From Nitriliruptoraceae bacterium (GTDB lineage Bacteria; Actinomycetota; Nitriliruptoria; Nitriliruptorales; Nitriliruptoraceae), in assembly GCA_018401275.1 (NCBI GenBank), contig JAGYKW010000001.1, positions 248,001-312,000 of the forward strand: a stretch of DNA of 64,000 nt. The letters are read 5' to 3'. The position numbers were made by a program, and so were the translations under genes. Of this stretch, positions 1-64,000 are shown one piece after another. Within the stretch, counting starts at the first letter, position 1, and each line of letters opens with the position of its first letter. Below the pieces are notes generated by a model that was not told where the DNA came from, ran no database searches, and saw only the letters and a list, made by a program, of their open reading frames with translations.

Positions 1-35
1 AAACCCAGCGCGTCTGCCGGTTCCGCCACGCTCGC
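1..35 (-). tRNA. tRNA-Leu, 5' half, cut by the window edge
   Basis: On the minus strand the sequence begins GCGAGCG TG GCGGAA and continues with GGCAGACGCGC, the acceptor and D-arm signature of bacterial tRNA-Leu. It runs into CTGGGTTT, the 5' anticodon stem and start of the loop, where the window ends. The wobble base appears to be T, so the anticodon would be TAG or TAA. The rest of the gene lies outside the window. Confidence 0.8.
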
Positions 36-54
36 GGGCGGGAGGGTGGTGCGG

Positions 55-127
55 TGCGCCGCCAGGGACTTGAACCCCGAACCTGCCGGTTAAGAGCCGG
101 ATGCTCTGCCAATTGAGCTAGCGGCGC
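55..127 (-). tRNA. tRNA-Lys (CTT)
   Basis: A complete 73-nt cloverleaf. The acceptor stem pairs GCGCCGC with GCGGCGC, the anticodon loop is CTCTTAA with anticodon CTT, and the T-loop is GTTCAAGTC. No CCA is encoded. It sits between partial tRNA-Leu and tRNA-His on the same strand, so these three probably form one tRNA transcription unit. Confidence 0.95.
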
Positions 128-173
128 GTACGGGTCCACGTCCCGGGCGATGCCCGGTCTGTGGACCCGAGAG

Positions 174-249
174 GGTGAGTGAGGGGACTTGAACCCCCGG
201 CCTCCTGGACCACAACCAGGCGCTCTAACCAAGCTGAGCTACACCCACC
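174..249 (-). tRNA. tRNA-His (GTG)
   Basis: A complete cloverleaf with anticodon loop TTGTGGT inside the stem CCTGG/CCAGG, giving anticodon GTG. The 5' end carries the extra G at position -1 opposite C73 that marks tRNA-His. The acceptor stem GTGGGTG pairs with CACTCAC, with one G-T pair. No CCA is encoded. Confidence 0.95.
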
Positions 250-371
250 GTGGTCGCACCCGGGTGGGTGCGAGGGGGAAGGTACGGCAACGGAGGACCT
301 GCGGTCAACGCGGCAGGACGGTGCCGACCTGACCGCACTGCCGTTCGCACGCGAGTCCGCGCACAAAGTGC

Positions 372-377
372 TACTAT
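372..377 (+). promoter_or_regulatory. -10-like hexamer TACTAT before the GntR gene
   Basis: TACTAT lies 10 bases before the ATG at 388, so transcription would start at or beside the start codon and the mRNA would be leaderless or nearly so. The hexamer lies inside an imperfect inverted repeat, GTG-N13-CAC, at 368-386. GntR regulators of the YtrA group often bind such elements in their own promoters; autoregulation here is inference. No good -35 box is visible. Confidence 0.4.
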
Positions 378-387
378 TCATGTCACA

Positions 388-783
388 ATGCTGATGCTGA
401 CCGTGGCCGACGGGCCTCTCCCACTCCACGAGCGCATCGCCGCGGCCGTGCGCCGAGCGATCGCCGAGGGTGCGGTCGGTCCGGGCGACGCGCTGCCGAC
501 GGCGCTCCAGGTGGCTGACGCGCTCGGCGTGCACCGCAACACCGTCCTGCGCGCCTACCGAGCGCTGAGGGACGAGGGCACCATCGACCTGCGGGCCGGC
601 CGGGGTGCACACGTGCGTCGAGCTGCGCCGCGCCGGGCGGTGCTCACCGAGGAGGTCGACGCGCTGCTGCGCGCGGCCGCTCGCGAGGGACTCGCCGGCG
701 ATGAGCTCGTCGCGCTCGTGCGGGATCGCGCCATCGGCGCTCGACGCGCCACCGACGCACGACGACGAGGAAGAGGACGCTGA
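388..783 (+). CDS. GntR-family transcriptional regulator (YtrA type)
   Basis: A short regulator of 131 aa. The N-terminal winged helix-turn-helix has the GntR pattern: PLHERIAAAVRRAIAEGAV, then GDALPTALQVADALGVHRNTVLRAYRALRDEG. Only about 40 residues follow, too few for a FadR or UTRA effector domain, which fits the small YtrA group. ATG 388 is preferred to upstream starts because the homology begins just after it and a -10-like element lies before it; ATG 394 is possible. The next gene, a DUF1648 membrane protein, begins 3 bases after the stop. That pairing is common in Gram-positive bacteria and suggests the regulator controls its neighbour. Confidence 0.85.
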   Translation: MLMLTVADGPLPLHERIAAAVRRAIAEGAVGPGDALPTALQVADALGVHRNTVLRAYRALRDEGTIDLRAGRGAHVRRAAPRRAVLTEEVDALLRAAAREGLAGDELVALVRDRAIGARRATDARRRGRGR

Positions 784-785
784 CT

Positions 786-1772
786 ATGCCGACGACCCTG
801 CACCCACCACGGACGCCAGTGCCACGTCGCGAGCTGGTCCTGCCGCTGATCGCCGTCGTGTACGCCGCGGTCGAGCCGTGGCGCCTGCGCGCGCGGCTGC
901 CCGACCCGATCGCCAGTCACTGGGGGATGAACGGCATGCCCGACGCGAGCGCGCCGCTCGTCGTGGACGCGCTCGTCATGCTCGTCGCGACCGCGCTCGT
1001 CGCGCTGGTCCCGCTGCTCGCCGCCGGCGGAGCGGATCGACGCGATGCACGCGTCCTCGTCGCGGTCGGTCAGGGCACGGGTGCGTTCTTCCTTCTCCTC
1101 CGTCACCGGACGCTCACGCTCAACGTCGACGCGGCGGTGTGGAGCGATGCCGGGGCGTTGACGCTCGCGGACCTCGGCGTCCTCGCGCTGCTCGTGCTGC
1201 CGGCCGCCGCACTCGGGTGGTGGCTCGCGGGAGCACGTCCGGAGCGTGTCCGGCAGGTGCGTGCACCGGCGCGGGTCGCGCTGCCGAGCGACGCCGACCT
1301 GGCGTGGGTAGGGCACCAGTCCTGGCCGTTCGGTCGCCTGCTCGGGCCGCTGCTCGCGGCCGGTGGCGCCGTGCTCGCCGCGGTGCGGGTCACCCCGGAC
1401 GGGCTCATCATCGGTGCGACGCTGGCGCTCACTGGGCTCGTCGTCTGGGCATTGACGTCGATCACGGTCGCCGTCGGCCCGGCCGGACTCCGCGTGCGCT
1501 TCGGGCCGCTGGGCTGGCCCGGGGTCCGCGTCCCGCTCGAGGGCATCACCGGCGTCGAGCTCGAGGACGTCGATCCGCTGTCCTACGGCGGCTGGGGCTA
1601 CCGGATCCTGCCGGGCGTGCGTGCGGTCGTGGTCCGCCGTGGCGAGGGCCTCCGGATCGCGCGCGCTGGCCGCCCCGACCTCATCGTCACGGTCGACGAC
1701 GCCGCGACGGCGGCCGCCGTGCTCGCCGCGCACGTCGAGGCACGAGGGTCGGGGAGCGGGCCGGCGCACTAG
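786..1772 (+). CDS. DUF1648-domain integral membrane protein
   Basis: A 328-aa protein with several hydrophobic helices. The signature is LPDPIASHWGMNGMPD near residues 38-53, matching the DUF1648 motif (lPdpiPvHw...G.pd) of the SdpI-like group. Helices follow at about 55-80, 125-150, 185-210 and 220-240. The C-terminal 80 residues form a soluble PH-like segment with the motif YGGWGYRILPG, seen in other DUF1648 proteins. It is the second gene of a GntR operon. Its function is unknown; relatives have been linked to cell-envelope stress or bacteriocin immunity, which the sequence here does not prove. Confidence 0.75.
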   Translation: MPTTLHPPRTPVPRRELVLPLIAVVYAAVEPWRLRARLPDPIASHWGMNGMPDASAPLVVDALVMLVATALVALVPLLAAGGADRRDARVLVAVGQGTGAFFLLLRHRTLTLNVDAAVWSDAGALTLADLGVLALLVLPAAALGWWLAGARPERVRQVRAPARVALPSDADLAWVGHQSWPFGRLLGPLLAAGGAVLAAVRVTPDGLIIGATLALTGLVVWALTSITVAVGPAGLRVRFGPLGWPGVRVPLEGITGVELEDVDPLSYGGWGYRILPGVRAVVVRRGEGLRIARAGRPDLIVTVDDAATAAAVLAAHVEARGSGSGPAH

Positions 1773-1775
1773 CGT
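1770..1775 (+). promoter_or_regulatory. -10-like TAGCGT before the DUF554 gene
   Basis: TAGCGT overlaps the stop codon of the DUF1648 gene and lies 7 bases before ATG 1783. It is one of the recurring TA(G/C)NNT hexamers of this genome, and here it would give a leaderless mRNA. Confidence 0.35.
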
Positions 1776-1782
1776 CCGCGCG

Positions 1783-2556
1783 ATGAACGGGACCCTGCTC
1801 AACGTCGCTGCCATCGTCGTCGGCGCCGGCGCCGGCACGCTGCTCGGCGCTCGCGTGCCCGAACGGGTCCGCACGACCCTCACCGACGTGCTCGGCGTGT
1901 TCGTGCTCGTGCTCGGAGTCGGTGACGCGCTCGGCACGTTCGGCGACGAGCTGTCCGGCACGCTCGGCCGCTCGGCCGTGCTGGTCATCCTCGGATCGCT
2001 GCTCGTCGGCGGTGTCATCGGTGAGTCGATCGACATCGAGGCGCGACTCGAGCGGATCGGCGCATGGCTGCGTGCGCGGACCGTGCGGCGGCCGGCATCC
2101 GTCGATCGAGCCGCCGGCGCTGACAGCGCTGATGGGGCTGACGACGACGATGCGCGCGCACGCTTCATCGAGGGTTTCGTCGTGACGAGCCTGATCGTCA
2201 CCGTCGGCCCGCTCGCGATCCTCGGAGCGCTGCAGGACGGCCTGCTGGGGGACTGGACGCTGCTCGCGGTCAAGTCGCTGCTCGACGGTCCGGTCGCGCT
2301 CGCCTTCGCGAGCGTGTTCGGGATCGGTGTCGCGTTCGCCGCACTGCCCCTGCTCGTCTGGCAAGGTGGGCTCACCCTCGCAGCGGCCGCCGTCGGTGGA
2401 CTCGTCAGCGACGTCATGGTCGCGGCGATCGGGGCGGTCGGGGGGTTCCTGGTCATCGGGATCGGACTGCGCCTGCTCGAGTTGCGGGCCGTTCGCGTCG
2501 CGAACCTGCTGCCCGCGCTCGTCATCGCCCCGCTGGTCGTGGCGCTCTGGCCCTGA
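1783..2556 (+). CDS. DUF554-family membrane protein
   Basis: A 257-aa protein with about seven hydrophobic segments. The opening MNGTLLNVAAIVVGAGAGTLLG, the pair LLVGGVIGESIDIEARLERIG, and later FIEGFVVTSLIVTVGPLAILGALQDGLLGD and LLDGPVALAFAS are characteristic of DUF554 (YdfK-like) proteins, whose substrate is unknown. An acidic loop, rich in Asp and Ala at about residues 105-125, separates the two halves. ATG 1783 is the only start that keeps the conserved N-terminus intact. The gene has the same orientation as the upstream pair but its own likely promoter. Confidence 0.8.
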   Translation: MNGTLLNVAAIVVGAGAGTLLGARVPERVRTTLTDVLGVFVLVLGVGDALGTFGDELSGTLGRSAVLVILGSLLVGGVIGESIDIEARLERIGAWLRARTVRRPASVDRAAGADSADGADDDDARARFIEGFVVTSLIVTVGPLAILGALQDGLLGDWTLLAVKSLLDGPVALAFASVFGIGVAFAALPLLVWQGGLTLAAAAVGGLVSDVMVAAIGAVGGFLVIGIGLRLLELRAVRVANLLPALVIAPLVVALWP

Positions 2557-2561
2557 TGATG

Positions 2562-3041
2562 TCAGCCGCTCGTTCCGGCCCGGTGCGCGCGCAGGATCTC
2601 GAGCGCGTCGTCGGCGTGGCGGTCCATGCGGATCTCATCGCTGATGACGGCGAGGACCGTGAGGTCGCTGTCGAGCACGTAGGTCTGGCGGCGGCTCGGG
2701 ATCGGGCCGACACGCTTCGCACCGAAGGCTCGCGAGATCGTCCCGTCGCGGTCCGCGATGAGCGGGTAGTCGAACTCGTGCTGACCGGCGAAGCGGGCCT
2801 GGGTCGCGGCGTCGTCGCGGCTGACCCCGACGCGTGACGCGCCGAGCTCGGTGAACTCCGCTCCGAGATCGCGGAAGTGGCACGCCTGAGCCGTGCAGCC
2901 GGCGGTGAACGCCTTGGGATAGAAGAAGACGACGAGTCGTCCGCCGTCCGCGAGCGCGGACAGGGTCGTCGTCGTGCCGTCATGGAGCGTGACGGTGAGG
3001 TCGGTGATGCGGTCTCCGGGACCTGGCACGGTGGCCTCCAC
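2562..3041 (-). CDS. bcp: Peroxiredoxin, PrxQ/BCP type
   Basis: A 159-aa thiol peroxidase that reduces H2O2 and organic hydroperoxides in the cytoplasm. The active site is P42-K-A-F-T46-A-G-C49, the PxxxTxxC motif, with C49 the peroxidatic cysteine. C54 follows in a CX4C spacing that marks the atypical 2-Cys PrxQ/BCP group. The catalytic arginine is probably in the PIPSRRQTYVLD segment, where BCP proteins usually have R-x-TF/Y-hId. Full length for the family. The gene is convergent with the DUF554 gene, with only 5 bases between their stop codons. The electron donor, usually thioredoxin, is not in the window. Confidence 0.9.
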   Translation of the reverse strand: MEATVPGPGDRITDLTVTLHDGTTTTLSALADGGRLVVFFYPKAFTAGCTAQACHFRDLGAEFTELGASRVGVSRDDAATQARFAGQHEFDYPLIADRDGTISRAFGAKRVGPIPSRRQTYVLDSDLTVLAVISDEIRMDRHADDALEILRAHRAGTSG

Positions 3042-3139
3042 AGGGTCGTGCGCTGCTCACGCGCCCTGCGCGTACAGCGTTCGGGATGCATTCGGACCGT
3101 AGTGGAGCGCCGGACGGGTGTCGCGGCCACGTTCCCCCC

Positions 3140-3145
3140 TAGCGT
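3140..3145 (+). promoter_or_regulatory. -10-like TAGCGT before the lipoprotein gene
   Basis: TAGCGT lies 7 bases before ATG 3153 in the divergent intergenic region between the peroxiredoxin and the lipoprotein gene. The geometry is the same as at 1770-1775 and implies a very short or absent leader. Confidence 0.35.
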
Positions 3146-3152
3146 GCGCCGC

Positions 3153-5066
3153 ATGGCTCTCATCGTGCTCCCCGGCCCCCGGCGCTCGCGCGTGCGACGC
3201 CGTCGCCATCATGCTCGCGTTCCGCTCCTGCTCGTGATCGTGCTGCTCGCTGCTGCCTGCTTCCCGGCCGCCGGTCCGCCGGCTCCGCGCGCATCCGACG
3301 TGGGAGCCGACGGAGATGCAGACGTATCGGCGGATGCGGCCACGAGCAGCGACGTCCCCGCATCCGCATCCGCATGCCGCGACGCGGCCAGCAACGCCCT
3401 CGGGGGGCGCGCCATCGACCACGTCCGTCCCGTCGGCGCGTCCGCGGACCCGGCGCCCGTCCCGGTCGTGCAGCTCGATGCGCAAGGGCTGCTGCGCCTG
3501 GTCGAACTGCACGCGCTCGCGCCGGACGGCACGCCCTGCACCGAACGGGTGGTGCTCACCGGGGTCGAGGATGTGCTCGGTCGCGGGCTCGCGGGTGCTG
3601 CGGCGGTGGCGCAGGGGCTCGATCTGATCGTCGCGACCGCTGACCAGGGGGCGGACGGTGTCGGACCCGACGTGACCACGCTCGCGGACGCGGTCCGTGC
3701 GCTGCTCGCCGACCCGCTGGCGGACGGGCCTGCTGAGCTGGTGCGCGGACGCACCCCGGTGCTCGTCCTCGCGCATGACCTGCTGGCCCAGGTCGACGTC
3801 GTCGCGTCCGCCGGGGACGGCGTCGTTCCGGTCGTCATCGACGCGGACACGGCGACCGATGGCGTCGTCGCGACGCTCGACCTCCTTCGCGCCGCAGGTG
3901 GCGCAGCGCACGAGGTCCGCTGGACGGCGTCGACACTGGTGGACGCGCGAGCGCTCGACGCCGTGCTCGTGGGCCTCGCGGCCGAGGGGATCGACGCGAC
4001 GCGCTGGACGCCCGACGCAGCAGCACGGCCGGTCGCTGAACTGTGGCTCGGTGATGTGCGGCAGATGGGGACGGCGCTGATGGCGGCGGCGACGGCGGTG
4101 CGGCGCGGCGCTGCGTTCGTCGCGGTCGACGGGACCGACCTGCGTGCCGGTGTCGAGCGCACGGAACGTGTCCGTGCCGCCGTGGGGCAGCTCGGCCAAG
4201 ACGGACGCATCGTGCTGGTCGGCGACGTCGACGAGGCGACCATGTGGCAGCTCGACACGGTCAGCGTCGGGACGCCACTGCCGGGCGGGGGGTTCCTCCC
4301 GCTGGAGGAGCGCCGGATCGTGGCGCTGTACGGGACTCCGGGCACGGCGTCGCTCGGGCTGCTCGGGGAGCAGGACACGGACGCGACGATGGTGCGGGCC
4401 CGGGAGGTCGCGCAGCGCTACGCGGATGCGGCCGACGGTCGCATCGCCGTCCCGGGGCTTGACGTGATCACCACGATCGCATCGTCCGCTGCGGAACCGA
4501 CGGGCGACTTCAGTCGGCGCGTCCCGATCGAACGCATCAGACCGCTCGTGGATGTCGCGCGCTCGGAGGGCGCGGCGGTCCTGCTCGACCTGCAGCCGGG
4601 CCGGAGCAGCTTCCTCGTTCAGGCGAAGGAGTATGAGGAGCTGCTGCGCGAGCCGCACGTCCATCTTGCGCTCGATCCGGAGTGGCGGATCGGGCCGCGT
4701 GAGCGGCACCTGGTGCGCATCGGTTCGGTCGATGCGGACGAGGTCCAGGCGGTCGCCGACTGGCTCGCAGAGCTGGTGCGTCGTGAGCGGCTCCCGCAGA
4801 AGGTGCTCATGCTGCATCAGTTCACGCTGGCCATGCTGCCTGAGCGCGACACCATCGTCATCCCCGACGAGCTGATCGGTGTCGTGCACATCGACGGGCA
4901 GGGGCCGCTGCCCACGAAGAACAACACCTACGCTGTCCTGACCGCGGGGGCCGAGGAGCACTGGGTGTGGGGCTGGAAGAACTTCACGCGCATCGACACG
5001 CCCGTCGCTACCCCCGAGCAGACGCTCGAGAGGCTTCCGGTCCCGCTCATCGTGACCTACCAGTGA
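3153..5066 (+). CDS. Large secreted lipoprotein of unknown function
   Basis: A 637-aa protein. The N-terminus is Arg-rich (RRSRVRRRRHH), then a hydrophobic core ends in LLAAAC, a plausible lipobox with Cys at about residue 37. A Ser/Ala/Asp-rich linker of some 50 residues follows. The rest contains alternating beta-alpha units (for example VIAVPGLDVITTIA, GAAVLLDLQPGRSS, VHLALDPEWRIGP, KVLMLHQF) that read like a TIM-barrel in the C-terminal half, about residues 350-637. I do not recognise the family and assign no reaction. It is 33 bases upstream of a secreted M15 peptidase, so a cell-wall role for the pair is possible. Confidence 0.7.
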   Translation: MALIVLPGPRRSRVRRRRHHARVPLLLVIVLLAAACFPAAGPPAPRASDVGADGDADVSADAATSSDVPASASACRDAASNALGGRAIDHVRPVGASADPAPVPVVQLDAQGLLRLVELHALAPDGTPCTERVVLTGVEDVLGRGLAGAAAVAQGLDLIVATADQGADGVGPDVTTLADAVRALLADPLADGPAELVRGRTPVLVLAHDLLAQVDVVASAGDGVVPVVIDADTATDGVVATLDLLRAAGGAAHEVRWTASTLVDARALDAVLVGLAAEGIDATRWTPDAAARPVAELWLGDVRQMGTALMAAATAVRRGAAFVAVDGTDLRAGVERTERVRAAVGQLGQDGRIVLVGDVDEATMWQLDTVSVGTPLPGGGFLPLEERRIVALYGTPGTASLGLLGEQDTDATMVRAREVAQRYADAADGRIAVPGLDVITTIASSAAEPTGDFSRRVPIERIRPLVDVARSEGAAVLLDLQPGRSSFLVQAKEYEELLREPHVHLALDPEWRIGPRERHLVRIGSVDADEVQAVADWLAELVRRERLPQKVLMLHQFTLAMLPERDTIVIPDELIGVVHIDGQGPLPTKNNTYAVLTAGAEEHWVWGWKNFTRIDTPVATPEQTLERLPVPLIVTYQ

Positions 5067-5099
5067 GCGTCCTCCAGTGAGGCCAGTGCGGCCGGTCAG

Positions 5100-6434
5100 G
5101 TGCGACGCGTGAGAGCGACGGTCTCGCTGGTCGCGCTGCTGTCGTCCGCGTTGGTGCTGTCGACGAGCTTCACCGGCACCGACACCGGTACCGGCACCGA
5201 CTCGATGGGCGGAGTCGTCGCGACGAGTACCGGAGCCAGCGCTCCGGCCGCGCGCGCACTGGAGCTGGACAGCGCGCAGGTCCGCCGGCTCCTGCGTGGA
5301 CGACCGGGCCCGTCCCCGGAGATCGACGCGCCCGGCGCACCGTCCGAGGTCCTGAGCGTGGTGAGCTCGGAGGACTCGCTGACGGACGCGCTCGTCGCCA
5401 CGTTCGTCGGCCTCGACGGGGTGCTCGCGACGACGCAGGTGCGCTCCGCCACCCTCGGACTCTTCGGCAGCGTCGCGTCGGACGGCGTGCCGCGTGACGT
5501 GCCGCCGGCAGGGATGCGCATCCCGGTCAACGTCATCGCGATCGCCCCCGACACCTACCTCGACGTGCTGCTCGTGGACGTCGATGAGCACGATGCGGCC
5601 CTCGTGACGGGGCTCGTCCCGGGCTCGGTGCTGCTCTCCGCCTCCGCTGCGCGACTGCGTGGCCTCGACGCGGGCGCGACGATGGATGTCGGGCGCGCGT
5701 CGGCGCTCGTCGTGGCCGGCGTCGTCGACGACGGTGTGGCGCGGGGGAGCGAGCTGCTCGTCCATCGTGATGACGTCGACCGGATCGGCCTCGGGCCGCG
5801 CGAGTCGCTGCTCGTGCGCACGGCGGTCAGTGCCTCCGGCCCGACGGTCGAGCGCCTGTTCGACGCTGCGCTCGAAGAATCGCCCGACAGCGACGTGCGG
5901 GTCTGGCACGGGACCGACCGGGTCCCTCTCGTGCTCTCGACGATCGCGGTGAAGGAGCGCTTCGGTGAGTTCGCCTTCCGGCTCGTACTGAACCAGCGTG
6001 AGGTCGACATCGAGCGTCGGTTCGTCGACGAGTGGATCACCATCGAACGCATGCCGGTGCTCGGCAACGTGCGCTGCCACCGGCTGATCATGGATGACCT
6101 GCGTGCGGCGATCGAGGACACGGTCGCTGCAGGTCTGTCGCAGTGGATCGAACGGGACCGTTTCGGCGGGTGCTTCCATCCGCGTCGCATCGCCTACGGG
6201 CGCGAGAACCTCTCGCGTCACGCGTGGGGCATCGCGATCGACCTCAACGTCGACTTCTCGCAGCCGGGCGCTGGCCCCGTCCCGCCCGAGGAGTTCATCG
6301 AGATCTGGGGCCGTCACGGCTTCCGCTGGGGCGGCGACTTCACGACACCGGACAACCACCACTTCGAGTGGGTCGGGTCGGCGGCCGCGGTCCGCCCGGA
6401 CCGTGGCGCGGTCGAGGTCAGGCCGGCGGGCTGA
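5100..6434 (+). CDS. Secreted M15 (VanY/DacB-like) D,D-carboxypeptidase family protein
   Basis: A 444-aa protein with a signal peptide (VSLVALLSSALVLSTSF). The last 120 residues carry the M15C zinc-site pattern: SRHAWGIAIDLNVD (H...D, near residues 373-381) and later DNHHFEWVG, whose His is the third ligand. Such enzymes trim D-Ala from peptidoglycan stems or cleave peptide crosslinks outside the membrane. The roughly 240 residues before it are unassigned. Start GTG 5100; GTG 5109 also leaves the signal peptide intact. The 3' end overlaps the convergent TetR gene by 17 bases. Confidence 0.8.
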   Translation: MRRVRATVSLVALLSSALVLSTSFTGTDTGTGTDSMGGVVATSTGASAPAARALELDSAQVRRLLRGRPGPSPEIDAPGAPSEVLSVVSSEDSLTDALVATFVGLDGVLATTQVRSATLGLFGSVASDGVPRDVPPAGMRIPVNVIAIAPDTYLDVLLVDVDEHDAALVTGLVPGSVLLSASAARLRGLDAGATMDVGRASALVVAGVVDDGVARGSELLVHRDDVDRIGLGPRESLLVRTAVSASGPTVERLFDAALEESPDSDVRVWHGTDRVPLVLSTIAVKERFGEFAFRLVLNQREVDIERRFVDEWITIERMPVLGNVRCHRLIMDDLRAAIEDTVAAGLSQWIERDRFGGCFHPRRIAYGRENLSRHAWGIAIDLNVDFSQPGAGPVPPEEFIEIWGRHGFRWGGDFTTPDNHHFEWVGSAAAVRPDRGAVEVRPAG

Positions 6435-7029
6435 GGATGGCGCGCACCGCTGTGACGATGACGTCGGTCAGCTTCCCCGCGTCAGGGTCCTTCGGGTCGA
6501 GGTCATGGACGATGAGGCCGAGGGAGTAGGCCTGCAGGAACGTGGCGACCGCGCGTGCGTCGAGGTCGGTGCGGACCAGACCTCGCAGCTGCGCTTCCAT
6601 GATCAGCACGGACAGGTCATCGAGCAGGTCGCCGAGCGTCGCACCGATGGTCTCGCGCGCCTCGGGGCGGCCGTGCGCGGTCGCGATGGCGGCGAAGCGT
6701 GACAGACGCACGTCCGCGCGACGGCGATCGGTGACCGCCCGCGTGAGCTCAGTGACCCGGGCCATGAGGGCGTCGTTGTCCGCGACCTCGGTGAGCGTGG
6801 CACGCATGCCCGCGAGGTCCTCCCTGGTCACACCCTCGATACGGCGTTGCTGAGCGGCAGCGACCAGTCCGTCGCGACTGCCGAAGTGGTGACGGATCAG
6901 GCCGATGGCGACATCGGCCTCCTCGGCGATCTCCGTGACCCGCAGCTCCGCCTCGCCGTGGGTCTCGAGGTGGCGGATCGCGGCGGCGAGCAGTCGCTCG
7001 CGGCCCTCTGCGGGGCGTCCATCGCTCAT
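6418..7029 (-). CDS. TetR-family transcriptional regulator
   Basis: A 203-aa regulator. The N-terminal helix-turn-helix is LLAAAIRHLETHGEAELRVTEIAEEADVAIGLIRHHFGSRDGLVAAA (residues about 11-57), the TetR pattern ending in the HHFGSR-D-L helix. The C-terminal ligand domain is helical and its ligand cannot be read from sequence. ATG 7029 fits the family start; an upstream ATG would add a Pro-rich tail. It runs away from tRNA-Arg and convergent to the peptidase gene, so its target is unclear. The region 7030-7205 holds its upstream sequence, with a -10-like TAGGAT at 7134-7139 on the minus strand. Confidence 0.85.
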   Translation of the reverse strand: MSDGRPAEGRERLLAAAIRHLETHGEAELRVTEIAEEADVAIGLIRHHFGSRDGLVAAAQQRRIEGVTREDLAGMRATLTEVADNDALMARVTELTRAVTDRRRADVRLSRFAAIATAHGRPEARETIGATLGDLLDDLSVLIMEAQLRGLVRTDLDARAVATFLQAYSLGLIVHDLDPKDPDAGKLTDVIVTAVRAILSPPA

Positions 7030-7205
7030 CGGGGGAGCCGTTCGCTGGGGTTCTGGTGGCCCAAGGGGCGGTGCCGTGCCGCACATCGCCCGCGGGGGAG
7101 CAGCGAGAGGGGTGTGAGTCGCTTCAACGCAGCATCCTAGAGGAGGCCGGGCGGTGATGGCGGATCCGACATCGTCATCCTGCGCTATTCACTCGCACCG
7201 TGACG

Positions 7206-7279
7206 CGCGCCCGGCAGGAATCGAACCTGCGACCTTGGGATTAGAAGTCCCCTGCTCTATCCGACTGAGCTACGGGCGC
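7206..7279 (-). tRNA. tRNA-Arg (TCT)
   Basis: A complete 74-nt cloverleaf. The acceptor GCGCCCG pairs with CGGGCGC, the anticodon loop is CTTCTAA (anticodon TCT) and the T-loop is GTTCGATTC. No CCA is encoded. It stands alone between the TetR regulator and the YbaK gene. Confidence 0.95.
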
Positions 7280-7333
7280 GGACGGGCGCGAGGCCCGAGC
7301 GGAGGGTAGTGCTGGCCGGTCTGCCGGACCGTC

Positions 7334-7843
7334 TCAACCGGCCTCGTTCGCGAGCCCCTCGACGACCTGCCCGCCGATCGCGATCAGCGCGGAGGGCGCG
7401 ACCAAGAGCTTCACGCTGCGACTCCCGCCCCCGACGATGACGCGCTCGCACGCCATGATCCGCGCGTCGACGTGCAGCGGGATCGCCGGGTCGAGGCCGA
7501 ACGGGGTGACCCCACCGAGCTGCATGCCGGTGCGCTCGAGCGTGAGCTCGGCCGGTGCGAACGAGAGCTTGCGCACGCCCATCAGCTTGCGCACGACCCG
7601 GTTCACGTCGAGCCGCGTGGTCGCGAGCACGAGGCACGCGGCGAGCTGAGGGTCGTCGTCACGCGATGCGACGAGCAGGCAGTTCGCGCTGATGTCGAGT
7701 CCGTAGCCGTAGTGCTCGCAGAACGCGGCGGTGTCGGCGAACGCCGGGTCGATCGTGACGACGTCGTACGGCTCGCCGGTCGCCGCGACCGCTGCGAGCG
7801 CGCGGTCAGCGATCGGGTCGACGTCGGCGGGTGCGTCACTCAT
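7334..7843 (-). CDS. YbaK/EbsC-family aminoacyl-tRNA deacylase-like protein
   Basis: A 169-aa YbaK-domain protein. Family members hydrolyse mischarged tRNAs such as Cys-tRNA(Pro) in trans. The motif block RKLMGVRKLSFAPAE carries the conserved Lys, GMQLGGVTPFGL is the typical substrate-pocket loop, and VIVGGGSRSVKLLV matches the C-terminal GGG-RS-K element. The length is normal. The ATG overlaps the stop of the malic enzyme gene by 4 bases (ATGA), so the two are co-transcribed, with malic enzyme first. The precise tRNA substrate cannot be told from sequence. Confidence 0.85.
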   Translation of the reverse strand: MSDAPADVDPIADRALAAVAATGEPYDVVTIDPAFADTAAFCEHYGYGLDISANCLLVASRDDDPQLAACLVLATTRLDVNRVVRKLMGVRKLSFAPAELTLERTGMQLGGVTPFGLDPAIPLHVDARIMACERVIVGGGSRSVKLLVAPSALIAIGGQVVEGLANEAG

Positions 7844-9261
7844 GCCGGGTGCGCGACCTCCGCGACGGCCGCCGCGACGGCCTTCGCGACCCGCTCGTTG
7901 AACACGCTCGGGATGATGTAGTCCGCACGCAGCTCCTCAGGAGAGATCACCGCGGCGATCGCCCGTGCGGCAGCGACCTTCATCTCCTCGGTGATGAAGC
8001 GGGCCTTCGCGTCGAACGCACCCCGGAAGATGCCGGGGAACGCGAGCACGTTGTTGATCTGGTTCGGATAGTCGCTGCGTCCGGTCGCCACGACCTTCGC
8101 GTGCTGGTGCGCGCCGACCGGATCGACCTCAGGGGTGGGGTTGGCGAGCGCGAACACGATCGCGTCGGGCGCCATGCGCGCGAGCTCCGCCGCGTCGAAC
8201 AGGTTCGGGCCCGACAGGCCGAGGAACACGTCGGCGCCGTCGAGCGCGTCGAGCAGCGTTCCCGTACGGCCCGTGTGGTTGCCGTGGTCGACGAACCACT
8301 GCTTGTTCTTGTCGAGCCCCTCGCGGCCGGGACCCAGGATGCCGCTGCGGTCCACCGCGATGATGTCCTTCACGCCCTCGGCGACGAGCAGCTGACCGCA
8401 CGCGGTCGCGGACGCGCCGGCGCCCGCCATCGCGACGGTGACCTCGCTGATGTCCTTGCCGACGACCTTCAGCGCGTTGATGAGGGCCGCGAGCACGACG
8501 ATCGCGGTGCCGTGCTGGTCGTCATGGAAGATCGGGATGTCGAGCTCGGCGCGCAGGCGCTCCTCGATCTCGAAGCAGCGTGGGGCGGAGATGTCCTCGA
8601 GGTTGATCCCGCCGAACGTCGGCGCGATGGCCTTGCAGATCATCACGATCTCGTCCACGTCCTTCGTGTCGAGGCAGATCGGGAAGCCGTCGACCCCGGC
8701 GAAGTGCTTGAACAGGGCCGCCTTGCCCTCCATCACCGGCATCGCCGCCGCCGGCCCGATGTCGCCCAGGCCCAGCACGGCCGAGCCGTCGGTGACGATC
8801 GCGACCGTGTTGCCCTTGATGGTGAGCGTGCGAGCGTCCTCGGGGTTCTCGTGGATGGCCATGCAGATGCGTGCGACGCCGGGCGTGTAGGCCATCGACA
8901 GGTCATCGCGGGTCTTGAGCGGCACGGTCGGGACCACCTCGAGCTTCCCACCGAGGTGCATCAGGAACGTGCGGTCGCTGACCTTGTGGACCTCGACGCC
9001 GTCGATCGCGCTGACCGCGGCCTGTACGCCGCCGGCCTGCTGCTGGTCACCGGCGTTGACCGACAGGTCAAGGGTGAGCTGCGGTGCAGCGGTGTCCACC
9101 ATGTCGATCGCGACGACGACCCCGCCGGCCTCGCCGACGGCGGTCGTGATGCGGCCGAGCGCCGTCGTGTCCGCGGCCGGCATGCGCAGCCGCATCACGA
9201 ACGAGTAGGACGCATTGGGCGTCGCGGCTCGCGAGTCGTTCTCTGTGGACGGTCCGCTCAT
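7840..9261 (-). CDS. NAD-dependent malic enzyme with N-terminal ACT domain
   Basis: A 473-aa enzyme that converts malate to pyruvate and CO2. Residues 1-90 form an ACT-like domain (SYSFVMRLRMPAADTTALGRITTAV), which suggests allosteric control by a small ligand. The catalytic part has MAYTPGVARI, the KGNTVAIVTDGSAVLGLGDIG block, the metal site FHDDQHGTA, and the dinucleotide-binding motif AGAGASATA. The C-terminal SDYPNQINNVLAFPGIFRGA block is diagnostic. ATG 9261 is required because the frame further upstream runs into tRNA-Gly. The enzyme feeds pyruvate or reducing power from the citric acid cycle. Confidence 0.93.
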   Translation of the reverse strand: MSGPSTENDSRAATPNASYSFVMRLRMPAADTTALGRITTAVGEAGGVVVAIDMVDTAAPQLTLDLSVNAGDQQQAGGVQAAVSAIDGVEVHKVSDRTFLMHLGGKLEVVPTVPLKTRDDLSMAYTPGVARICMAIHENPEDARTLTIKGNTVAIVTDGSAVLGLGDIGPAAAMPVMEGKAALFKHFAGVDGFPICLDTKDVDEIVMICKAIAPTFGGINLEDISAPRCFEIEERLRAELDIPIFHDDQHGTAIVVLAALINALKVVGKDISEVTVAMAGAGASATACGQLLVAEGVKDIIAVDRSGILGPGREGLDKNKQWFVDHGNHTGRTGTLLDALDGADVFLGLSGPNLFDAAELARMAPDAIVFALANPTPEVDPVGAHQHAKVVATGRSDYPNQINNVLAFPGIFRGAFDAKARFITEEMKVAAARAIAAVISPEELRADYIIPSVFNERVAKAVAAAVAEVAHPA

Positions 9262-9327
9262 CAGGGTCGACTCCAGGTCGGGAGGGCTGCTCGGGAGAAC
9301 TCGGGAGAGGGGGTGGGGGAGCGATGG

Positions 9328-9399
9328 AGCGGGTGACGGGAATCGAACCCGCATCACCGGCTTGGAAGGCCGGAGCTCTGGCCATTGAGCTACACCCGC
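9328..9399 (-). tRNA. tRNA-Gly (TCC)
   Basis: A complete 72-nt cloverleaf. The acceptor GCGGGTG pairs with CACCCGC, the anticodon loop is CTTCCAA (anticodon TCC), and the discriminator is T, usual for bacterial tRNA-Gly. CCA is encoded at 9325-9327. It lies just upstream of the malic enzyme gene on the same strand. Confidence 0.95.
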
Positions 9400-9483
9400 A
9401 TCGATCGCGCCAGCCTAGCCCCGGCCGCATGCAGGTCATCGGCCGTGGCCGCCTCTCGCTCCCGTGCCGTGACAGCCACGGGG

Positions 9484-9489
9484 TAGGTT
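9484..9489 (+). promoter_or_regulatory. -10-like TAGGTT before the S30AE-like gene
   Basis: TAGGTT lies 37 bases before ATG 9527 in the short gap after tRNA-Gly. It belongs to the recurring TA(G/C)NNT set. No clear -35 box is seen. Confidence 0.35.
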
Positions 9490-9526
9490 GCACATCGGAC
9501 CATCCACCCGCGACCGGGAGCGACCG

Positions 9527-9850
9527 ATGCCCACCATCCAGGACCGCCTACGACTCGTCCCTGAGTTCCGTTCCGACGAGCGCGACGGCATCCTCGGTGT
9601 GCTGTTCGGTCGACTCGAGCGGCGGCTGTCGCACTGGACGCCCGAGCAGGTCGAGCTCGAGCTCTCGGTGAAGGAGCGTGACAGGCCCGGTCAGCGCACG
9701 GTGCTCGAGTGCTGGATCTCGGGGGTGCCGCGGATGGTCGCGACGTCGACCGAGACCGACCTCGACCATGCCGTGATCGAGGTCCGCGACGACCTGTTCC
9801 GCCAGCTCAACCGCTACGTGACCCGACGCGAGGACTCGCGCCGCGACTGA
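9527..9850 (+). CDS. Small S30AE/HPF-like protein (possible ribosome hibernation factor)
   Basis: A 107-aa protein. The segment VELELSVKERDRPGQRTVLECWISGVPRMVATSTETDLDHAVIEVRDDLFRQLNRYV has the order of strands and final helix seen in the S30AE domain of HPF/RaiA, including the DL-AI-x(4)-L-RQL-RY helix. It lacks the C-terminal dimerisation domain of long HPF. ATG 9527 is chosen because the homology begins there. It stands alone between tRNA-Gly and tRNA-Pro. An unrelated small alpha/beta protein remains possible. Confidence 0.6.
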   Translation: MPTIQDRLRLVPEFRSDERDGILGVLFGRLERRLSHWTPEQVELELSVKERDRPGQRTVLECWISGVPRMVATSTETDLDHAVIEVRDDLFRQLNRYVTRREDSRRD

Positions 9851-9883
9851 CCGTCGACCGCCGGCCCGAGCACGGCCGACTGG

Positions 9884-9957
9884 TCGGGGTGGCCGGATTC
9901 GAACCGACGACCCCCTGCTCCCAAAGCAGGTGCGCTACCAAGCTGCGCCACACCCCG
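9884..9957 (-). tRNA. tRNA-Pro (TGG)
   Basis: A complete 74-nt cloverleaf. The acceptor CGGGGTG pairs with CACCCCG, the anticodon loop is TTTGGGA (anticodon TGG), and the first base is C, typical of bacterial tRNA-Pro. A73 is followed by an encoded CCA at 9881-9883. It is divergent from tig, whose promoter must lie in the 58 bases between them. Confidence 0.95.
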
Positions 9958-10015
9958 GACCGGGCGCAGGATACGACCCACTGGACCGACTCCCCGACGA
10001 CCGAACGGCAGCCCT

Positions 10016-11422
10016 GTGACCAGCCCCGTGACGACCGACGTCGAGCGCCTCGATGACGTGAGCGTGAAGCTCAGCGTCGAGGCCGCGCCCGAGCGCGTGC
10101 GCGCAGCGTTCGACCGTGCCGCGCGCACCATCGCGAAGGACATCAGCGTCCCCGGCTTCCGCAAGGGCAAGGCGCCACGTCGTGTCGTCGAGCAGCGTGT
10201 CGGGACCGCAGCGATCGCGCAGGCCGCGCTCGACGAAGCCCTCCAGGAGTTCTTCGTGGAGGCGCTGCGCGCGACCGAGCTGGACACGGTCGCGCGCCCG
10301 CAGATCGACGTCGAACGCTTCGACGAGGCGGACGGCTGCGCGTTCACCGTCACCGTCGAGGTGCGTCCGGAGATCACGCCCGCCGACCATCATGGCATCA
10401 CCGTCTCCCACCCCGAGTGGCAGGTCCCCGACGCCGACATCACGGCGCAGCTCGACCGGCTGCGCGAGCAGTTCGCCGAGGTCGAGGTCGTCGATCGTGC
10501 GGCGGCCGCAGGGGACCTCGTGACCCTCGACCTGCGGCTGAGCGTCGACGGCGCCGAGGTCGAGTCGGCGCGCGTCGAGGGTGCGCTCTACGAGGTCGGC
10601 TCCGGTGGTGTCACGCCCGAGCTCGACCGTCGAGCGCTGGGTGCGAGCGCGGGTGACGTGCTCACGTACGACGACGAGCTGCCCGAGGCCTACCCCGAGC
10701 ACGGTGGTGCGACCGCGACGTTCACCGTCACGATCACCGACGTGCGCGAGAAGCGTCTGCCTGAGCTCGACGATGACTTCGCCGACACCGCGGGCGGCTT
10801 CGACACCTTCGACGAGATGCGGGCCGATGTCGCGGACTCCCTCGCCCGCCGCCGCATCCTCGAGGGGCGTCACGAGCTGCGTGGCGTCGTCACCGAGGCC
10901 TACGTCGCGCTGCATGACGTGCCCGTCCCGCCGACGATGCTCGCCGATGCGGTCGCCGAGCGCCTCGAGCGGCTCGCGCTCGAGGCTCAGCAGTTCGGAG
11001 GGACGCTCGACGAGCTCCTGCAGCTCGAGGGCACGTCGCGCGAGGACTACGAGGTGCGCCTGGGCGAGCAGATGACGACGATGCTGCGCGCGCAGCTCGT
11101 CCTCGACGCCCTGGCGCGGGGGCTCGGGCTCACCGTGCAGGCCGCGGACCTCGACCGCGAGTTCTCCCGGCTCGCGATGGAGCATCGGACCGACCCGAAG
11201 CGCATCGCGGAGCTCGTGCGCGACCAGGGCACGCTCCCGGTGCTCGTGGGTGACGTGCTGCGCCGCAAGGCCATCGACGTCGTCGTCGAGGCGGCGGACA
11301 TCACCGGCGGTCCTGATGACGCGACGATGCGACGCCTCGGGCTCGTCGACGAGGAGCCTGCACCGGAGGAGCCGGCGGCCGAGGAGTCCTCACCGGAGGA
11401 GCCGGCGGCCGAGGAGTCCTGA
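10016..11422 (+). CDS. tig: Trigger factor, ribosome-associated chaperone and prolyl isomerase
   Basis: A 468-aa chaperone that meets nascent chains at the ribosome exit. The ribosome-binding signature VPGFRKGKAPRRVVEQRVG is at residues 42-60, followed by a degenerate FKBP-type isomerase domain (about 150-240) and the long helical C-terminal arms. The tail is acidic and made of a duplicated 10-residue unit. The start is GTG 10016, preceded by the short gap to the divergent tRNA-Pro. It heads the tig-clpP-clpX cluster, which couples folding of new proteins to their degradation. Confidence 0.95.
   Translation: MTSPVTTDVERLDDVSVKLSVEAAPERVRAAFDRAARTIAKDISVPGFRKGKAPRRVVEQRVGTAAIAQAALDEALQEFFVEALRATELDTVARPQIDVERFDEADGCAFTVTVEVRPEITPADHHGITVSHPEWQVPDADITAQLDRLREQFAEVEVVDRAAAAGDLVTLDLRLSVDGAEVESARVEGALYEVGSGGVTPELDRRALGASAGDVLTYDDELPEAYPEHGGATATFTVTITDVREKRLPELDDDFADTAGGFDTFDEMRADVADSLARRRILEGRHELRGVVTEAYVALHDVPVPPTMLADAVAERLERLALEAQQFGGTLDELLQLEGTSREDYEVRLGEQMTTMLRAQLVLDALARGLGLTVQAADLDREFSRLAMEHRTDPKRIAELVRDQGTLPVLVGDVLRRKAIDVVVEAADITGGPDDATMRRLGLVDEEPAPEEPAAEESSPEEPAAEES
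11363..11422 (+). repeat. 30-bp tandem duplication at the 3' end of tig
   Basis: Two copies of a 30-bp unit starting at 11363 and 11393 are identical except near the stop codon. They encode the acidic repeat PEEPAAEESS at the trigger factor C-terminus. In-frame expansion of this unit would only change tail length. Confidence 0.9.
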
Positions 11423-11474
11423 GCGGACCTGCGCCGCAGCGGCACAGGCCCGAGGTCGGCCTCCGTCACGGCGC

Positions 11475-11480
11475 TACCCT
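11475..11480 (+). promoter_or_regulatory. -10-like TACCCT before clpP
   Basis: TACCCT lies 44 bases before GTG 11525, in the gap of about 100 bases between tig and clpP. It fits the TA(G/C)NNT pattern and would allow clpP to be transcribed apart from tig. Confidence 0.35.
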
Positions 11481-11524
11481 CAGCCACCGATGACCGGCCC
11501 AGCGTGGGCCCGAACGGAGCCCTC

Positions 11525-12223
11525 GTGATCAGCCTCTCCGCCGACCTCCCCGCCGGCGATCGTGACGCCGCCCGTGGGGTGCGCGACGTGGTCGATGCCC
11601 CTCGCGCCAACTACTACGTGCCGACGGTCATCGAGCAGACCAACCGCGGCGAGCGCGCGTTCGACATCTACTCGCGTCTGCTCCAGCAGCGCATCGTGTT
11701 CCTCGGCACACCGGTCAACGATGACGTCGCGAACGTCGTGATGGCCCAGCTCCTCCACCTGGAGTCCGAGGACCCCGACAAGGACATCGCGATCTACATC
11801 AACTCGCCGGGCGGGTCGATCACCTCGCTGTTCGCGATCTACGACACGATGCAGTTCATCAAGTGCGACGTCCAGACGATCTGCATGGGTCAGGCCGCAT
11901 CAGCCGCGGCGGTCCTGCTCGCGTCGGGGACCAAGGGGAAGCGGCTCGCGCTGCCGAACTCCCGTGTGCTGCTGCACCAGCCGTCAGGCGGTGCGGAGGG
12001 TCAGTCGGTCGACATCGAGATCCAGGCGCGCGAGATCCTGCGCATGCGCGACATGCTCGACGCGATCCTCGCCGAGAAGACCGGCCAGTCGGTCGAGCGC
12101 ATCCGCAAGGACACGGACCGCGACTTCATCCTCAGCGCCGACGAGGCGCTCGAGTACGGCCTGATCGACGCGATCATCACGAGCCGCAAGACCGTCCCGC
12201 CGGCGATCGCCGCCGTCTCCTGA
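11525..12223 (+). CDS. clpP: ATP-dependent Clp protease proteolytic subunit
   Basis: A serine protease of 232 aa that forms the barrel-shaped degradation chamber. The catalytic triad is visible: Ser126 in [12 protein letters not shown], His151 in [12 protein letters not shown], and Asp200 in [13 protein letters not shown]. The NSPGG loop is intact. GTG 11525 is preferred over GTG 11504 because a GGAG ribosome binding site lies 5 bases before it. The N-terminus is about 20 residues longer than in E. coli, as often seen in actinobacteria. clpX follows, so protease and unfoldase are made together. Confidence 0.95.
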
Positions 12224-12298
12224 CCTGACGTCCGTCGGCAGCCTGACGTCCGTCCACAGGTGGGTGAGCGCCTGGCGACTCCGCCCGACCCCCGCGGT

Positions 12299-12304
12299 TA
12301 CGCT
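12299..12304 (+). promoter_or_regulatory. -10-like TACGCT before clpX
   Basis: TACGCT lies 50 bases before ATG 12355 in the 131-base gap between clpP and clpX. It suggests that clpX has its own promoter in addition to read-through from clpP. Confidence 0.35.
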
Positions 12305-12354
12305 CCGACCCGTGCGGCCGGCAGCCGGGAGCCGCAGGTCGGGACGAGGCGAGC

Positions 12355-13650
<1,296 letters not shown>

Positions 13651-13702
13651 GCCTGCAACTTCCCGCTCGGAGCCCCTCTGGCGCACAGCGACGCGTCTGC
13701 GC

Positions 13703-13708
13703 TAGCCT
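13703..13708 (+). promoter_or_regulatory. -10-like TAGCCT before the rhodopsin gene
   Basis: TAGCCT lies in the 145-base gap after clpX and 87 bases before the rhodopsin ATG, leaving an untranslated leader of about 80 bases. A ribosome binding site, GGGAGAG, is at 13783-13789. No -35 consensus is obvious. Light or carbon control cannot be inferred from this gap. Confidence 0.35.
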
Positions 13709-13795
13709 TCCGCACGGCACGACGCGATCCCCGCGCTCTTGCGTGGATGGCGAATCGGCGGATAACTGGTCCGCCCTGGCACGGGAGAGTTCTGG

Positions 13796-14536
13796 ATGCA
13801 AAGCATCGGTGCACTTGGTCTCAGCGCGAATCAGGTCATGGTCGTTGGGGGGTTCTTCTCGCTCACCTTCGCTGTGTTCCTCGGGAGCGCGATCTTCTTC
13901 TTCGTCAGCCGGATGGACGTATCGCCGGCCTACCGCATGGCGGTCACCATCTCTGGCGTGATCGTCACGATCGCTGGCTACCACTACTTCCGCATCATGC
14001 AGTCCTTCGACAAGGCCGTCACCGAGGGTGCGGGCTTCAACGAGGCCTACCGCTACGTCGACTGGGTCGTGACCGTCCCGCTCCTGCTCACCGAGCTGGT
14101 GCTGGTCCTCTCGATCGCCCCTGCGCGCCGTCGCGCCCTGCTCAACAAGCTCGTGCCGTACTCGTTCCTGATGATCGTGCTCGGCTACCCGGGTGAGACC
14201 TCGAGCGACTCGACCACGCAGTGGATCTTCTGGGCCGCGTCGATGGTGTTCTTCGTCCTGATCCTCGCGACGCTCTTCGGTGAGCTCACGAAGCAGATCG
14301 CCTCGGAGAACCCGGCCGTCCAGGGCACGCTCAAGACGCTGCGCACGGTCCTGCTCGTGACGTGGAGCTTCTACCCGATCGCCTACCTCGCGCCGGTGCT
14401 GCTCGCCGACGCAGGCCTCGCGTTCGTGATCGTGAACGTCGGCTACGCCATCGCGGACATCACCGCGAAGGCTGGCTACGGCCTCATGATCCACCACGTC
14501 GCCAAGATCAAGACGGAGCACAGCATCGCCGCCTGA
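13796..14536 (+). CDS. Light-driven proton-pumping rhodopsin (xanthorhodopsin/actinorhodopsin-like)
   Basis: A 246-aa, seven-helix retinal protein. Helix C reads RYVDWVVTVPLLLTE: Asp89 is the proton acceptor, Thr93 the middle residue and Glu100 the donor, the DTE set of outward proton pumps. His63 in GYHYFRIM matches the His partner of the acceptor. Lys225 in IADITAKAGYGL is the Schiff-base lysine, with Asp221 as second counterion. Leu97 occupies the green/blue tuning position and predicts green absorption. Aligned by eye, Trp146 sits where xanthorhodopsin has the Gly that makes room for a carotenoid antenna, so antenna binding is unlikely. GYPGE after helix D fits the xanthorhodopsin/actinorhodopsin group. 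No carotenoid or retinal synthesis gene is in the window. Confidence 0.95.
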   Translation: MQSIGALGLSANQVMVVGGFFSLTFAVFLGSAIFFFVSRMDVSPAYRMAVTISGVIVTIAGYHYFRIMQSFDKAVTEGAGFNEAYRYVDWVVTVPLLLTELVLVLSIAPARRRALLNKLVPYSFLMIVLGYPGETSSDSTTQWIFWAASMVFFVLILATLFGELTKQIASENPAVQGTLKTLRTVLLVTWSFYPIAYLAPVLLADAGLAFVIVNVGYAIADITAKAGYGLMIHHVAKIKTEHSIAA

Positions 14537-14552
14537 TCGACGACCGCACTTC

Positions 14553-14582
14553 ACGGAGGGGGCGCTGCGGCGCCCCCTCCGT
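14553..14582 (+). terminator. Strong hairpin after the rhodopsin gene
   Basis: A perfect 12-bp stem, ACGGAGGGGGCG with CGCCCCCTCCGT, and a 6-base loop begin 16 bases after the rhodopsin stop. There is no clean T-run, as usual in such GC-rich genomes. It separates the rhodopsin transcript from the next gene and makes the rhodopsin monocistronic. Confidence 0.75.
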
Positions 14583-14597
14583 CGTCGTCGTGGGGCG

Positions 14598-14603
14598 TAC
14601 GCT
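14598..14603 (+). promoter_or_regulatory. -10-like TACGCT before the DUF2157-like gene
   Basis: TACGCT follows the rhodopsin terminator and lies 14 bases before ATG 14618, giving a very short leader. A GAGG ribosome binding site is at 14607-14610. Confidence 0.35.
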
Positions 14604-14617
14604 GCCGAGGTGCCCGC

Positions 14618-15655
14618 ATGAGGGCCGGACGAGGTGCGGCGGTGGATCGCGACACGCTCAGGGTTCGGATCGACGCCTGGACCCAGGCAGGCATCATCTC
14701 GCCCGAACAGGCCGCCCGAATCCTCGCGCACGAGGCCCCTGCCTCGTCGCCCGTGAGCGAGTCGGCACCGCGGCCGGATCGGCGTGCGCGACTCGCCGAG
14801 GTCGTCGGGTACGTCGGGGCGGCCTTCGCGCTGGGCGCCATCGGTCTGCTGCTGGCAGAGACCTGGGCGGACCTGCTGCCGTGGGCGCGTGTGACGCTCG
14901 CAGCCCTGCTCACCGTCGTCGCGCTCGCCTCGGGTGGTCTCGTCGTGCGGCGGTCCGGCCCCTCACTGCACCGGCTCGCCGGGGTGCTCTGGACCTCCGG
15001 TATCGCGGGCGTGGCCTGGCTCAGTGGGGTCCTCGCCACCGACGTCCTCGCCCTTCCCGAGCGGTCCATCGCCCTCGCGGTCGGCCTGCCGGCCGCCGTC
15101 GTGGGTGGCGTGCTGCTCGCACTCGGTCGGCACGTGCTCGTCCAGGTCGCGACCCTCGTCGCGCTCGGTGTCAGCGCCGTCGCGACGGTCATGATGATCG
15201 CCCCGCTCCCTCCGGGTCCCAACGCGTACGGCGTCCTCGTGCTCGGGGGCGGCGTGACCTGGGCGCTCGCCGGAGCCGGCGGGTGGCTCGGCCCGAGGAT
15301 GAGCGCGGAGCTGTCCGGCGGAGCGGTCGCGCTCATCGGGACACAGATCCTTGCGGCGTCGGACCGTCCGTTGCTCGCGCTCGCCGTCGGCGTGCTGACC
15401 GCCGGCCTGCTCGTCGCTGCGTCGCTGCCCGGGCAGCGCGTGCACCTGCTGTTCCTCGGTGCGCTCGGGCTGTTCGTCACCGTCCCGCGGCTCGTCTTCG
15501 CACTGTTCGCCGACACGCTCGGCGCGCCGGCGACGTTGCTCACCACCGGCGTGCTCCTGATCCTGCTGGCGACCGGACTGGGCAGGGTCCGACGTTCCCA
15601 GGGCGCGCACGAGGTCCCGCAGGTCCGCCCGGGCCAGGAGGTCGGACATGGCTGA
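14618..15655 (+). CDS. DUF2157-like polytopic membrane protein
   Basis: A 345-aa protein. A short cytoplasmic helix-rich head, RIDAWTQAGIISPEQAARILAHE, matches the start of DUF2157 proteins. It is followed by ten or so hydrophobic segments from residue 60 to the end. The function of this family is unknown. GAGG lies 7 bases before ATG 14618; GTG 14642 would remove only eight residues. The 3' end overlaps the next gene by 8 bases, so the two are translationally coupled and may act together. Confidence 0.65.
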   Translation: MRAGRGAAVDRDTLRVRIDAWTQAGIISPEQAARILAHEAPASSPVSESAPRPDRRARLAEVVGYVGAAFALGAIGLLLAETWADLLPWARVTLAALLTVVALASGGLVVRRSGPSLHRLAGVLWTSGIAGVAWLSGVLATDVLALPERSIALAVGLPAAVVGGVLLALGRHVLVQVATLVALGVSAVATVMMIAPLPPGPNAYGVLVLGGGVTWALAGAGGWLGPRMSAELSGGAVALIGTQILAASDRPLLALAVGVLTAGLLVAASLPGQRVHLLFLGALGLFVTVPRLVFALFADTLGAPATLLTTGVLLILLATGLGRVRRSQGAHEVPQVRPGQEVGHG

Positions 15656-16364
15656 GGCTCCGCTCCCGCCGCCAGGCACCCCCGTGCTCGATGCGCACGT
15701 CGAGCGCGACGAGCGCCGGGTCGCCTGGCTGCTCGGCGCTGCGGCCGTCACCGCGGTCATCACGCTCGCGCTGGTGCTCACCCTGGGACTCCAGCGTCCC
15801 CCGGAGCTCGCTGCCCTCGCCGCCGACCAGCGACCGGAACACGCGCTCGCGATCCTGTCCTACCGCGACGGCGAGCGCGGCCAGTGCCTCGACGTCGTCA
15901 CGCCGACAGGTGAGGTGCGCGAACTGCGCTGCTCGCGCGACGGCATCGGTTCGCTCGTCGGCTGGGACGAGCGCGGCATCCTCATCAGCCGCTTCGGGAT
16001 GTCAGCAGAACGCATCGAGGCCTTCGACCCTGCGTCCGGCAGCTCGCAGCCGCTCGACGACGTCGACCCTCGCACGCTCGACGCGCAGTACCGGTCACTC
16101 GGCGCCATGATCGACCGTGAGGGAGGTGTCCTCACGGTGCGCGACGGGAGCGGAGACGTGCGCTGGAGCGTGGAGGTCGGCGACGGCTACCGCATCGAGA
16201 ACTCCGTCGAGCACCCGACGACGGGTGACCTCGCACTGATCGACAACGCCGGACGTCTCCTGCTGCTCGCAGCCGGTGCCGACGAGCCTCGGGTGTGGGT
16301 CGCGGACATCGGGATCACGTTCGGTGAGGTGGTCTGGGAGGGGACGGGACCGACGACGGACTAG
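15648..16364 (+). CDS. Hypothetical protein with one membrane anchor
   Basis: A 238-aa protein. A cytoplasmic Pro-rich start is followed by one transmembrane helix at about residues 28-48 (LLGAAAVTAVITLALVLTLGL) and an extracytoplasmic domain of about 185 residues. The domain has repeated beta-strand and turn patterns such as GERGQCLDVVTPTGEVRELRC and GGVLTVRDGSGDVRWSVEVG, which resemble a small beta-propeller or sandwich. I do not recognise the family. It is coupled to the DUF2157-like gene upstream. Confidence 0.65.
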   Translation: MAEAPLPPPGTPVLDAHVERDERRVAWLLGAAAVTAVITLALVLTLGLQRPPELAALAADQRPEHALAILSYRDGERGQCLDVVTPTGEVRELRCSRDGIGSLVGWDERGILISRFGMSAERIEAFDPASGSSQPLDDVDPRTLDAQYRSLGAMIDREGGVLTVRDGSGDVRWSVEVGDGYRIENSVEHPTTGDLALIDNAGRLLLLAAGADEPRVWVADIGITFGEVVWEGTGPTTD

Positions 16365-16367
16365 CCT
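16362..16367 (+). promoter_or_regulatory. -10-like TAGCCT before valS
   Basis: TAGCCT overlaps the stop codon of the preceding gene and lies 43 bases before GTG 16411. It is followed by an AGGGGAG ribosome binding site at 16399-16405. Confidence 0.35.
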
Positions 16368-16410
16368 CCCGACGCGTCGCGCACGCCGTCACCGACGAAG
16401 GGGAGCTGCC

Positions 16411-19053
16411 GTGTCCGACCTCCCCAAGGCCTATGACCCGGCCGCCGTCGAGGCCGACCTGTACGCCGACTGGGAACGTTCGGGCCTGTTCCACGCCGAG
16501 CCCGACGACCCGGGTGAGCCGTTCAGCGTCGTCATCCCCCCTCCGAACGTCACCGGCTCGCTGCATGTCGGGCATGCGCTCGACAACACCATCCAGGACG
16601 TCATCGTCCGGCGCGAGCGCATGCGCGGCCGCAACGCCGTCTGGATCCCCGGGACCGACCACGCCGGCATCGCCACGCAGATGGTCGTCGAGAAGCAGCT
16701 CGCGGCCGAGGGGCTGACGCGGCACGACCTCGGGCGCGACGCGTTCCTCGAGCGCGTGTGGGCCTGGCGCGAGGAGTCCGGTGGCACCATCCTGCGCCAG
16801 CTGCGCGTGCTCGGCTGCTCGCTCGACTGGGAGCGTGAGGCGTTCACGTTCGACGAGCCGCGCAACGCCGCGGTCACCAAGGTGTTCATCGACTGGTCCG
16901 AGCAGGGTCTGATCTACCGCGGGACGCGGCTGATCAACTGGGACCCGGTGCTGCGCACGGCGCTGAGCGACATCGAGGTCGAGCACCGTGAGGTGCGCGG
17001 CGAGCTCGTCCACTTCCGCTACCCGCTCGTCGATGGCGACGGCGATCAGGACGGCATCGTCGTCGCCACCACCCGTGCAGAGACGATGCTCGGCGACACC
17101 GCGATCGCCGTGCACCCCGACGACGAGCGCTACCGCCACCTCGTCGGCCGTGAGGTGCGTCACCCGTTCCTCGACCGGACCTTCCCGATCGTCGCCGACG
17201 ACTACGTCGATCCCGAGTTCGGCTCCGGCGCGGTGAAGATCACGCCCGCGCATGACCCGAACGACCATGCGATCGGTGAGCGGCACGGGCTGCCGATGAT
17301 CGACGTGATGACCGACGGCGGCGAGATGAACGAGGCGTCCGGTCGCTTCGCCGGGCTCGACCGGTTCGCAGCGCGCGCCGCGGTGAAGGAAGCGCTCGCC
17401 GAGCTCGGACTGCTCGTCGAGGTCAAGGAGCATCTGCATCCCGTCGGACACTCGCAGCGCTCCGGCGCGATCGTCGAGCCGCGGCTGAGCGACCAGTGGT
17501 TCGTCGCGGTGCGCCCGCTCGCCGAACGTGCGGCGCAGGCGGTGCGCGACGGTCGCGTCACGTTCGTCCCCGAGCGGCTCGCGAAGCCGTTCCTCGACTG
17601 GCTCGACGGGCTGCACGACTGGTGCATCTCCCGCCAGCTGTGGTGGGGTCACCGCATCCCGGCCTGGTACGGGCCCGACGGTGCCCTGCGCGTGCAGGTC
17701 GAGCAGCCGGAGGGGGACGGGTGGGTCCAGGACGAGGACGTGCTCGACACCTGGTTCTCGAGCCAGCTGTGGCCGTTCACCGTGTTCGGCTGGCCCGAGC
17801 AGACGCCCGAGCTGGCGGCCTGGTACCCGACGTCGACGCTGGTCACCGGCTACGACATCAACACGTTCTGGGTCTCACGGATGCTGATGGCGGGTCTGTG
17901 GTTCACCGACGACGTGCCGTTCCGGGTCGTGCACAACCATGGGCTCGTGCGCGACGAGCACGGCAAGAAGATGTCGAAGTCGTTCGGCAACGTCATCGAC
18001 CCCCTCGATCTCGTCAGCGCCTACGGCGCGGACGCCACGCGCTTCGCGCTGCTGCGCTCGGCCGGTCCGGGGACCGACGTGCCGCTCGCGGAGGAGTGGG
18101 TCGAGGGCGCGAAGCGCTTCGTGAACAAGCTGTGGAACGCCGCCCGCTTCACGATCTCGAACCTCGACGGGCAGCGTCCGGGTGACCTGCCGCCCGATGA
18201 GCGGTTGACGCTCGAGGACCGCTGGCTGCTCGACGCGCTCGCGAGCACGCACGCCGAGGTCGACGCCGCCTACGAGGCGTACGAGTGGCCCGTCGTCGCC
18301 CGTGGGCTCTACCGCTTCGTCTGGGACGAGTTCGCCGACTGGTACCTCGAGGCCGTCAAGCAGCGCATCTACGGCGATGACGTCGAGGCGCGCCGTGATG
18401 CGCGAGCCGTGCTCGCGCATGCGCTCGAGCTCACGCTGCGCCTCGCCTCACCGCTGCTGCCCTTCGTGAGCGAGGCCGCTTGGCGCCCGCTCACCGGGAG
18501 CGAGGGTGGGCGCGGCTCGCTGATGGTGGCACCCTGGCCGCAGGCCGCAGGGCGGCCCGACCCCGAGGCGCGCGCACAGTTCGCGGTCGTCCAGGGGCTC
18601 GTGCGTGAGGTGCACCGCTTCCGCTCGCAGCTGCGCATCGCCCCATCGGTGCGGCTCGAGCTCGACGTCGAACCGGCCGACGCGCTGTCACGTGAGGTGC
18701 TCGTCGCGCACGCTGAGCTCGTGCGCGCGCTCGCGGGCCTCGGCCGCATCGACGTGCTCGACACGCTCGAGGAGCAGCCGGGCAGCTCGAGCATCGTGTT
18801 CCCCGGCGGACGTGCGCGCGTGCCGCTCGAGGGGGTCATCGACCTCGCCGCCGAGACCGCACGGCTCGCGACGGAGCGGGAGCGCGCGCTCGCGGACGTC
18901 GCGCGGCTCGACGCGAAGCTCGCGAACACCGGCTTCGTGTCGCGGGCTCCGGAGGACGTCGTCGCCAAGGAGCGCGTGAAGCGCGAGGAGGCCGAACGTG
19001 TGGTCGAGGAGCTGACGGCGCGCATGCAGGCGTTCGGCGTCGGTCCGACGTGA
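16411..19053 (+). CDS. valS: Valyl-tRNA synthetase
   Basis: An 880-aa class I synthetase that charges tRNA-Val and edits misactivated threonine. The HIGH motif appears as PPPNVTGSLHVGHA (about residues 44-57), the editing domain carries TTRAETMLGDTAIAVHP, and the KMSKS loop is KKMSKSFGN. The C-terminal coiled coil (ETARLATERERALADVARLDAKL) is the usual tRNA-binding arm. GTG 16411 fits a ribosome binding site 5 bases before it. folC starts 10 bases after the stop, as in other actinobacteria. Confidence 0.96.
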   Translation: MSDLPKAYDPAAVEADLYADWERSGLFHAEPDDPGEPFSVVIPPPNVTGSLHVGHALDNTIQDVIVRRERMRGRNAVWIPGTDHAGIATQMVVEKQLAAEGLTRHDLGRDAFLERVWAWREESGGTILRQLRVLGCSLDWEREAFTFDEPRNAAVTKVFIDWSEQGLIYRGTRLINWDPVLRTALSDIEVEHREVRGELVHFRYPLVDGDGDQDGIVVATTRAETMLGDTAIAVHPDDERYRHLVGREVRHPFLDRTFPIVADDYVDPEFGSGAVKITPAHDPNDHAIGERHGLPMIDVMTDGGEMNEASGRFAGLDRFAARAAVKEALAELGLLVEVKEHLHPVGHSQRSGAIVEPRLSDQWFVAVRPLAERAAQAVRDGRVTFVPERLAKPFLDWLDGLHDWCISRQLWWGHRIPAWYGPDGALRVQVEQPEGDGWVQDEDVLDTWFSSQLWPFTVFGWPEQTPELAAWYPTSTLVTGYDINTFWVSRMLMAGLWFTDDVPFRVVHNHGLVRDEHGKKMSKSFGNVIDPLDLVSAYGADATRFALLRSAGPGTDVPLAEEWVEGAKRFVNKLWNAARFTISNLDGQRPGDLPPDERLTLEDRWLLDALASTHAEVDAAYEAYEWPVVARGLYRFVWDEFADWYLEAVKQRIYGDDVEARRDARAVLAHALELTLRLASPLLPFVSEAAWRPLTGSEGGRGSLMVAPWPQAAGRPDPEARAQFAVVQGLVREVHRFRSQLRIAPSVRLELDVEPADALSREVLVAHAELVRALAGLGRIDVLDTLEEQPGSSSIVFPGGRARVPLEGVIDLAAETARLATERERALADVARLDAKLANTGFVSRAPEDVVAKERVKREEAERVVEELTARMQAFGVGPT

Positions 19054-19063
19054 GGGCCGACCT

Positions 19064-20566
19064 GTGACGGTCATCGGCACCGGTGCGTACGGGCGGGCAC
19101 TCGACGCCCTCGCGGCGCGTGGTCCCGGCCGCATGGTCCCCGACCTCGCGCGCATCACGGAACTCACGGCGCTGCTCGGTGACCCGCAGCGCGCCTACCG
19201 CAGCGTGCACGTCACCGGGACGAACGGCAAGGGTTCGACGGTGCGCATCGTGTCGGCGCTGCTCGAGGCGATCGGTCTGCGCACCGGCACGTACGTGTCG
19301 CCGCACCTGCACGACGTGCGCGAGCGCATCATGGTCGGCCTGCGACCGATCGCACCGGAGGTCTTCGCCGAGGTCCATGCCGAGGTCGATGCGCTCGCCC
19401 GGCTCATGGACGCACGTGCGGTCGAGCGTGACGGTGACGCCGCCCATCCCGTGACGTTCTTCGAGCTGATGACGGCGATGGCGTTCGCGCATCTCGCGGA
19501 CGAGGCGGTCGATGTCGGCGTGATCGAGGTCGGTCTCGGAGGGCGGTGGGACGCGACCAACGTGATGGATGCGGACGTCGCCGTCATCGGCGAGGTCGAC
19601 CTCGACCACTCCATGCTCGGCGACACGCCGGAGCAGGTCGCGGGGGAGAAGGTCGGGATCATCAAGCCCGGCTCGCACGTCGTCTCGGCAGCGCAGCGCC
19701 CGGGCGTCGCGGACATCGTCGCACGGGCCGCATCGCAGGCCGGCGCCACCCCCGTCATCGTCGGGCGCGACCTCGTGCTGCTCGGGCGCGAGCCGGTCGC
19801 CGGCGGACAGCGAGTCACCGTCGAGGTCCGCGGCCGGCGCATCGACGACCTGCTGCTCCCGCTGCGCGGCGAGCATCAGGCGCGCAACCTGCTGCTCGCC
19901 CTCGGCGCGGTCGAGGGGCTGCTCGGCCCGTCGTTCGCAGCCGTCGACGATGACGTGCTGCGCGCAGGCGTGTCCGCCGCCCGCGTCCCCGGTCGTCTCG
20001 AGGTCGTGCGCGAGGACCCCACCGTCGTGGTGGACGCCGCACATAACCCGCACGCCGCGCGCGCGCTCGCCGTGGCGCTGCGCGAATCCTTCCGGTTCCG
20101 TGACGTCATCCTCGTCATCGGTTGCCTGGACGACAAGGACGTCGAGGGCATCGTCGCAGCGTTCGACGAGGTCGCCTCGCACGTCGTGGTCACGGTGCCA
20201 CCGAGCGAACGGGCGGCGGGGGTGGAGCGCATGCGGGCGGCTGCGGAGGCCGTCTTCGCGCCGCGCGGCGTGCACGTCGAGTCGGCCGATGACGTCGCGC
20301 ACGCGCTCGAGCTCGCGATGAGCATCACCGGCCCGGCCGACGCGGTCCTGGTGACCGGCTCGATCACCACGGTCGGGGCCGCACGCGAGCACCTGAAGCC
20401 GGCCGACGTGATGCGCGCCGAGGCGGACGGTGACGCCGACAGCGGACTGCGCACGCTGCTCGTCGGACTCGACGGGGACGATCCCGATGATGGCGCCTAC
20501 GACGCCGACGGTGACACCGCCTCTGACGACGCCTCTGACGACGACGAGCAGCCCGGGCTCGACTGA
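19064..20566 (+). CDS. folC: Folylpolyglutamate/dihydrofolate synthase
   Basis: A 500-aa cytoplasmic ligase that adds glutamate to folates. The P-loop is [15 protein letters not shown], followed by [16 protein letters not shown], then the magnesium-site block [15 protein letters not shown] and the C-terminal-domain motif [14 protein letters not shown]. The last 45 residues are Asp-rich and low in complexity, longer than in most homologues. It starts with GTG 19064, 10 bases behind valS, and is probably cotranscribed with it. Confidence 0.93.
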
Positions 20567-20583
20567 GCCGCTCCTGCGCTCGC

Positions 20584-20589
20584 TAGCAT
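20584..20589 (+). promoter_or_regulatory. -10-like TAGCAT before ndk
   Basis: TAGCAT lies 56 bases before GTG 20646 in the 79-base gap after folC. It is part of the TA(G/C)NNT set. Confidence 0.35.
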
Positions 20590-20645
20590 CCCGCCGACGC
20601 GCGGCGTGCCGGACGACCGGCGCGCGCAGACGGATGGAGCAGCAC

Positions 20646-21053
20646 GTGGCACACGAGTCGACCCTCGTCCTGATCAAGCCTGATGGCGTGGCCCGCGGCC
20701 TCGTCGGTGAGGTCGTCGGACGCATCGAGCGCAAGGGCTTCCGCATCGATCGCATGGAGCTGCGCACGCTCGACGCGGCGACCGCTGCGCAGCACTACCA
20801 CGAGCACACCGAGCGTCCGTTCTTCGGCGAACTGGTGACGTTCATCACCTCGGGCCCGCTCGTCGCACTGCAGGTGAGTGGCGAGGGCGCCATCGCCGGC
20901 ATGCGCACCCTCATGGGCGCGACCGATCCGCTGGTCGCCGCACCCGGGACGATCCGCGGTGACCTCGCGACGTTGATCGGCGAGAACATCGTGCACGGCT
21001 CCGATGGTCCGGAGAGCGCGACGCGTGAGCTCGGCATCTTCTTCCCGGCCTGA
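20646..21053 (+). CDS. ndk: Nucleoside diphosphate kinase
   Basis: A 135-aa enzyme that transfers the gamma phosphate of ATP to nucleoside diphosphates through a phosphohistidine. It shows [18 protein letters not shown] at the start and the catalytic His in [15 protein letters not shown] 20646 is chosen because GGAG at 20636-20639 lies 6 bases before it; ATG 20634 would overlap that site. The position between folC and the rod-shape genes is standard for actinobacteria. Confidence 0.95.
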
Positions 21054-21086
21054 GTCGAGCTGAGCCGAGTCGGCCTGAGCCTGACG

Positions 21087-21099
21087 GGTTCTCCACAGG
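21087..21099 (+). promoter_or_regulatory. GGTTCTCCACAGG element upstream of radC
   Basis: This 13-mer also occurs upstream of comEA (47724-47736) and of the metallo-beta-lactamase lipoprotein gene (62453-62465), plus once in a duplicated copy at 61312-61324. Here it lies in the 298-base gap between ndk and radC. TTCTCCACA is one base from the DnaA box TTATCCACA. A shared control of competence-related genes is inferred. Confidence 0.4.
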
Positions 21100-21352
21100 G
21101 GCGCAGGCGGGGCTGGCGGTGCGGACTGTCACCGTGCAGGCTCCGTGCGTGGTCGCTCGACCGGGCGTCACGGACCGGGAGCCCGCTGTGCCAGCGACGC
21201 GTGACGTCCCTCAACCTCCGAGCCTGCAACGGTCGCCATCTGACGCGCCCGCGCTGGATGCGGGCGGGCGACGCGCCGATCGATCGCCGCAGGCTCCGCG
21301 GTCGCGCGCCAACCGGTCCTCGCGCCCCGATCCCGTGCGTGGGGAGGGGAGC

Positions 21353-21796
21353 GTGCGCATCATGCCGCCGCCCGTGTGCGATCGCTGCCGGCGCGAGGTC
21401 GCGCTGCCCACGCTCGACGGGGTGCGCCTGAGCGACCCTGATGAGGTCGCCGGCTTCATCGTCCCGCTCATCGGTGGGGCGGATCGTGAGCACTGCCTCG
21501 CGATCGAGCTCGACACGAAGCATCGCGTCCTGCGGGCCTCCACGGTCAGCATCGGTTCGATCGACCACACGTTCATGACCCCGCACGGGATCTTCCGCGA
21601 CGCGCTGATCGGCAACGCCGCAGCGCTCATCCTCGCCCACAACCATCCGTCGGGCGATCCCGAGCCGTCACGTGATGACGAGCGCGTCACCCGACGTCTC
21701 GCCGAGGCCGGACGTCTCCTCGGCGTCGAGGTCCTCGACCATCTGGTCGTCGGCGGTGGCAGCTGGGTGAGCCTCGCGCGGCGCGGACTCGTCTGA
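21353..21796 (+). CDS. radC: RadC-like JAB/MPN-domain protein, short form
   Basis: A protein of about 147 aa. The C-terminal 115 residues carry the RadC (DUF2466) JAMM motif: HNHPSGDPEPSRDDERVTRRL supplies the two His and the Asp for a metal. It lacks the N-terminal helix-hairpin-helix half of standard RadC and has a CDRC motif near the start instead. GTG 21353 has a purine-rich ribosome binding site 6 bases before it; ATG 21362 is close, and in-frame GTGs at 21119 and 21149 would add a low-complexity tail. RadC is induced with late competence genes in some bacteria, but its activity is unresolved. Confidence 0.8.
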   Translation: MRIMPPPVCDRCRREVALPTLDGVRLSDPDEVAGFIVPLIGGADREHCLAIELDTKHRVLRASTVSIGSIDHTFMTPHGIFRDALIGNAAALILAHNHPSGDPEPSRDDERVTRRLAEAGRLLGVEVLDHLVVGGGSWVSLARRGLV

Positions 21797-21857
21797 GGGG
21801 ACCTCAGTGCCGGTCCTGGACCGAACGGCCACCCTCGGGAGCCGTCGGGGCTGCTGA

Positions 21858-21863
21858 TAGCCT
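21858..21863 (+). promoter_or_regulatory. -10-like TAGCCT before mreB
   Basis: TAGCCT lies in the 168-base gap after radC, about 100 bases before ATG 21965. It could be the promoter of the mreBCD-mrdA-rodA operon. Confidence 0.35.
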
Positions 21864-21964
21864 GCCGTCGCAACACACCCGGGTCGCGGCAGTCGCTGCA
21901 AGGGGCCCGTGGCGCCGTCGCCCGCGCACCGGTGGGCCTTCGAACGCGATGGACAGGACCTCGG

Positions 21965-23001
<1,037 letters not shown>

Positions 23002-23005
<4 letters not shown>

Positions 23006-23892
23006 ACCGGCGCAGGGTCTGGGGCCTGTTCGTCGCCCTCGTCCTCACGGCCCTCGTGCTCATCACGATCGACTTCCGCGAGGACGACGTCGTCGCGGAC
23101 GCGGGACGTGATGCGGCATCGGTCGGGCTCGCGCCGTTCGAACGTGGGTTGTCACGGGTCGTGTCGCCGCTGCGTCGCCTCGGCGTCAACGTCGCGGACC
23201 TCTTCACCACCCGGTCCGAGAACCAGCGCCTGCGGGACGAGGTCGCGGAGCTGCGCGAGCGCCGGCGTGCGTACGCGGACCTCGAGCGCGAGCTCGCTGA
23301 CGTGCGTGCGCTGCTGGGCTTCCGTGACGACCTCGGGCTGACGACGACGCCGGCCAGGGTCATCGCCGTCTCGCCCTCGAACTTCGAATGGACGATGACC
23401 ATCGACGCGGGGGAGCGCGACGGCGTCGTACGCGGCATGGCGGTCGTGGAGGCGAACGGGCTCGTGGGGCGCGTGTTGTCGACCACCGCGAGCGCGTCGC
23501 GTGTGCTGCTGCTGATCGATCCGAACTTCTCGGTGGCAGCGCGCAGTGTCAGCACGTCCGCCCTCGGGCTGGTCGACGGCCGGGGCAGCGACGCGATGCG
23601 CTTCGGACCGCTCGATCCGAGGGCGGTGCTCGCAGAAGGGGACGAGCTGGTCACGGCCACGTTCCCCGGCAGCGCCGTCCCGTCGGGCATCCCCATCGGG
23701 CGCGTGATCTCCCAGGACGAACGCAGCTCGCGTCTCACCAGCGTCTTCCGGGTGCTGCCGTTCGTCGACGCCGCGCGGCTCGACCATGTGCTCGTCGTCC
23801 TCGCGGGCCCCGCACCGATCGTGCCGCCGTTCGAGGACAGCGACGACCTCGACGACGGCCTGGATGTCGAAGCCGATGGCGATGCCGGATGA
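23002..23892 (+). CDS. mreC: Rod-shape protein MreC
   Basis: A 296-aa bitopic protein that links MreB to the periplasmic wall machinery. One transmembrane helix lies at residues 6-24 ([18 protein letters not shown]). A coiled coil follows ([29 protein letters not shown]), then the beta-rich MreC core with [30 protein letters not shown]. The start overlaps the mreB stop (ATGA). The Asp-rich tail is not conserved in the family. Confidence 0.93.
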
Positions 23893-24410
23893 GGGCGCGC
23901 AGGATCTCCGTGCTCGCCGCACTCGTGCTGACCGGGCTGCTGCTGCAGGTCTCGATCCTCCCGCTCGTCGCCGGCGGCGGGTTCACGCCGGACCTGCTGA
24001 TCGTCCTCGTCGTCGTGCTCACGCTGGAGCAGGGTCCGCGGACAGGCCTATGGGTCGCCGCGGTCTCCGGGCTCCTGGCGGACCTCGCGCTCACGACCGT
24101 GCCGCTGGGATCGACGATGCTCGTCCAGGTCGCGCTCGCCTACGTGATCGGACTGCTGCGTCCGTACCTCTCCGAGCGGGCCGACCTCACGACGGCCGTG
24201 CTCGCGGGGATGACCGGGGTGGTCGCGGTGCTCTCCCACGGGGCACTCGCGGCGCTGCTCAGCGCGCAGGAACCGCCGGCGGGTGAGGTCGTCGCCTGGT
24301 CCGCGCTGGTCGTGGGAGCGTTCGCGATCCTGCTGGCGCCGCTGGTGCTGATCGTCGTGCGGCGGACCCTCGCGGGCACCGAGGCCTCCGCGTCCGAGGT
24401 CCCTGCATGA
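23889..24410 (+). CDS. mreD: Rod-shape protein MreD
   Basis: A 173-aa protein with about five transmembrane helices and little else, as usual for MreD. The segment GGGFTPDLLIVLVVVLTLEQGPRTGLWVAAVSGLLADL is the recognisable core. It overlaps mreC by ATGA and mrdA by ATGA, so all three must be translated together. It acts as a membrane partner of MreC. Confidence 0.88.
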   Translation: MRARRISVLAALVLTGLLLQVSILPLVAGGGFTPDLLIVLVVVLTLEQGPRTGLWVAAVSGLLADLALTTVPLGSTMLVQVALAYVIGLLRPYLSERADLTTAVLAGMTGVVAVLSHGALAALLSAQEPPAGEVVAWSALVVGAFAILLAPLVLIVVRRTLAGTEASASEVPA

Positions 24411-26443
24411 GCTTCAGCGTGAACGTCCCGCCACCGCTCGAACGTTCGACGGTGCTGCGGCTCGCGTTCATGGCCGCGCTCAGCGTGCTGCTGCTCGGGG
24501 CGCTGCTGGCCCGGCTGTGGTTCCTCCAGGTGCTCGCCGGTGACCGCTTCGCAGAACTCGCCGACTCGAACCGCCTGCGCACCGTCGTCTCCCAGGCGCC
24601 GCGCGGCCACATCCTGGCCTCCGACGGGCGTGAGCTGGTAATCAACCGTCCAGCACTCGCCCTGAGCGCCGATCGTCAGCTGCTGGTCAACGCTGCCGGG
24701 CTGCCTCGCGACGCGCAGGCCGAGCGCACGGTGCGCCGGCTGTCCGCTCTGCTCGACCTCGACGAGCAGACGCTGCTGCGACGGATCGCCGACGTGCGCT
24801 ACAGCCCGTTCCGTCCCGTTCCGGTGGCGATCGACGTGGCTCCTGACATCGTGCTCACCGTGCGCCAGAACCAGGAGCTGTTCGTCGGGATCAGCGCCGA
24901 GACCATCCCGGTGCGGGAGTATCCGGAGGGTGACCTCGCCGCGCATCTCGTCGGCTACCTCGGCCAGATCAGTCGCGAGGAGCTCGGAGAGACGCGCTAC
25001 GTCGACTACCGCGGTGGCGACCTCATCGGACGTGGTGGGCTCGAGCAGTCCTACGAGACCGAGCTGCGCGGCCGGGGTGGCCAGGAGGTCTTCGTCGTCA
25101 ACCGGCGCGGCAGCGTCATCGACGTGCAGAGCCGACGCGACCCGCAGCCCGGACTCGACCTCGTGACGTGGCTCGACCTCGACATCCAGCGGGCGGTCGA
25201 GCAGGCGCTCGCCGAGGGCATCGTCGCGTCGCGTTCCATCGTGCGCCCCGACGGCCGCTCGCTGCCCTCGACCGCCGGCTCTGCGGTCGTGATGGACACG
25301 CGCACCGGAGGCATCATCGCGATGGCCTCCTATCCGAGCTATGACCCCACGGAGTTCGTCGGCGGTGTCAGCAGCGACTACTGGGCGTTCGTGAACGACC
25401 CTGCCCAGGGGCAGCCGCTCAACAACCGACCGATCTCCGGGCAGTACCCGCCGGGCTCGGTCTACAAGATCGTCTCCGGCGCTGCGATGCTCGAGGCCGG
25501 CCTCGTGACGCCCACGACGCGGGTCGCGTGCCCCGGGAGCTACACCGTCGCGGACGTGACGTTCCGGAACTGGAACCCGAACAACGAGGGGCCGATGGAC
25601 CTCGCGACGGCCCTCAAGCGCTCCTGCGACACCTACTTCTACGACCTGGCGTTCCGGCAGTGGCAGGTCGAGCAGCGTCAGGACACGCCCGACGAGATCG
25701 TGCAGCGCGTGTCGCGCGAGTTCGGACTCGGTGCGCTGCTCGGCATCGACCTGCCCGGTGAGCGGGCCGGTGTCGTGCCAGGACGCGAGTGGCGCGAGGA
25801 GTTCTGGCTGCGCTACCGCGACGGCTACTGCGAGCGGGCCGCCCGTGCGGAACCCGGGTCGTTCGGGCAGGAGCTGCTGCTCGACCTGTGCCGCTTCGGC
25901 GGGATCTGGCGCGGTGGCGACGCGGTCAACATGTCGATCGGGCAGGGCGACCTGCTCGTCACCCCGCTCCAGATGGCCTCCGCGTACCAGGCGATCGCGA
26001 ACGAGGGCGTGCTGCTGCGGCCGACCGTGGGTCGCGAGCTGCGGGATGCGGACGGCGCCGTGGTCCGCACCATCGAGCCGGAGGTCCTCAGCGTCCTCGA
26101 CCTCACGCCGGCCGAGCTGCGCAGCATCCAACGCGGGCTCGAGCGCGTCGTGATGGAACCGGGCGGCACCGGCGTCGGAGCGTTCTCCGGCTTCCCGCTC
26201 GCACAGATCCCCGTCGCGGGCAAGACCGGCACGGCCGAGCGCAAACCGCTCGTCCCCTACGCATGGTTCACCGCCTACGCGCCGGCCGACGATCCGCGCT
26301 ACGTCGTCGCCGTCAGCGTCGAGGAGGGTGGCGGCGGGAGCCAGACGGCCGCGCCGATCGCGCGCCGCATCCTCGAGCATCTGTTCGATGTCCGACCGCC
26401 GGACGCGCCGGGCTTCGTCCCCGGGCCGGCGATCTTCGATTGA
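24407..26443 (+). CDS. mrdA: Penicillin-binding protein 2, elongation transpeptidase
   Basis: A 678-aa class B PBP that crosslinks peptidoglycan along the cell side wall. One N-terminal membrane helix (residues 20-40) is followed by the dimerisation domain and the transpeptidase domain. Active-site motifs are SVYK (nucleophile Ser, in QYPPGSVYKIVSG), SCD in LKRSCDTYFYDL, the form usual for PBP2, and KTG in AGKTGTAERK. It overlaps mreD and is followed 22 bases later by rodA, its polymerase partner. Confidence 0.95.
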   Translation: MSFSVNVPPPLERSTVLRLAFMAALSVLLLGALLARLWFLQVLAGDRFAELADSNRLRTVVSQAPRGHILASDGRELVINRPALALSADRQLLVNAAGLPRDAQAERTVRRLSALLDLDEQTLLRRIADVRYSPFRPVPVAIDVAPDIVLTVRQNQELFVGISAETIPVREYPEGDLAAHLVGYLGQISREELGETRYVDYRGGDLIGRGGLEQSYETELRGRGGQEVFVVNRRGSVIDVQSRRDPQPGLDLVTWLDLDIQRAVEQALAEGIVASRSIVRPDGRSLPSTAGSAVVMDTRTGGIIAMASYPSYDPTEFVGGVSSDYWAFVNDPAQGQPLNNRPISGQYPPGSVYKIVSGAAMLEAGLVTPTTRVACPGSYTVADVTFRNWNPNNEGPMDLATALKRSCDTYFYDLAFRQWQVEQRQDTPDEIVQRVSREFGLGALLGIDLPGERAGVVPGREWREEFWLRYRDGYCERAARAEPGSFGQELLLDLCRFGGIWRGGDAVNMSIGQGDLLVTPLQMASAYQAIANEGVLLRPTVGRELRDADGAVVRTIEPEVLSVLDLTPAELRSIQRGLERVVMEPGGTGVGAFSGFPLAQIPVAGKTGTAERKPLVPYAWFTAYAPADDPRYVVAVSVEEGGGGSQTAAPIARRILEHLFDVRPPDAPGFVPGPAIFD

Positions 26444-26465
26444 TCCGGGACAGGGGAGTGCGCTC

Positions 26466-27650
26466 ATGAGCTTCGTCGGTATCGGGCCAGGAAGGTCCGG
26501 GTCGGGGACTGCGCGCGGTCGCGTCGCGCGGCTGCTGGACCTGCTCGCGCCGCTGCGCGGGGTCGATCCGCTCGTCGTCGCCTCGTCGCTGGCGCTGAGC
26601 GGCGTCGGACTCGTCGCGATCTACTCGTCCAAGCTCGCGACGCTGACCGCGCAGGGCCTGCCCACCACGTCGTTCCTGAGCCGTCAGCTGATCGCTGGGG
26701 TGATCGGTCTCGTGCTGATGGTCGCGGCCACCGTCTTCGACTACCGACGGCTGCGAGCGTTCATCCCGTTCGGCTATCTCGCGACGCTGCTCCTGCTCGT
26801 GCTGGTGCTCACGCCGCTCGGGACGAGCGTGCGTGGTTCGCAGCGCTGGATCGCACTGTTCGGCTTCCAGGTCCAGCCGTCGGAGCTGATGAAGATCGCG
26901 CTCCTGCTCGCGCTCGCGATGCTGTTCAACGAGACGGAGGGCACGCCGGGGCTCGGGCGGACCGCGACCGCGGTGGGGCTCGCCGTCGTCCCGCTCGGTC
27001 TCGTGTTCGCGCAGCCCGACCTCGGCACGTCGATGGTCTACCTGTGGCTCACGGGAGTGGTGCTGCTCGTCAGCGGAGTGCGAGTCCGTTACCTGCTGAT
27101 GCTCGCCGCCAGCGGCGCCGCGACCTTCTTCCTCGGCCTGCGCACGGAGCTGATCCGCGACTACCAGCTGCAGCGCCTCACGGTCTTCCTCGGTGCGGAC
27201 GCGCCCGACGCGGACTTCGCCGGCGCGCTCTTCCAGACGCGTCAGTCGATGATCGCGATCGGGTCCGGCGGGACCTACGGACGTGGACTGTTCGAGGGCA
27301 CGCAGACGGCGCTCGCCTACGTGCCCGACAACCACACCGACTTCATCTTCACCGTCGTGGGGGAGGAGCTCGGCTTCGTGGGTGCCGCGACCGTGCTCGC
27401 GCTGTACGGGGTGCTGCTGTGGCGCGCGCTGGCCATCGCGTCGCAGGCGGTCGACCGTGACGCGATGATCATCGCCGCAGGCGTGGCGGGCATCCTGCTC
27501 ATGCAGGTGTTCGTCAACGTCGGGATGACGCTCGGGATCATGCCGGTGACCGGCCTGCCGCTGCCGTTCCTGAGCTACGGCGGGACCTCGCTGATCATCT
27601 GGCTCGGGATGACCGGGCTGCTGCTCAACGTCAACCAGCGGCGGCGCTGA
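26466..27650 (+). CDS. rodA: RodA, SEDS-family peptidoglycan glycosyltransferase
   Basis: A 394-aa protein with about ten transmembrane helices that polymerises lipid II together with PBP2. SEDS signatures include GSQRWIALFGFQVQPSELMKIALLLALA, QPDLGTSMVYLWL, and the large loop ending PDNHTDFIFTVVGEELGFVG. The C-terminal GIMPVTGLPLPFLSYGGTSL is diagnostic. ATG 26466 is the only suitable start. It is the last gene of the rod operon. Confidence 0.95.
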   Translation: MSFVGIGPGRSGSGTARGRVARLLDLLAPLRGVDPLVVASSLALSGVGLVAIYSSKLATLTAQGLPTTSFLSRQLIAGVIGLVLMVAATVFDYRRLRAFIPFGYLATLLLLVLVLTPLGTSVRGSQRWIALFGFQVQPSELMKIALLLALAMLFNETEGTPGLGRTATAVGLAVVPLGLVFAQPDLGTSMVYLWLTGVVLLVSGVRVRYLLMLAASGAATFFLGLRTELIRDYQLQRLTVFLGADAPDADFAGALFQTRQSMIAIGSGGTYGRGLFEGTQTALAYVPDNHTDFIFTVVGEELGFVGAATVLALYGVLLWRALAIASQAVDRDAMIIAAGVAGILLMQVFVNVGMTLGIMPVTGLPLPFLSYGGTSLIIWLGMTGLLLNVNQRRR

Positions 27651-27688
27651 CCCTCCGCGGGGCCCGAGGGCGCCGGATGCGGCGCTGG

Positions 27689-27694
27689 TAGGCT
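27689..27694 (+). promoter_or_regulatory. -10-like TAGGCT before the radical SAM gene
   Basis: TAGGCT lies in the 177-base gap after rodA and 133 bases before GTG 27828. Several G/C-rich inverted segments lie between it and the start, but none is a convincing hairpin. Confidence 0.3.
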
Positions 27695-27827
27695 CGCTCG
27701 GTCCGACGGTCGCACCGCCGTCGGTCGGCGCATGGACGTCCCCGCGCTCCCTCGGGAGCCCGCCGGGATGCTCGTGGGGAGCCGAGCCGCCCTCGGCGCT
27801 CGTCAAGGCGCCCGATCGGAGGCCCTC

Positions 27828-29891
27828 GTGCTCGGAGCCGTCACCGACGTGCGCTCGGACGCGCTGCTGCCTGCGCGGGCGCAGCGCTCGGTGCACCGTG
27901 GCGGCCTCGGCGCTCCGACCCCTCCGTCCGTGCTCGACGTGCTCGAACCGCTGCTGCCCGAGGTGCGCAAGCCCGCCCAGTACGTCGGCGGCGAGCACAA
28001 CATGGTCACCCGCGACTGGGCTGCGGCCGACGTCCGCTGGCTGCTGTGCTACCCCGACACCTACGAGGTCGGGCAGCCCAACCAGGGCATCCAGATCCTC
28101 TACGAGATCCTCAACGGGCGTGCGACCACGCTCGCGGAGCGCAGCTACGCGCCGTGGCTCGACCTCGAGGAGCGGATGCGCGAGCGCGGCATCCCGACGT
28201 TCTCGCTCGAGCATCACCTGCCGCTGTGGGCGTTCGACGTGTTCGCCGTCACCCTGCCCCACGAGCTCGGACACACCAACCTGCTCAACCTGCTCGACCT
28301 CGGCGGCGTCCCGCATCGCAGCGCTCTGCGCGACGAGGCGGATCCGATCGTGCTCGTCGGCGGGCACGCGGCGTTCAACCCGGAGCCGCTCGCGCCCTTC
28401 ATCGACGCTGCGGTCATGGGCGACGGCGAGGAGGTCGTGCTCGAGATCGACGACGTCGTCCGGGCCGCGAAGCGCGACGGGCTCACCCGTGCGGAGCTGC
28501 TGCGTGCGCTCGCTGACGTCGAGGGTGTGTACGTGCCTGCGCTGTACGAGCCGCGCTACACCGACGATGGTCGCCTGTCACGCACCGTCCCCGTCGCGAC
28601 CGGCCTGCCCACGCTCGTGCCCAAGCGCACGGTGCAGGACCTCGAGGAGTGGCCCTACCCGCAGCGTCAGATCGTGCCGATGACCGAGACGGTGCACGAG
28701 CGTTTCAGCGTCGAGATCTTCCGCGGCTGCACGCGCGGGTGCCGGTTCTGTCAGGCCGGCATGATCACGCGCCCGGTCCGTGAGCGACGCCCCGAGACCG
28801 TGCAGCGCCTCGTCGAGCAGGGTGTCGCCGACACCGGCTTCGAGGAGGTCGGGCTGCTCAGCCTCTCCAGCGCCGACCACTCCGCCATCGGACCCATCGC
28901 CCGTGCGCTCGGTGACACCTACGAGGGCACCGTCACCTCACTGTCGTTGCCCTCGACCCGGGTCGACGCGTTCAACGTCACGCTGTCCAACGAGCTGACG
29001 CGCAACGGCCGCCGCTCCGGGCTCACGTTCGCGCCGGAGGCCGGCAGCGAGCGCATGCGCGCCGTCATCAACAAGATGGTGAGCGAGGAGGACCTGCTGC
29101 GCACCGCGCAGGTCGCCTACTCGCAGGGCTGGCGCCACATCAAGCTCTACTTCATGGTCGGGCTGCCGACCGAGACCGACGAGGACGTCGCCGCGATCGC
29201 CGAGCTCGGCATCGCCGTCTACCGCATCGCCCGCACGCACGGGAAGGCGAACAAGGTCACGCTCTCGGTCGGTGGGTTCGTCCCCAAGCCCCACACGCCG
29301 TTCCAGTGGGCCGCGCAGGACACGCCTGAGGAGCTCCAGCGCAAGCTCGCGCTGATCCGTCAGCTCATCCGCACGCACGATGGGATCAAGCTCCGCACCA
29401 ACGACCCCGAGGAAGGGGTCATCGAGGGGCTGCTCGCGCGCGGCGACCGTCGCGTCGCCGCCGCCGTCGAGCGCGCCTGGCAGCTCGGGGCCCGCTTCGA
29501 CGGCTGGCACGAGGTCCCCACGCTCGACCTGTGGCGTCGCGCGATGGACGAGACGGGTGTCGAGCTCGCCTGGTACTCGCAGCGCGAGCGCGACGAGGAC
29601 GAGGTGCTGCCGTGGGACCACCTCGACAGCGGGCTCGAGAAGGGCTGGCTGTGGGAGGACTGGCAGGACGCACGCACCGCCGTGCAGCTCGACGACTGCC
29701 GCTGGTCACCCTGCTACGACTGCGGCGTGTGCCCTGGTCTCGACCTCGTGCATGACACCGGCTACCAGCCGGGTGCGCTGCTCCCGGTGATGCCGTCCGC
29801 TCCGGCCGGCCTCGGTGGCCCGGCAGCGGGCTCGCTCCCCACCAGCGCCGAGCGTTACGCGGCCGGCTCGACCCGCGGGGTGACGCGATGA
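27828..29891 (+). CDS. Radical SAM protein of the TIGR03960 family
   Basis: A 687-aa protein of unknown reaction. An N-terminal B12-binding-like region of about 250 residues precedes the radical SAM core with the cluster motif CTRGCRFCQAG (CxxxCxxC, about residue 300). Then come GLTFAPEAGSERMRAVINK and the C-terminal DCRWSPCYDCGVCPG, which has further cysteines. GTG 27828 is chosen because GGAGG at 27818-27822 lies 5 bases before it; ATG 27732 would add 32 residues that do not match the family. It overlaps the DUF2344 gene by ATGA, and the two families are often fused, so they act as one system, perhaps in RNA modification. Confidence 0.88.
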   Translation: MLGAVTDVRSDALLPARAQRSVHRGGLGAPTPPSVLDVLEPLLPEVRKPAQYVGGEHNMVTRDWAAADVRWLLCYPDTYEVGQPNQGIQILYEILNGRATTLAERSYAPWLDLEERMRERGIPTFSLEHHLPLWAFDVFAVTLPHELGHTNLLNLLDLGGVPHRSALRDEADPIVLVGGHAAFNPEPLAPFIDAAVMGDGEEVVLEIDDVVRAAKRDGLTRAELLRALADVEGVYVPALYEPRYTDDGRLSRTVPVATGLPTLVPKRTVQDLEEWPYPQRQIVPMTETVHERFSVEIFRGCTRGCRFCQAGMITRPVRERRPETVQRLVEQGVADTGFEEVGLLSLSSADHSAIGPIARALGDTYEGTVTSLSLPSTRVDAFNVTLSNELTRNGRRSGLTFAPEAGSERMRAVINKMVSEEDLLRTAQVAYSQGWRHIKLYFMVGLPTETDEDVAAIAELGIAVYRIARTHGKANKVTLSVGGFVPKPHTPFQWAAQDTPEELQRKLALIRQLIRTHDGIKLRTNDPEEGVIEGLLARGDRRVAAAVERAWQLGARFDGWHEVPTLDLWRRAMDETGVELAWYSQRERDEDEVLPWDHLDSGLEKGWLWEDWQDARTAVQLDDCRWSPCYDCGVCPGLDLVHDTGYQPGALLPVMPSAPAGLGGPAAGSLPTSAERYAAGSTRGVTR

Positions 29892-30634
29892 GCGTGCGCT
29901 ACCGGGTCCGATGGAGCAAGGAGGGTCGCACGCGCTTCGTGTCGGCCCGCGACCAGTCCTCGATCTGGGAGCGCGCCATCCGACGCGCGGACCTCCCGAT
30001 CGCCTACTCGGAGGGCTTCACCCCGCACGCTCGGGTGTCGTTCCCCGATGCGCTCCCTGTCGGCGTCGCCTCCACCGGCGAGTACGCCGAGCTCACCTTC
30101 GCGGCCCCCATCCGGGCCGATGACGATCTCGCACGACTGTCCGCCACTCTTCCTGAGGGGATGGACATCCTGACCTACACCGAAGTCCCTGCAGGCGCGC
30201 CGAAACTCGCGAGCCTGCTCCGCGCGACCCTCTGGGAGCTCGTGTGGCCGCCGGTCGATACGACCGCGCTCACGACGCTCCTGGGGCGGCGATGCGCCAC
30301 CATGCTCGCTGCGACGTCGCACGAGGTCGTCCGGCACCGTCATGACGGTGACCGCACCCTCGACGTCCGGCCTGCGGTGGTGTCGCTCGCGGTCGCCACG
30401 GGCCCGACCCCCGATGGGGCCGGTGCCCGCACCACACTCCGCGCGGTGCTCCGCAACGACGCTCCGACCATCCGTCCCGCCGATCTCCTCGTCGCGCTCT
30501 GCGACGGCGAGGTCGCCTCGCCCGCACTCGTCCGGAGGGTCGCCCAGGGCGTCCCGACCGCCGACGGTCTGGTCGAGGCGCTCGGTGGGGAGCTCGAGAT
30601 GGTCCGGACCGACGTCGTCGTGGAGGCCGCTTAG
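29888..30634 (+). CDS. DUF2344 (TIGR03936) protein, partner of the radical SAM protein
   Basis: A 248-aa protein. The start, YRVRWSKEGRTRFVSARDQSSIWERAIRRADLPIAYSEGFTPHARVSFPDALPVGV, is the family signature. In many bacteria this domain is fused to the C-terminus of the TIGR03960 radical SAM protein; here they are separate genes with a 4-base overlap. Position just before RNase E/G is also conserved. The biochemical role is unknown. Confidence 0.88.
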   Translation: MSVRYRVRWSKEGRTRFVSARDQSSIWERAIRRADLPIAYSEGFTPHARVSFPDALPVGVASTGEYAELTFAAPIRADDDLARLSATLPEGMDILTYTEVPAGAPKLASLLRATLWELVWPPVDTTALTTLLGRRCATMLAATSHEVVRHRHDGDRTLDVRPAVVSLAVATGPTPDGAGARTTLRAVLRNDAPTIRPADLLVALCDGEVASPALVRRVAQGVPTADGLVEALGGELEMVRTDVVVEAA

Positions 30635-30649
30635 CCCAGCGAGTCACCC

Positions 30650-33019
30650 ATGTCCGAGAACGACCCGACCACCTCCGACGCCGGCGAGCCGGCCCAGCAG
30701 TCCACCGACACGCCGGTGAAGAAGGCCGCGAAGAAGACCACGAAGAAGGCCACGAAGGCCGTCAAGAAGGTGGCGAAGAAGGCCACCGCGACGACCACCG
30801 GTACGGCCACCGCGAAGAAGGCCCCGGCCAAGCGCGCGACGAAGAAGGCCACCGGTGCCGAGTCGGCCGCTACGACCGACGCTGCGACCGAAGCAGCACC
30901 GGCCGCGAAGAAGGCCGCTGCCAAGCGGACGACGGCGAAGAAGGCACCGGCGAAACGCGCGACGAGAGCGTCCGCAGGCGCATCCGACGCTGAGGCGGAC
31001 ACGTCCGCGTCCGCGGGAGCCACGTCGTCACCGACGGTGGCCGCGGACTCCTCCGGCGCGGACGAGCGGCAGCGGACGCGCACCCGGTCGCGCAGCCGTC
31101 GAACGGCCGATCCGGCCGCCGGCACGTCCGACGCTCCCAGCACGTCCGGCACGTCCGGTACGTCCGACGCCGAGGGATCGCGCGAGCGCGATCGTGACGG
31201 CGAGGACGGCGAGGACGGTGCGGGCGATGGCGCGCCGCGCCGTCGCCGTCGCGGTGGACGCGGGCGACGCGGCCGAGGCCGGTCGGGTGCTGCGCCCTCC
31301 GGTGACGATCAGCGCGGTGACGATCAGCACGAGGACGATCGGCGTGCGGACGGAGCGGACGACGAGGACGACGCGCCCGCCGGGAAGGCTGAGAAGGGTG
31401 CGAAGGGCGGCCGTGACGCTGCCCCGAAGAAGAAGCAGGCGAAGAAGAAGCAGAAGACCCGCAGCGACGATGACGGTGACGACGAGGATCGCATCCCGCG
31501 CGGCGGGACGCGCATGGCGGCGAAGAAGGCCCGTCGCAGCGGCGGCCAGGGTGCGACCCGTGGGGGTGGCAGCGGTGGCGGTCAGCGTCGCCAGGCCCGT
31601 CCCGGTGGGGTGACCGAGGAGGAGCGGCGGGCGATCCTCGCCGGTCCGCCGCGCACGATGATCGTCACGGCGAAGCCGGAGCGGACCCAGATCGCGGTCA
31701 TGGAGGATCGCACGCTCGTCGAGCACTACGTCACGCGCGATGAGGACGTCACGTTCGTCGGCAACATCTACATGGGCCGCGTGCAGAACGTGCTGCCCGG
31801 CATGGAGGCCGCGTTCATCGACATCGGCAAGGGCCGCAACGGCGTGCTCTACGCCGGTGAGGTCCTCTACGACGAGATGGACCTCGATGAGGAGTCCGAC
31901 CAGCGCATCGAGAACGTGCTCAAGCCCGGACAGAAGGTGCTCGTGCAGGTCACGAAGGACCCGATGGGCACCAAGGGGCCGCGGCTGACGATGCACCTCT
32001 CGCTCGCCGGGCGCTACGTCGTGCTCGCGCCGGACTCGAACCTCTTCGGCATCTCGCGCAAACTCACCGACACCGAGCGGGACCGTCTGCGGCGCATCGT
32101 GAAGGCCGCGAAGCCGGAGGGCCACGGTGTGATCGTGCGGACCGCTGCGGAGGGTGCGACCGAGGACGCGCTGACCGCTGACGTCGAGCGACTCGTCGAG
32201 CGCTGGCGCAAGGTCGAGGAGGCGGCAGCCAAGGCGAAGCCGCTCGAGGGGGTCTACGAGGAGCCGAAGCTCGTCGTCAAGGTCATCCGCGACATCTTCG
32301 GTCAGGACTTCGTGCGCTGCATCGTCGACTCCGACGAGCTGCACAGCCAGGTCCGCGACTACCTCTCCGAGGTCGCGCCCGAGCTCGTCGAGCGCATCGA
32401 GCTGTACGGCGCACCGACGGACGACGAGCGCTCGCAGGCTGCGGGTGCACCGTCGCTCGCGGCGGCGGAGGAGGCGCAGCGCGTCGCCGATGAGGCGGGC
32501 ACCCCCGTGGAGGTGGTCTCTCCGGCCCAGCGGCGGCGTGAGCTGCCGGACCTGTTCACCGCGTTCGACGTCACCGACCAGTTGCGTCAGGCGATGAACC
32601 GCAAGGTCTGGCTCCCCAGCGGTGGCTACCTGATCATCGAGACGACCGAGGCGATGAAGGTCATCGACGTCAACACCGGCCGCTTCACCGGCGGCAGCGA
32701 CTCGAACCTCGAGGAGGTCGTGCTCAAGACCAACCTCGAGGCTGCCGATGAGATCGTCCGCCAGCTGCGTCTGCGCGACATGGGCGGCATGATCATCATC
32801 GACTTCATCGACATGCTGCTCCGGGCGAACCAGGAGCAGGTCGTCCGACGGCTCAAGCGCGAGCTGCTGCGCGACCGGACCAAGACGCGGGTCTCGGACG
32901 TGTCGCGGCTCGGCCTCGTCCAGATGACGCGCAAGAACGTCAGCCAGGGCCTGGTCGAATCGTTCAGCACGAAGTGTGAGAAGTGCGACGGGCACGGCTT
33001 CATCGCGAACCTGACGTGA
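30650..33019 (+). CDS. rne: Ribonuclease E/G
   Basis: A 789-aa endoribonuclease for mRNA decay and rRNA/tRNA processing. Residues 1-330 are low-complexity: first Lys/Ala-rich histone-H1-like repeats (KKAAKKTTKKATKAVKK), then Arg/Gly/Asp-rich stretches, probably disordered RNA-binding arms. An S1 domain (FVGNIYMGRVQNVLPGMEAAFIDIG) and the RNase H-like and catalytic parts follow, with the metal-binding aspartates in VIDVNTGRFTGGSD and IIIDFIDM. The C-terminal CEKCDGHG is the Zn-link. In actinobacteria the long arms sit at the N-terminus, as here. Confidence 0.94.
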   Translation: MSENDPTTSDAGEPAQQSTDTPVKKAAKKTTKKATKAVKKVAKKATATTTGTATAKKAPAKRATKKATGAESAATTDAATEAAPAAKKAAAKRTTAKKAPAKRATRASAGASDAEADTSASAGATSSPTVAADSSGADERQRTRTRSRSRRTADPAAGTSDAPSTSGTSGTSDAEGSRERDRDGEDGEDGAGDGAPRRRRRGGRGRRGRGRSGAAPSGDDQRGDDQHEDDRRADGADDEDDAPAGKAEKGAKGGRDAAPKKKQAKKKQKTRSDDDGDDEDRIPRGGTRMAAKKARRSGGQGATRGGGSGGGQRRQARPGGVTEEERRAILAGPPRTMIVTAKPERTQIAVMEDRTLVEHYVTRDEDVTFVGNIYMGRVQNVLPGMEAAFIDIGKGRNGVLYAGEVLYDEMDLDEESDQRIENVLKPGQKVLVQVTKDPMGTKGPRLTMHLSLAGRYVVLAPDSNLFGISRKLTDTERDRLRRIVKAAKPEGHGVIVRTAAEGATEDALTADVERLVERWRKVEEAAAKAKPLEGVYEEPKLVVKVIRDIFGQDFVRCIVDSDELHSQVRDYLSEVAPELVERIELYGAPTDDERSQAAGAPSLAAAEEAQRVADEAGTPVEVVSPAQRRRELPDLFTAFDVTDQLRQAMNRKVWLPSGGYLIIETTEAMKVIDVNTGRFTGGSDSNLEEVVLKTNLEAADEIVRQLRLRDMGGMIIIDFIDMLLRANQEQVVRRLKRELLRDRTKTRVSDVSRLGLVQMTRKNVSQGLVESFSTKCEKCDGHGFIANLT

Positions 33020-33062
33020 TCGATGGGACGGACGTCGACGTGACGTCCGAGGAGGGATGCAG

Positions 33063-34715
33063 ATGACGGACATGGCCGACATCGACACGCTCGTGGGCGA
33101 GCTGCGCGACGCCGCACCGAGCTGGATCGCGATGGGTATCGACGAGCGCATCGAGCTCCTCGAGGAGCTCGCGCGCACCATCCCTGCTGCGGGGGAGGGC
33201 TGGGCGATGGCCGCGGCCCAGGCGAAGGGCATCCGGCGCGACAGTCCCGCGATGGCGGAGGACTGGGGCTCGGGTGTGCTCGCCACGGTGCGCAACGTGA
33301 CGCTGCTCGCATCGACGCTGCGCGACATCCGCGACACCGGTCGTCCCGCACCACCGGCCATCCGCCTCGACGACCGTGGGCACACCGTCGTCGAGGTGTT
33401 CCCCACCGAACCGCTCGACCGCGTGCTCTTCCCCGGCTTCACCGCGGAGGTCCGACTCGCCGCCGGCGTCACGCCCGAGCAGGCGCGTGAGCGCATGGGC
33501 CGCATCTACCACCCGGGTCATGTCAGCGTTCCGGAGGTCGCGCTCGTCCTGGGGGCGGGCAACGTGTCGTCGATCGGACCGATGGACGCGCTGACGCAGC
33601 TGTTCGCGGAGGACCGGGTCGTGCTGCTCAAGCTCAATCCGGTCAACGAGTATCTCGCGCCGCATCTCGATGTCGCCCTGCGGCCACTCATCCGGGGCGG
33701 CTGGCTGCGCCTGGTCACCGGTGGTCCGGACGTCGGGCGCGCGATCATCGACCACGAGGGCATCGACACCGTGCACCTCACCGGTTCGGATCGCACCTAC
33801 GACGCGATCGTGTTCGGTGACGACGAGCAGGCGGCGGAGCGCAAGCAGCGTGGCACGCCGCTGCGCACCAAGCGCGTGACCGCGGAGCTCGGCAACGTGA
33901 CACCGGTGATCGTGGTCCCCGGACCGTGGACCGCGCGCGACATCGCCTACCACGGCGACAACATCGCATCGATGCTCGTGCAGAACGGCGGCTTCAACTG
34001 CATCGCGGCGCGCGTCATCGTGCAGCATGCGGCCTGGTCGCGGCGTGCGGCGCTCAACGATGCGATCCGCGACTCGCTGCGGCGCGCCGAGCCGCGCACC
34101 GCCTACTACCCGGGCGCCCGCGACCGCTGGGAGCGCTTCACGGCGGCGCACCCGCAGGCCGAGTGGTTCGGCCCCGATGGAGAGGGTGACGTGCCGTTCA
34201 CGTTCATCCCCGATCTCGACGCCACGAAGCGCGACGACATCGCCTTCACGACCGAGGCGTTCTGTGCGGTGTTCGGCGAGGTGCCGCTCGACGCGCCGCG
34301 CTCCGTGCCCGCGTTCCTCGAGCAGGCCGTCGACTTCTGCAACGACCGCCTGTGGGGCACGCTGTCCGCCTCGCTGATCGTCCATCCGCGCACCCTTGCG
34401 GACCCCGAGTCGCGCGAGGCCGTCGAGCGCGCGATCGACCGGCTCGCGTACGGCTCGGTCGTGGTCAACCACTGGTCCGCCGCGCCCTACGCGATGGTCT
34501 CGCCGCCGTGGGGGGCCGCACCCGGCGCCACCCCGTCCGACATCCAGTCGGGCGACGGCTTCGTCCACAACACCTACCTGATCGAGGACATCGCGAAGAC
34601 GGTCGTGCGGGGCCCCTTCCGACCGGTCCTGCGCCCCCCGTGGTTCCACACGCACCGCACGCTCAACCGGCTGCTGCCGCGGGCCGTCCCGCTGATCGCC
34701 TCCCGCGCCCGCTGA
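33063..34715 (+). CDS. Divergent aldehyde dehydrogenase-family protein
   Basis: A 550-aa protein. ALDH landmarks are present but changed: VTAELGNVTPVIV replaces the usual ELGGK-P general-base motif, NGGFNCIAARVIV carries the presumed nucleophile Cys in place of GQxC, and VHLTGSDRTYDAIVFG matches the NAD-binding loop. The N-terminal 100 residues are all-helical and unusual for ALDH. GAGGAGGG at 33049-33056 lies 6 bases before ATG 33063, preferred over ATG 33057. The substrate is unknown. It is not ProA, although proA is absent from its expected place after proB. Confidence 0.75.
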   Translation: MTDMADIDTLVGELRDAAPSWIAMGIDERIELLEELARTIPAAGEGWAMAAAQAKGIRRDSPAMAEDWGSGVLATVRNVTLLASTLRDIRDTGRPAPPAIRLDDRGHTVVEVFPTEPLDRVLFPGFTAEVRLAAGVTPEQARERMGRIYHPGHVSVPEVALVLGAGNVSSIGPMDALTQLFAEDRVVLLKLNPVNEYLAPHLDVALRPLIRGGWLRLVTGGPDVGRAIIDHEGIDTVHLTGSDRTYDAIVFGDDEQAAERKQRGTPLRTKRVTAELGNVTPVIVVPGPWTARDIAYHGDNIASMLVQNGGFNCIAARVIVQHAAWSRRAALNDAIRDSLRRAEPRTAYYPGARDRWERFTAAHPQAEWFGPDGEGDVPFTFIPDLDATKRDDIAFTTEAFCAVFGEVPLDAPRSVPAFLEQAVDFCNDRLWGTLSASLIVHPRTLADPESREAVERAIDRLAYGSVVVNHWSAAPYAMVSPPWGAAPGATPSDIQSGDGFVHNTYLIEDIAKTVVRGPFRPVLRPPWFHTHRTLNRLLPRAVPLIASRAR

Positions 34716-34731
34716 GGCCGGGCGGGCGTGG

Positions 34732-34761
34732 TTGACCGCCCCTCACGGGCGGCGGTAGGCT
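34732..34761 (+). promoter_or_regulatory. Promoter of rplU-rpmA: TTGACC-18-TAGGCT
   Basis: TTGACC at 34732-34737 is close to the TTGACA -35 consensus and is followed after 18 bases by TAGGCT at 34756-34761. It is the best-defined promoter in the window. A leader of about 200 bases follows before rplU; it is rich in short inverted repeats and could carry a ribosomal-protein autoregulatory structure, which I cannot define. Confidence 0.6.
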
Positions 34762-34962
34762 CTCACTTCCGCTCAGGCGCTTCCGGCGGTCTCGACGTGG
34801 CAGCGACGCTGCCGCCGAGCCCCGCCGGTCGGACCTGTCCGCTCGACGAGCGGTGCGGGCAGCGCTGAGCACCAGCCCGACCGAGCATCGGCCCGGACCG
34901 GGTACCAGCCTGAACCGTGCTGCACTGAACGCGCCCGCGCGCGAACGAAGCCAGGAGTGCCC

Positions 34963-35265
34963 GTGTACGCCGTGATCGCAACCGGTGGCAAGCAGGTCCG
35001 TGTCGAGCAGGGTCAGGAGGTCCGCGTCGAGCTCATCGAAGGCTCGATCGGGGACCGCATCGACCTGCGTCCCGTCCTCGTCGTCGGTGACGATGGTGGC
35101 GTCGTGGCAGGGGAGGCCCTCACCGGCCGCTCGGTCGCCGCGACCATCACCGCCCACGACCGTGACGCACGCGTCCGTGTGTTCACCTACAAGAACAAGT
35201 CGCGCCAGCGCAAGCGCCGCGGCCACCGCCAGCACCGCACGACCGTCCGCATCGAGAACATCTGA
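34963..35265 (+). CDS. rplU: Large-subunit ribosomal protein L21
   Basis: A 100-aa protein, full length for L21. MYAVIATGGKQVRVEQGQEVRVE at the start and the basic tail YKNKSRQRKRRGHRQHRT are diagnostic. GTG 34963 has AGGAG at 34953-34957 in good position; GTG 34957 would overlap the ribosome binding site. It is cotranscribed with rpmA, as in most bacteria. Confidence 0.96.
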   Translation: MYAVIATGGKQVRVEQGQEVRVELIEGSIGDRIDLRPVLVVGDDGGVVAGEALTGRSVAATITAHDRDARVRVFTYKNKSRQRKRRGHRQHRTTVRIENI

Positions 35266-35310
35266 GGTCAGCCGCGCCACGCGCGTCGGACCCGCACGGA
35301 AGGGATCACC

Positions 35311-35568
35311 ATGGCAACCAAGAAGGGTGGAGGCTCGTCCAACAACGGGCGCGACTCCAACGCCCAGCGTCTCGGCGTCAAGAAGTACGCCGGTGAGGTG
35401 ATCCGCACCGGAGGCATCATCGTCCGCCAGCGCGGGACCCGCATCCACCCGGGCGAGAACGTGGGCCGGGGCGGCGACGACACGCTCTTCGCGCTCGTCG
35501 ACGGCAAGGTCAGCTTCCGCCGCTCGAAGGACCGCACCTTCGCCAACGTCGAGCCGAGCGAGGCCTGA
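35311..35568 (+). CDS. rpmA: Large-subunit ribosomal protein L27
   Basis: An 85-aa protein. It starts [29 protein letters not shown], the conserved L27 N-terminus that reaches the peptidyl transferase centre. There is no cleavable N-terminal extension of the Firmicutes type. It follows rplU by 45 bases and is followed by a terminator hairpin. Confidence 0.96.
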
Positions 35569-35590
35569 TCCGTCGGGCTCCACTGCGTCA

Positions 35591-35611
35591 GGGCGGCCCG
35601 TCGGGCCGCCC
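35591..35611 (+). terminator. Hairpin after rpmA
   Basis: A perfect 9-bp stem, GGGCGGCCC with GGGCCGCCC and a 3-base loop, starts 22 bases after the rpmA stop. A short T-containing stretch (GCATTTCGC) follows. It probably attenuates or ends the rplU-rpmA transcript before obgE. Confidence 0.7.
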
Positions 35612-35707
35612 GTCGCATTTCGCAGCCATCCCCTGACATCGATCCTCGCAACGACCGCCCCGCAACGACCGCCCCGTCCCGCAACGCATCCGCACGCAGG
35701 AGCAGCA

Positions 35708-37144
35708 ATGAACGCCCCCTCGTTCGTCGACGAGTGCACCGTGCACGTGCGCGGAGGCGACGGCGGGGCCGGTTCGGTCTCGTTCCGGCGTGAGGCGCAC
35801 GTCCCGCTCGGAGGTCCCGATGGTGGGGACGGCGGCGAGGGCGGCTCCGTCGTCTTCCTCGCGGACACCAACGTCACCTCGCTCGTCGACCTCCACCGTG
35901 CGCCCCATCTCCGCGCCGACCGTGGCGGGAGCGGCAGCGGACAGGGGCGCACCGGTGCGCGCGGTGACGACCGCCTCGTACGGGTGCCCGTCGGCACGAT
36001 CGTGCGCGACCTCGAGGGCCGGGCGCTGTCCGACCTGGACGTCGCCGGGCGACGCGTCATCGTCGCGCCGGGCGGTCGTGGTGGCCGCGGGAACCGGTCG
36101 TTCGCGAACCGCTTCCGCCGCATCCCCTCGTTCGCCGAGCGCGGCGAGCACGTCCCCGAGTCCATGCTGCGCCTCGAGCTGCGGCTGATCGCCGACGTCG
36201 GTCTCGTCGGGTACCCCTCGGCCGGCAAGTCCTCGCTCGTGCGCCGCCTGTCGGCCGCGACTCCGCGGGTCGAGGCGTGGCCCTTCACCACGCTCACCCC
36301 CCACCTCGGCGTCATGCGCGCGGGCGACCGTCCCGACGGATCGCCCATCGACGTGGTGCTGGCCGACGTCCCCGGTCTGATCGAGGGCGCGGCGGAGGGT
36401 CGCGGGCTCGGCAACCGCTTCCTGCGCCACATCTCGCGCTGCCGTGTGCTGCTGCACGTGCTCGACGCCGGGACCGCGGAGCCCGACCGTGACCCGGTCC
36501 GCGACCTCGACGTGCTGCTCGGTGAGCTCGAGGAGCACGACCCGGCCCTGCTCACGCGCCGTCAGCTCGTCGTGCTCAACAAGGTCGACCTGCCCGACGC
36601 CGTGACGATGGCGTCCATGGTGCGTGGCACGCTCGAGGAGCGGGGCTTCGAGGTGCTCGAGGTGTCCGCCGTGTCCGGTGTCGGACTCGATGCGCTGCGT
36701 TTCCGCCTCGGTCAGCTCGTCGATGAGCTCGGGCCGTCGCTCGAGGTCGACATCGAGCGCGACGGGGAACCGGTCGTGCTGCGCCCGCTCGGGCACGCCG
36801 CACCCGTGCGCATCGAGACGGAGGAGGACGGCGCGTTCCGCGTCGTCAGCGACCGCGTCGAGCGCTGGGTCGCGATGCTCCCCGTCGAGGAGCCCGGCGC
36901 GGCGCGCTACCTCCAGGGCAGGATGCGTCGCGCCGGCGTCGAACGCGCGCTCATCGCGGCCGGTGCGCGCCAGGGGGACACCGTCGTGATCGGTGACATC
37001 GAGTGGGCGTTCCGGCCCGAGATCGATGACCTGCCGCCCGAGGAGCGCGAGGCGGTGCTCGCCGGGGAGGCTGACGACCAGGACGCGGATCTCATCGCCG
37101 AGCTCGGTCTCGAGGTCGACGAGTGGCGCGAGGGCATCCGATGA
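35708..37144 (+). CDS. obgE: Obg/CgtA GTPase
   Basis: A 478-aa essential GTPase for 50S ribosome maturation and growth control. Residues 1-160 form the Gly-rich Obg fold (RGGDGGAGSVSFRREAHVPLGGPDGGDGG). The G domain has GYPSAGKSSL (G1), DVPGLIEGAAEGRGLGNRFLRH (G3) and NKVDL (G4). The OCT domain is at about 345-430. It overlaps proB by ATGA. The order rplU-rpmA-obgE-proB is standard. Confidence 0.96.
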   Translation: MNAPSFVDECTVHVRGGDGGAGSVSFRREAHVPLGGPDGGDGGEGGSVVFLADTNVTSLVDLHRAPHLRADRGGSGSGQGRTGARGDDRLVRVPVGTIVRDLEGRALSDLDVAGRRVIVAPGGRGGRGNRSFANRFRRIPSFAERGEHVPESMLRLELRLIADVGLVGYPSAGKSSLVRRLSAATPRVEAWPFTTLTPHLGVMRAGDRPDGSPIDVVLADVPGLIEGAAEGRGLGNRFLRHISRCRVLLHVLDAGTAEPDRDPVRDLDVLLGELEEHDPALLTRRQLVVLNKVDLPDAVTMASMVRGTLEERGFEVLEVSAVSGVGLDALRFRLGQLVDELGPSLEVDIERDGEPVVLRPLGHAAPVRIETEEDGAFRVVSDRVERWVAMLPVEEPGAARYLQGRMRRAGVERALIAAGARQGDTVVIGDIEWAFRPEIDDLPPEEREAVLAGEADDQDADLIAELGLEVDEWREGIR

Positions 37145-38259
37145 GCGGACGGTTCGCAGCCCCATCGCTCGTCGTGGTCAAGGTCGGGTCGTCCTCGCTG
37201 CGCGACGCCGACGGGCATCTCGACCGTGAGCAGGTGCGTGCGCTCGCATCGCAGGTCGCGAGCCTGCGTGCGGAGGGCGTGCAGGTCGTCGTCGTGTCCT
37301 CGGGTGCGGTCGCCGCCGGCATGGGACGCCTCGGGCTCGCGCAGCGGCCGACGGACACCCCGACCCTGCAGGCCGCTGCCGCCGCCGGGCAGGGAGCGCT
37401 GATCCACGCGTACCAGCAGGTGCTCGACGAGCACGGTCTCACCGGCGCCCAGCTGCTGCTCAGCCAGGACGACTTCGTCATCCGCCGCCGCTACCTCAAC
37501 GCGCGCACGTCGCTGCGCCGCCTGATCGAGCTCGGTGCGGTGCCCATCATCAACGAGAACGATGCGATCGCGACGGAGGAGCTCACCTACGGCGACAACG
37601 ACCACCTCGCCGCGCTCGTCGCCTCGATGCTGGGCGCGCAGCTGCTCGTCCTGCTCAGTGACGTCGAGGGCATGCTCGACCGTCCACCCTCGCAGCCCGG
37701 CGCGACGCTGATCCGGGTCGTCGAGGATCCGGACAGCGTCGATCTCGAGCGCATCGGCGGCATCGGATCGGCCGTCGGCTCCGGCGGGATGCGCACGAAG
37801 ATCGGTGCCGCGCAGGTCGCCGTGCGCAGCGGCATGCACGTCGTGATCGCGGACGCGCGCCGGCCCGACGTGGTCCTCGAGGCCGTCCATGGCGTGGACG
37901 TCGGGACGTGGTTCGTCGCGCGCGAGGGCCGCATGGAGGCGAGGCGTCTGTGGATCGCGTTCGCCCTGCGCGTGCGCGGCCACATCCGCGTCGACGCCGG
38001 CGCGGTCAAGGCGCTGCGTGGGGGGAGCGCCTCGCTGCTCGGGGTCGGCGTGAGCGGCTGCGACGGTGACTTCTCCGCCGGTGATGCGGTCGAGATCGTC
38101 GGACCCGACGGCCGTGTCGTCGCGCGGGGTCTGGTCGCCTACGACGCGGCCGATGTCGCACGGCTCGCGGGGCTCGCGACCGAGGCCGCCGTCGCGACGC
38201 TCGGAGCAGGCTTCGGCCGCGAGGTCGTGCACCGCGACGACCTCGCGATCATCGACTGA
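37141..38259 (+). CDS. proB: Glutamate 5-kinase
   Basis: A 372-aa enzyme for the first step of proline synthesis, phosphorylating glutamate. The kinase domain shows VVKVGSSSLRD, VVVSSGAVAAGM, NENDAIATEE and GSGGMRTKIGAA. The C-terminal 80 residues are a PUA domain (VDAGAVKALRGGSASLLGVGV). ATG 37141 overlaps the obgE stop. The usual downstream partner proA is not in the window; a convergent oxidoreductase occupies the site. Confidence 0.95.
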   Translation: MSGRFAAPSLVVVKVGSSSLRDADGHLDREQVRALASQVASLRAEGVQVVVVSSGAVAAGMGRLGLAQRPTDTPTLQAAAAAGQGALIHAYQQVLDEHGLTGAQLLLSQDDFVIRRRYLNARTSLRRLIELGAVPIINENDAIATEELTYGDNDHLAALVASMLGAQLLVLLSDVEGMLDRPPSQPGATLIRVVEDPDSVDLERIGGIGSAVGSGGMRTKIGAAQVAVRSGMHVVIADARRPDVVLEAVHGVDVGTWFVAREGRMEARRLWIAFALRVRGHIRVDAGAVKALRGGSASLLGVGVSGCDGDFSAGDAVEIVGPDGRVVARGLVAYDAADVARLAGLATEAAVATLGAGFGREVVHRDDLAIID

Positions 38260-38295
38260 CCTCTGACGCTCAGCGCGACGCTCGGCGCGCGACGC

Positions 38296-39249
38296 TCAGC
38301 GGGCCGGATCGAGCAGCAGCTTCCCGACGGTGCGCCGCGCCCGCAGGTCCTCGTGCGCACGGCGGGCGTCGCCCAGCGCGTACGTGTCACCGATGACGGC
38401 GCGCAGCTCGCCGCGCGCGACCAGATCGAGCAGCTCGGCCATGGGTCCGGCGAGCAGGCGGGCCGGATCGCGCATCGCGTGCACGAGCCAGAAGCCGATC
38501 ACGCCCTGCGAGCGCACCGTGAGGGCGCCGAGGTCGACGGGTGGTGTCGGCTGGCGCGACGCCATGCCGTACATGACGAGCCGGCCGAACGGCGCGAGCG
38601 TCGCGAGGCACGCGGCGGTCGTCGGTCCGCCCGTCATCTCGAGCACGACGTCGCTGCGTCCGCCGCACGCCTCGCGGATCGCGGCGGTCAGGTCCTGCTC
38701 GCCGCTGTCGACGGTCGCATCCGCACCGAGCTCCGCGGCCAGTGCGCGCTTCTCGGGGCTCGAGGCGACCGCGACGACGCGGCCGGCACCGAACGTGCGG
38801 GCGAGCTGGACGGCGAGCGTCCCGACCCCGCCCGCGGCCGCCATGACGACGACGGTCTCGCCGGGCTGGATGCGCGCCGAGGTCCGCAGGATGTGCCAGG
38901 CGGTCGTGCCCTGCAGCACGAGCGCGCAGGCCGTGCCGTCGTCGACGCCGTCGGGCACGTCGAAGGTGGTCGCGAGGGGCGCGGCTGCACGCTCGGCGTA
39001 GCCGCCACCGGCGAGCAGCGCGACGACGCGGCGTCCACCGATGCGTCCTGCCGCCTCGACGCCGGGGATGAAGGGGAGCGTGGTGGGCGCGAGGTAGGTG
39101 TCCTCCGCCTGATGCGTGTCCGCGAAGTTGATGCCTGCCCGGTCGACATCGAGCAGCGCCATGCCGGCTCCGATGACCGGCTCCGGGGCGTCGTCGACGA
39201 CCTCGAGCACCTCAGGACCACCGAACCGGGTCACCCGCACCGCACGCAT
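38296..39249 (-). CDS. NADPH:quinone oxidoreductase-like MDR-family enzyme
   Basis: A 317-aa zinc-free medium-chain reductase. The N-terminus MRAVRVTRFGGPEVLEVVDDAPEPVIG, the substrate loop AGINFADTHQAEDTY and the NADPH site AAAGGVGTLAVQLARTFGAGRVVAVASSPEK identify the quinone oxidoreductase subgroup. No zinc-binding Cys cluster is seen. Three ATGs in a row (39255, 39252, 39249) follow a GAGAGGG site; the last has the best spacing. It is convergent with proB and divergent from the MoxR ATPase gene. Confidence 0.85.
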   Translation of the reverse strand: MRAVRVTRFGGPEVLEVVDDAPEPVIGAGMALLDVDRAGINFADTHQAEDTYLAPTTLPFIPGVEAAGRIGGRRVVALLAGGGYAERAAAPLATTFDVPDGVDDGTACALVLQGTTAWHILRTSARIQPGETVVVMAAAGGVGTLAVQLARTFGAGRVVAVASSPEKRALAAELGADATVDSGEQDLTAAIREACGGRSDVVLEMTGGPTTAACLATLAPFGRLVMYGMASRQPTPPVDLGALTVRSQGVIGFWLVHAMRDPARLLAGPMAELLDLVARGELRAVIGDTYALGDARRAHEDLRARRTVGKLLLDPAR

Positions 39250-39338
39250 CATCATCCCTCTCCGGCCCCCCACGAGGCAGCCTGCTCGAGTGGACCGTAG
39301 CGGTGGGCGGCCGGGCCGAGCGTCGTGGTGGGGTGGCG

Positions 39339-39344
39339 TAGCCT
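39339..39344 (+). promoter_or_regulatory. -10-like TAGCCT before the MoxR ATPase gene
   Basis: TAGCCT lies 26 bases before GTG 39371, with an AGGAG ribosome binding site at 39360-39364 in between. It would drive the MoxR-membrane protein-VWA-nadD series. Confidence 0.4.
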
Positions 39345-39370
39345 CGTGGGGACAACGGTCAGGAGCAGTC

Positions 39371-40282
39371 GTGAGGGACGCGTCGGAAGGGCTCGAGCGG
39401 GCCTTCACGGGGGTCGAGGACGTCCGTGAACGGCTCGGGGCCACCGGGTACCTCGCTGACGATGCGACGTCGACGGTCGTCCATCTCGCGGGTCGGCTCG
39501 GCAAGCCCGTGCTCGTCGAGGGTCCTGCGGGCGTGGGCAAGACGGAGCTCGCCAAGGCCGTCGCCAGCGCGCTCGATGCGGACCTCGTCCGGTTGCAGTG
39601 CTACGAGGGGCTCGACGAGGCGCGCGCGCTGTACGAGTGGGACTACAAGAAGCAGCTGCTGCGCATCCAGCACGCGACCGCGGGCGACGGTGATGGCGGC
39701 TGGCAGGACGTGCACGACGACCTGTTCGGTGAGGAGTACCTGCTCGAGCGGCCGTTGCTTCGTGCGCTGCGCGCCGAGCGCGACACGGTGCTGCTCATCG
39801 ACGAGGTCGACAAGGTCGACGTCGAGTTCGAGGCGCTGCTGCTCGAGATCCTCTCCGACTTCCAGGTCACCATCCCCGAGCTCGGCACCGTCCGCGGACG
39901 ACGTCCCCCGTTCGTCGTCCTCACGTCCAACGCGACGCGCGAGCTGTCCGAGGCGCTGCGGCGCCGCTGCCTCTACCTCCACCTCGAGTATCCGTCGATC
40001 GAGCGTGAGCGGGCCATCGTCGCCGCACGCGTCCCCGACGCGCCGGCCGCGCTGACCGACCAGGTCGTGCGGGTCGTACGGTCGCTGCGCGCCCTCGAGC
40101 TGCGCAAGCCGCCGTCGATCTCCGAGACGCTCGACTGGACGCGGGCGCTCCTCGAGCTCGGTGTCACGTCGATCGACGAGTCGACGATGTCATCGACGTT
40201 GACCGTGCTGCTCAAGCATCACCGCGACCTCGAACGGGCCGCCGGGCACCTCGGTGCCGTCACGCGCCCCGACGCGGGGTAG
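39371..40282 (+). CDS. MoxR/CoxD-like AAA+ ATPase
   Basis: A 303-aa ATPase. Walker A is VEGPAGVGKTELAKA, Walker B is TVLLIDEVDKVD, and VVLTSNATRELSEALRRRCLYLHLEYP gives sensor 1 and the arginine finger region. MoxR ATPases work with von Willebrand A proteins to assemble or insert metals into enzymes; CoxD acts on CO dehydrogenase-type enzymes. A matching VWA gene lies two genes downstream. No such metalloenzyme is present in the window, so the client is unknown. GTG 39371 has AGGAG 6 bases upstream. Confidence 0.88.
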   Translation: MRDASEGLERAFTGVEDVRERLGATGYLADDATSTVVHLAGRLGKPVLVEGPAGVGKTELAKAVASALDADLVRLQCYEGLDEARALYEWDYKKQLLRIQHATAGDGDGGWQDVHDDLFGEEYLLERPLLRALRAERDTVLLIDEVDKVDVEFEALLLEILSDFQVTIPELGTVRGRRPPFVVLTSNATRELSEALRRRCLYLHLEYPSIERERAIVAARVPDAPAALTDQVVRVVRSLRALELRKPPSISETLDWTRALLELGVTSIDESTMSSTLTVLLKHHRDLERAAGHLGAVTRPDAG

Positions 40283-40285
40283 CGG

Positions 40286-41593
40286 GTGCCCGCAACGGAC
40301 CAGGCCCGCGACCAGGCCCGTGATGAGGCCCGCGACGACCGGCGTGTCGTCATCATCGCGCTCAGCGTCATGGTCGCGCTCGTCCTGTTCGGGGTCGGGT
40401 TCGGTTCGCTGTTCGCGGCGACGAACTGCCGTCAGCTGCGTCCGATCGCGCTCGAGCAGCCCATCGCGGCGCTCGCAGGCGACGACGCCCGTGCGCTGCT
40501 CGCCGACGAGGGTCTCGCGACCACGGCGCTCACCGCCGCCGAGGGTCTGCTCGGTCCGCTCGTGAGCGTGGTGCGGCTCCCGCTGGAGGTGCCGCTGCGC
40601 ATCGGCCCCGTCGGACCGCTGCGCGCAGCGGACGGTGGGGTGCTCGTCACCGGTGACGGGGTCGTGCGTGTCGACGTGTCGGGCGACGTGGTCGCCGGCG
40701 CCACGTTCCGGCGCCCCGTCACGGTCGTGGGCGACGGCAGCGCCGTGTACGCGCTCGTGGTCGGCAACGCGCTGACCGGCCAGGTCGATGCGCTGCGACC
40801 GCTCATCCCTGGTGCGACGGCCGGCTCGACGGACTTCGCCGCCGGCACCTGTGTCGACACCTCCGCGGTCGGGTCCCCGCTCTCGTTCCTCCACGACGCA
40901 CGTGAGGGCACGATGCTCGGGCTGCGCACCGACGAGGACGGCAGCGACGCCGTGCTGGAGCTGCGCGACCCGGTCCGAGGACGCGTCTGGGCACCCTTCG
41001 TCGAGCTGCCGCGGGCACCTGCGGGGCTGCAGGGCTCACGGACCTCGGGTGCGATCGGACCCGACACGGTCGTGATGGTCCGGCGTCTGGAGGCGCAGGG
41101 CATCGCCGAGGGTGAGGCGACGGCCGCTGCGGTGCGCGCGCTCGTGCGGACCGACGCGACGCTGCGCTGGGAGCTGTCCGCGGCGAGCGTGCGGGACGCG
41201 CTCGCCGGCGCGGTGGACGCCTCCGGGACGGCCCGTGGGCTCGCCGAGGAGCGGACGCTGCGGCTCGAGGTCGCCAACGTCGACGCGGACGTCGCCCTGG
41301 TCACCGTGCAGCCCGACGTCGCACCCGACGCGCTCCTGCCCCGCCCGACGTTCGGGCCGCTCGGGGTGCTCGCGGGGCCCGACCCGCGCACGGTGACGCT
41401 CGTCATCGCGCTGCACGACGGCGCCATCGTCGACGTCATCGTCGGCCCGGCGCCGAACGGGCGCGACGGCGTTGAACGCGACGCGACGCTCGCTGAACTG
41501 GCTGCGGCGGGTGTGGACGTGACCGACGTGCGGTCCGACGAGCGCGGCACGTGGCTGCTCGTCGGCCGTGGCCTCGCACGCTTCGGAGGCTGA
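40286..41593 (+). CDS. Hypothetical membrane-anchored protein between MoxR and VWA genes
   Basis: A 435-aa protein. An Arg/Asp-rich head (DQARDQARDEARDDRR) is followed by one transmembrane helix (VVIIALSVMVALVLFGVGFGSLFA) and a large extracytoplasmic domain of beta-strand character, with repeats such as GGVLVTGDGVVRVDVSGDVVAG. I do not recognise a family. The gene starts 3 bases after the ATPase gene and ends 5 bases before the VWA gene, so the three form one operon, and this protein may be the extracytoplasmic part of the complex. Confidence 0.7.
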   Translation: MPATDQARDQARDEARDDRRVVIIALSVMVALVLFGVGFGSLFAATNCRQLRPIALEQPIAALAGDDARALLADEGLATTALTAAEGLLGPLVSVVRLPLEVPLRIGPVGPLRAADGGVLVTGDGVVRVDVSGDVVAGATFRRPVTVVGDGSAVYALVVGNALTGQVDALRPLIPGATAGSTDFAAGTCVDTSAVGSPLSFLHDAREGTMLGLRTDEDGSDAVLELRDPVRGRVWAPFVELPRAPAGLQGSRTSGAIGPDTVVMVRRLEAQGIAEGEATAAAVRALVRTDATLRWELSAASVRDALAGAVDASGTARGLAEERTLRLEVANVDADVALVTVQPDVAPDALLPRPTFGPLGVLAGPDPRTVTLVIALHDGAIVDVIVGPAPNGRDGVERDATLAELAAAGVDVTDVRSDERGTWLLVGRGLARFGG

Positions 41594-41598
41594 CGCGC

Positions 41599-43086
41599 AT
41601 GGCCCGCGCACCCGGAGGACCGCACGCGCCCACCGAGGAGGGCGACACGGTCCTCGGTGCGGCGATCCTCGACCGGCTGACGGCGTTCGCGGCCGCGATG
41701 CGTCGCGCCGGGATCCCCGTGACCCAGGCGGAGACGCTGGACGCCGTGCGGGCGCTCGCGGTCATCGACCTCGGCGAGCGTCGGCAGGTGCGTGAGACGC
41801 TCGCGGCCGTCTCGCTGACCTCCGGTGCGCAGCGCCCGACGTTCGATGCGCTGTTCGACCTGTTCCTCCCACCGCGCGTCGGTGCCGGTGGCGCGACGGA
41901 CGCGCAGGGGGGAGCGGACGCCGACGGTCAGGCCGACGATCGTGCGGCCGGGACGGCCGGCGACGACGAGCCGCAGGACCCCGAGGCGTTCGTCGAGGAG
42001 CTGCTGCGCCGGCTGCTCGACGGTGACGAGGAGGACGTGCGCCGGCTCGCGCGTGAGGCCGTCGACCGTTTCGGTCGACTCCCGGGCAGCGCGAGCGGCG
42101 GGGGGCGCGGCGAGGGCGGCTGGTTCCGCTACCGCGTGCTGCGCGCCGTCGACCCGACGCGCATCCTCGAGGAGCTGATGCGACGCGGCGTCGACGACCC
42201 CGACACCATCGGTGCGCTGCAGCTGCGCCTCGCACGTGACGAGATGGAGGCGCGCGTACGCCTGCTCGTCCAGGAGATCGATGCGGAGGTGCGGCGTCGG
42301 GCGGCCGCGGACCGCGATCCGCAGGCCATCGCGCGCTCGACGGTGCCCGCAGCGCTCGAGGAGCTCGACCTGCTGCATCTCAGCGCCGAGCAGCAGACGG
42401 AGCTGCGTCGCCGGATCCGCCCGCTCGCCCGCCGGCTCGCCGCCCGCTCGGCCGTCCGGCGCCGCCGGGGTCACGACGGGACGCTCGACGTGCGCAGGAC
42501 GGTGCGGCGCGCGATGTCGACGGGCGGCGTGCCCTTCGATCCGGCGTTCCGGCCGCGCAAGCCCCACCGTCCCGAACTGTTCCTGCTGTGTGACGTGTCC
42601 GGCTCGGTCGCGACGTTCGCGCGCTTCACGCTGCTGCTCGTGCACGCGATGCAGGAGGAGTTCGCCGGGGTGCGCTCGTTCGCGTTCGTCGACGCGCTCG
42701 ACGAGGTCAGCCACCTCTTCGACGGCGAGGACGTCGAGGCCGCCGTCGCACGCCTGATGAGCGAGGCGCGCATCGTCTGGGCGGACGGACACTCGGACTA
42801 CGGCCGGGCGCTGGGCACGTTCGTCGAGCGGCACGGCCACGAGGTCACCGCACGCTCGACGGTGCTCGTGCTGGGTGACGCCCGCACCAACTATCGTCAC
42901 CCCAACGCGCAGGCGCTGGAGCGTCTCCAACGCCGGGCGCGACGTGTGTGGTGGCTCAACCCGGAGCCGCGCAGCGCCTGGGACACCGGAGACTCGGTGG
43001 CCTCGTCCTACGCCCGCTACGTCGAGGAGATGGTCGAGGTGCGCAACGTCCGCCAGCTCGCCGCGTTCGTCGAGCGCTTCGCATGA
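41599..43086 (+). CDS. CoxE-like VWA-domain protein
   Basis: A 495-aa protein with a C-terminal von Willebrand A domain. The MIDAS motif is LLCDVSGSVATFARF (D-x-S-x-S). Further motifs are VDALDEVSHLF and LVLGDARTNYRHP. The N-terminal 300 residues are helical, with a Gly/Asp-rich linker at about 95-125. CoxE-type proteins pair with a MoxR ATPase, here two genes upstream. ATG 41599 is 5 bases after the preceding stop. The 3' end overlaps nadD by ATGA. Confidence 0.87.
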   Translation: MARAPGGPHAPTEEGDTVLGAAILDRLTAFAAAMRRAGIPVTQAETLDAVRALAVIDLGERRQVRETLAAVSLTSGAQRPTFDALFDLFLPPRVGAGGATDAQGGADADGQADDRAAGTAGDDEPQDPEAFVEELLRRLLDGDEEDVRRLAREAVDRFGRLPGSASGGGRGEGGWFRYRVLRAVDPTRILEELMRRGVDDPDTIGALQLRLARDEMEARVRLLVQEIDAEVRRRAAADRDPQAIARSTVPAALEELDLLHLSAEQQTELRRRIRPLARRLAARSAVRRRRGHDGTLDVRRTVRRAMSTGGVPFDPAFRPRKPHRPELFLLCDVSGSVATFARFTLLLVHAMQEEFAGVRSFAFVDALDEVSHLFDGEDVEAAVARLMSEARIVWADGHSDYGRALGTFVERHGHEVTARSTVLVLGDARTNYRHPNAQALERLQRRARRVWWLNPEPRSAWDTGDSVASSYARYVEEMVEVRNVRQLAAFVERFA

Positions 43087-43700
43087 GCGCGGACCAGGGC
43101 GACGTCACGCGGCCGCGCCGCATCGGCCTGGTCGGCGGCAGCTTCGATCCGCCGCACCTGGGGCACCTGGTCGTCGCCGAGTGCGCCCGCGTCGAGCTCG
43201 GTCTCGACGAGGTCCGGCTGCTCGTCGCCGGATCGCCGTGGATGAAGTCGACCGTCTCGGACGCTGCGGACCGCGTCGCGCTCGTGGAGGCCGCGGTCGC
43301 TGACGCGCCGGGACTCGTGTGCGACGCCCGCGAGGTCGATCGCGAGGGGCCGACGTTCACTGCGGACACGCTCGCCGAGATCCGCGCGGAGGAACCCGAC
43401 GCCGAGGTGTTCTTCGTGCTGGGCGAGGACGCCGCCGCTGCGCTGCCGGAGTGGGAGCGCGTCGAGGACGCGTTCGCGCTCGCCACGTTCGTCGTGGTGA
43501 CCCGTCCGGGGAGCGTCCCGCCCGATGAGTCGACGCTGCCCGGCCCGGTCGTGCACCTCGAGATCCCGCAGCTGCGCGTGTCCTCCACCGACCTGCGGGC
43601 ACGCTTCGCCCGTGGTGGCGCGACACGCTGGCTGGTCCCGCTCGCCGTCGACGACGAGATCCGTCGGCGCGGGCTCTATGGCGCTCCGCCACCGGCCTAG
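43083..43700 (+). CDS. nadD: Nicotinate-nucleotide adenylyltransferase
   Basis: A 205-aa enzyme that joins ATP and nicotinate mononucleotide in NAD synthesis. The nucleotidyltransferase motif IGLVGGSFDPPHLGHLVVAE (with HLGH) and the C-terminal SSTDLRARFARGG (SxTxxR-type) are clear. It overlaps the VWA gene by ATGA and is followed by rsfS, a conserved pair. Confidence 0.94.
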   Translation: MSADQGDVTRPRRIGLVGGSFDPPHLGHLVVAECARVELGLDEVRLLVAGSPWMKSTVSDAADRVALVEAAVADAPGLVCDAREVDREGPTFTADTLAEIRAEEPDAEVFFVLGEDAAAALPEWERVEDAFALATFVVVTRPGSVPPDESTLPGPVVHLEIPQLRVSSTDLRARFARGGATRWLVPLAVDDEIRRRGLYGAPPPA

Positions 43701-43703
43701 GCT
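43698..43703 (+). promoter_or_regulatory. -10-like TAGGCT before rsfS
   Basis: TAGGCT overlaps the nadD stop codon and lies 62 bases before GTG 43766. It suggests separate transcription of rsfS and the phosphatase gene. Confidence 0.35.
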
Positions 43704-43765
43704 CGCCCCTTCCTGGTGGTGCGGGCAGCGGCCCGAGCCACGCGACGAGTGCACGAGGAGACGGC

Positions 43766-44143
43766 GTGCCGGCATCCGACGAGGCGGTGGCCCTTGCGGT
43801 CGTCGCGGCTGCGGCCGCTGAGGACCGCAGCGCCACCGAACCGGTGATCCTCGAGGTCGCCGACGTGCTCGTCGTCGCCGACCTGTTCCTCGTCGTGTCG
43901 GTGTCCAACGAACGCCAGCTCGGTGCGGTCGCGTCCGCCATCGAGGGGGCTCTGCACGTCGAGGGCCGCCGGCCGCTGCGTCGTGAGGGCGTCGCGAGCT
44001 CCGGCTGGGTGCTGCTCGACTTCGGCGACCTCGTCTGTCACGTGCTGCACACCGAGCAGCGCGACTTCTACGCGCTCGAGCGGCTGTGGGCCGACGTGCC
44101 GCACCGCGACGCGCGTACGGGCGCGGTGCTCGACGCCGCATGA
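43766..44143 (+). CDS. rsfS: Ribosomal silencing factor RsfS
   Basis: A 125-aa protein that binds L14 and blocks subunit joining under poor nutrition. It shows ADLFLVVSVSNERQLGAVASAIE, then GWVLLDFGDLVCHVLHTEQRDFYALERLW, the family hallmark. GTG 43766 is preceded by GAGGAGACGG. It overlaps the next gene by ATGA. Confidence 0.94.
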   Translation: MPASDEAVALAVVAAAAAEDRSATEPVILEVADVLVVADLFLVVSVSNERQLGAVASAIEGALHVEGRRPLRREGVASSGWVLLDFGDLVCHVLHTEQRDFYALERLWADVPHRDARTGAVLDAA

Positions 44144-44811
44144 GCGTGCGTCGGCTGCTGCTCGTGCGCCACGGCGAGTCGGTCTGGAACGTCGAGCAGC
44201 GCGTCCAGGGCCACGAGTGCCGTGGCCTGACCGATGCCGGTCACGTCCAGGCCCAGCGCACCGCCGAGGTCATCGGTGTCCACTTCGCAGGGGCCACGCT
44301 CGTCACCTCCGACCTCGGACGCTGCCAGGACACGGCCGCACCGATCGCGGCGGCGCTCGGGGTCGTGCCGAGCGTCGACCCGGTCCTGCGCGAGCGCCAC
44401 TTCGGGCGCTGGGAGGGGCTGACGCGAGAGGGACTCGAGCTCGACGACCCCGGACGCTTCCGCCGCTGGCGCGCGGGTGAGGACGTCATCGGTGAGGTCG
44501 GTGGGGAGAGCGACGTCGAGATCCGGGCGAGGGCCGCACGCGTGTTCGCCGCGCTGCTCGGCCCCGGCTCGGACGATGGCTCCGGCTCCGGCTCCGGCTC
44601 GGACGATGCGCCGCGGACCGTCGTCGCCGTCACCCACGGCGGCACGATCTGGTACGGGGTGCACGAGCTGCTGCGCTTCGCCGGCTACCGCCTGGGTGCC
44701 GTGCACAACGCGTCGCTGACCGAACTCGTCCTCGGTGGTCGTGGTCCGGCAGGGCTCGACCCTGAGCTGCCGCAGCTGGCGCGCTTCAACGAGACCTCGC
44801 ACCTCGGCTGA
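44140..44811 (+). CDS. Histidine phosphatase (phosphoglycerate mutase-like)
   Basis: A 223-aa cytoplasmic phosphatase. The phosphohistidine motif is LLLVRHGESVWNVEQRVQGH and the second His lies in VVAVTHGGTIWYGVHELL. The EGLTREGLELDDPGRFRRW region fits the branch of non-glycolytic phosphatases found after rsfS in actinobacteria. A small GSGSGSGSDD linker interrupts the fold at about residue 148. The true substrate is unknown; glucosyl-3-phosphoglycerate phosphatase or a broad-specificity role are both possible. Confidence 0.85.
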   Translation: MSVRRLLLVRHGESVWNVEQRVQGHECRGLTDAGHVQAQRTAEVIGVHFAGATLVTSDLGRCQDTAAPIAAALGVVPSVDPVLRERHFGRWEGLTREGLELDDPGRFRRWRAGEDVIGEVGGESDVEIRARAARVFAALLGPGSDDGSGSGSGSDDAPRTVVAVTHGGTIWYGVHELLRFAGYRLGAVHNASLTELVLGGRGPAGLDPELPQLARFNETSHLG

Positions 44812-44845
44812 AGGGCCTCGGCGGGAGCCGTCCGGGCCCCCACGC

Positions 44846-44875
44846 GAAGCGCCCCGCACGGTGGCGGGGCGCTTC
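44846..44875 (+). terminator. Perfect hairpin between the phosphatase gene and tRNA-Ala
   Basis: A 12-bp perfect stem, GAAGCGCCCCGC with GCGGGGCGCTTC and a 6-base loop, lies 34 bases after the phosphatase stop and 17 bases before the 3' end of the convergent tRNA-Ala gene. It can serve both strands. Confidence 0.8.
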
Positions 44876-44892
44876 GACGAGTTCGGTGAGGG

Positions 44893-44966
44893 TGGACCGG
44901 ATGGGATTTGAACCCACGACCCCCTCCATGCCATGGAGGTGCGCTGCCAGGCTGCGCTACCGGCCC
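44893..44966 (-). tRNA. tRNA-Ala (GGC)
   Basis: A complete 74-nt cloverleaf. The anticodon loop ATGGCAT gives anticodon GGC. The acceptor stem GGGCCGG pairs with CCGGTCC and contains the G3-T70 pair, the identity mark of tRNA-Ala. The discriminator is A. No perfect CCA is encoded. Confidence 0.95.
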
Positions 44967-45021
44967 TCGCGCATGCGGGAGGACCCGATGCGAAGCGGCA
45001 AGCCTACCGTCCACGCCCCCG

Positions 45022-45090
45022 CCGAGCGCCCACGGGAGCTCGCGAGCGCCCACGGGAGCCCACGGGCAGCCGCGAGCGCCCACGGGAGCG
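45022..45090 (+). repeat. Short degenerate direct repeats upstream of leuS
   Basis: The unit CGAGCGCCCACGGGAGC occurs three times within 70 bases, with a partial CCCACGGGCAGC copy among them. They lie between tRNA-Ala and leuS. They could be an operator array or simple slippage products; nothing in the sequence decides. Confidence 0.6.
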
Positions 45091-45104
45091 ATGAGGGGGA
45101 GCGC

Positions 45105-45110
45105 TAGTCT
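45105..45110 (+). promoter_or_regulatory. -10-like TAGTCT before leuS
   Basis: TAGTCT lies 34 bases before the proposed TTG start of leuS and downstream of the in-frame ATG at 45091. This is one reason to prefer the TTG. Confidence 0.4.
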
Positions 45111-45144
45111 CGCGAACGTCCGCCTCCCGTCCTCCGGAGCTCCC

Positions 45145-47676
45145 TTGCAGACCGAGCGCTACGACCCGTCCTCCTTCGAGGAGCGCCTCGCGCAGCGCTG
45201 GGAGGCCGAGCGGACCTCGTCGCTGACGCCTCCGGCCGCGGACACGGAGCATCAGGGCGCGCTGGACACCTTCTACGCGCTCACGATGTTCCCCTACCCG
45301 TCGGGTGACCTGCACATGGGGCACGCGGAGATCTTCACGATCCACGACGCGCTGGTGCGGCATCTGCGCATGACCGGCCACCGGGTGCTCAACCCGATGG
45401 GCTGGGACGCGTTCGGGCTGCCGGCGGAGAACGCGGCCCGCCAGCGCGGCGCGGACCCGAAGGCCTGGACCTACGCGAACATCGAGGAGCAGCGGCGCAC
45501 GATCGTGCGGCTGGGCTACTCGTTCGACTGGGACACGGTGCTGCGCAGCTGCGACCCGGAGTACTACCGCTGGACGCAGTGGGTGTTCCTCGAGCTGTTC
45601 GACGCGGGCCTCGCCTACCGCCGCGAGGCGCTGGTGAACTGGGACCCGGTCGACCGCACGGTGCTCGCCAACGAGCAGGTCATCGACGGTCGCGGCGAGC
45701 GTTCGGGCGCGCTCGTCGAGCGCATCCCGCGCACGCAGTGGTTCTTCCGCATCACCCGCTACGCGGACGAGCTGCTGGACGGTCTGGACACGATCGACTG
45801 GCCGGACCGGGTCAAGAACGCCCAGCGCGCGTGGATCGGCCGCAGCGAGGGTGCGGAGGTCACGTTCACGACCGCCGACGACGGCACCGAGGTGCTCGTC
45901 TACACGACGCGTCCCGACACGCTCTACGGCGCCACCTACTTCGTGTTCGCACCGGAGCATCCGCTGGTCGTCGCGCGCATGGCCGGCGACGCCGACTACG
46001 ACGCGTTCCGCGAGGAGGTGTCGCGTCGCAGCGACGTCGAGCGGCTCAGCGGCTTCGGCGACGAGGAGGAGGCCGCAGGTGCGCGGCGCGCGAAGCGTGG
46101 CATGCGCCTGTCCTTCGACGTCGTCAACCCCGTCGACGGATCCGTGCTGCCCGCCTACGCGGCCGACTACGTGCTGATGGACTACGGCACCGGCGCGATC
46201 ATGGCGGTCCCGGCGCACGACCAGCGCGACCTCGACTTCGCCCGGCAGGAGGGCATCGAGGTCCGCGTCGTCATCGCACCCGACGACGGCAGCACGCTCG
46301 ACGCGGCCACGATGACCCAGGCGTGGTCGGGCGACGGCACGACGGTGAACTCCGGCCCCTACGACGGGCTGGCGTGGCCGGAGACGAAGCGGCGCATCAC
46401 CGCCGACCTCGAGGCGCAGGGCAAGGGCCGCGCGACGGTGAACTTCCGCCTGCGCGACTGGCTGATCTCGCGCCAGCGCTCCTGGGGTGCGCCGATCCCG
46501 ATCGTGCACTGCCCCGACTGCGGTCAGGTCGCGGTGCCGCGCGAGCAGCTGCCGGTGCGGCTGCCCGACGACCTCGACTTCACCGTGCCCGGCTCCCCGC
46601 TCGACCTGCACCCGACGTTCAAGCACGACGTCGTCTGCCCGGCGTGCGGCAACGAGGACGCGGTGCGCGACGTCGACACGATGGACACGTTCGTCGACTC
46701 GTCGTGGTACTTCCTGCGCTTCCTCGATCCGACCTCGGAGGTGCACGCCTGGCCGCGTGACGCCGCGACGCACTGGCTGCCCGTCGACCAGTACACGGGT
46801 GGCGTCGAGCACGCCATCCTGCACCTGCTCTACAGCCGCTTCTTCGTCAAGGCCCTGCGCGACCTCGGGCACCTGGCTGCCGACGAACCGTTCGCCCGCC
46901 TGCTCAACCAGGGTCAGGTCATCATGGGCGGCAAGGCGATGTCGAAGAGCCTGGGCAACCTCGTCGCACCCAAGGCCGTCTACGAGGAGTACGGGGCGGA
47001 CACGCTGCGCGCGACGATGCTGTTCGCCTCCGCGCCCGAGGACGACATCGACTGGGCGGACGTGTCACCGACCGGCATGCACAAGTGGCTCTCGCGCGTG
47101 TGGCGGCTCAGCGTCGAGCATCTCGCCCGGGTCGCGGAGTCGGGCGGTGCGGAGCGCGTCGCGTCGGGCGGCGAGGACGCGGAGCGTGCGCTCGACGTGC
47201 GGCGTGCGAGCGCCGTCGCCGTCGAGGCTGCGGGCCGCGAGTACGCGGCACGCAAGTACAACACGGCGATCGCCCGCATGATGGAGCTGACGAACACGCT
47301 CAACGACGTCCTGCGCACCGGTGAGGCCGCGCCCGTCGAGCGTGCCGTCGGCGAGTCGCTGCGCGCGCTGCTCCTGCTGCTCGCCCCGATCGCACCGTTC
47401 CTCACCGAGGAGCTGTGGGGACGCATGGGGGAGGCGGGATCGGTGCACGACCAGGCCTTCCCCGTCGCCGACCCTGCGCTGCTCGTGCGCGACGAGATCG
47501 AGGTGCCCGTCCAGGTCAACGGCAAGCTGCGCGGCCGGGTCGTCGTCGCACCCGGGACCGACCGTGATGCGCTCGAGGCGGCCGCCCGCATCGAGGTCGC
47601 CGCCCACCTGACCGGCGAGGTCATCAAGGTCGTCGTCGTGCCCGACCGCATGGTCAACCTGGTCGTGCGCGGCTGA
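45145..47676 (+). CDS. leuS: Leucyl-tRNA synthetase
   Basis: An 843-aa class I synthetase for tRNA-Leu. The HIGH motif is [14 protein letters not shown], the zinc-1 region has the [16 protein letters not shown] block, the editing site carries [12 protein letters not shown], and the KMSKS loop reads [13 protein letters not shown] 45145 is chosen as start because GGAG lies 5 bases before it and the family homology begins at once ([16 protein letters not shown]). ATG 45091 would add 18 residues and include the -10-like box. Confidence 0.95.
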
Positions 47677-47682
47677 CCCTGC

Positions 47683-47722
47683 GCGGTCCGGCCCGGTCCG
47701 CTGCGGTCCGGCCCGGTCCGCC
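47683..47722 (+). repeat. 20-bp tandem duplication upstream of comEA
   Basis: GCGGTCCGGCCCGGTCCGCT at 47683-47702 is followed by a copy that differs only in its last base at 47703-47722. The pair directly abuts the GGTTCTCCACAGG element. Each unit is itself built from GGTCCG and GGCCCG steps. Confidence 0.9.
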
Positions 47723-47723
47723 C

Positions 47724-47736
47724 GGTTCTCCACAGG
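47724..47736 (+). promoter_or_regulatory. GGTTCTCCACAGG element upstream of comEA
   Basis: The element ends 49 bases before ATG 47786. The same 13-mer ends exactly 49 bases before the ATG of the metallo-beta-lactamase lipoprotein gene, the other half of the split ComEC system. No TA(G/C)NNT box lies between element and start, so it may define a different promoter class or an activator site. Confidence 0.5.
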
Positions 47737-47785
47737 TCGCGCAGCAGCGCTTCCGTCGTGCGGTGGCGTGGGTGACGCTGCGCGC

Positions 47786-48829
47786 ATGATCGACGACCCT
47801 GAGCTCGACCCGGACCTCGATCCGGGAGCCGCACCGCGCACGCGGCGCGGCCGGCGGCGTGACGACCACTCCGACCGCCTCCCGTCCCGACCGCCGCGAG
47901 CGATCGAACTGGCCGGACGGGCCGAGCCGACGGAGCCGACGGAGCCTGCCGAGCCGGCCGAGCAGGTCGGACCCGGCTGGGGCGACCCGTTCGCGGACCT
48001 TGCGAGCCTCAGCGACCCCGAGGGGCGCGGCGCGGTCGTGTTCGATCCGTGGCCGGTCGACGATCCCGGCCTTGACCTCGAGGGCCCGGTGGGGGCTCGC
48101 GAGCCGGCCGCCGCGCCGAGGTCAGCGGCACGGCGCGGCCCGCTCCTGCTGACGCTGCTGCGACCGTGGTTCGATCCGCGGCCGGGCGAGCTGCGTGGGG
48201 CGATCCTGCTCCTCAGCGTCGGTCTGGCCGTGTCGTCGGCGCTGTGGTTCGACGCGTCGCGGCGCCCGCAGCTGCTGCTCGCAGCTGATCCGCCCGCTCC
48301 GCTGACCCAGCCGGCTGCCGGAGCCGGCGGGGCGCCACAGGGTCCGGGCCGTGCCGACGGCTCGGACGGCTGGGGGCTGTCCGCGGACGCGGCCGTGCCG
48401 CGCGGACCGGTCGTGCACGTCAGCGGCGCGGTCGAACGGCCCGGTGTCGTCACCGTCGCCGACCGGGCGCGCGTCGCGGACGCGATCGACGCGGTCGGGG
48501 GAGCGATGCCCGATGCGCAGCTCGACCGGCTCAACCTCGCCCGCATCGTCGAGGACGGGGAACGCATCCACGTCCCGCGGGTCGGTGAGGACGCGCCGCC
48601 GCCCGACGAGCCGGCCTCCCGCGGCGTGCTCGCCGACGGCCGCATCGACCTCAACGCCGCCAGCCAGGCGGAGCTCGAGACCCTTCCCGGTGTCGGACCG
48701 GCCCGCGCGCAGGCGATCATCGCGGAGCGCGAGGCCCGACCCTTCCGCGTCCCTGGCGACCTCCGCCGCGTGCCCGGGATCGGTGAGGTGACGTTCCAGC
48801 GGCTCGCGCCGTTGGTCGCCGTGCGGTGA
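47786..48829 (+). CDS. comEA: ComEA, competence DNA-binding protein
   Basis: A 347-aa protein that binds incoming double-stranded DNA outside the membrane. A long cytoplasmic, Pro/Asp/Glu-rich segment of about 130 residues precedes one transmembrane helix (GAILLLSVGLAVSSALWF). Outside are an SLBB-type segment (VVHVSGAVERPGVVTVADRARVADAI) and the double helix-hairpin-helix LNAASQAELETLPGVGPARAQAIIAER. The long cytoplasmic part is typical of actinobacterial ComEA. It overlaps comEC by GTGA. Confidence 0.93.
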   Translation: MIDDPELDPDLDPGAAPRTRRGRRRDDHSDRLPSRPPRAIELAGRAEPTEPTEPAEPAEQVGPGWGDPFADLASLSDPEGRGAVVFDPWPVDDPGLDLEGPVGAREPAAAPRSAARRGPLLLTLLRPWFDPRPGELRGAILLLSVGLAVSSALWFDASRRPQLLLAADPPAPLTQPAAGAGGAPQGPGRADGSDGWGLSADAAVPRGPVVHVSGAVERPGVVTVADRARVADAIDAVGGAMPDAQLDRLNLARIVEDGERIHVPRVGEDAPPPDEPASRGVLADGRIDLNAASQAELETLPGVGPARAQAIIAEREARPFRVPGDLRRVPGIGEVTFQRLAPLVAVR

Positions 48830-50352
48830 GCGTCGGCGGGCCGCCGCTCGACCCTGATGACGTCGTCCCTGCACCTGCGGCGGAGATCCTCGGCCCGCTC
48901 GGGCTGCTCGCCCCTGTCGGGCTGGTCGCGGGCCGTGGGGTCGCGGTGCTCCACGACGCCGGGCTCACGCGCGTGCTCGCCCTGCCCGTCGCGCTGCTGG
49001 CCGGCGCGACGCTGCTGCTCAGCGTGCTCGCCCTGCGTGCGGGGCGCGAGCGGACGGCCGCGGCCAGCGTGCTGCTGGCGATGGTGCTCGTCACGTCGGC
49101 CGGCGTCCTGCTGCGGCTCGACACGTTCGAACGCGGGCTCGTGCCGGCCCTCGTGGACCGCGGTGGCACGGCCGACATGGAGGTGAGGGTGGCCGCCGAG
49201 CCGCGCAAGGGGACGCTCGGCTGGCAGACCGTGCTGGTCGTCGCGGCGGTCGACGGGGTGGCGACCCGCGAGCGCGTGGCAGCGGTGCTCGAGACCGCAC
49301 CGGCGCTGGGCGATCGGCTGCGCATCGTGGCGAGCGTGCGTCCGCTGCCCGACGGCGGCTACGGACGCTGGCTCACCCAGGCGCATGCGGTCGCGCTGCT
49401 CGACGTGCGCGAGATCGAGGTCGTGGGGCGTCCCGGAGGGCTGAGCCGTGCCAGCGAGCACGTCCGCCAGCGCATCCGCACGGCAGCCACGCGGCACCTG
49501 AGCGAGGCGAACGGCGGGCTGCTCGTCGGCTTCGTCACGGGCGACACGCGCCTGCTGCCCGACGTGGCCGGTGACGCGATGCAGGCGACCGGGCTGAGCC
49601 ACCTGACCGCGGTGTCGGGTTCGAACACGGCCATCCTGCTGACGGGCGTCGCTGGCCTGCTGAGCCTGCTGCGGGTCGGGGCGCGGCTGCGCTGGAGCGT
49701 GCTGGCGCTGACCGTGCCGTGGTTCGCGTTCCTCACGCGCCTCGAGCCGAGCGTGCTGCGTGCGGGCACGATGGCGCTGCTCGTCATCGCCGCGGCCGTG
49801 CATGGCGTCGCGCGCGACGCACGGCACCTGCTCGCCGGCGCCGTGCTCCTGCTCGTGCTCATCGACCCGATGCTGACGTGGTCGCTCGGACTGATGCTCT
49901 CCGCCGGCGCGACGCTCGGCGTGCTCGTCGTCGCGCCCGTGATCACCCGTCGACTCGAGCGCCGTCTGCCCCGCGCCGTCGCAGGGCTGCTCGGCATCAC
50001 GCTGGGCGCGCAGCTCGCCGTCTCACCCGTGCTGCTGCTGAGCTTCGGAACCATCGAGTGGGTCTCGGTGCCGGCGAACCTGCTGGCGGTCCCGGTCGCA
50101 GCGATCGGCGCGACCATCGCATTCGTCGGCAGCGCGGTCGCGCTCGTCCATCTCGGCGCCGCCTCGAGCGTGTTCGCGCTCGCCGGGCCGGCGGCCGCGT
50201 CCGTGCTGTGGGTGGCACGCGTCGGCGCGCGCTTCACGGGTGGCCCGACGCTGCCGGAGTCGCCCCTGCTGCGAGCAGCGAGCGTCGCGGTCCTCGGGAT
50301 GCTCGCGGTCGCGGTCAGGCGAGTCCGCTGGCGGACCCGCAGCACGCAGTGA
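48826..50352 (+). CDS. comEC: ComEC/Rec2 DNA channel, without its metallo-beta-lactamase domain
   Basis: A 508-aa polytopic protein. The OB-like external domain (about 115-195) and the competence domain are present, with GFVTGDTRLLPDVAGDAMQATGLSHLTAVSGSNTAIL as the hallmark. It stops soon after the last membrane helices. The C-terminal metallo-beta-lactamase domain, some 250-300 residues in most Gram-positive ComEC proteins, is missing here. A stand-alone lipoprotein of that fold lies 12 kb downstream, before holA. The start GTG 48826 overlaps the comEA stop. The protein imports single-stranded DNA. Confidence 0.92.
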   Translation: MSVGGPPLDPDDVVPAPAAEILGPLGLLAPVGLVAGRGVAVLHDAGLTRVLALPVALLAGATLLLSVLALRAGRERTAAASVLLAMVLVTSAGVLLRLDTFERGLVPALVDRGGTADMEVRVAAEPRKGTLGWQTVLVVAAVDGVATRERVAAVLETAPALGDRLRIVASVRPLPDGGYGRWLTQAHAVALLDVREIEVVGRPGGLSRASEHVRQRIRTAATRHLSEANGGLLVGFVTGDTRLLPDVAGDAMQATGLSHLTAVSGSNTAILLTGVAGLLSLLRVGARLRWSVLALTVPWFAFLTRLEPSVLRAGTMALLVIAAAVHGVARDARHLLAGAVLLLVLIDPMLTWSLGLMLSAGATLGVLVVAPVITRRLERRLPRAVAGLLGITLGAQLAVSPVLLLSFGTIEWVSVPANLLAVPVAAIGATIAFVGSAVALVHLGAASSVFALAGPAAASVLWVARVGARFTGGPTLPESPLLRAASVAVLGMLAVAVRRVRWRTRSTQ

Positions 50353-50488
50353 ACGCTCGCGCGCCCAAGAGCGGCGGTAACGGGGCGCCAGAGTTCTCGA
50401 GAGGCAACCCCAGCGATTCCTCTTCAGCTGGCCGCCCGACAGCGCTGGGGATGGTGGATGGTGGCCTGCGGTCGTGAGCGAAGCGCTG

Positions 50489-50571
50489 TATATTCCGCCC
50501 ATCTTCGGGTTGCCCCGCCTAGGCCTTGAGTCGCATCCTCGTTCCTGGGCGGGTCGACCCGAGAGCCTCCC
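50489..50571 (+). promoter_or_regulatory. Leader of surface gene 1, shared with surface gene 3
   Basis: A TATATT -10-like box at 50489-50494 is followed by a leader with CATCTTCGGGT, GGCCTTGAGTCGCATC and GAGAGCCTCCCATG. The same blocks occur before surface gene 3 at 54860-54935. Surface genes 2 and 4 share a different leader, so two promoter-leader types alternate in the island. The block before it, 50353-50488, contains nothing I can assign. Confidence 0.45.
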
Positions 50572-51780
50572 ATGTCACGCACTGTCGTTCGCCCGCTGTT
50601 CCCTGTGTTCGATACATCGTCGCGTCGGCACGTCCGGGCTTCGCACCTCCCATCGACGGGCCCCCGGCAGCTCATGGCGGGCACTCTCGGCGCTGCCCTG
50701 ATCGCACTGATGGTCGTCGCCGCAGTGACGCTCGGTGTGCCAGCATCGCCAGCATCGGCCACAACCACGACCGAAAACTGCACGACAGCCGGAAGTCCGA
50801 CAGGCACGTTTACGATCGTCAACAATGTTGTGACCAGTAGTGACGGGTGCACAGGCACGGCTGACCATCCCAGCGATGGTGACATCGATTGGAAATGTGG
50901 CCTTCAAGAACAGTTCATTGATGTTGGTGACGTTCACAGCGGACTCCGCGTTGCGGACAATCCTCTACGGGGCCTTTGATGGTTCGGGTCTGACGTCAAT
51001 CCAGATTCCGAAGTCGGTCACGTCGATTGGAACATTTGCGTTCGCATCAACCTCTGCCTTGGTGTCGGTAACCTTCGAATCGAACTCAGAGTTGCTGACA
51101 ATCGGTGAGGGCGCTTTCACAAACACGGGACTGCGGTCAGTCGTTATCCCGCAGTCGGTGACCACGATCGGAGTTATGCCTTCAAGGACAATGGCTCTCT
51201 GACGTCTGTGCGGTTCGAGGGCGACGAACCCACAGTCCTTTTTGGTGCACAAGTCTTCGATAATGCTGGGCCTGGCGTGACGTTCACGGTCGGTCTCATG
51301 GCGACGTTCTCGGTCGACTCAGACGGATTCTGGAAGGGTCTCTTCCTGGTGCGCGCTGCTGCCCCCTCTGTCCCGGTCGCTGCTGCATCCGACCCGGTCG
51401 GTCCGGTGCTCGCCTGCATGCCGGGAGGCCCACCGGCCGTGGGTGCGCTGGTGACCTGCACGGTCACGGGTGGTGATGCGGGCATCGACATCCTGTGGCG
51501 TGCCGCCTACAACCCGGTGATCGCTGAGGCTGGCGTGACGCTCGACGCGGCGGGTGCAGGGACGTTCAGCTTCGTCGTGCCTGCGGCGGCGTTCGGGCAG
51601 CCGATCACGGTCGAGCTGGTGGACTGGGCAGCACCCGTGTCGCTCGGGGTGTCGGGCGGTCCGGTGCCGACGTCGGTTCCTTCGGGTGAGGGTCCGGTGC
51701 CGGTGTGGCCGCTCGGGCTGCTCGCACTCGCGGGCGTGCTGGTGCTGCGTCGCCGTGCGTTCGGGCCTGCCGGAGGCTGA
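50572..51780 (+). pseudogene. Surface gene 1: BspA-like leucine-rich-repeat protein, frameshifted
   Basis: The frame opens at ATG 50572 with a signal peptide (LIALMVVAAVTLGVPASPASA), then TGTFTIVNNVVTS. An extra G near 50860 moves the reading to the second frame, which carries LRR_5 repeats such as VTSIGTFAFASTSALVSVTFESNS. A missing base near 51173 restores the first frame, which ends with the shared GIDILWRAAYNPVIAEAGVTLD module and the anchor PVWPLGLLALAGVLVLRRR. Without the two indels it would be a secreted protein of about 402 aa. Decay and sequencing error are both possible. Confidence 0.8.
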
Positions 51781-51799
51781 CGACGTTCGTCTGTCTCGC

Positions 51800-52101
51800 A
51801 GGTGCCCGTCGGGAGCGTTCCGGCGGGCACTGGCAGGCGCACGCGCAGGGCCCGCCCGTCCTGCTGATCGTCCTGCTGGTCCTGCTGCGCACGGGTGCGT
51901 GCCCGGGGAGTGTGCGCAGCGTCGGGTCGCGTCCCTAGGCGCCCCGTTCTGATTGACGGCTCCCGGTGTCGGGCGGTTCGTCTGCAGATGTGCTGGAAGC
52001 GAAGGGCGTGCCCGATCCCTTCGGATCGGTGAGTGCTGCGCCTGGTCGGGTTCGGGTGTGGCGTGTGGCGGGTGGCGTGTGGTGTCGCACTAGTACGACA
52101 C
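51800..52101 (+). repeat. Inter-cassette spacer, copy 1
   Basis: This gene-free stretch starts with a hairpin (GTGCCCG at 51802-51808 with CGGGCAC at 51824-51830), which can end transcription of surface gene 1. A degenerate copy of the 5' end of the metallo-beta-lactamase gene follows (CCCGTCCTGCTGATCGTCCT, then a GTGCGCAGCG block and a decayed CCGTTC-TGA-CGGC block). It ends in the palindrome at 52082-52101. Copies of the same arrangement are at 54517, 56427 and 59440. Confidence 0.7.
52082..52101 (+). promoter_or_regulatory. Palindromic operator candidate before surface gene 2
   Basis: GTGTCGcACTAGTaCGACAC is a 20-bp palindrome with one mismatched pair. Its right end touches TTGCGG (52102-52107), which is followed after 16 bases by TAGCCG (52124-52129), so the palindrome sits immediately upstream of a likely -35 box. 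A class II activator site of a NarL-type regulator would lie there. A further CCGTAG-CTACGG inverted repeat overlaps the -10 region. Confidence 0.6.
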
Positions 52102-52209
52102 TTGCGGTGCGAAGGGTGCGCCGTAGCCGTTGAGCACTACGGTCGTCCGCGTCGTTGATAGGGGCTTCTCCGAGGCATCCAAGGCGGCCTGACCGTGTCA
52201 GGAGCCGTC

Positions 52210-54497
52210 ATGTCACGGATCTCTCGAACACTCAGCGTGGTCTGCTGCACCGCTGTCATCGCCGCAGTGACGGTGAGTGTGCTGGCAGCACCAGCATCGG
52301 CCACCACCACGACCGTCGACTGCACGACAGGCGGGGCGAAGACAGGAACATTCACGATCACTGTCGCCAGCGACCCGGCGTCCACTGTTGTGACCGGGCA
52401 TGACGGGTGCAAAGGTGCCGTGATCATCCCGGATGGGGTCACGTCAATCGGGGATGACGCGTTCAACGCTGCGGAAGTGACGTCGATTGTGATCCCGGAT
52501 TCGGTGACGTCAATCGGGGGGCAAGCGTTTTTTGAATCGGCTCTGACATCAGTGACGTTCGAAGGCGATGCTCCCGATGTTGGGACAGATGCTTTTGGAG
52601 ATGTTGCGGATGGCGCGACGGTCAACATCGGTTATGCGGCGGTCGGGTTCGGTGTGGCCGACACTTGGAACGGTCTTATTGTTGTTCGAGCGCTGGAAGC
52701 GTTGACGCCAGACATCGGTACGCCGGTGCCGACGGCATGTGGGTTCACAGTGAGCGTGAAGAACTATGACAGCGCTTACACATGGGACACGGTGCTGGGC
52801 GTCGGATCGCTGATGCCGGGCGTCGCGTCGCCTCCGACGTGGGGCGGGGCAGTGACAGGTCTTGCGCCTGGTCAGGAGGTGACGCTGAGGGTGACCACGA
52901 CGCGTGCCGGGTCCGACTCGGGTTCAGCGGAAGTGACGGGTAGGGCGTTGAGTGCGGAGGCTGCGCCGGAGGCTGCGCCAGGAGATGGTGCGATTGCGGG
53001 TGCAGCTGGTGACGAATCAGGGTCATCGGTGGCGTTGTCCGCTGACGGTCTCACCATGGCCATCGGCGCCCCCGCGGCGAACGACGATGCGGGGCTCGTG
53101 CGCATCTACCGGTGGAACGGCAGCGACTGGGTTCAGCGTGGTTCTGACATCGTGGGGGATGCCGACGACGACGAGTTGGGACGGTCGGTGGCGTTGTCGG
53201 CTGACGGTCTCAGCGTGGCCATCGGTGCCCCGGGGCGAACTCAAGACGGGGCTCGTGCGCATCTACCAGTGGTGCAGCAGCGAATGGGTTCAGCGTGGTG
53301 GCGACATCGACGGCACGGCCGGAGGCGCTTGGTCAGGCTCGTCAGTGGCGCTATCTGATGACGGCCTGACCGTGGCCATCGGCGCCCCGAGAACGAGACA
53401 GGAACTCATGAAGGAGCGCGTGCGCGTCTTCCGGTATGACGGGAGCAACTGGGATCACCGTGGTGGCGACATCGTGGGCATAGCCAACGACTATTTGGGC
53501 TCCTCGGTGGCGTTGTCCGCCGATGGGAACACCGTGGCCATCGGCGCTCCCGAGGCGAACTCCCTTGCGGGGTATGTGCGCGTCCTCCAGTACGACGCGG
53601 GCGGTAGCGCCTGGGTTGCGCGTGGCTCCGACATCGACGGCGGGGCGGGCGACGTATTGGGCGTCTCGGTGGCGTTGTCCGCCGATGGGAACACCATGGC
53701 CATCGGCGCTCCCGAGGCGAACGCGGCGAAAGGGTATGTGCGCGTCCTCCAGTACGACGCGGGCGGCAGCGTCTGGGTTTTGCGTGGCTCCGACATCGAC
53801 GGCGGGGCGGGCGACTATTTGGGCCTCTCGGTGGCGTTGTCCGCCGATGGGAACACCATGGCCATCGGCGCCCCCCCCGATGCATACGACGTCGCGGGAT
53901 ATGTGCGCGTCCTCGAGTACGACGCGGGCGGCAGCACCTGGGTCCAGCGTGGTTCTGACATCGTGGGCGGAGCCGCCGACGACGAGTGGGCTTCTCGGTG
54001 GCGCTGTCCGCCGACGGTCTCACCATGGCCATCGGCGCTCCCGAAGCGAACTCCAAGGCTGGGTACGTTCGCGTTGTGGCCTTCGTTCTTGACGATGCCG
54101 GCGCGGAGGTGCCGTCGTCGTCTCCTTCGGTGTCGTGCGTGCCGTCCTTCCCGGTACCAGGTGGGCAGGTGACGTGCACGGTCACGGGTGGTGATGCGGG
54201 ATCGAGATCCTGTGGCGTGCCGCCTACAACCCGGTGATCGCTGAGGCCGGGGTGACGCTCGATGCGGATGGGACGGGCACGTTCTCCTTCATGGTCCCGG
54301 CTGCGGCGCTCGGTGAGGTGCTGACCGTCGAGCTCGTCGGGTGGGCAGCTCCGGTGTCGCTGGGTATGTCGGGTGGTCCGGTGCCGACGTCGGTGCCTTC
54401 GGGTGAGGGTCCGGTGCCGGTGTGGCCGCTCGGGCTGCTCGCACTGGCGGGCGTGCTGGTGCTGCGTCGCCGTGCGTTCGGGCCTGCCGGAGGCTGA
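52210..54497 (+). pseudogene. Surface gene 2: LRR plus seven-repeat propeller protein, frameshifted
   Basis: ATG 52210 has GGAG 5 bases before it. Order: signal peptide (SVVCCTAVIAAVTVSVLAAPASA), LRR_5 repeats (VTSIGDDAFNAAEVTSIVIP), an Fn3-like domain ending VTLRVTTTRAGSDSGSAEVTG, then seven units of the type SVALSADGNTMAIGAPEAN-GYVRV-YD-W-RGSDI, an integrin-alpha-like seven-bladed propeller. The GIDILW module and the PVWPLGLLALAGVLVLRRR anchor close it. The frame changes near 53235, 53985 and 54202; the last lacks one base against its paralogues. Intact, it would be about 760 aa. It is probably a surface adhesin or receptor. Confidence 0.8.
53511..53996 (+). repeat. 162-bp tandem repeats encoding propeller blades 4-6
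   Basis: CGTTGTCCGC occurs at 53511, 53673 and 53835, an exact 162-base period. The three units are nearly identical over long stretches, whereas blades 1-3 and 7 are more diverged. This points to recent amplification in the middle of the propeller. Each unit encodes 54 residues. Confidence 0.9.
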
Positions 54498-54516
54498 CGA
54501 CGTTCGATTGTTTCGC

Positions 54517-54816
54517 AGGTGCCCGTCGGGAGCGTTCCGGCGGGCACTGGCAGGCCCACGCGCAGGGCCCGCCCGTCCTGCTGATCGTCCTGCTGGTCCT
54601 GCTGCACATGGGTACCTGCCCGGGGAGGGTGCGCAGCAACAGGGACGCGGCCGCAGGCGACCCGTTCAGATTGACGGCTCCCGGTGTCGGGCGGTCAACG
54701 TTGAGATGCGCGGGAGGCGCAGGATGTGGTTGATGTCATCAGGTCGGTCGGGGCTGCGCCCGGTGAGGGAGCGGGGTGGGCGCGTGGCGCCAAGTGTCGC
54801 ACCAGTACGACACTTG
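54517..54816 (+). repeat. Inter-cassette spacer, copy 2
   Basis: A hairpin (GTGCCCG at 54519-54525 with CGGGCAC at 54541-54547) is followed by a remnant of the metallo-beta-lactamase 5' end and a unique-looking decayed part, ending with a palindrome at 54791-54816. Its length of about 300 bases matches copy 1. Positions 54817-54932 are the leader of surface gene 3. Confidence 0.7.
54791..54816 (+). promoter_or_regulatory. Palindromic operator candidate before surface gene 3
   Basis: CAAGTGTCG (54791-54799) and CGACACTTG (54808-54816) form perfect 9-base arms around CACCAGTA. This is the longest-armed copy. The right arm contains the TTG of a possible -35 box (TTGCAG, 54814-54819); the -10 position reads CAACTG and looks decayed. 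Confidence 0.6.
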
Positions 54817-54932
54817 CAGCGCAAAGAGTGCGCCGCAACTGCCGGGCAGTCATGCGTGACACATCTTCGGGTCGAGCGTCTGGGCCTTGGGTCGCATCAG
54901 TGTGTCCAGACGGCACGGACCGAGAGACTCGC

Positions 54933-56408
54933 ATGTCAGGAGCACTGTTCATCGAATCACGTCTCATCTCTTGCCTGCGATTCATTCTTGTCTTCCTGCC
55001 GGTCGCTGCTTCGGGGTCGTCAGACCTTCAGCGACGGTCAGCGCGCTGACCCTTAGCCGAAGACACCAGTCCGCTCGGTGGTGTCCGGATGGGACGTACG
55101 CGTACTTCGGGGTGGGGCAGGCGCAGGGCGGGGTGGTGGACGGACCTCGCCGAGATGCAACAGGTGGGTGTCACGCTGATGTTTGAAGACGGCGAGGGCT
55201 TCCCCTCGACGATGGTGTCGGATGGCGACGCACGCGTACTTCGGTACAGCCACAAATCAGGGTCGGGTGGTGAAGGTGCACCTCGCCGAGCATGACGCGG
55301 GTGGGCGCTGTGACCCTGGACGGGTGAGTACTTCCTGTACGTCGGCGGTGTTGGATGGAGTGGGACGTTCGCCTAGCTTCGGCACGGACACGTCGCCGGG
55401 TCGGGTGGTGAAGGTGAACCTCACCGACGTTGACGCCGGGTGGGGCTGCTGACCCTGCTTGCGGGCGATGGAACGGCCTGCAACTCGGCGGTGTCGGATG
55501 GGACGCACGCCTACTTCGGCACGTACACGACGCCGGGTCGGGTGGTGAAGGTGAAGCGACGGCTCGCCGACACTGACGCGGGTGGGCGCCGTGACCCTGA
55601 AGCGGGCGAGAACAGCCTGTACTCGGCGGTGTCGGATGGGACGCACGCCTAAGCTTCGGCACGGACACGTCGCCGATGGCATGGTGGTGAAGGTGCGGCT
55701 CTGCCGACATGGACGCGGGTGGAGGTTCGCTGACCCTCGGTGACGGACGAGGACTACCTGCGCTCGGCGGTGTCGGATGGGACGCACGCCTACTTCGGGA
55801 CGGGCCAAGTCGGATGGTCGGGTGGTGAAGGTGAACCTCGCCACGATGACCGGGTGAGTGCGCTGAGTCTTGGAACCGGTGAGGGTCCCTGCAGACGGCG
55901 GTGTTGGAAGGGACGCACGCCTACTCGGGACAGGCAGCGCTCTGGGTCGCGTGGTGAAGGTGCGCCTGGTCAGCCTCAGCTCGTCCTCGTCGTCAGATGC
56001 CCTGGAGCGTGCCTCAGCGTCAGATGCCCCGGAGCGTCGGTGTCATGCGTTCCGTTGCTGCCAGTGGTCGGGGCAAGGATCACGTGCACGGTCACGGGTG
56101 GTGATGCGGGGATCGACATCCTGTGGCGTGCCGCCTACAACCCGGTGATCGCTGAGGCCGGGGTGACGCTCGACGCGTCGGGTACGGGCACGTTCTCGTT
56201 CGTCGTGCCGGCTGCGGCGCTCGGTGAGGTGCTGACGGTCGAGCTCGTGGAGTGGATCGCTCCGGTGTCGCTGGGTGTGTCGGGTGGTCCGGTGCCGACG
56301 TCGGTGCCCTCAGGTGGCGGTCCGGTGCCGGTGTGGACGCTCGGGCTGCTCGCACTCGCGGGCGTGCTGGTGCTGCGTCGCCGTGCGCTCGGGCCTGCCG
56401 GAGGCTGA
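54933..56408 (+). pseudogene. Surface gene 3: second propeller-type protein, heavily degraded
   Basis: It opens at ATG 54933 with a hydrophobic signal-like segment and meets a stop at 55047-55049. After that, about seven units of the form SDGTHAYFGT-T-PGRVVKV-LAD-DAGG recur roughly every 130-140 bases but are spread over all three frames by many indels and one in-frame stop. From about 56040 the GIDILWRAAYNPVIAEAGVTLD module and the anchor PVWTLGLLALAGVLVLRRR are intact to the stop at 56408. The original was probably a secreted seven-bladed propeller of another family. It cannot give a full product as read. Confidence 0.75.
55085..55960 (+). repeat. Degenerate tandem repeats of about 130-140 bp
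   Basis: The core GGGACGCACGCCTACTTCGG, with the following GGTCGGGTGGTGAAGGTG, appears near 55088, 55213, 55365, 55498, 55638, 55778 and 55908. Seven units would fit a seven-bladed propeller. They carry single-base gains and losses relative to each other. Confidence 0.75.
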
Positions 56409-56426
56409 CGACGTTCGTCTGTCTCG

Positions 56427-56735
56427 CAGGTGCCCGTCGGGAGCGTTCCGGCGGGCACCTGGCGATGCGCACGCGCAGGGCCCGCCCGTCCTGCTGATCG
56501 TCCTGCTGCACGGCGCGTCTGGTCCCGCTGCTCGCGGGGTGCGTGCCGGGTGGCGTGCGCAGCGACGGCGTCCCCACGGCGGACGCGCCGTTCACGCTGA
56601 CCGCGCTCGACGTCGGCCAGCGTGACGCGACGCTGCTGTGACCGCAAAGCTGGCGATGCTCGTCAAAACGCGTTATCCGGCGGCGGACGTCCTACGTCTG
56701 CTGCGCCGCAGGTGTGGAGCAGATCGATCTTCGCG
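56427..56735 (+). repeat. Inter-cassette spacer, copy 3, longest metallo-beta-lactamase remnant
   Basis: A 10-bp hairpin (CAGGTGCCCG 56427-56436 with CGGGCACCTG 56452-56461) is followed by a copy of the first 240 or so bases of the metallo-beta-lactamase gene. It is recognisable up to the equivalent of codon 80, including CTGCTCGCGGGGTGCGTGCC (lipobox) and GCCGTTCACGCTGACCGCGC. A stop and indels disable it. It joins directly to the palindrome before the response regulator gene. Confidence 0.8.
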
Positions 56736-56743
56736 CCGTTCGC

Positions 56744-56761
56744 TGTCGCACTGGTGCGACA
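56744..56761 (+). promoter_or_regulatory. Palindromic operator candidate before the response regulator gene
   Basis: TGTCGCAC-TG-GTGCGACA is a perfect 18-bp palindrome followed by TTGTCC (56763-56768). It lies 60 bases before ATG 56822. Its presence here, and in front of the surface genes, suggests that the regulator controls itself and them. A TACTAC box at 56810-56815 is closer to the start. Confidence 0.55.
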
Positions 56762-56821
56762 CTTGTCCCTGCATGCTGCGAGGATGGTCGCCGATGAAGG
56801 CGTCTCTGGTACTACTCCTTC

Positions 56822-57541
56822 ATGACCGTCACCCTGCTCGTCGTCGAGGACGACCCCCTCACCCGTCTCATGCTGCAGTCGACGCTGACCGCTGGCGGGT
56901 TCGAGGTCGTCGCTGTCGGTCGAGCGGATGAGGCCCTGACCGCTGCGTCCGAGCAGACGATGTGCGTCGCGCTCCTCGACGTCCATCTCGGTGCGGGCCC
57001 CACGGGGCTCGACCTGGCGCACGAGCTGCGCAGACGACAGCCCGACGTCGGACTCGTCATGCTCACGAGCCTCGTCGATCCGCGTCTCGCCGGCGAGGAC
57101 TCGCAGAACTGCCGGCACGCGCCCGCTATCTCCCGAAGTCTGCGGTGACGTCGGTCGAGATGCTGCTCGGGATCGTGCGCGAGGTGATCGCGGAGATCGC
57201 CGGGGGACCGTCACAGCCGTCCGACCCGAGCGCACAGTGGACGCGGACGCGCAACGATGGCGAGCAGGGACTGCGCGCGTTGACCGATGCCCAGGTCGCG
57301 ACGCTCCGGCTGGTCGCGGAAGGAGCGAGCAACGCCGAGATCGCGGCGCGGCTGTCCATCTCGGTGCGAACGGTCGAGAAGACGGTGCTGCGCGATGGCT
57401 CGTGTCCTCGGGCTCCCGGCCGACGTCGCACGCAATCAGCGTGTGCACCTCGCGCGGGCGTACTTCCGAGGTCTCGGCGGCCTCGTCGATGCGAGTGAGG
57501 ACAGTGCCGACGCGGACGAGGATGGAGCCGGGCCATCGTGA
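56822..57541 (+). pseudogene. NarL/LuxR-type response regulator with two frameshifts
   Basis: The receiver domain reads in one frame from ATG 56822: LLVVEDDPLTR (acidic pocket), ALLDVHLGAGPTGLDL (phospho-acceptor Asp), VMLTSLVD. Near 57108 the frame shifts and the chain goes on as LPARARYLPKSAVTSVEMLLG (conserved Lys), then the LuxR helix-turn-helix LTDAQVATLRLVAEGASNAEIAARLSISVRTVEKTV. Near 57395 it shifts back and ends at 57541. The two shifts cancel, so a single protein of about 239 aa is easy to reconstruct. The last 4 bases overlap the kinase start (GTGA). Confidence 0.8.
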
Positions 57542-59328
57542 GGCCATCATCGGCCCGCACCGTCAGGTTGCGTCATGACCTGGGTGGTGCGACCTTCCTC
57601 GAGCCACGAGCTCTTGCCATCATGGCACCCATCAGCCTGTCGACCGTCGCCAACCTCGCCGAGCCCACGGCCGTGAGCGTCATCGGTTGGACGGTCGCGA
57701 CTCTCGCCGCCTTCCTCGCATGCTTCGCCGTCGCGTGCGCACTCGAGCGCTCGACGCGACGGCGAAGACAGCTCGCACCCCTGCCGATCACCGTCTCGGT
57801 GCTCGCCGGCACGCTTCTCGGTGCGCTCAGGGGCTCCGGGATCGTCGGGGCAGGCGCAGCACTCGGTCTGACGGACACGGGCCAAGGGTCGACGGTGGGC
57901 CGCGTGATCTTCGGTGCCGTGCTCGGAACGATCGCTGTGCCGGGTCTCGTGCTCATCTGGGCGGCGCTCGCCCACCACCGGATGGAGCACAGGCTCCTGG
58001 TCGCGGAGACGTTCGCCGGGCTGCTCGCTCCGGGACTGTCCGCAGACCGCGACAACGCATCGGGGCGCGACGTGACGGTCGGCGGCACCGTCAGCGCAGC
58101 ACAGGAGCGGCCGCCCGAAAGGATGCCGCAGTCATGCTCGGCGAGCTGCGCGACGCACTCGCGCACGTCGAACCGTCGTCCGCCTCTGAACTGCTCACCG
58201 CAGCCGTGGAGGATCGCCTACGGCCACTGACGCATCGCCTGTGGTCGGGTGCGCCCATGCCGTCGAGCGATCTGAGCGTCAGCGGTCTCGGTACGTGCGA
58301 TGCTGAGACGGCCGATCTACCTCGTGACCTCGCCCGCGCTCGTCCATGGTGCGATCGTCACGATGTTCGCGCTCAATCGCGTCAGCCCCGCACGCGCCTT
58401 GACGACGGGCGTGGCTGCGGCCGTTGCTCTGGCCGTGCTCCTCATGCTCGCGCGCGCTTCGCGCCCTCGATTCGAGAGCCGCACGTCCGGTGGTGCGCAT
58501 CTTGCGCTCGTGCTGGTCGCTGCGTCGCTCAGCACGACGCTCATGCGGAACCTTCTCGCCCCCGAGTTCGCGATGCCGACCTCATCACTCGTCGTGTTCA
58601 CGCTCGCGTGGATGATGCCGCTCGTGCTGATCTCGAGTATCGCGGCGACCGCTGCCCGCGATCGTGACGCGGTCCGTGCGCAGTTGGTCGGGATGCTCGG
58701 ACCCGACTGGTACGCCCAGCTGATGCGCAGCCATGTCGATGCGGCCGCAGCGCGCGATATCGCCGACCGGCTGCACGGTGACCTCCAGGGCGAGCTGCTC
58801 GCTGCAGCTGCACGCATCGATCGTCTCGGGCCGGATGACGTCAGGATCGGCGTGGAACTCGCGCGCGTCGTTCGACTGCTCGATGGTGCGTTGAGCGTCC
58901 CAGTGGCCCTCCAGCGCCTGCCCCTGGCGGTCCGGCTCGCGGATCTGCAGGCACGCTGGGCAGGACTGCTCGATGTCACGGTCGAGCTGCCCGTCGAGGG
59001 GCCGATCGGTGCGCGGTCGGAGGACCTGATCGTCGGCATCGTCTCGGAGGCGCTCACCAACGCCAAACGTCACGGTATGGCTCGACAGGTGCACGTCGGG
59101 ATCGTCGAGCTGCCTGAGGCCGGCTCAGGACTGCTGGTCCTGATCGATGATGACGGCGTCGGGCCCCGCGCGGGCGGCGCGGGCATCGGCTCCGCCCATC
59201 TGGATGCGGTCGCCCCCGGCGCGTGGTCACGAGTGCGGCGCGACAGCGGCGGGACCCGGCTCGAGGTCGTCCTCGCCGGCGCAGGCCGGCCGACGGTTAG
59301 GGCAGAGCGGTCGGACACGTCGGGCTAG
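57538..59328 (+). pseudogene. Sensor histidine kinase partner with two frameshifts
   Basis: From GTG 57538 (or ATG 57622) the first part has three membrane helices. Near 58125 the frame changes to one with LGELRDALAHVEPSSASELLTAAVEDRLRPLTHRLW, and near 58288 it changes back to the first frame. That frame is open from ATG 58300: more helices, the phosphorylation helix ARDIADRLHGDLQGELLAAAARIDRL with its His, and the ATPase motifs IVSEALTNAKRHG and DDDGVGP. Reconstructed length is about 597 aa. The 342-aa piece 58300-59328 could itself be made. The stimulus is unknown. Confidence 0.78.
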
Positions 59329-59339
59329 GGCGCTCGTGC

Positions 59340-59694
59340 ACGACGCTGAGCTGCGGTGGCGTCGGGGTCGGGGTCGTGCGCGCGATGACGTGCACGGTCC
59401 TCGGGGGTTCACGCATCGACATCCTGTGGCGCGACGCGTGCCCGCTCGGGGCATGCGTGCCGCCCTGCCGCGCGTCCGACTGATCCTGCCGGACGCGCGA
59501 TGCATGTCAGAAGCGCGCGGCGCCAGGGTCGCGTCCGCGGGCGCCCCGTTCACGTCGACGGCCCCCGAGTCGGGCGGTTCACGTCCAGTTGCGCGGGATG
59601 CGCAGGGTGTGGCCGATTCCGCCGGATCGGTGGGTGCTGCGCCTGGCCGGGCTCGGGTGGGGTGCGGGCGTGTGGTGTCGCACTAGTACGACAC
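59340..59694 (+). repeat. Inter-cassette spacer, copy 4, with remnant of the surface-protein module
   Basis: The 474-base gap after the kinase holds a scrap of the GIDILW module (ACGCATCGACATCCTGTGGC, about 59410-59430), then decayed hairpin and metallo-beta-lactamase 5' sequence (GCGGGCGCCCCGTTCACG near 59540), and ends in a palindrome at 59675-59694. A further surface gene was apparently lost here. The last 115 bases match the end of copy 1 closely. Confidence 0.65.
59675..59694 (+). promoter_or_regulatory. Palindromic operator candidate before surface gene 4
   Basis: GTGTCGcACTAGTaCGACAC, identical to the copy at 52082-52101. It touches TTGGCG (59695-59700), with TAGCCG 16 bases further on (59717-59722). 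The leader up to ATG 59803 is nearly the same as that of surface gene 2, including the CCGTAG-CTACGG inverted repeat. Confidence 0.6.
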
Positions 59695-59802
59695 TTGGCG
59701 TTCGGAGGGTGCGCCGTAGCCGTCGAGCACTACGGTCGTCCGCGTCGTTGAGAGGGGCTTCTCCGGGGCGTCCAAGGCGGCCTGACTGTGTCAGGAGCCG
59801 TC

Positions 59803-61304
59803 ATGTCGCGGATCTCCCGAACACTCAGCGTGGTCTGCTCCGCGGCTGTCATCGCCGCAGTGACAGTGGGTGTGCCGGCAGCACCAGCATCGGCCACCAC
59901 CACGACCGTCGACTGCACGACAGACGGGACGACGACAGGGACATTCACAATCACCGACAATGAAGTGACCGACGATAGCGCGTGCACAGGCGACGTGATC
60001 ATCCCGAACTGGGTCACGTCGGTCGGGGACTGACGCGTTTCGTGGTTCGGGTCTGACGTCGATCGTGATCCCGAAGTCGGTGACCGCGATAGTACCGCGG
60101 CCTTCTCCAATGCAGCGGGATTGACGTTGGTGACCTTCGAACCGGACTCAGCATTGCATCACGATCGGACAATTGGCGTTCAATGCGTCAGCGTTGAAGT
60201 CAATCGTGATCCCAAGGTCGGTGAAGGCGATTGCCAGACAGGCTTTTACTAATGCAAATGGCCTTGCAATGGTGACGTTCGAAGGGGACGCGCCTTCATT
60301 TGTCGGGGCAGATGCCTTTCGAAATGTTGCACCGGGAGCGAAGGCCAACATCAGCCACGCGGCGCGCGGGTTCGGTACAAGCGGCATTTGGAACAATCTG
60401 ATTGTTATGCGCGCAGCGGCTCCGTTAAATGGTGCGTTGACGCCGGAGTTCGGTGCGCCGGGTGAGGACGGCGGACGGGTTCACGGTGAACGTGACGAAC
60501 TTTGACGGCGAGTTCACTTGGGTGGCGGATGTCGGTGGGGTGTTGGATGGTGTATTGACGGTGACGGGTGTTGATCCTGGTGTGGAGGTGACGGTGACGG
60601 TGACCACGTTGCGTGACGGGTACGCGGATGGTTCGGCGACGGTGACGGGTGCGGCGAGGGAAGGCGCGTTGACGCCGGAGTTCGGTGCGCCGGTGAGGAC
60701 GGCGGACGGGTTCACGGTGAACGTGACGAACTTTGACAGCGGGTTCGGGTGGGTGCCTGATCGTGGTGCGGTGTCGGATGGCGTGTTGACGGTGACGGAT
60801 ATCGCTCCTGATGTGGAGGTGACGGTGACGGTGACCACGTTGCGTGACGGGTACGCGGATGGTTCGGCGACGGTGACGGGTGCGGCGAGGGAAGGTGCCG
60901 AGGCTGCGCCGGTGGATGCGCGGACGGTGCTGCCTTCGGTGACGTGCAGCCCACTTCCGGCGCAGGTCGGTTCGCTTGTGACGTGCACGGTCGCCGGCGG
61001 TGTTTCTGGGATCGACATCCTGTGGCGTGTGGCGTTCAACCCGACGGTCGCTGGTGAAGGTCTGACACTCGATGCGTCAGGGTCGGGGGAGTTCTCGTTC
61101 ACGGTCCCGGTTGCGGCGCTCGGTCAGGAGCTGACGATCGAGCTGGTGGACTGGGCAGCACCGATGTCGCTCGGTGTGCCGGGTGGTCCGGTGCCGACGT
61201 CGGTCCCCTCGGGTGAGGGTCCGGTGACGGTGTGGCCGCTCGTCCTGCTGCTGGCGCTCGCGGGTGGGCTGGTGCTGCGGCGCGGGGTGTGCGCGCAGGC
61301 CTGA
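59803..61304 (+). pseudogene. Surface gene 4: LRR plus two Fn3-like domains, frameshifted
   Basis: ATG 59803 starts a signal peptide almost identical to that of surface gene 2. The first frame stops at 60031. LRR_5 repeats continue in other frames (LKSIVIPRSVKAIARQAFTNANGLAMVTFEGDAP). An extra G near 60462 moves reading to the frame that stays open to the end. That frame has two similar domains of about 70 residues (VRTADGFTVNVTNFDSGFGW to DGYADGSATVTGAA), the GIDILWRVAFNPTVAGEGLTLD module and the anchor TVWPLVLLLALAGGLVLRRG. At least three indels are needed. The open part 60453-61304 lacks a signal peptide. Confidence 0.78.
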
Positions 61305-61520
61305 ACCGCAGGGTTCTCCACAGGTACCCGTAGGGAGCGTTCCGGCGGGCACTGGTGCGTGCAGGCTCTGGAGGCATGCCCGCCCTCCTGCTGCTCGTCG
61401 TCCTCCTGGTCCTGCTGCTCGCGGGATGCGTGCGCGGCAGAGCTCGCAGCGACAGGGTCCCGTCCGCGGACGCGCCGTTCACGCTGATCGCGCTTGCGTC
61501 GGCCAGTCCCTGTTCTCGTT
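61281..61520 (+). repeat. Direct repeat, left copy: surface gene 4 end to metallo-beta-lactamase start
   Basis: The stretch from CGCGGGGTGTGCGCGCAGGC through GGTTCTCCACAGG (61312-61324), a weak hairpin, ATG 61376 and the first codons of the lipoprotein (LLLLVVLLVLLLAGC) is repeated at about 62423-62650. The left copy decays after TTCACGCTGATCGCGC. The two copies, about 1.14 kb apart, bracket vapBC. Positions 61521-61638 contain nothing else I can assign. Confidence 0.8.
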
Positions 61521-61638
61521 CCGCGGTATGCCGCACTGCTCCGCCCGCCGCCTCTGCCGACCGTGCCCGTCGAGCCGATGGCGTCGGACGGGTGCTCGCC
61601 GCTGCTGGGCGGAGCGATCATGGCCGAACGTGTGCTGC

Positions 61639-62043
61639 TCAGCCGGGAGTGATGAACTCGCAGTGGGGACCTGGTGCGGAGATCAGCCGCGCGTCGAGGG
61701 TCGCGAGGGGAAGGCCGAACGACTCGGCGACGGCGACGTACCAGGCGTCGTAGGGCCTGACGGAGGATCGGAGCTCCCACACGCGTGACGCGACGGCCTC
61801 GTAGGGGACCAGCGTGATGTCGAGACGGACGAGGTCGCGGTGGGCGAGGCTCGCTGCATCGGCGCCGATGCGTCCGAGCAGGACGGCCCTGCGCAGCGTG
61901 TGTGCGACCTCGACGGGCAGCAGGTGCGGGGCGACGAGTCCGCCACCCGCACCGCCATCCGCGATCACGCGTGCCGACCACTCGCCGTCAGCCCCGTCGT
62001 CGACGAGCGCGGCGACGACGACAGATGCGTCGAGGACGGTCAG
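61639..62043 (-). CDS. vapC: VapC-type PIN-domain toxin
   Basis: A 134-aa predicted endoribonuclease toxin. The acidic residues of the PIN active site are visible: LDASVVVAAL (first Asp), LLPVEVAHTLR (Glu), RPYDAWYVAVAESF (Asp) and LATLDARLI (Asp). No ATG, GTG or TTG precedes the first motif in frame. The only sensible start is CTG at 62043, which overlaps the antitoxin stop as CTGA and mimics the ATGA coupling seen elsewhere. Translation would depend on the upstream gene. Confidence 0.85.
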   Translation of the reverse strand: MTVLDASVVVAALVDDGADGEWSARVIADGGAGGGLVAPHLLPVEVAHTLRRAVLLGRIGADAASLAHRDLVRLDITLVPYEAVASRVWELRSSVRPYDAWYVAVAESFGLPLATLDARLISAPGPHCEFITPG

Positions 62044-62276
62044 GACCGTGCCTCGTCGAGCAGCGCGATGATGTCGCGCGCCGGCAACGAGGTGCCCAGT
62101 GCCGCCGTGCGGGCACGGACCTCGCTCATGAGCAGCGCTGGGTCGGGCCGGGACGCGAGGTCGATGAGCGCGCCGCGGAGGTACTCCTGGAGCGATCGAC
62201 CGCTGCGACCCGCCCGCGCGGCGAGCTCGTCCCGGACGTCGTCGGGGACGTTCCTGATGGAGATGACGGTCGGCAT
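62040..62276 (-). CDS. vapB: VapB/FitA-type ribbon-helix-helix antitoxin
   Basis: A 78-aa antitoxin. MPTVISIRNVPDDVRDELAARAGRSGRSLQEYLRGALIDLA is the FitA-like ribbon-helix-helix for DNA binding, and the C-terminal part (ARDIIALLDEARS) would wrap the toxin. It lies first in the operon, normal for VapBC. A -10-like TACTCT on the minus strand (62284-62289) lies 7 bases from the ATG, so the mRNA is nearly leaderless. The complex probably represses this promoter. Confidence 0.88.
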   Translation of the reverse strand: MPTVISIRNVPDDVRDELAARAGRSGRSLQEYLRGALIDLASRPDPALLMSEVRARTAALGTSLPARDIIALLDEARS

Positions 62277-62422
62277 GGCAGCAGAGTAGCTGCGACGACT
62301 GCGTTCTGCATGCATAATGGCTCCTTGGACTCGGGCGGCTCGGAGGTGCTGTCGCGAGAGCCAGTCTCGCCTCCTGTCGTGCTGGTCGATCGATCCGTCT
62401 CGAGGCTGTGGATGAGCGCGAC

Positions 62423-62514
62423 GCGGGGTGTGCGCGCAAGCCTGAACCGCAGGGTTCTCCACAGGTGCCCGTCGGGGTCTTCCCGGCGGGCACCTGTGCG
62501 TGCAGGCTCAGGGC
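62423..62514 (+). promoter_or_regulatory. Control region of the metallo-beta-lactamase lipoprotein gene
   Basis: It contains GGTTCTCCACAGG at 62453-62465, 49 bases before ATG 62515. The end of that element forms part of a perfect 11-bp hairpin, ACAGGTGCCCG (62461-62471) with CGGGCACCTGT (62487-62497). The hairpin is the parent of the terminator-like hairpins that follow the surface genes. Whether it acts as terminator, as leader structure or both is open. Positions 62290-62422 hold the vapB upstream region and nothing else I can name. Confidence 0.5.
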
Positions 62515-63372
62515 ATGCCCGCCCTCCTGCTGCTCGTCGTCCTCCTCGTCCCGCTGCTCGCGGGGTGCGTGCCGGGTGGCGCGCGCAGCGACGGGGTCCC
62601 GACGGCGGACGCGCCGTTCACGCTGACCGCTCTGGACGTCGGGCAGGGTGACGCGACGCTCCTGCGGACGGCGCAGGTGGCAGTGCTCGTCGACACGGGT
62701 GACCCCGACGCGGACGTCGTGCGGTTGCTGCGTCGCGAGGGCGTCGACCGGCTGGATCTCCTCATCGTCACGCATGCGCATCTCGATCACGTCGGGGGCG
62801 CGGCGGCGGTGCTCGCCGCGATGCCCGTCAGCGTCGTCTGGATGCATCCGGTCCCCGACGCTCACCCCGTCGTCGCCGAGCATCATGCTGCGCTCAGAGA
62901 GGCCGAGCTGCGTGGTGTCCCGGTCCGCGGCCCGCCCGAGGGAGCAAGCGTCGCACTCGGTGACCTGGTCCTCGAGGTCCTCGGTCCACCGCCGGGCCGC
63001 CCCTACGACTGGACCCGAGGCGAGCTCAACAACACGTCGATCGTGCTGCGTGCCACCGTCGCGGGCGCAGGCTCCGTGCTGCTCGCAGGGGACGCGGAGC
63101 GTGAGGCGCAGGCGGATCTGCTCGCGAACCATCGGGACCGCCTCCGTGCCGATGTCCTGGTCGTCCCGCACCACGGCTCGCGCACGTCCGATCCGGAGTT
63201 CCTCCTCGCCACCGGAGCCTCGCTCGCGATCATCAGCGTGGGCCGGGGCAACCGTCACGGTCATCCGGCCGTCGAGATCGTCGACGCCCTCGAGGCGGCC
63301 GGGATGGACGTCCGGCGCACCGACCGTGACGGCACGGTCCGCATCGGACTGGCCGGGATCGCTGCCGGTTAG
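62515..63372 (+). CDS. Metallo-beta-lactamase lipoprotein, the detached ComEC C-terminal domain
   Basis: A 285-aa protein. The signal MPALLLLVVLLVPLLAGC has a lipobox with Cys18, so it should be anchored to the outer face of the membrane. The fold is that of the ComEC C-terminal domain: LTALDVGQGDATLL, TDTG-like VLVDTGDPD, the metal motif HAHLDH at residues 87-92, LNNTSIVLR, LLAGDAE and PHHGSRTSD. In ComEC this domain is thought to degrade the non-imported DNA strand. Its position before holA is that of the comEC 3' end in relatives. It is the intact source of the remnants found in the island. Confidence 0.92.
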   Translation: MPALLLLVVLLVPLLAGCVPGGARSDGVPTADAPFTLTALDVGQGDATLLRTAQVAVLVDTGDPDADVVRLLRREGVDRLDLLIVTHAHLDHVGGAAAVLAAMPVSVVWMHPVPDAHPVVAEHHAALREAELRGVPVRGPPEGASVALGDLVLEVLGPPPGRPYDWTRGELNNTSIVLRATVAGAGSVLLAGDAEREAQADLLANHRDRLRADVLVVPHHGSRTSDPEFLLATGASLAIISVGRGNRHGHPAVEIVDALEAAGMDVRRTDRDGTVRIGLAGIAAG

Positions 63373-63375
63373 CCT
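63370..63375 (+). promoter_or_regulatory. -10-like TAGCCT before holA
   Basis: TAGCCT overlaps the stop codon of the metallo-beta-lactamase gene and lies 53 bases before ATG 63429. Confidence 0.35.
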
Positions 63376-63428
63376 CCCTCCGGAGCGTCCCGCACAGGGG
63401 ATGCTCGACGCCGGGACGGGAGGCAGGG

Positions 63429-64000
63429 ATGTCGCAGGTGCTGCTCGTCGTCGGTGCGGACCCGCTGCTGTGCGACCGTGAGGTCGAGCGTCGACTCGCC
63501 GACATCGCGGCCGACGGCGTCCTGACCCACGTGCTGCGGCTCGACGCGTCAGAGCTCGAGCAGCTGCCGGAGATGCGCACCGCCTCGCTGCTCGAGGAAC
63601 GCACCTGCGTGGTGATGCGCAGCGTCGAGGCGCTCTCCGGGGAGAACAACCGGGCGCTGCGTGAGCAGATCGAGCACTACGTCGCGAGCCCCGACCCGAT
63701 GAACGTGCTGATCCTCGTCGCGCGCAACGTCGGGCGCATCCCCACGCTCGCGAAGGCTGTCGCGGCGGCAGGGGAGAAGATCGACGTCGCGATCCCCGCC
63801 GAGCATGACGGCCGCGCGTGGGACCGGCTCATCGCCGAGGAGTTCGCGCGGCTCGAGCGTCAGGCGGAGCCGGCTGCGATCGCCGCCGTGCTCGAGCATG
63901 CGGGGCATGACGCGACCGTGATCGCCTCGCAGGTCGCCACCGTGTGCCATGCGACGGAGGTCGGGCGTGTCATCACCGTCGAGGACGTCGAGGCGGTCGT
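63429..64000 (+). CDS. holA: DNA polymerase III delta subunit, 5' part
   Basis: An open frame of 190 codons runs from ATG 63429 off the window edge without a stop. VLLVVGADPLLCDREVERRLADIAADG, then MRTASLLEERTCVVMRSVEALSGENNRALREQIEHYVASPDPMNVLILVARN match the start of HolA, the clamp-loader subunit that opens the beta clamp. It follows the ComEC genes as in other actinobacteria. About 130 residues are missing at the C-terminus because of the window end. Confidence 0.9.
   Translation, partial: MSQVLLVVGADPLLCDREVERRLADIAADGVLTHVLRLDASELEQLPEMRTASLLEERTCVVMRSVEALSGENNRALREQIEHYVASPDPMNVLILVARNVGRIPTLAKAVAAAGEKIDVAIPAEHDGRAWDRLIAEEFARLERQAEPAAIAAVLEHAGHDATVIASQVATVCHATEVGRVITVEDVEAV

Follow-up and report, generated by a model that had tools for sequence, protein, structure and literature searches.

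The locus described here, a rhodopsin gene lying beside clpX in an aquatic Nitriliruptoraceae bacterium with a small genome, raises the question of what such a protein does in a cell where the recognised genes for making its chromophore are missing. The best characterized relatives of this protein are proton pumps, some of which also bind a carotenoid antenna, so that both the pump itself and the origin of its pigments have to be considered. Judged from its sequence, the protein is probably a light-driven outward proton pump of the xanthorhodopsin-like (XR-like) group, devoid of a carotenoid antenna and run on scavenged retinal. The features on which this reading is based are collected in Table 1, with positions given in the window, i.e. 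the whole stretch of 64,000 nucleotides that was analysed.

Table 1. Position of the rhodopsin gene, its key codons and its surroundings in the window
Feature	Position	Strand	Basis or remark
clpX, upstream neighbour (context only)	12355..13650	+	NF003745/TIGR00382; order kept in L002-L004
Ribosome-binding-like site CGGGAGA/GGGAGAG, just before the ATG	13783..13789	+	conserved in L002, L003
Rhodopsin gene, 246 aa, ATG start, DTE proton-pump motif	13796..14536	+	PF01036, E 2.8e-39
Helix C motif codons: D89 (14060-14062), T93 (14072-14074), L97 (14084-14086), E100 (14093-14095)	14060..14095	+	alignment with BR, GPR, GR, XR, Kin4B8
Trp146 codon, antenna-site (fenestration) position	14231..14233	+	aligned to Gly of XR/GR/Kin4B8 and to BR Trp138
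K225 codon, retinal Schiff-base lysine	14468..14470	+	alignment
3' hairpin after the stop, 13 bp, no U tract	14553..14582	+	fold z -3.28; similar hairpins in L002-L004
DUF2157 membrane protein, downstream neighbour (context only)	14618..15655	+	PF09925, E 5.7e-11; order kept in L002-L004

Bac_rhodopsin (PF01036) is the sole Pfam match of the gene product, which has the seven helices and the helix G Schiff-base lysine of type-1 (microbial) rhodopsins, and no other rhodopsin was found in the source genome (G000; 1.73 Mb). Its top match in the PDB is GR (6nwd, E 5e-52), followed by psXR, xanthorhodopsin, RlActR (9hfk) and Kin4B8. An AlphaFold model, for which 24 natural sequences were used as input, has a pLDDT of 89 and a TM score of 0.91 to GR, with which the protein also shares the D-T-E motif and 44% identity (structure alignment). 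The Salinibacter ruber xanthorhodopsin (3ddl) and Kin4B8 (7ytb, 8i2z) are similarly close, with D-T-E, a residue like His63, a TM score of about 0.9 and 43% identity. The residues named in the first-pass annotation (D89, T93, L97, E100 and K225) all stand where it had placed them in the alignment, and D221 and H63 are present as well. Helix C therefore reads D-T-E and not the N-D-Q of sodium pumps. Moreover, the grouping with xanthorhodopsin and actinorhodopsin, first made by eye, is borne out by a phylogeny that puts the protein among the XR/GR/ActR DTE proton pumps rather than in a non-pumping clade. Eight Nitriliruptorales orthologues were recovered (the query plus seven at 72-93% identity), and the DTE motif and the lysine are kept in every one of them.

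A role as light sensor, as enzyme-like regulator or as pump of another ion would fit the fact that a cell without chromophore synthesis is a less obvious place for a constant role in energy supply. It is nevertheless highly improbable, given that D-T-E together with H63 and the lysine is the proton-pump signature of XR, GR and ActR, that sodium pumps of the same family carry N-D-Q instead, and that the neighbouring genes encode ClpX and a DUF2157 protein, with no transducer gene adjacent.

Other rhodopsins occur in related genomes. Further Nitriliruptorales family members have a rhodopsin with the NDQ motif, predicted to be a sodium pump, in which Gly occupies the antenna site, and one congener, G002, has such a protein as its second rhodopsin (L106, G002:C22:9643-10347; 1444-2277, + strand), with an aquaporin-family gene and a methyltransferase gene as neighbours; Blh, PF00494 and RPE65 are absent from G002 despite this second gene. 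In the same class, genome G047 contains a second rhodopsin with Ser-Thr-Gln replacing D-T-E (YISWLITIPLLLVQ; L103, G047:C1:165689-166384), and no Pfam family is matched by the long open frame that precedes it.

As regards the antenna, a carotenoid site is recognised first of all by a Gly at the fenestration position, and in Kin4B8 a bulkier residue at this point blocks zeaxanthin binding (PMC12308411). The alignment of helix E has no gaps near residue 146, so that Trp146 corresponds to XR Gly156, GR Gly178 and Kin4B8 Gly153, and HMMER alignments to GR, psXR, XR, RlActR and Kin4B8 also place it in the antenna-Gly column. In the MAFFT alignment the same column holds Trp138 of bacteriorhodopsin and a Phe of green proteorhodopsin, these two sequences serving as yardsticks. 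The Trp reported earlier in place of the antenna Gly thus stays at the fenestration site when the proteins are properly aligned. All six of the closest solved XR-like chains (GR, psXR, XR, thermophilic rhodopsin, Kin4B8 and RlActR) have Gly there, and all eight Nitriliruptorales orthologues have Trp. Whereas xanthorhodopsin and Kin4B8 bind carotenoid and Gly178 of GR allows the binding of a keto-carotenoid, the Nitriliruptoraceae protein has the Trp of the GR G178W mutant, which does not bind carotenoid and surpasses the wild type in stability and pumping (PMC9151804); it may be regarded as a natural counterpart of that mutant. Trp accounts for 24% of the substitutions of the antenna Gly counted over 150 GR homologues (PMC9151804), and its occurrence here is therefore not new in kind.

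The bulky residue is also found outside the Nitriliruptorales. DTE rhodopsins from planctomycetes (Trp) and chlamydiae (Phe) join the Nitriliruptorales type with a support of 98/92, beside XR/Kin4B8 and GR, while the Nanopelagicales-type actinorhodopsins, with Gly, form a separate branch. The tree was rebuilt without BR and GPR because of long-branch joins in the first one, and this second tree omits L077, a partial Trp-type sequence from a Melainabacteria MAG. The Trp/Phe grouping persists in the best tree after the helix E columns are dropped, with an SH-aLRT of only 28, and the phylogeny suggests that the group is likely to be monophyletic.

With respect to the chromophore, the genome search for blh and crt genes proposed in the first-pass annotation was carried out on the source genome and three congeners (G000-G003). 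Neither Blh (PF15461 and a family-specific profile built from ten relatives), phytoene/squalene synthase (PF00494), an RPE65-type oxygenase nor a CrtI above the cut-off was detected in these four genomes; prenyl synthases, taken as positive control, were found in G000, G002 and G003. The absence of retinal genes, earlier noted for the vicinity of the rhodopsin, therefore extends to the whole assembly for the families searched, and the source genome, with no blh/brp or RPE65-type cleavage enzyme, resembles in this respect the retinal-auxotrophic rhodopsin bacteria. The annotation had left open whether retinal is made by unlinked genes or taken up. The balance now leans to uptake, and the proposal of unlinked genes finds no cleavage enzyme or phytoene synthase to support it in the genome and its three congeners. 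A CrtI overlooked in G000 was also considered and rejected, since no TIGR02734 hit there exceeds 50 bits in the genome search or 79 as a whole protein, against a cut-off of 238; the two matches inspected resemble general FAD oxidoreductases.

A draft assembly may hide genes, and retinal-synthesis genes could sit in the unassembled few percent, the completeness being 96% for G000 (39 contigs) and only 78% for G001. Furthermore, crt and blh genes often form one cluster, as in G011, a carrier of a Trp-type rhodopsin in which the same searches located Blh, CrtI and CrtB next to one another on a single contig, so that a single gap could conceal them all. Such a gap is very unlikely to be the explanation, since the families were found in none of the four genomes of the genus, all drafts but three of them 96-97% complete, and since Blh and PF00494 are missing from the Trp-type carriers G007, G015 and G022 too, which would call for a shared assembly cause.

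The same pump might also receive retinal made inside the cell, by a pathway that escapes recognition or by an enzyme that has diverged strongly. Retinal is present in Aurantimicrobium minutum, for which no blh or diox1 gene is known (PMC7734400), for which reason gene absence is no proof of auxotrophy and the term is used here in a predictive sense; in addition, G000 has FAD oxidoreductases weakly similar to CrtI/CrtO/HpnE. This reading is unlikely, because the lack of PF00494 in G000-G003 means that the C40 backbone itself is missing, and because these genomes contain no match to the family-specific Blh profile, which gives 1e-122 in G011, itself one of the profile's members. Uptake of retinal from the environment is thus the reading retained in what follows.

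The lack of the first committed step of carotenoid synthesis is unusual among the DTE-rhodopsin carriers sampled, since PF00494 is kept in 39 of the 41 other genomes, including Nanopelagicales of 1-1.8 Mb, a pooled count in which part of the planctomycete matches may serve squalene/hopanoid synthesis. Blh is kept in 19 of these 41. Within the family, Blh is present in one of eight Trp-type carriers versus six of ten NDQ-only carriers (Fisher p 0.066, the rows being non-independent). That a Trp at the antenna site follows carotenoid loss does not hold as a general rule, as planctomycetes and one chlamydia of the Trp/Phe type keep Blh and PF00494. Their MAG rhodopsins (L009, L010, L013, L018, L061; L022, L041) share D-T-E, the bulky antenna-site residue and the tree group with the protein studied here, but only 44-51% identity, and most of their genomes, unlike the present one, retain both families. 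Two seemingly linked traits are in this way separated, the closed antenna site being found well beyond genomes without carotenoid synthesis. Actinorhodopsins (RlActR, 9hfk; Nanopelagicales loci) are likewise actinobacterial DTE pumps, several of whose hosts lack blh, so that the predicted retinal auxotrophy is shared with Rhodoluna and Luna-1 (PMC12422013); they differ in their antenna-site Gly and tree position, and phytoene synthase is retained in the majority of their genomes.

The rhodopsin gene is under purifying selection, with dN/dS values (Nei-Gojobori) of about 0.10, 0.15 and 0.27 against the congener loci L002, L003 and L004. These low ratios indicate that the opsin is kept under constraint, though no chromophore route was found. 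The near-complete genomes of the genus measure 1.7 Mb, versus 2.3-5.6 Mb for genomes of the same family, pointing to genome streamlining, and, judging by their record names, two congeners may come from San Francisco Bay and Delaware Bay.

The surroundings of the gene are also stable within the genus. The setting between clpX and a membrane protein gene, claimed earlier, was recovered by profile matches, the latter gene encoding a DUF2157 protein. The order tig-clpP-clpX-rhodopsin-DUF2157-orf-valS is kept in L002 and L004, and in L003 up to the limit of its short contig; none of the window's neighbour genes lies near the rhodopsin in the distant Nitriliruptorales loci L005-L008. The possibility that the rhodopsin contig is a contaminant or was wrongly binned was considered and is ruled out by the length of contig C1 (713,978 bp) and by the clpX-rhodopsin-DUF2157 order in the congeners. 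In G003 (L004), a CPA2-family cation:proton antiporter gene (3710-5866, + strand) is inserted between clpX and the rhodopsin, and its product is a possible user of a light-driven proton-motive force. The promoter of its own once ascribed to the rhodopsin gene found no support, as the 145-bp gap upstream contains no match to a sigma-70-type promoter and is poorly conserved except for the ribosome-binding-like GGGAGAG. The hairpin annotated as a 12-bp terminator does exist, those pairs being extended by one A-U pair, and is conserved in three congeners. The terminator function is less secure, given the missing U tract, and the structure does not appear in the output of the terminator scan; it is possibly a terminator or a 3'-end stabiliser.

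The mechanism proposed follows the photocycle established for DTE pumps, with D89, E100 and K225 in their usual roles. Retinal on K225 would be the single chromophore and would isomerise in green light, the absorption predicted from L97. The Schiff-base proton would pass to D89, acting as counter-ion and acceptor, and then out of the cell, and the Schiff base would be re-protonated from the cytoplasmic side by E100 as donor. A carotenoid antenna would not take part because Trp146 would occupy the opening that receives the antenna ring. As the cell would make neither carotenoid nor retinal, the opsin would obtain its retinal by scavenging from the surroundings, and once loaded it may add to the proton-motive force in the light. 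For retinal, no importer is known that could serve as a query. An opsin that scavenges its retinal has a precedent in a proposal for proteorhodopsin, in which decanoate acts as a placeholder while the pocket is empty (PMC11322631), and Rhodoluna lacicola is described as a retinal auxotroph, a trait also inferred for the majority of Luna-1 genomes (PMC7734400, PMC12422013).

Neither retinal auxotrophy nor a Trp in the antenna position is new to the literature. No rhodopsin study in Nitriliruptoria was found in the open-licence literature, which is weak evidence of absence. The present analysis extends predicted retinal auxotrophy to this class and, beyond the last cleavage step, to genomes without the first committed step of carotenoid synthesis. 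A wider proposal, rather doubtful at present, is that the whole small-genome Nitriliruptorales genus runs a proton-pump rhodopsin, and one member an NDQ sodium-pump rhodopsin too, without any carotenogenesis; if true, there would have to be a dedicated and as yet unknown retinal uptake system, or a route to retinal without phytoene synthase. The genus offers a clean test case for the loading of natural opsins with environmental retinal, and the most useful point is that a constrained rhodopsin is kept across it without any recognised carotenoid or retinal genes.
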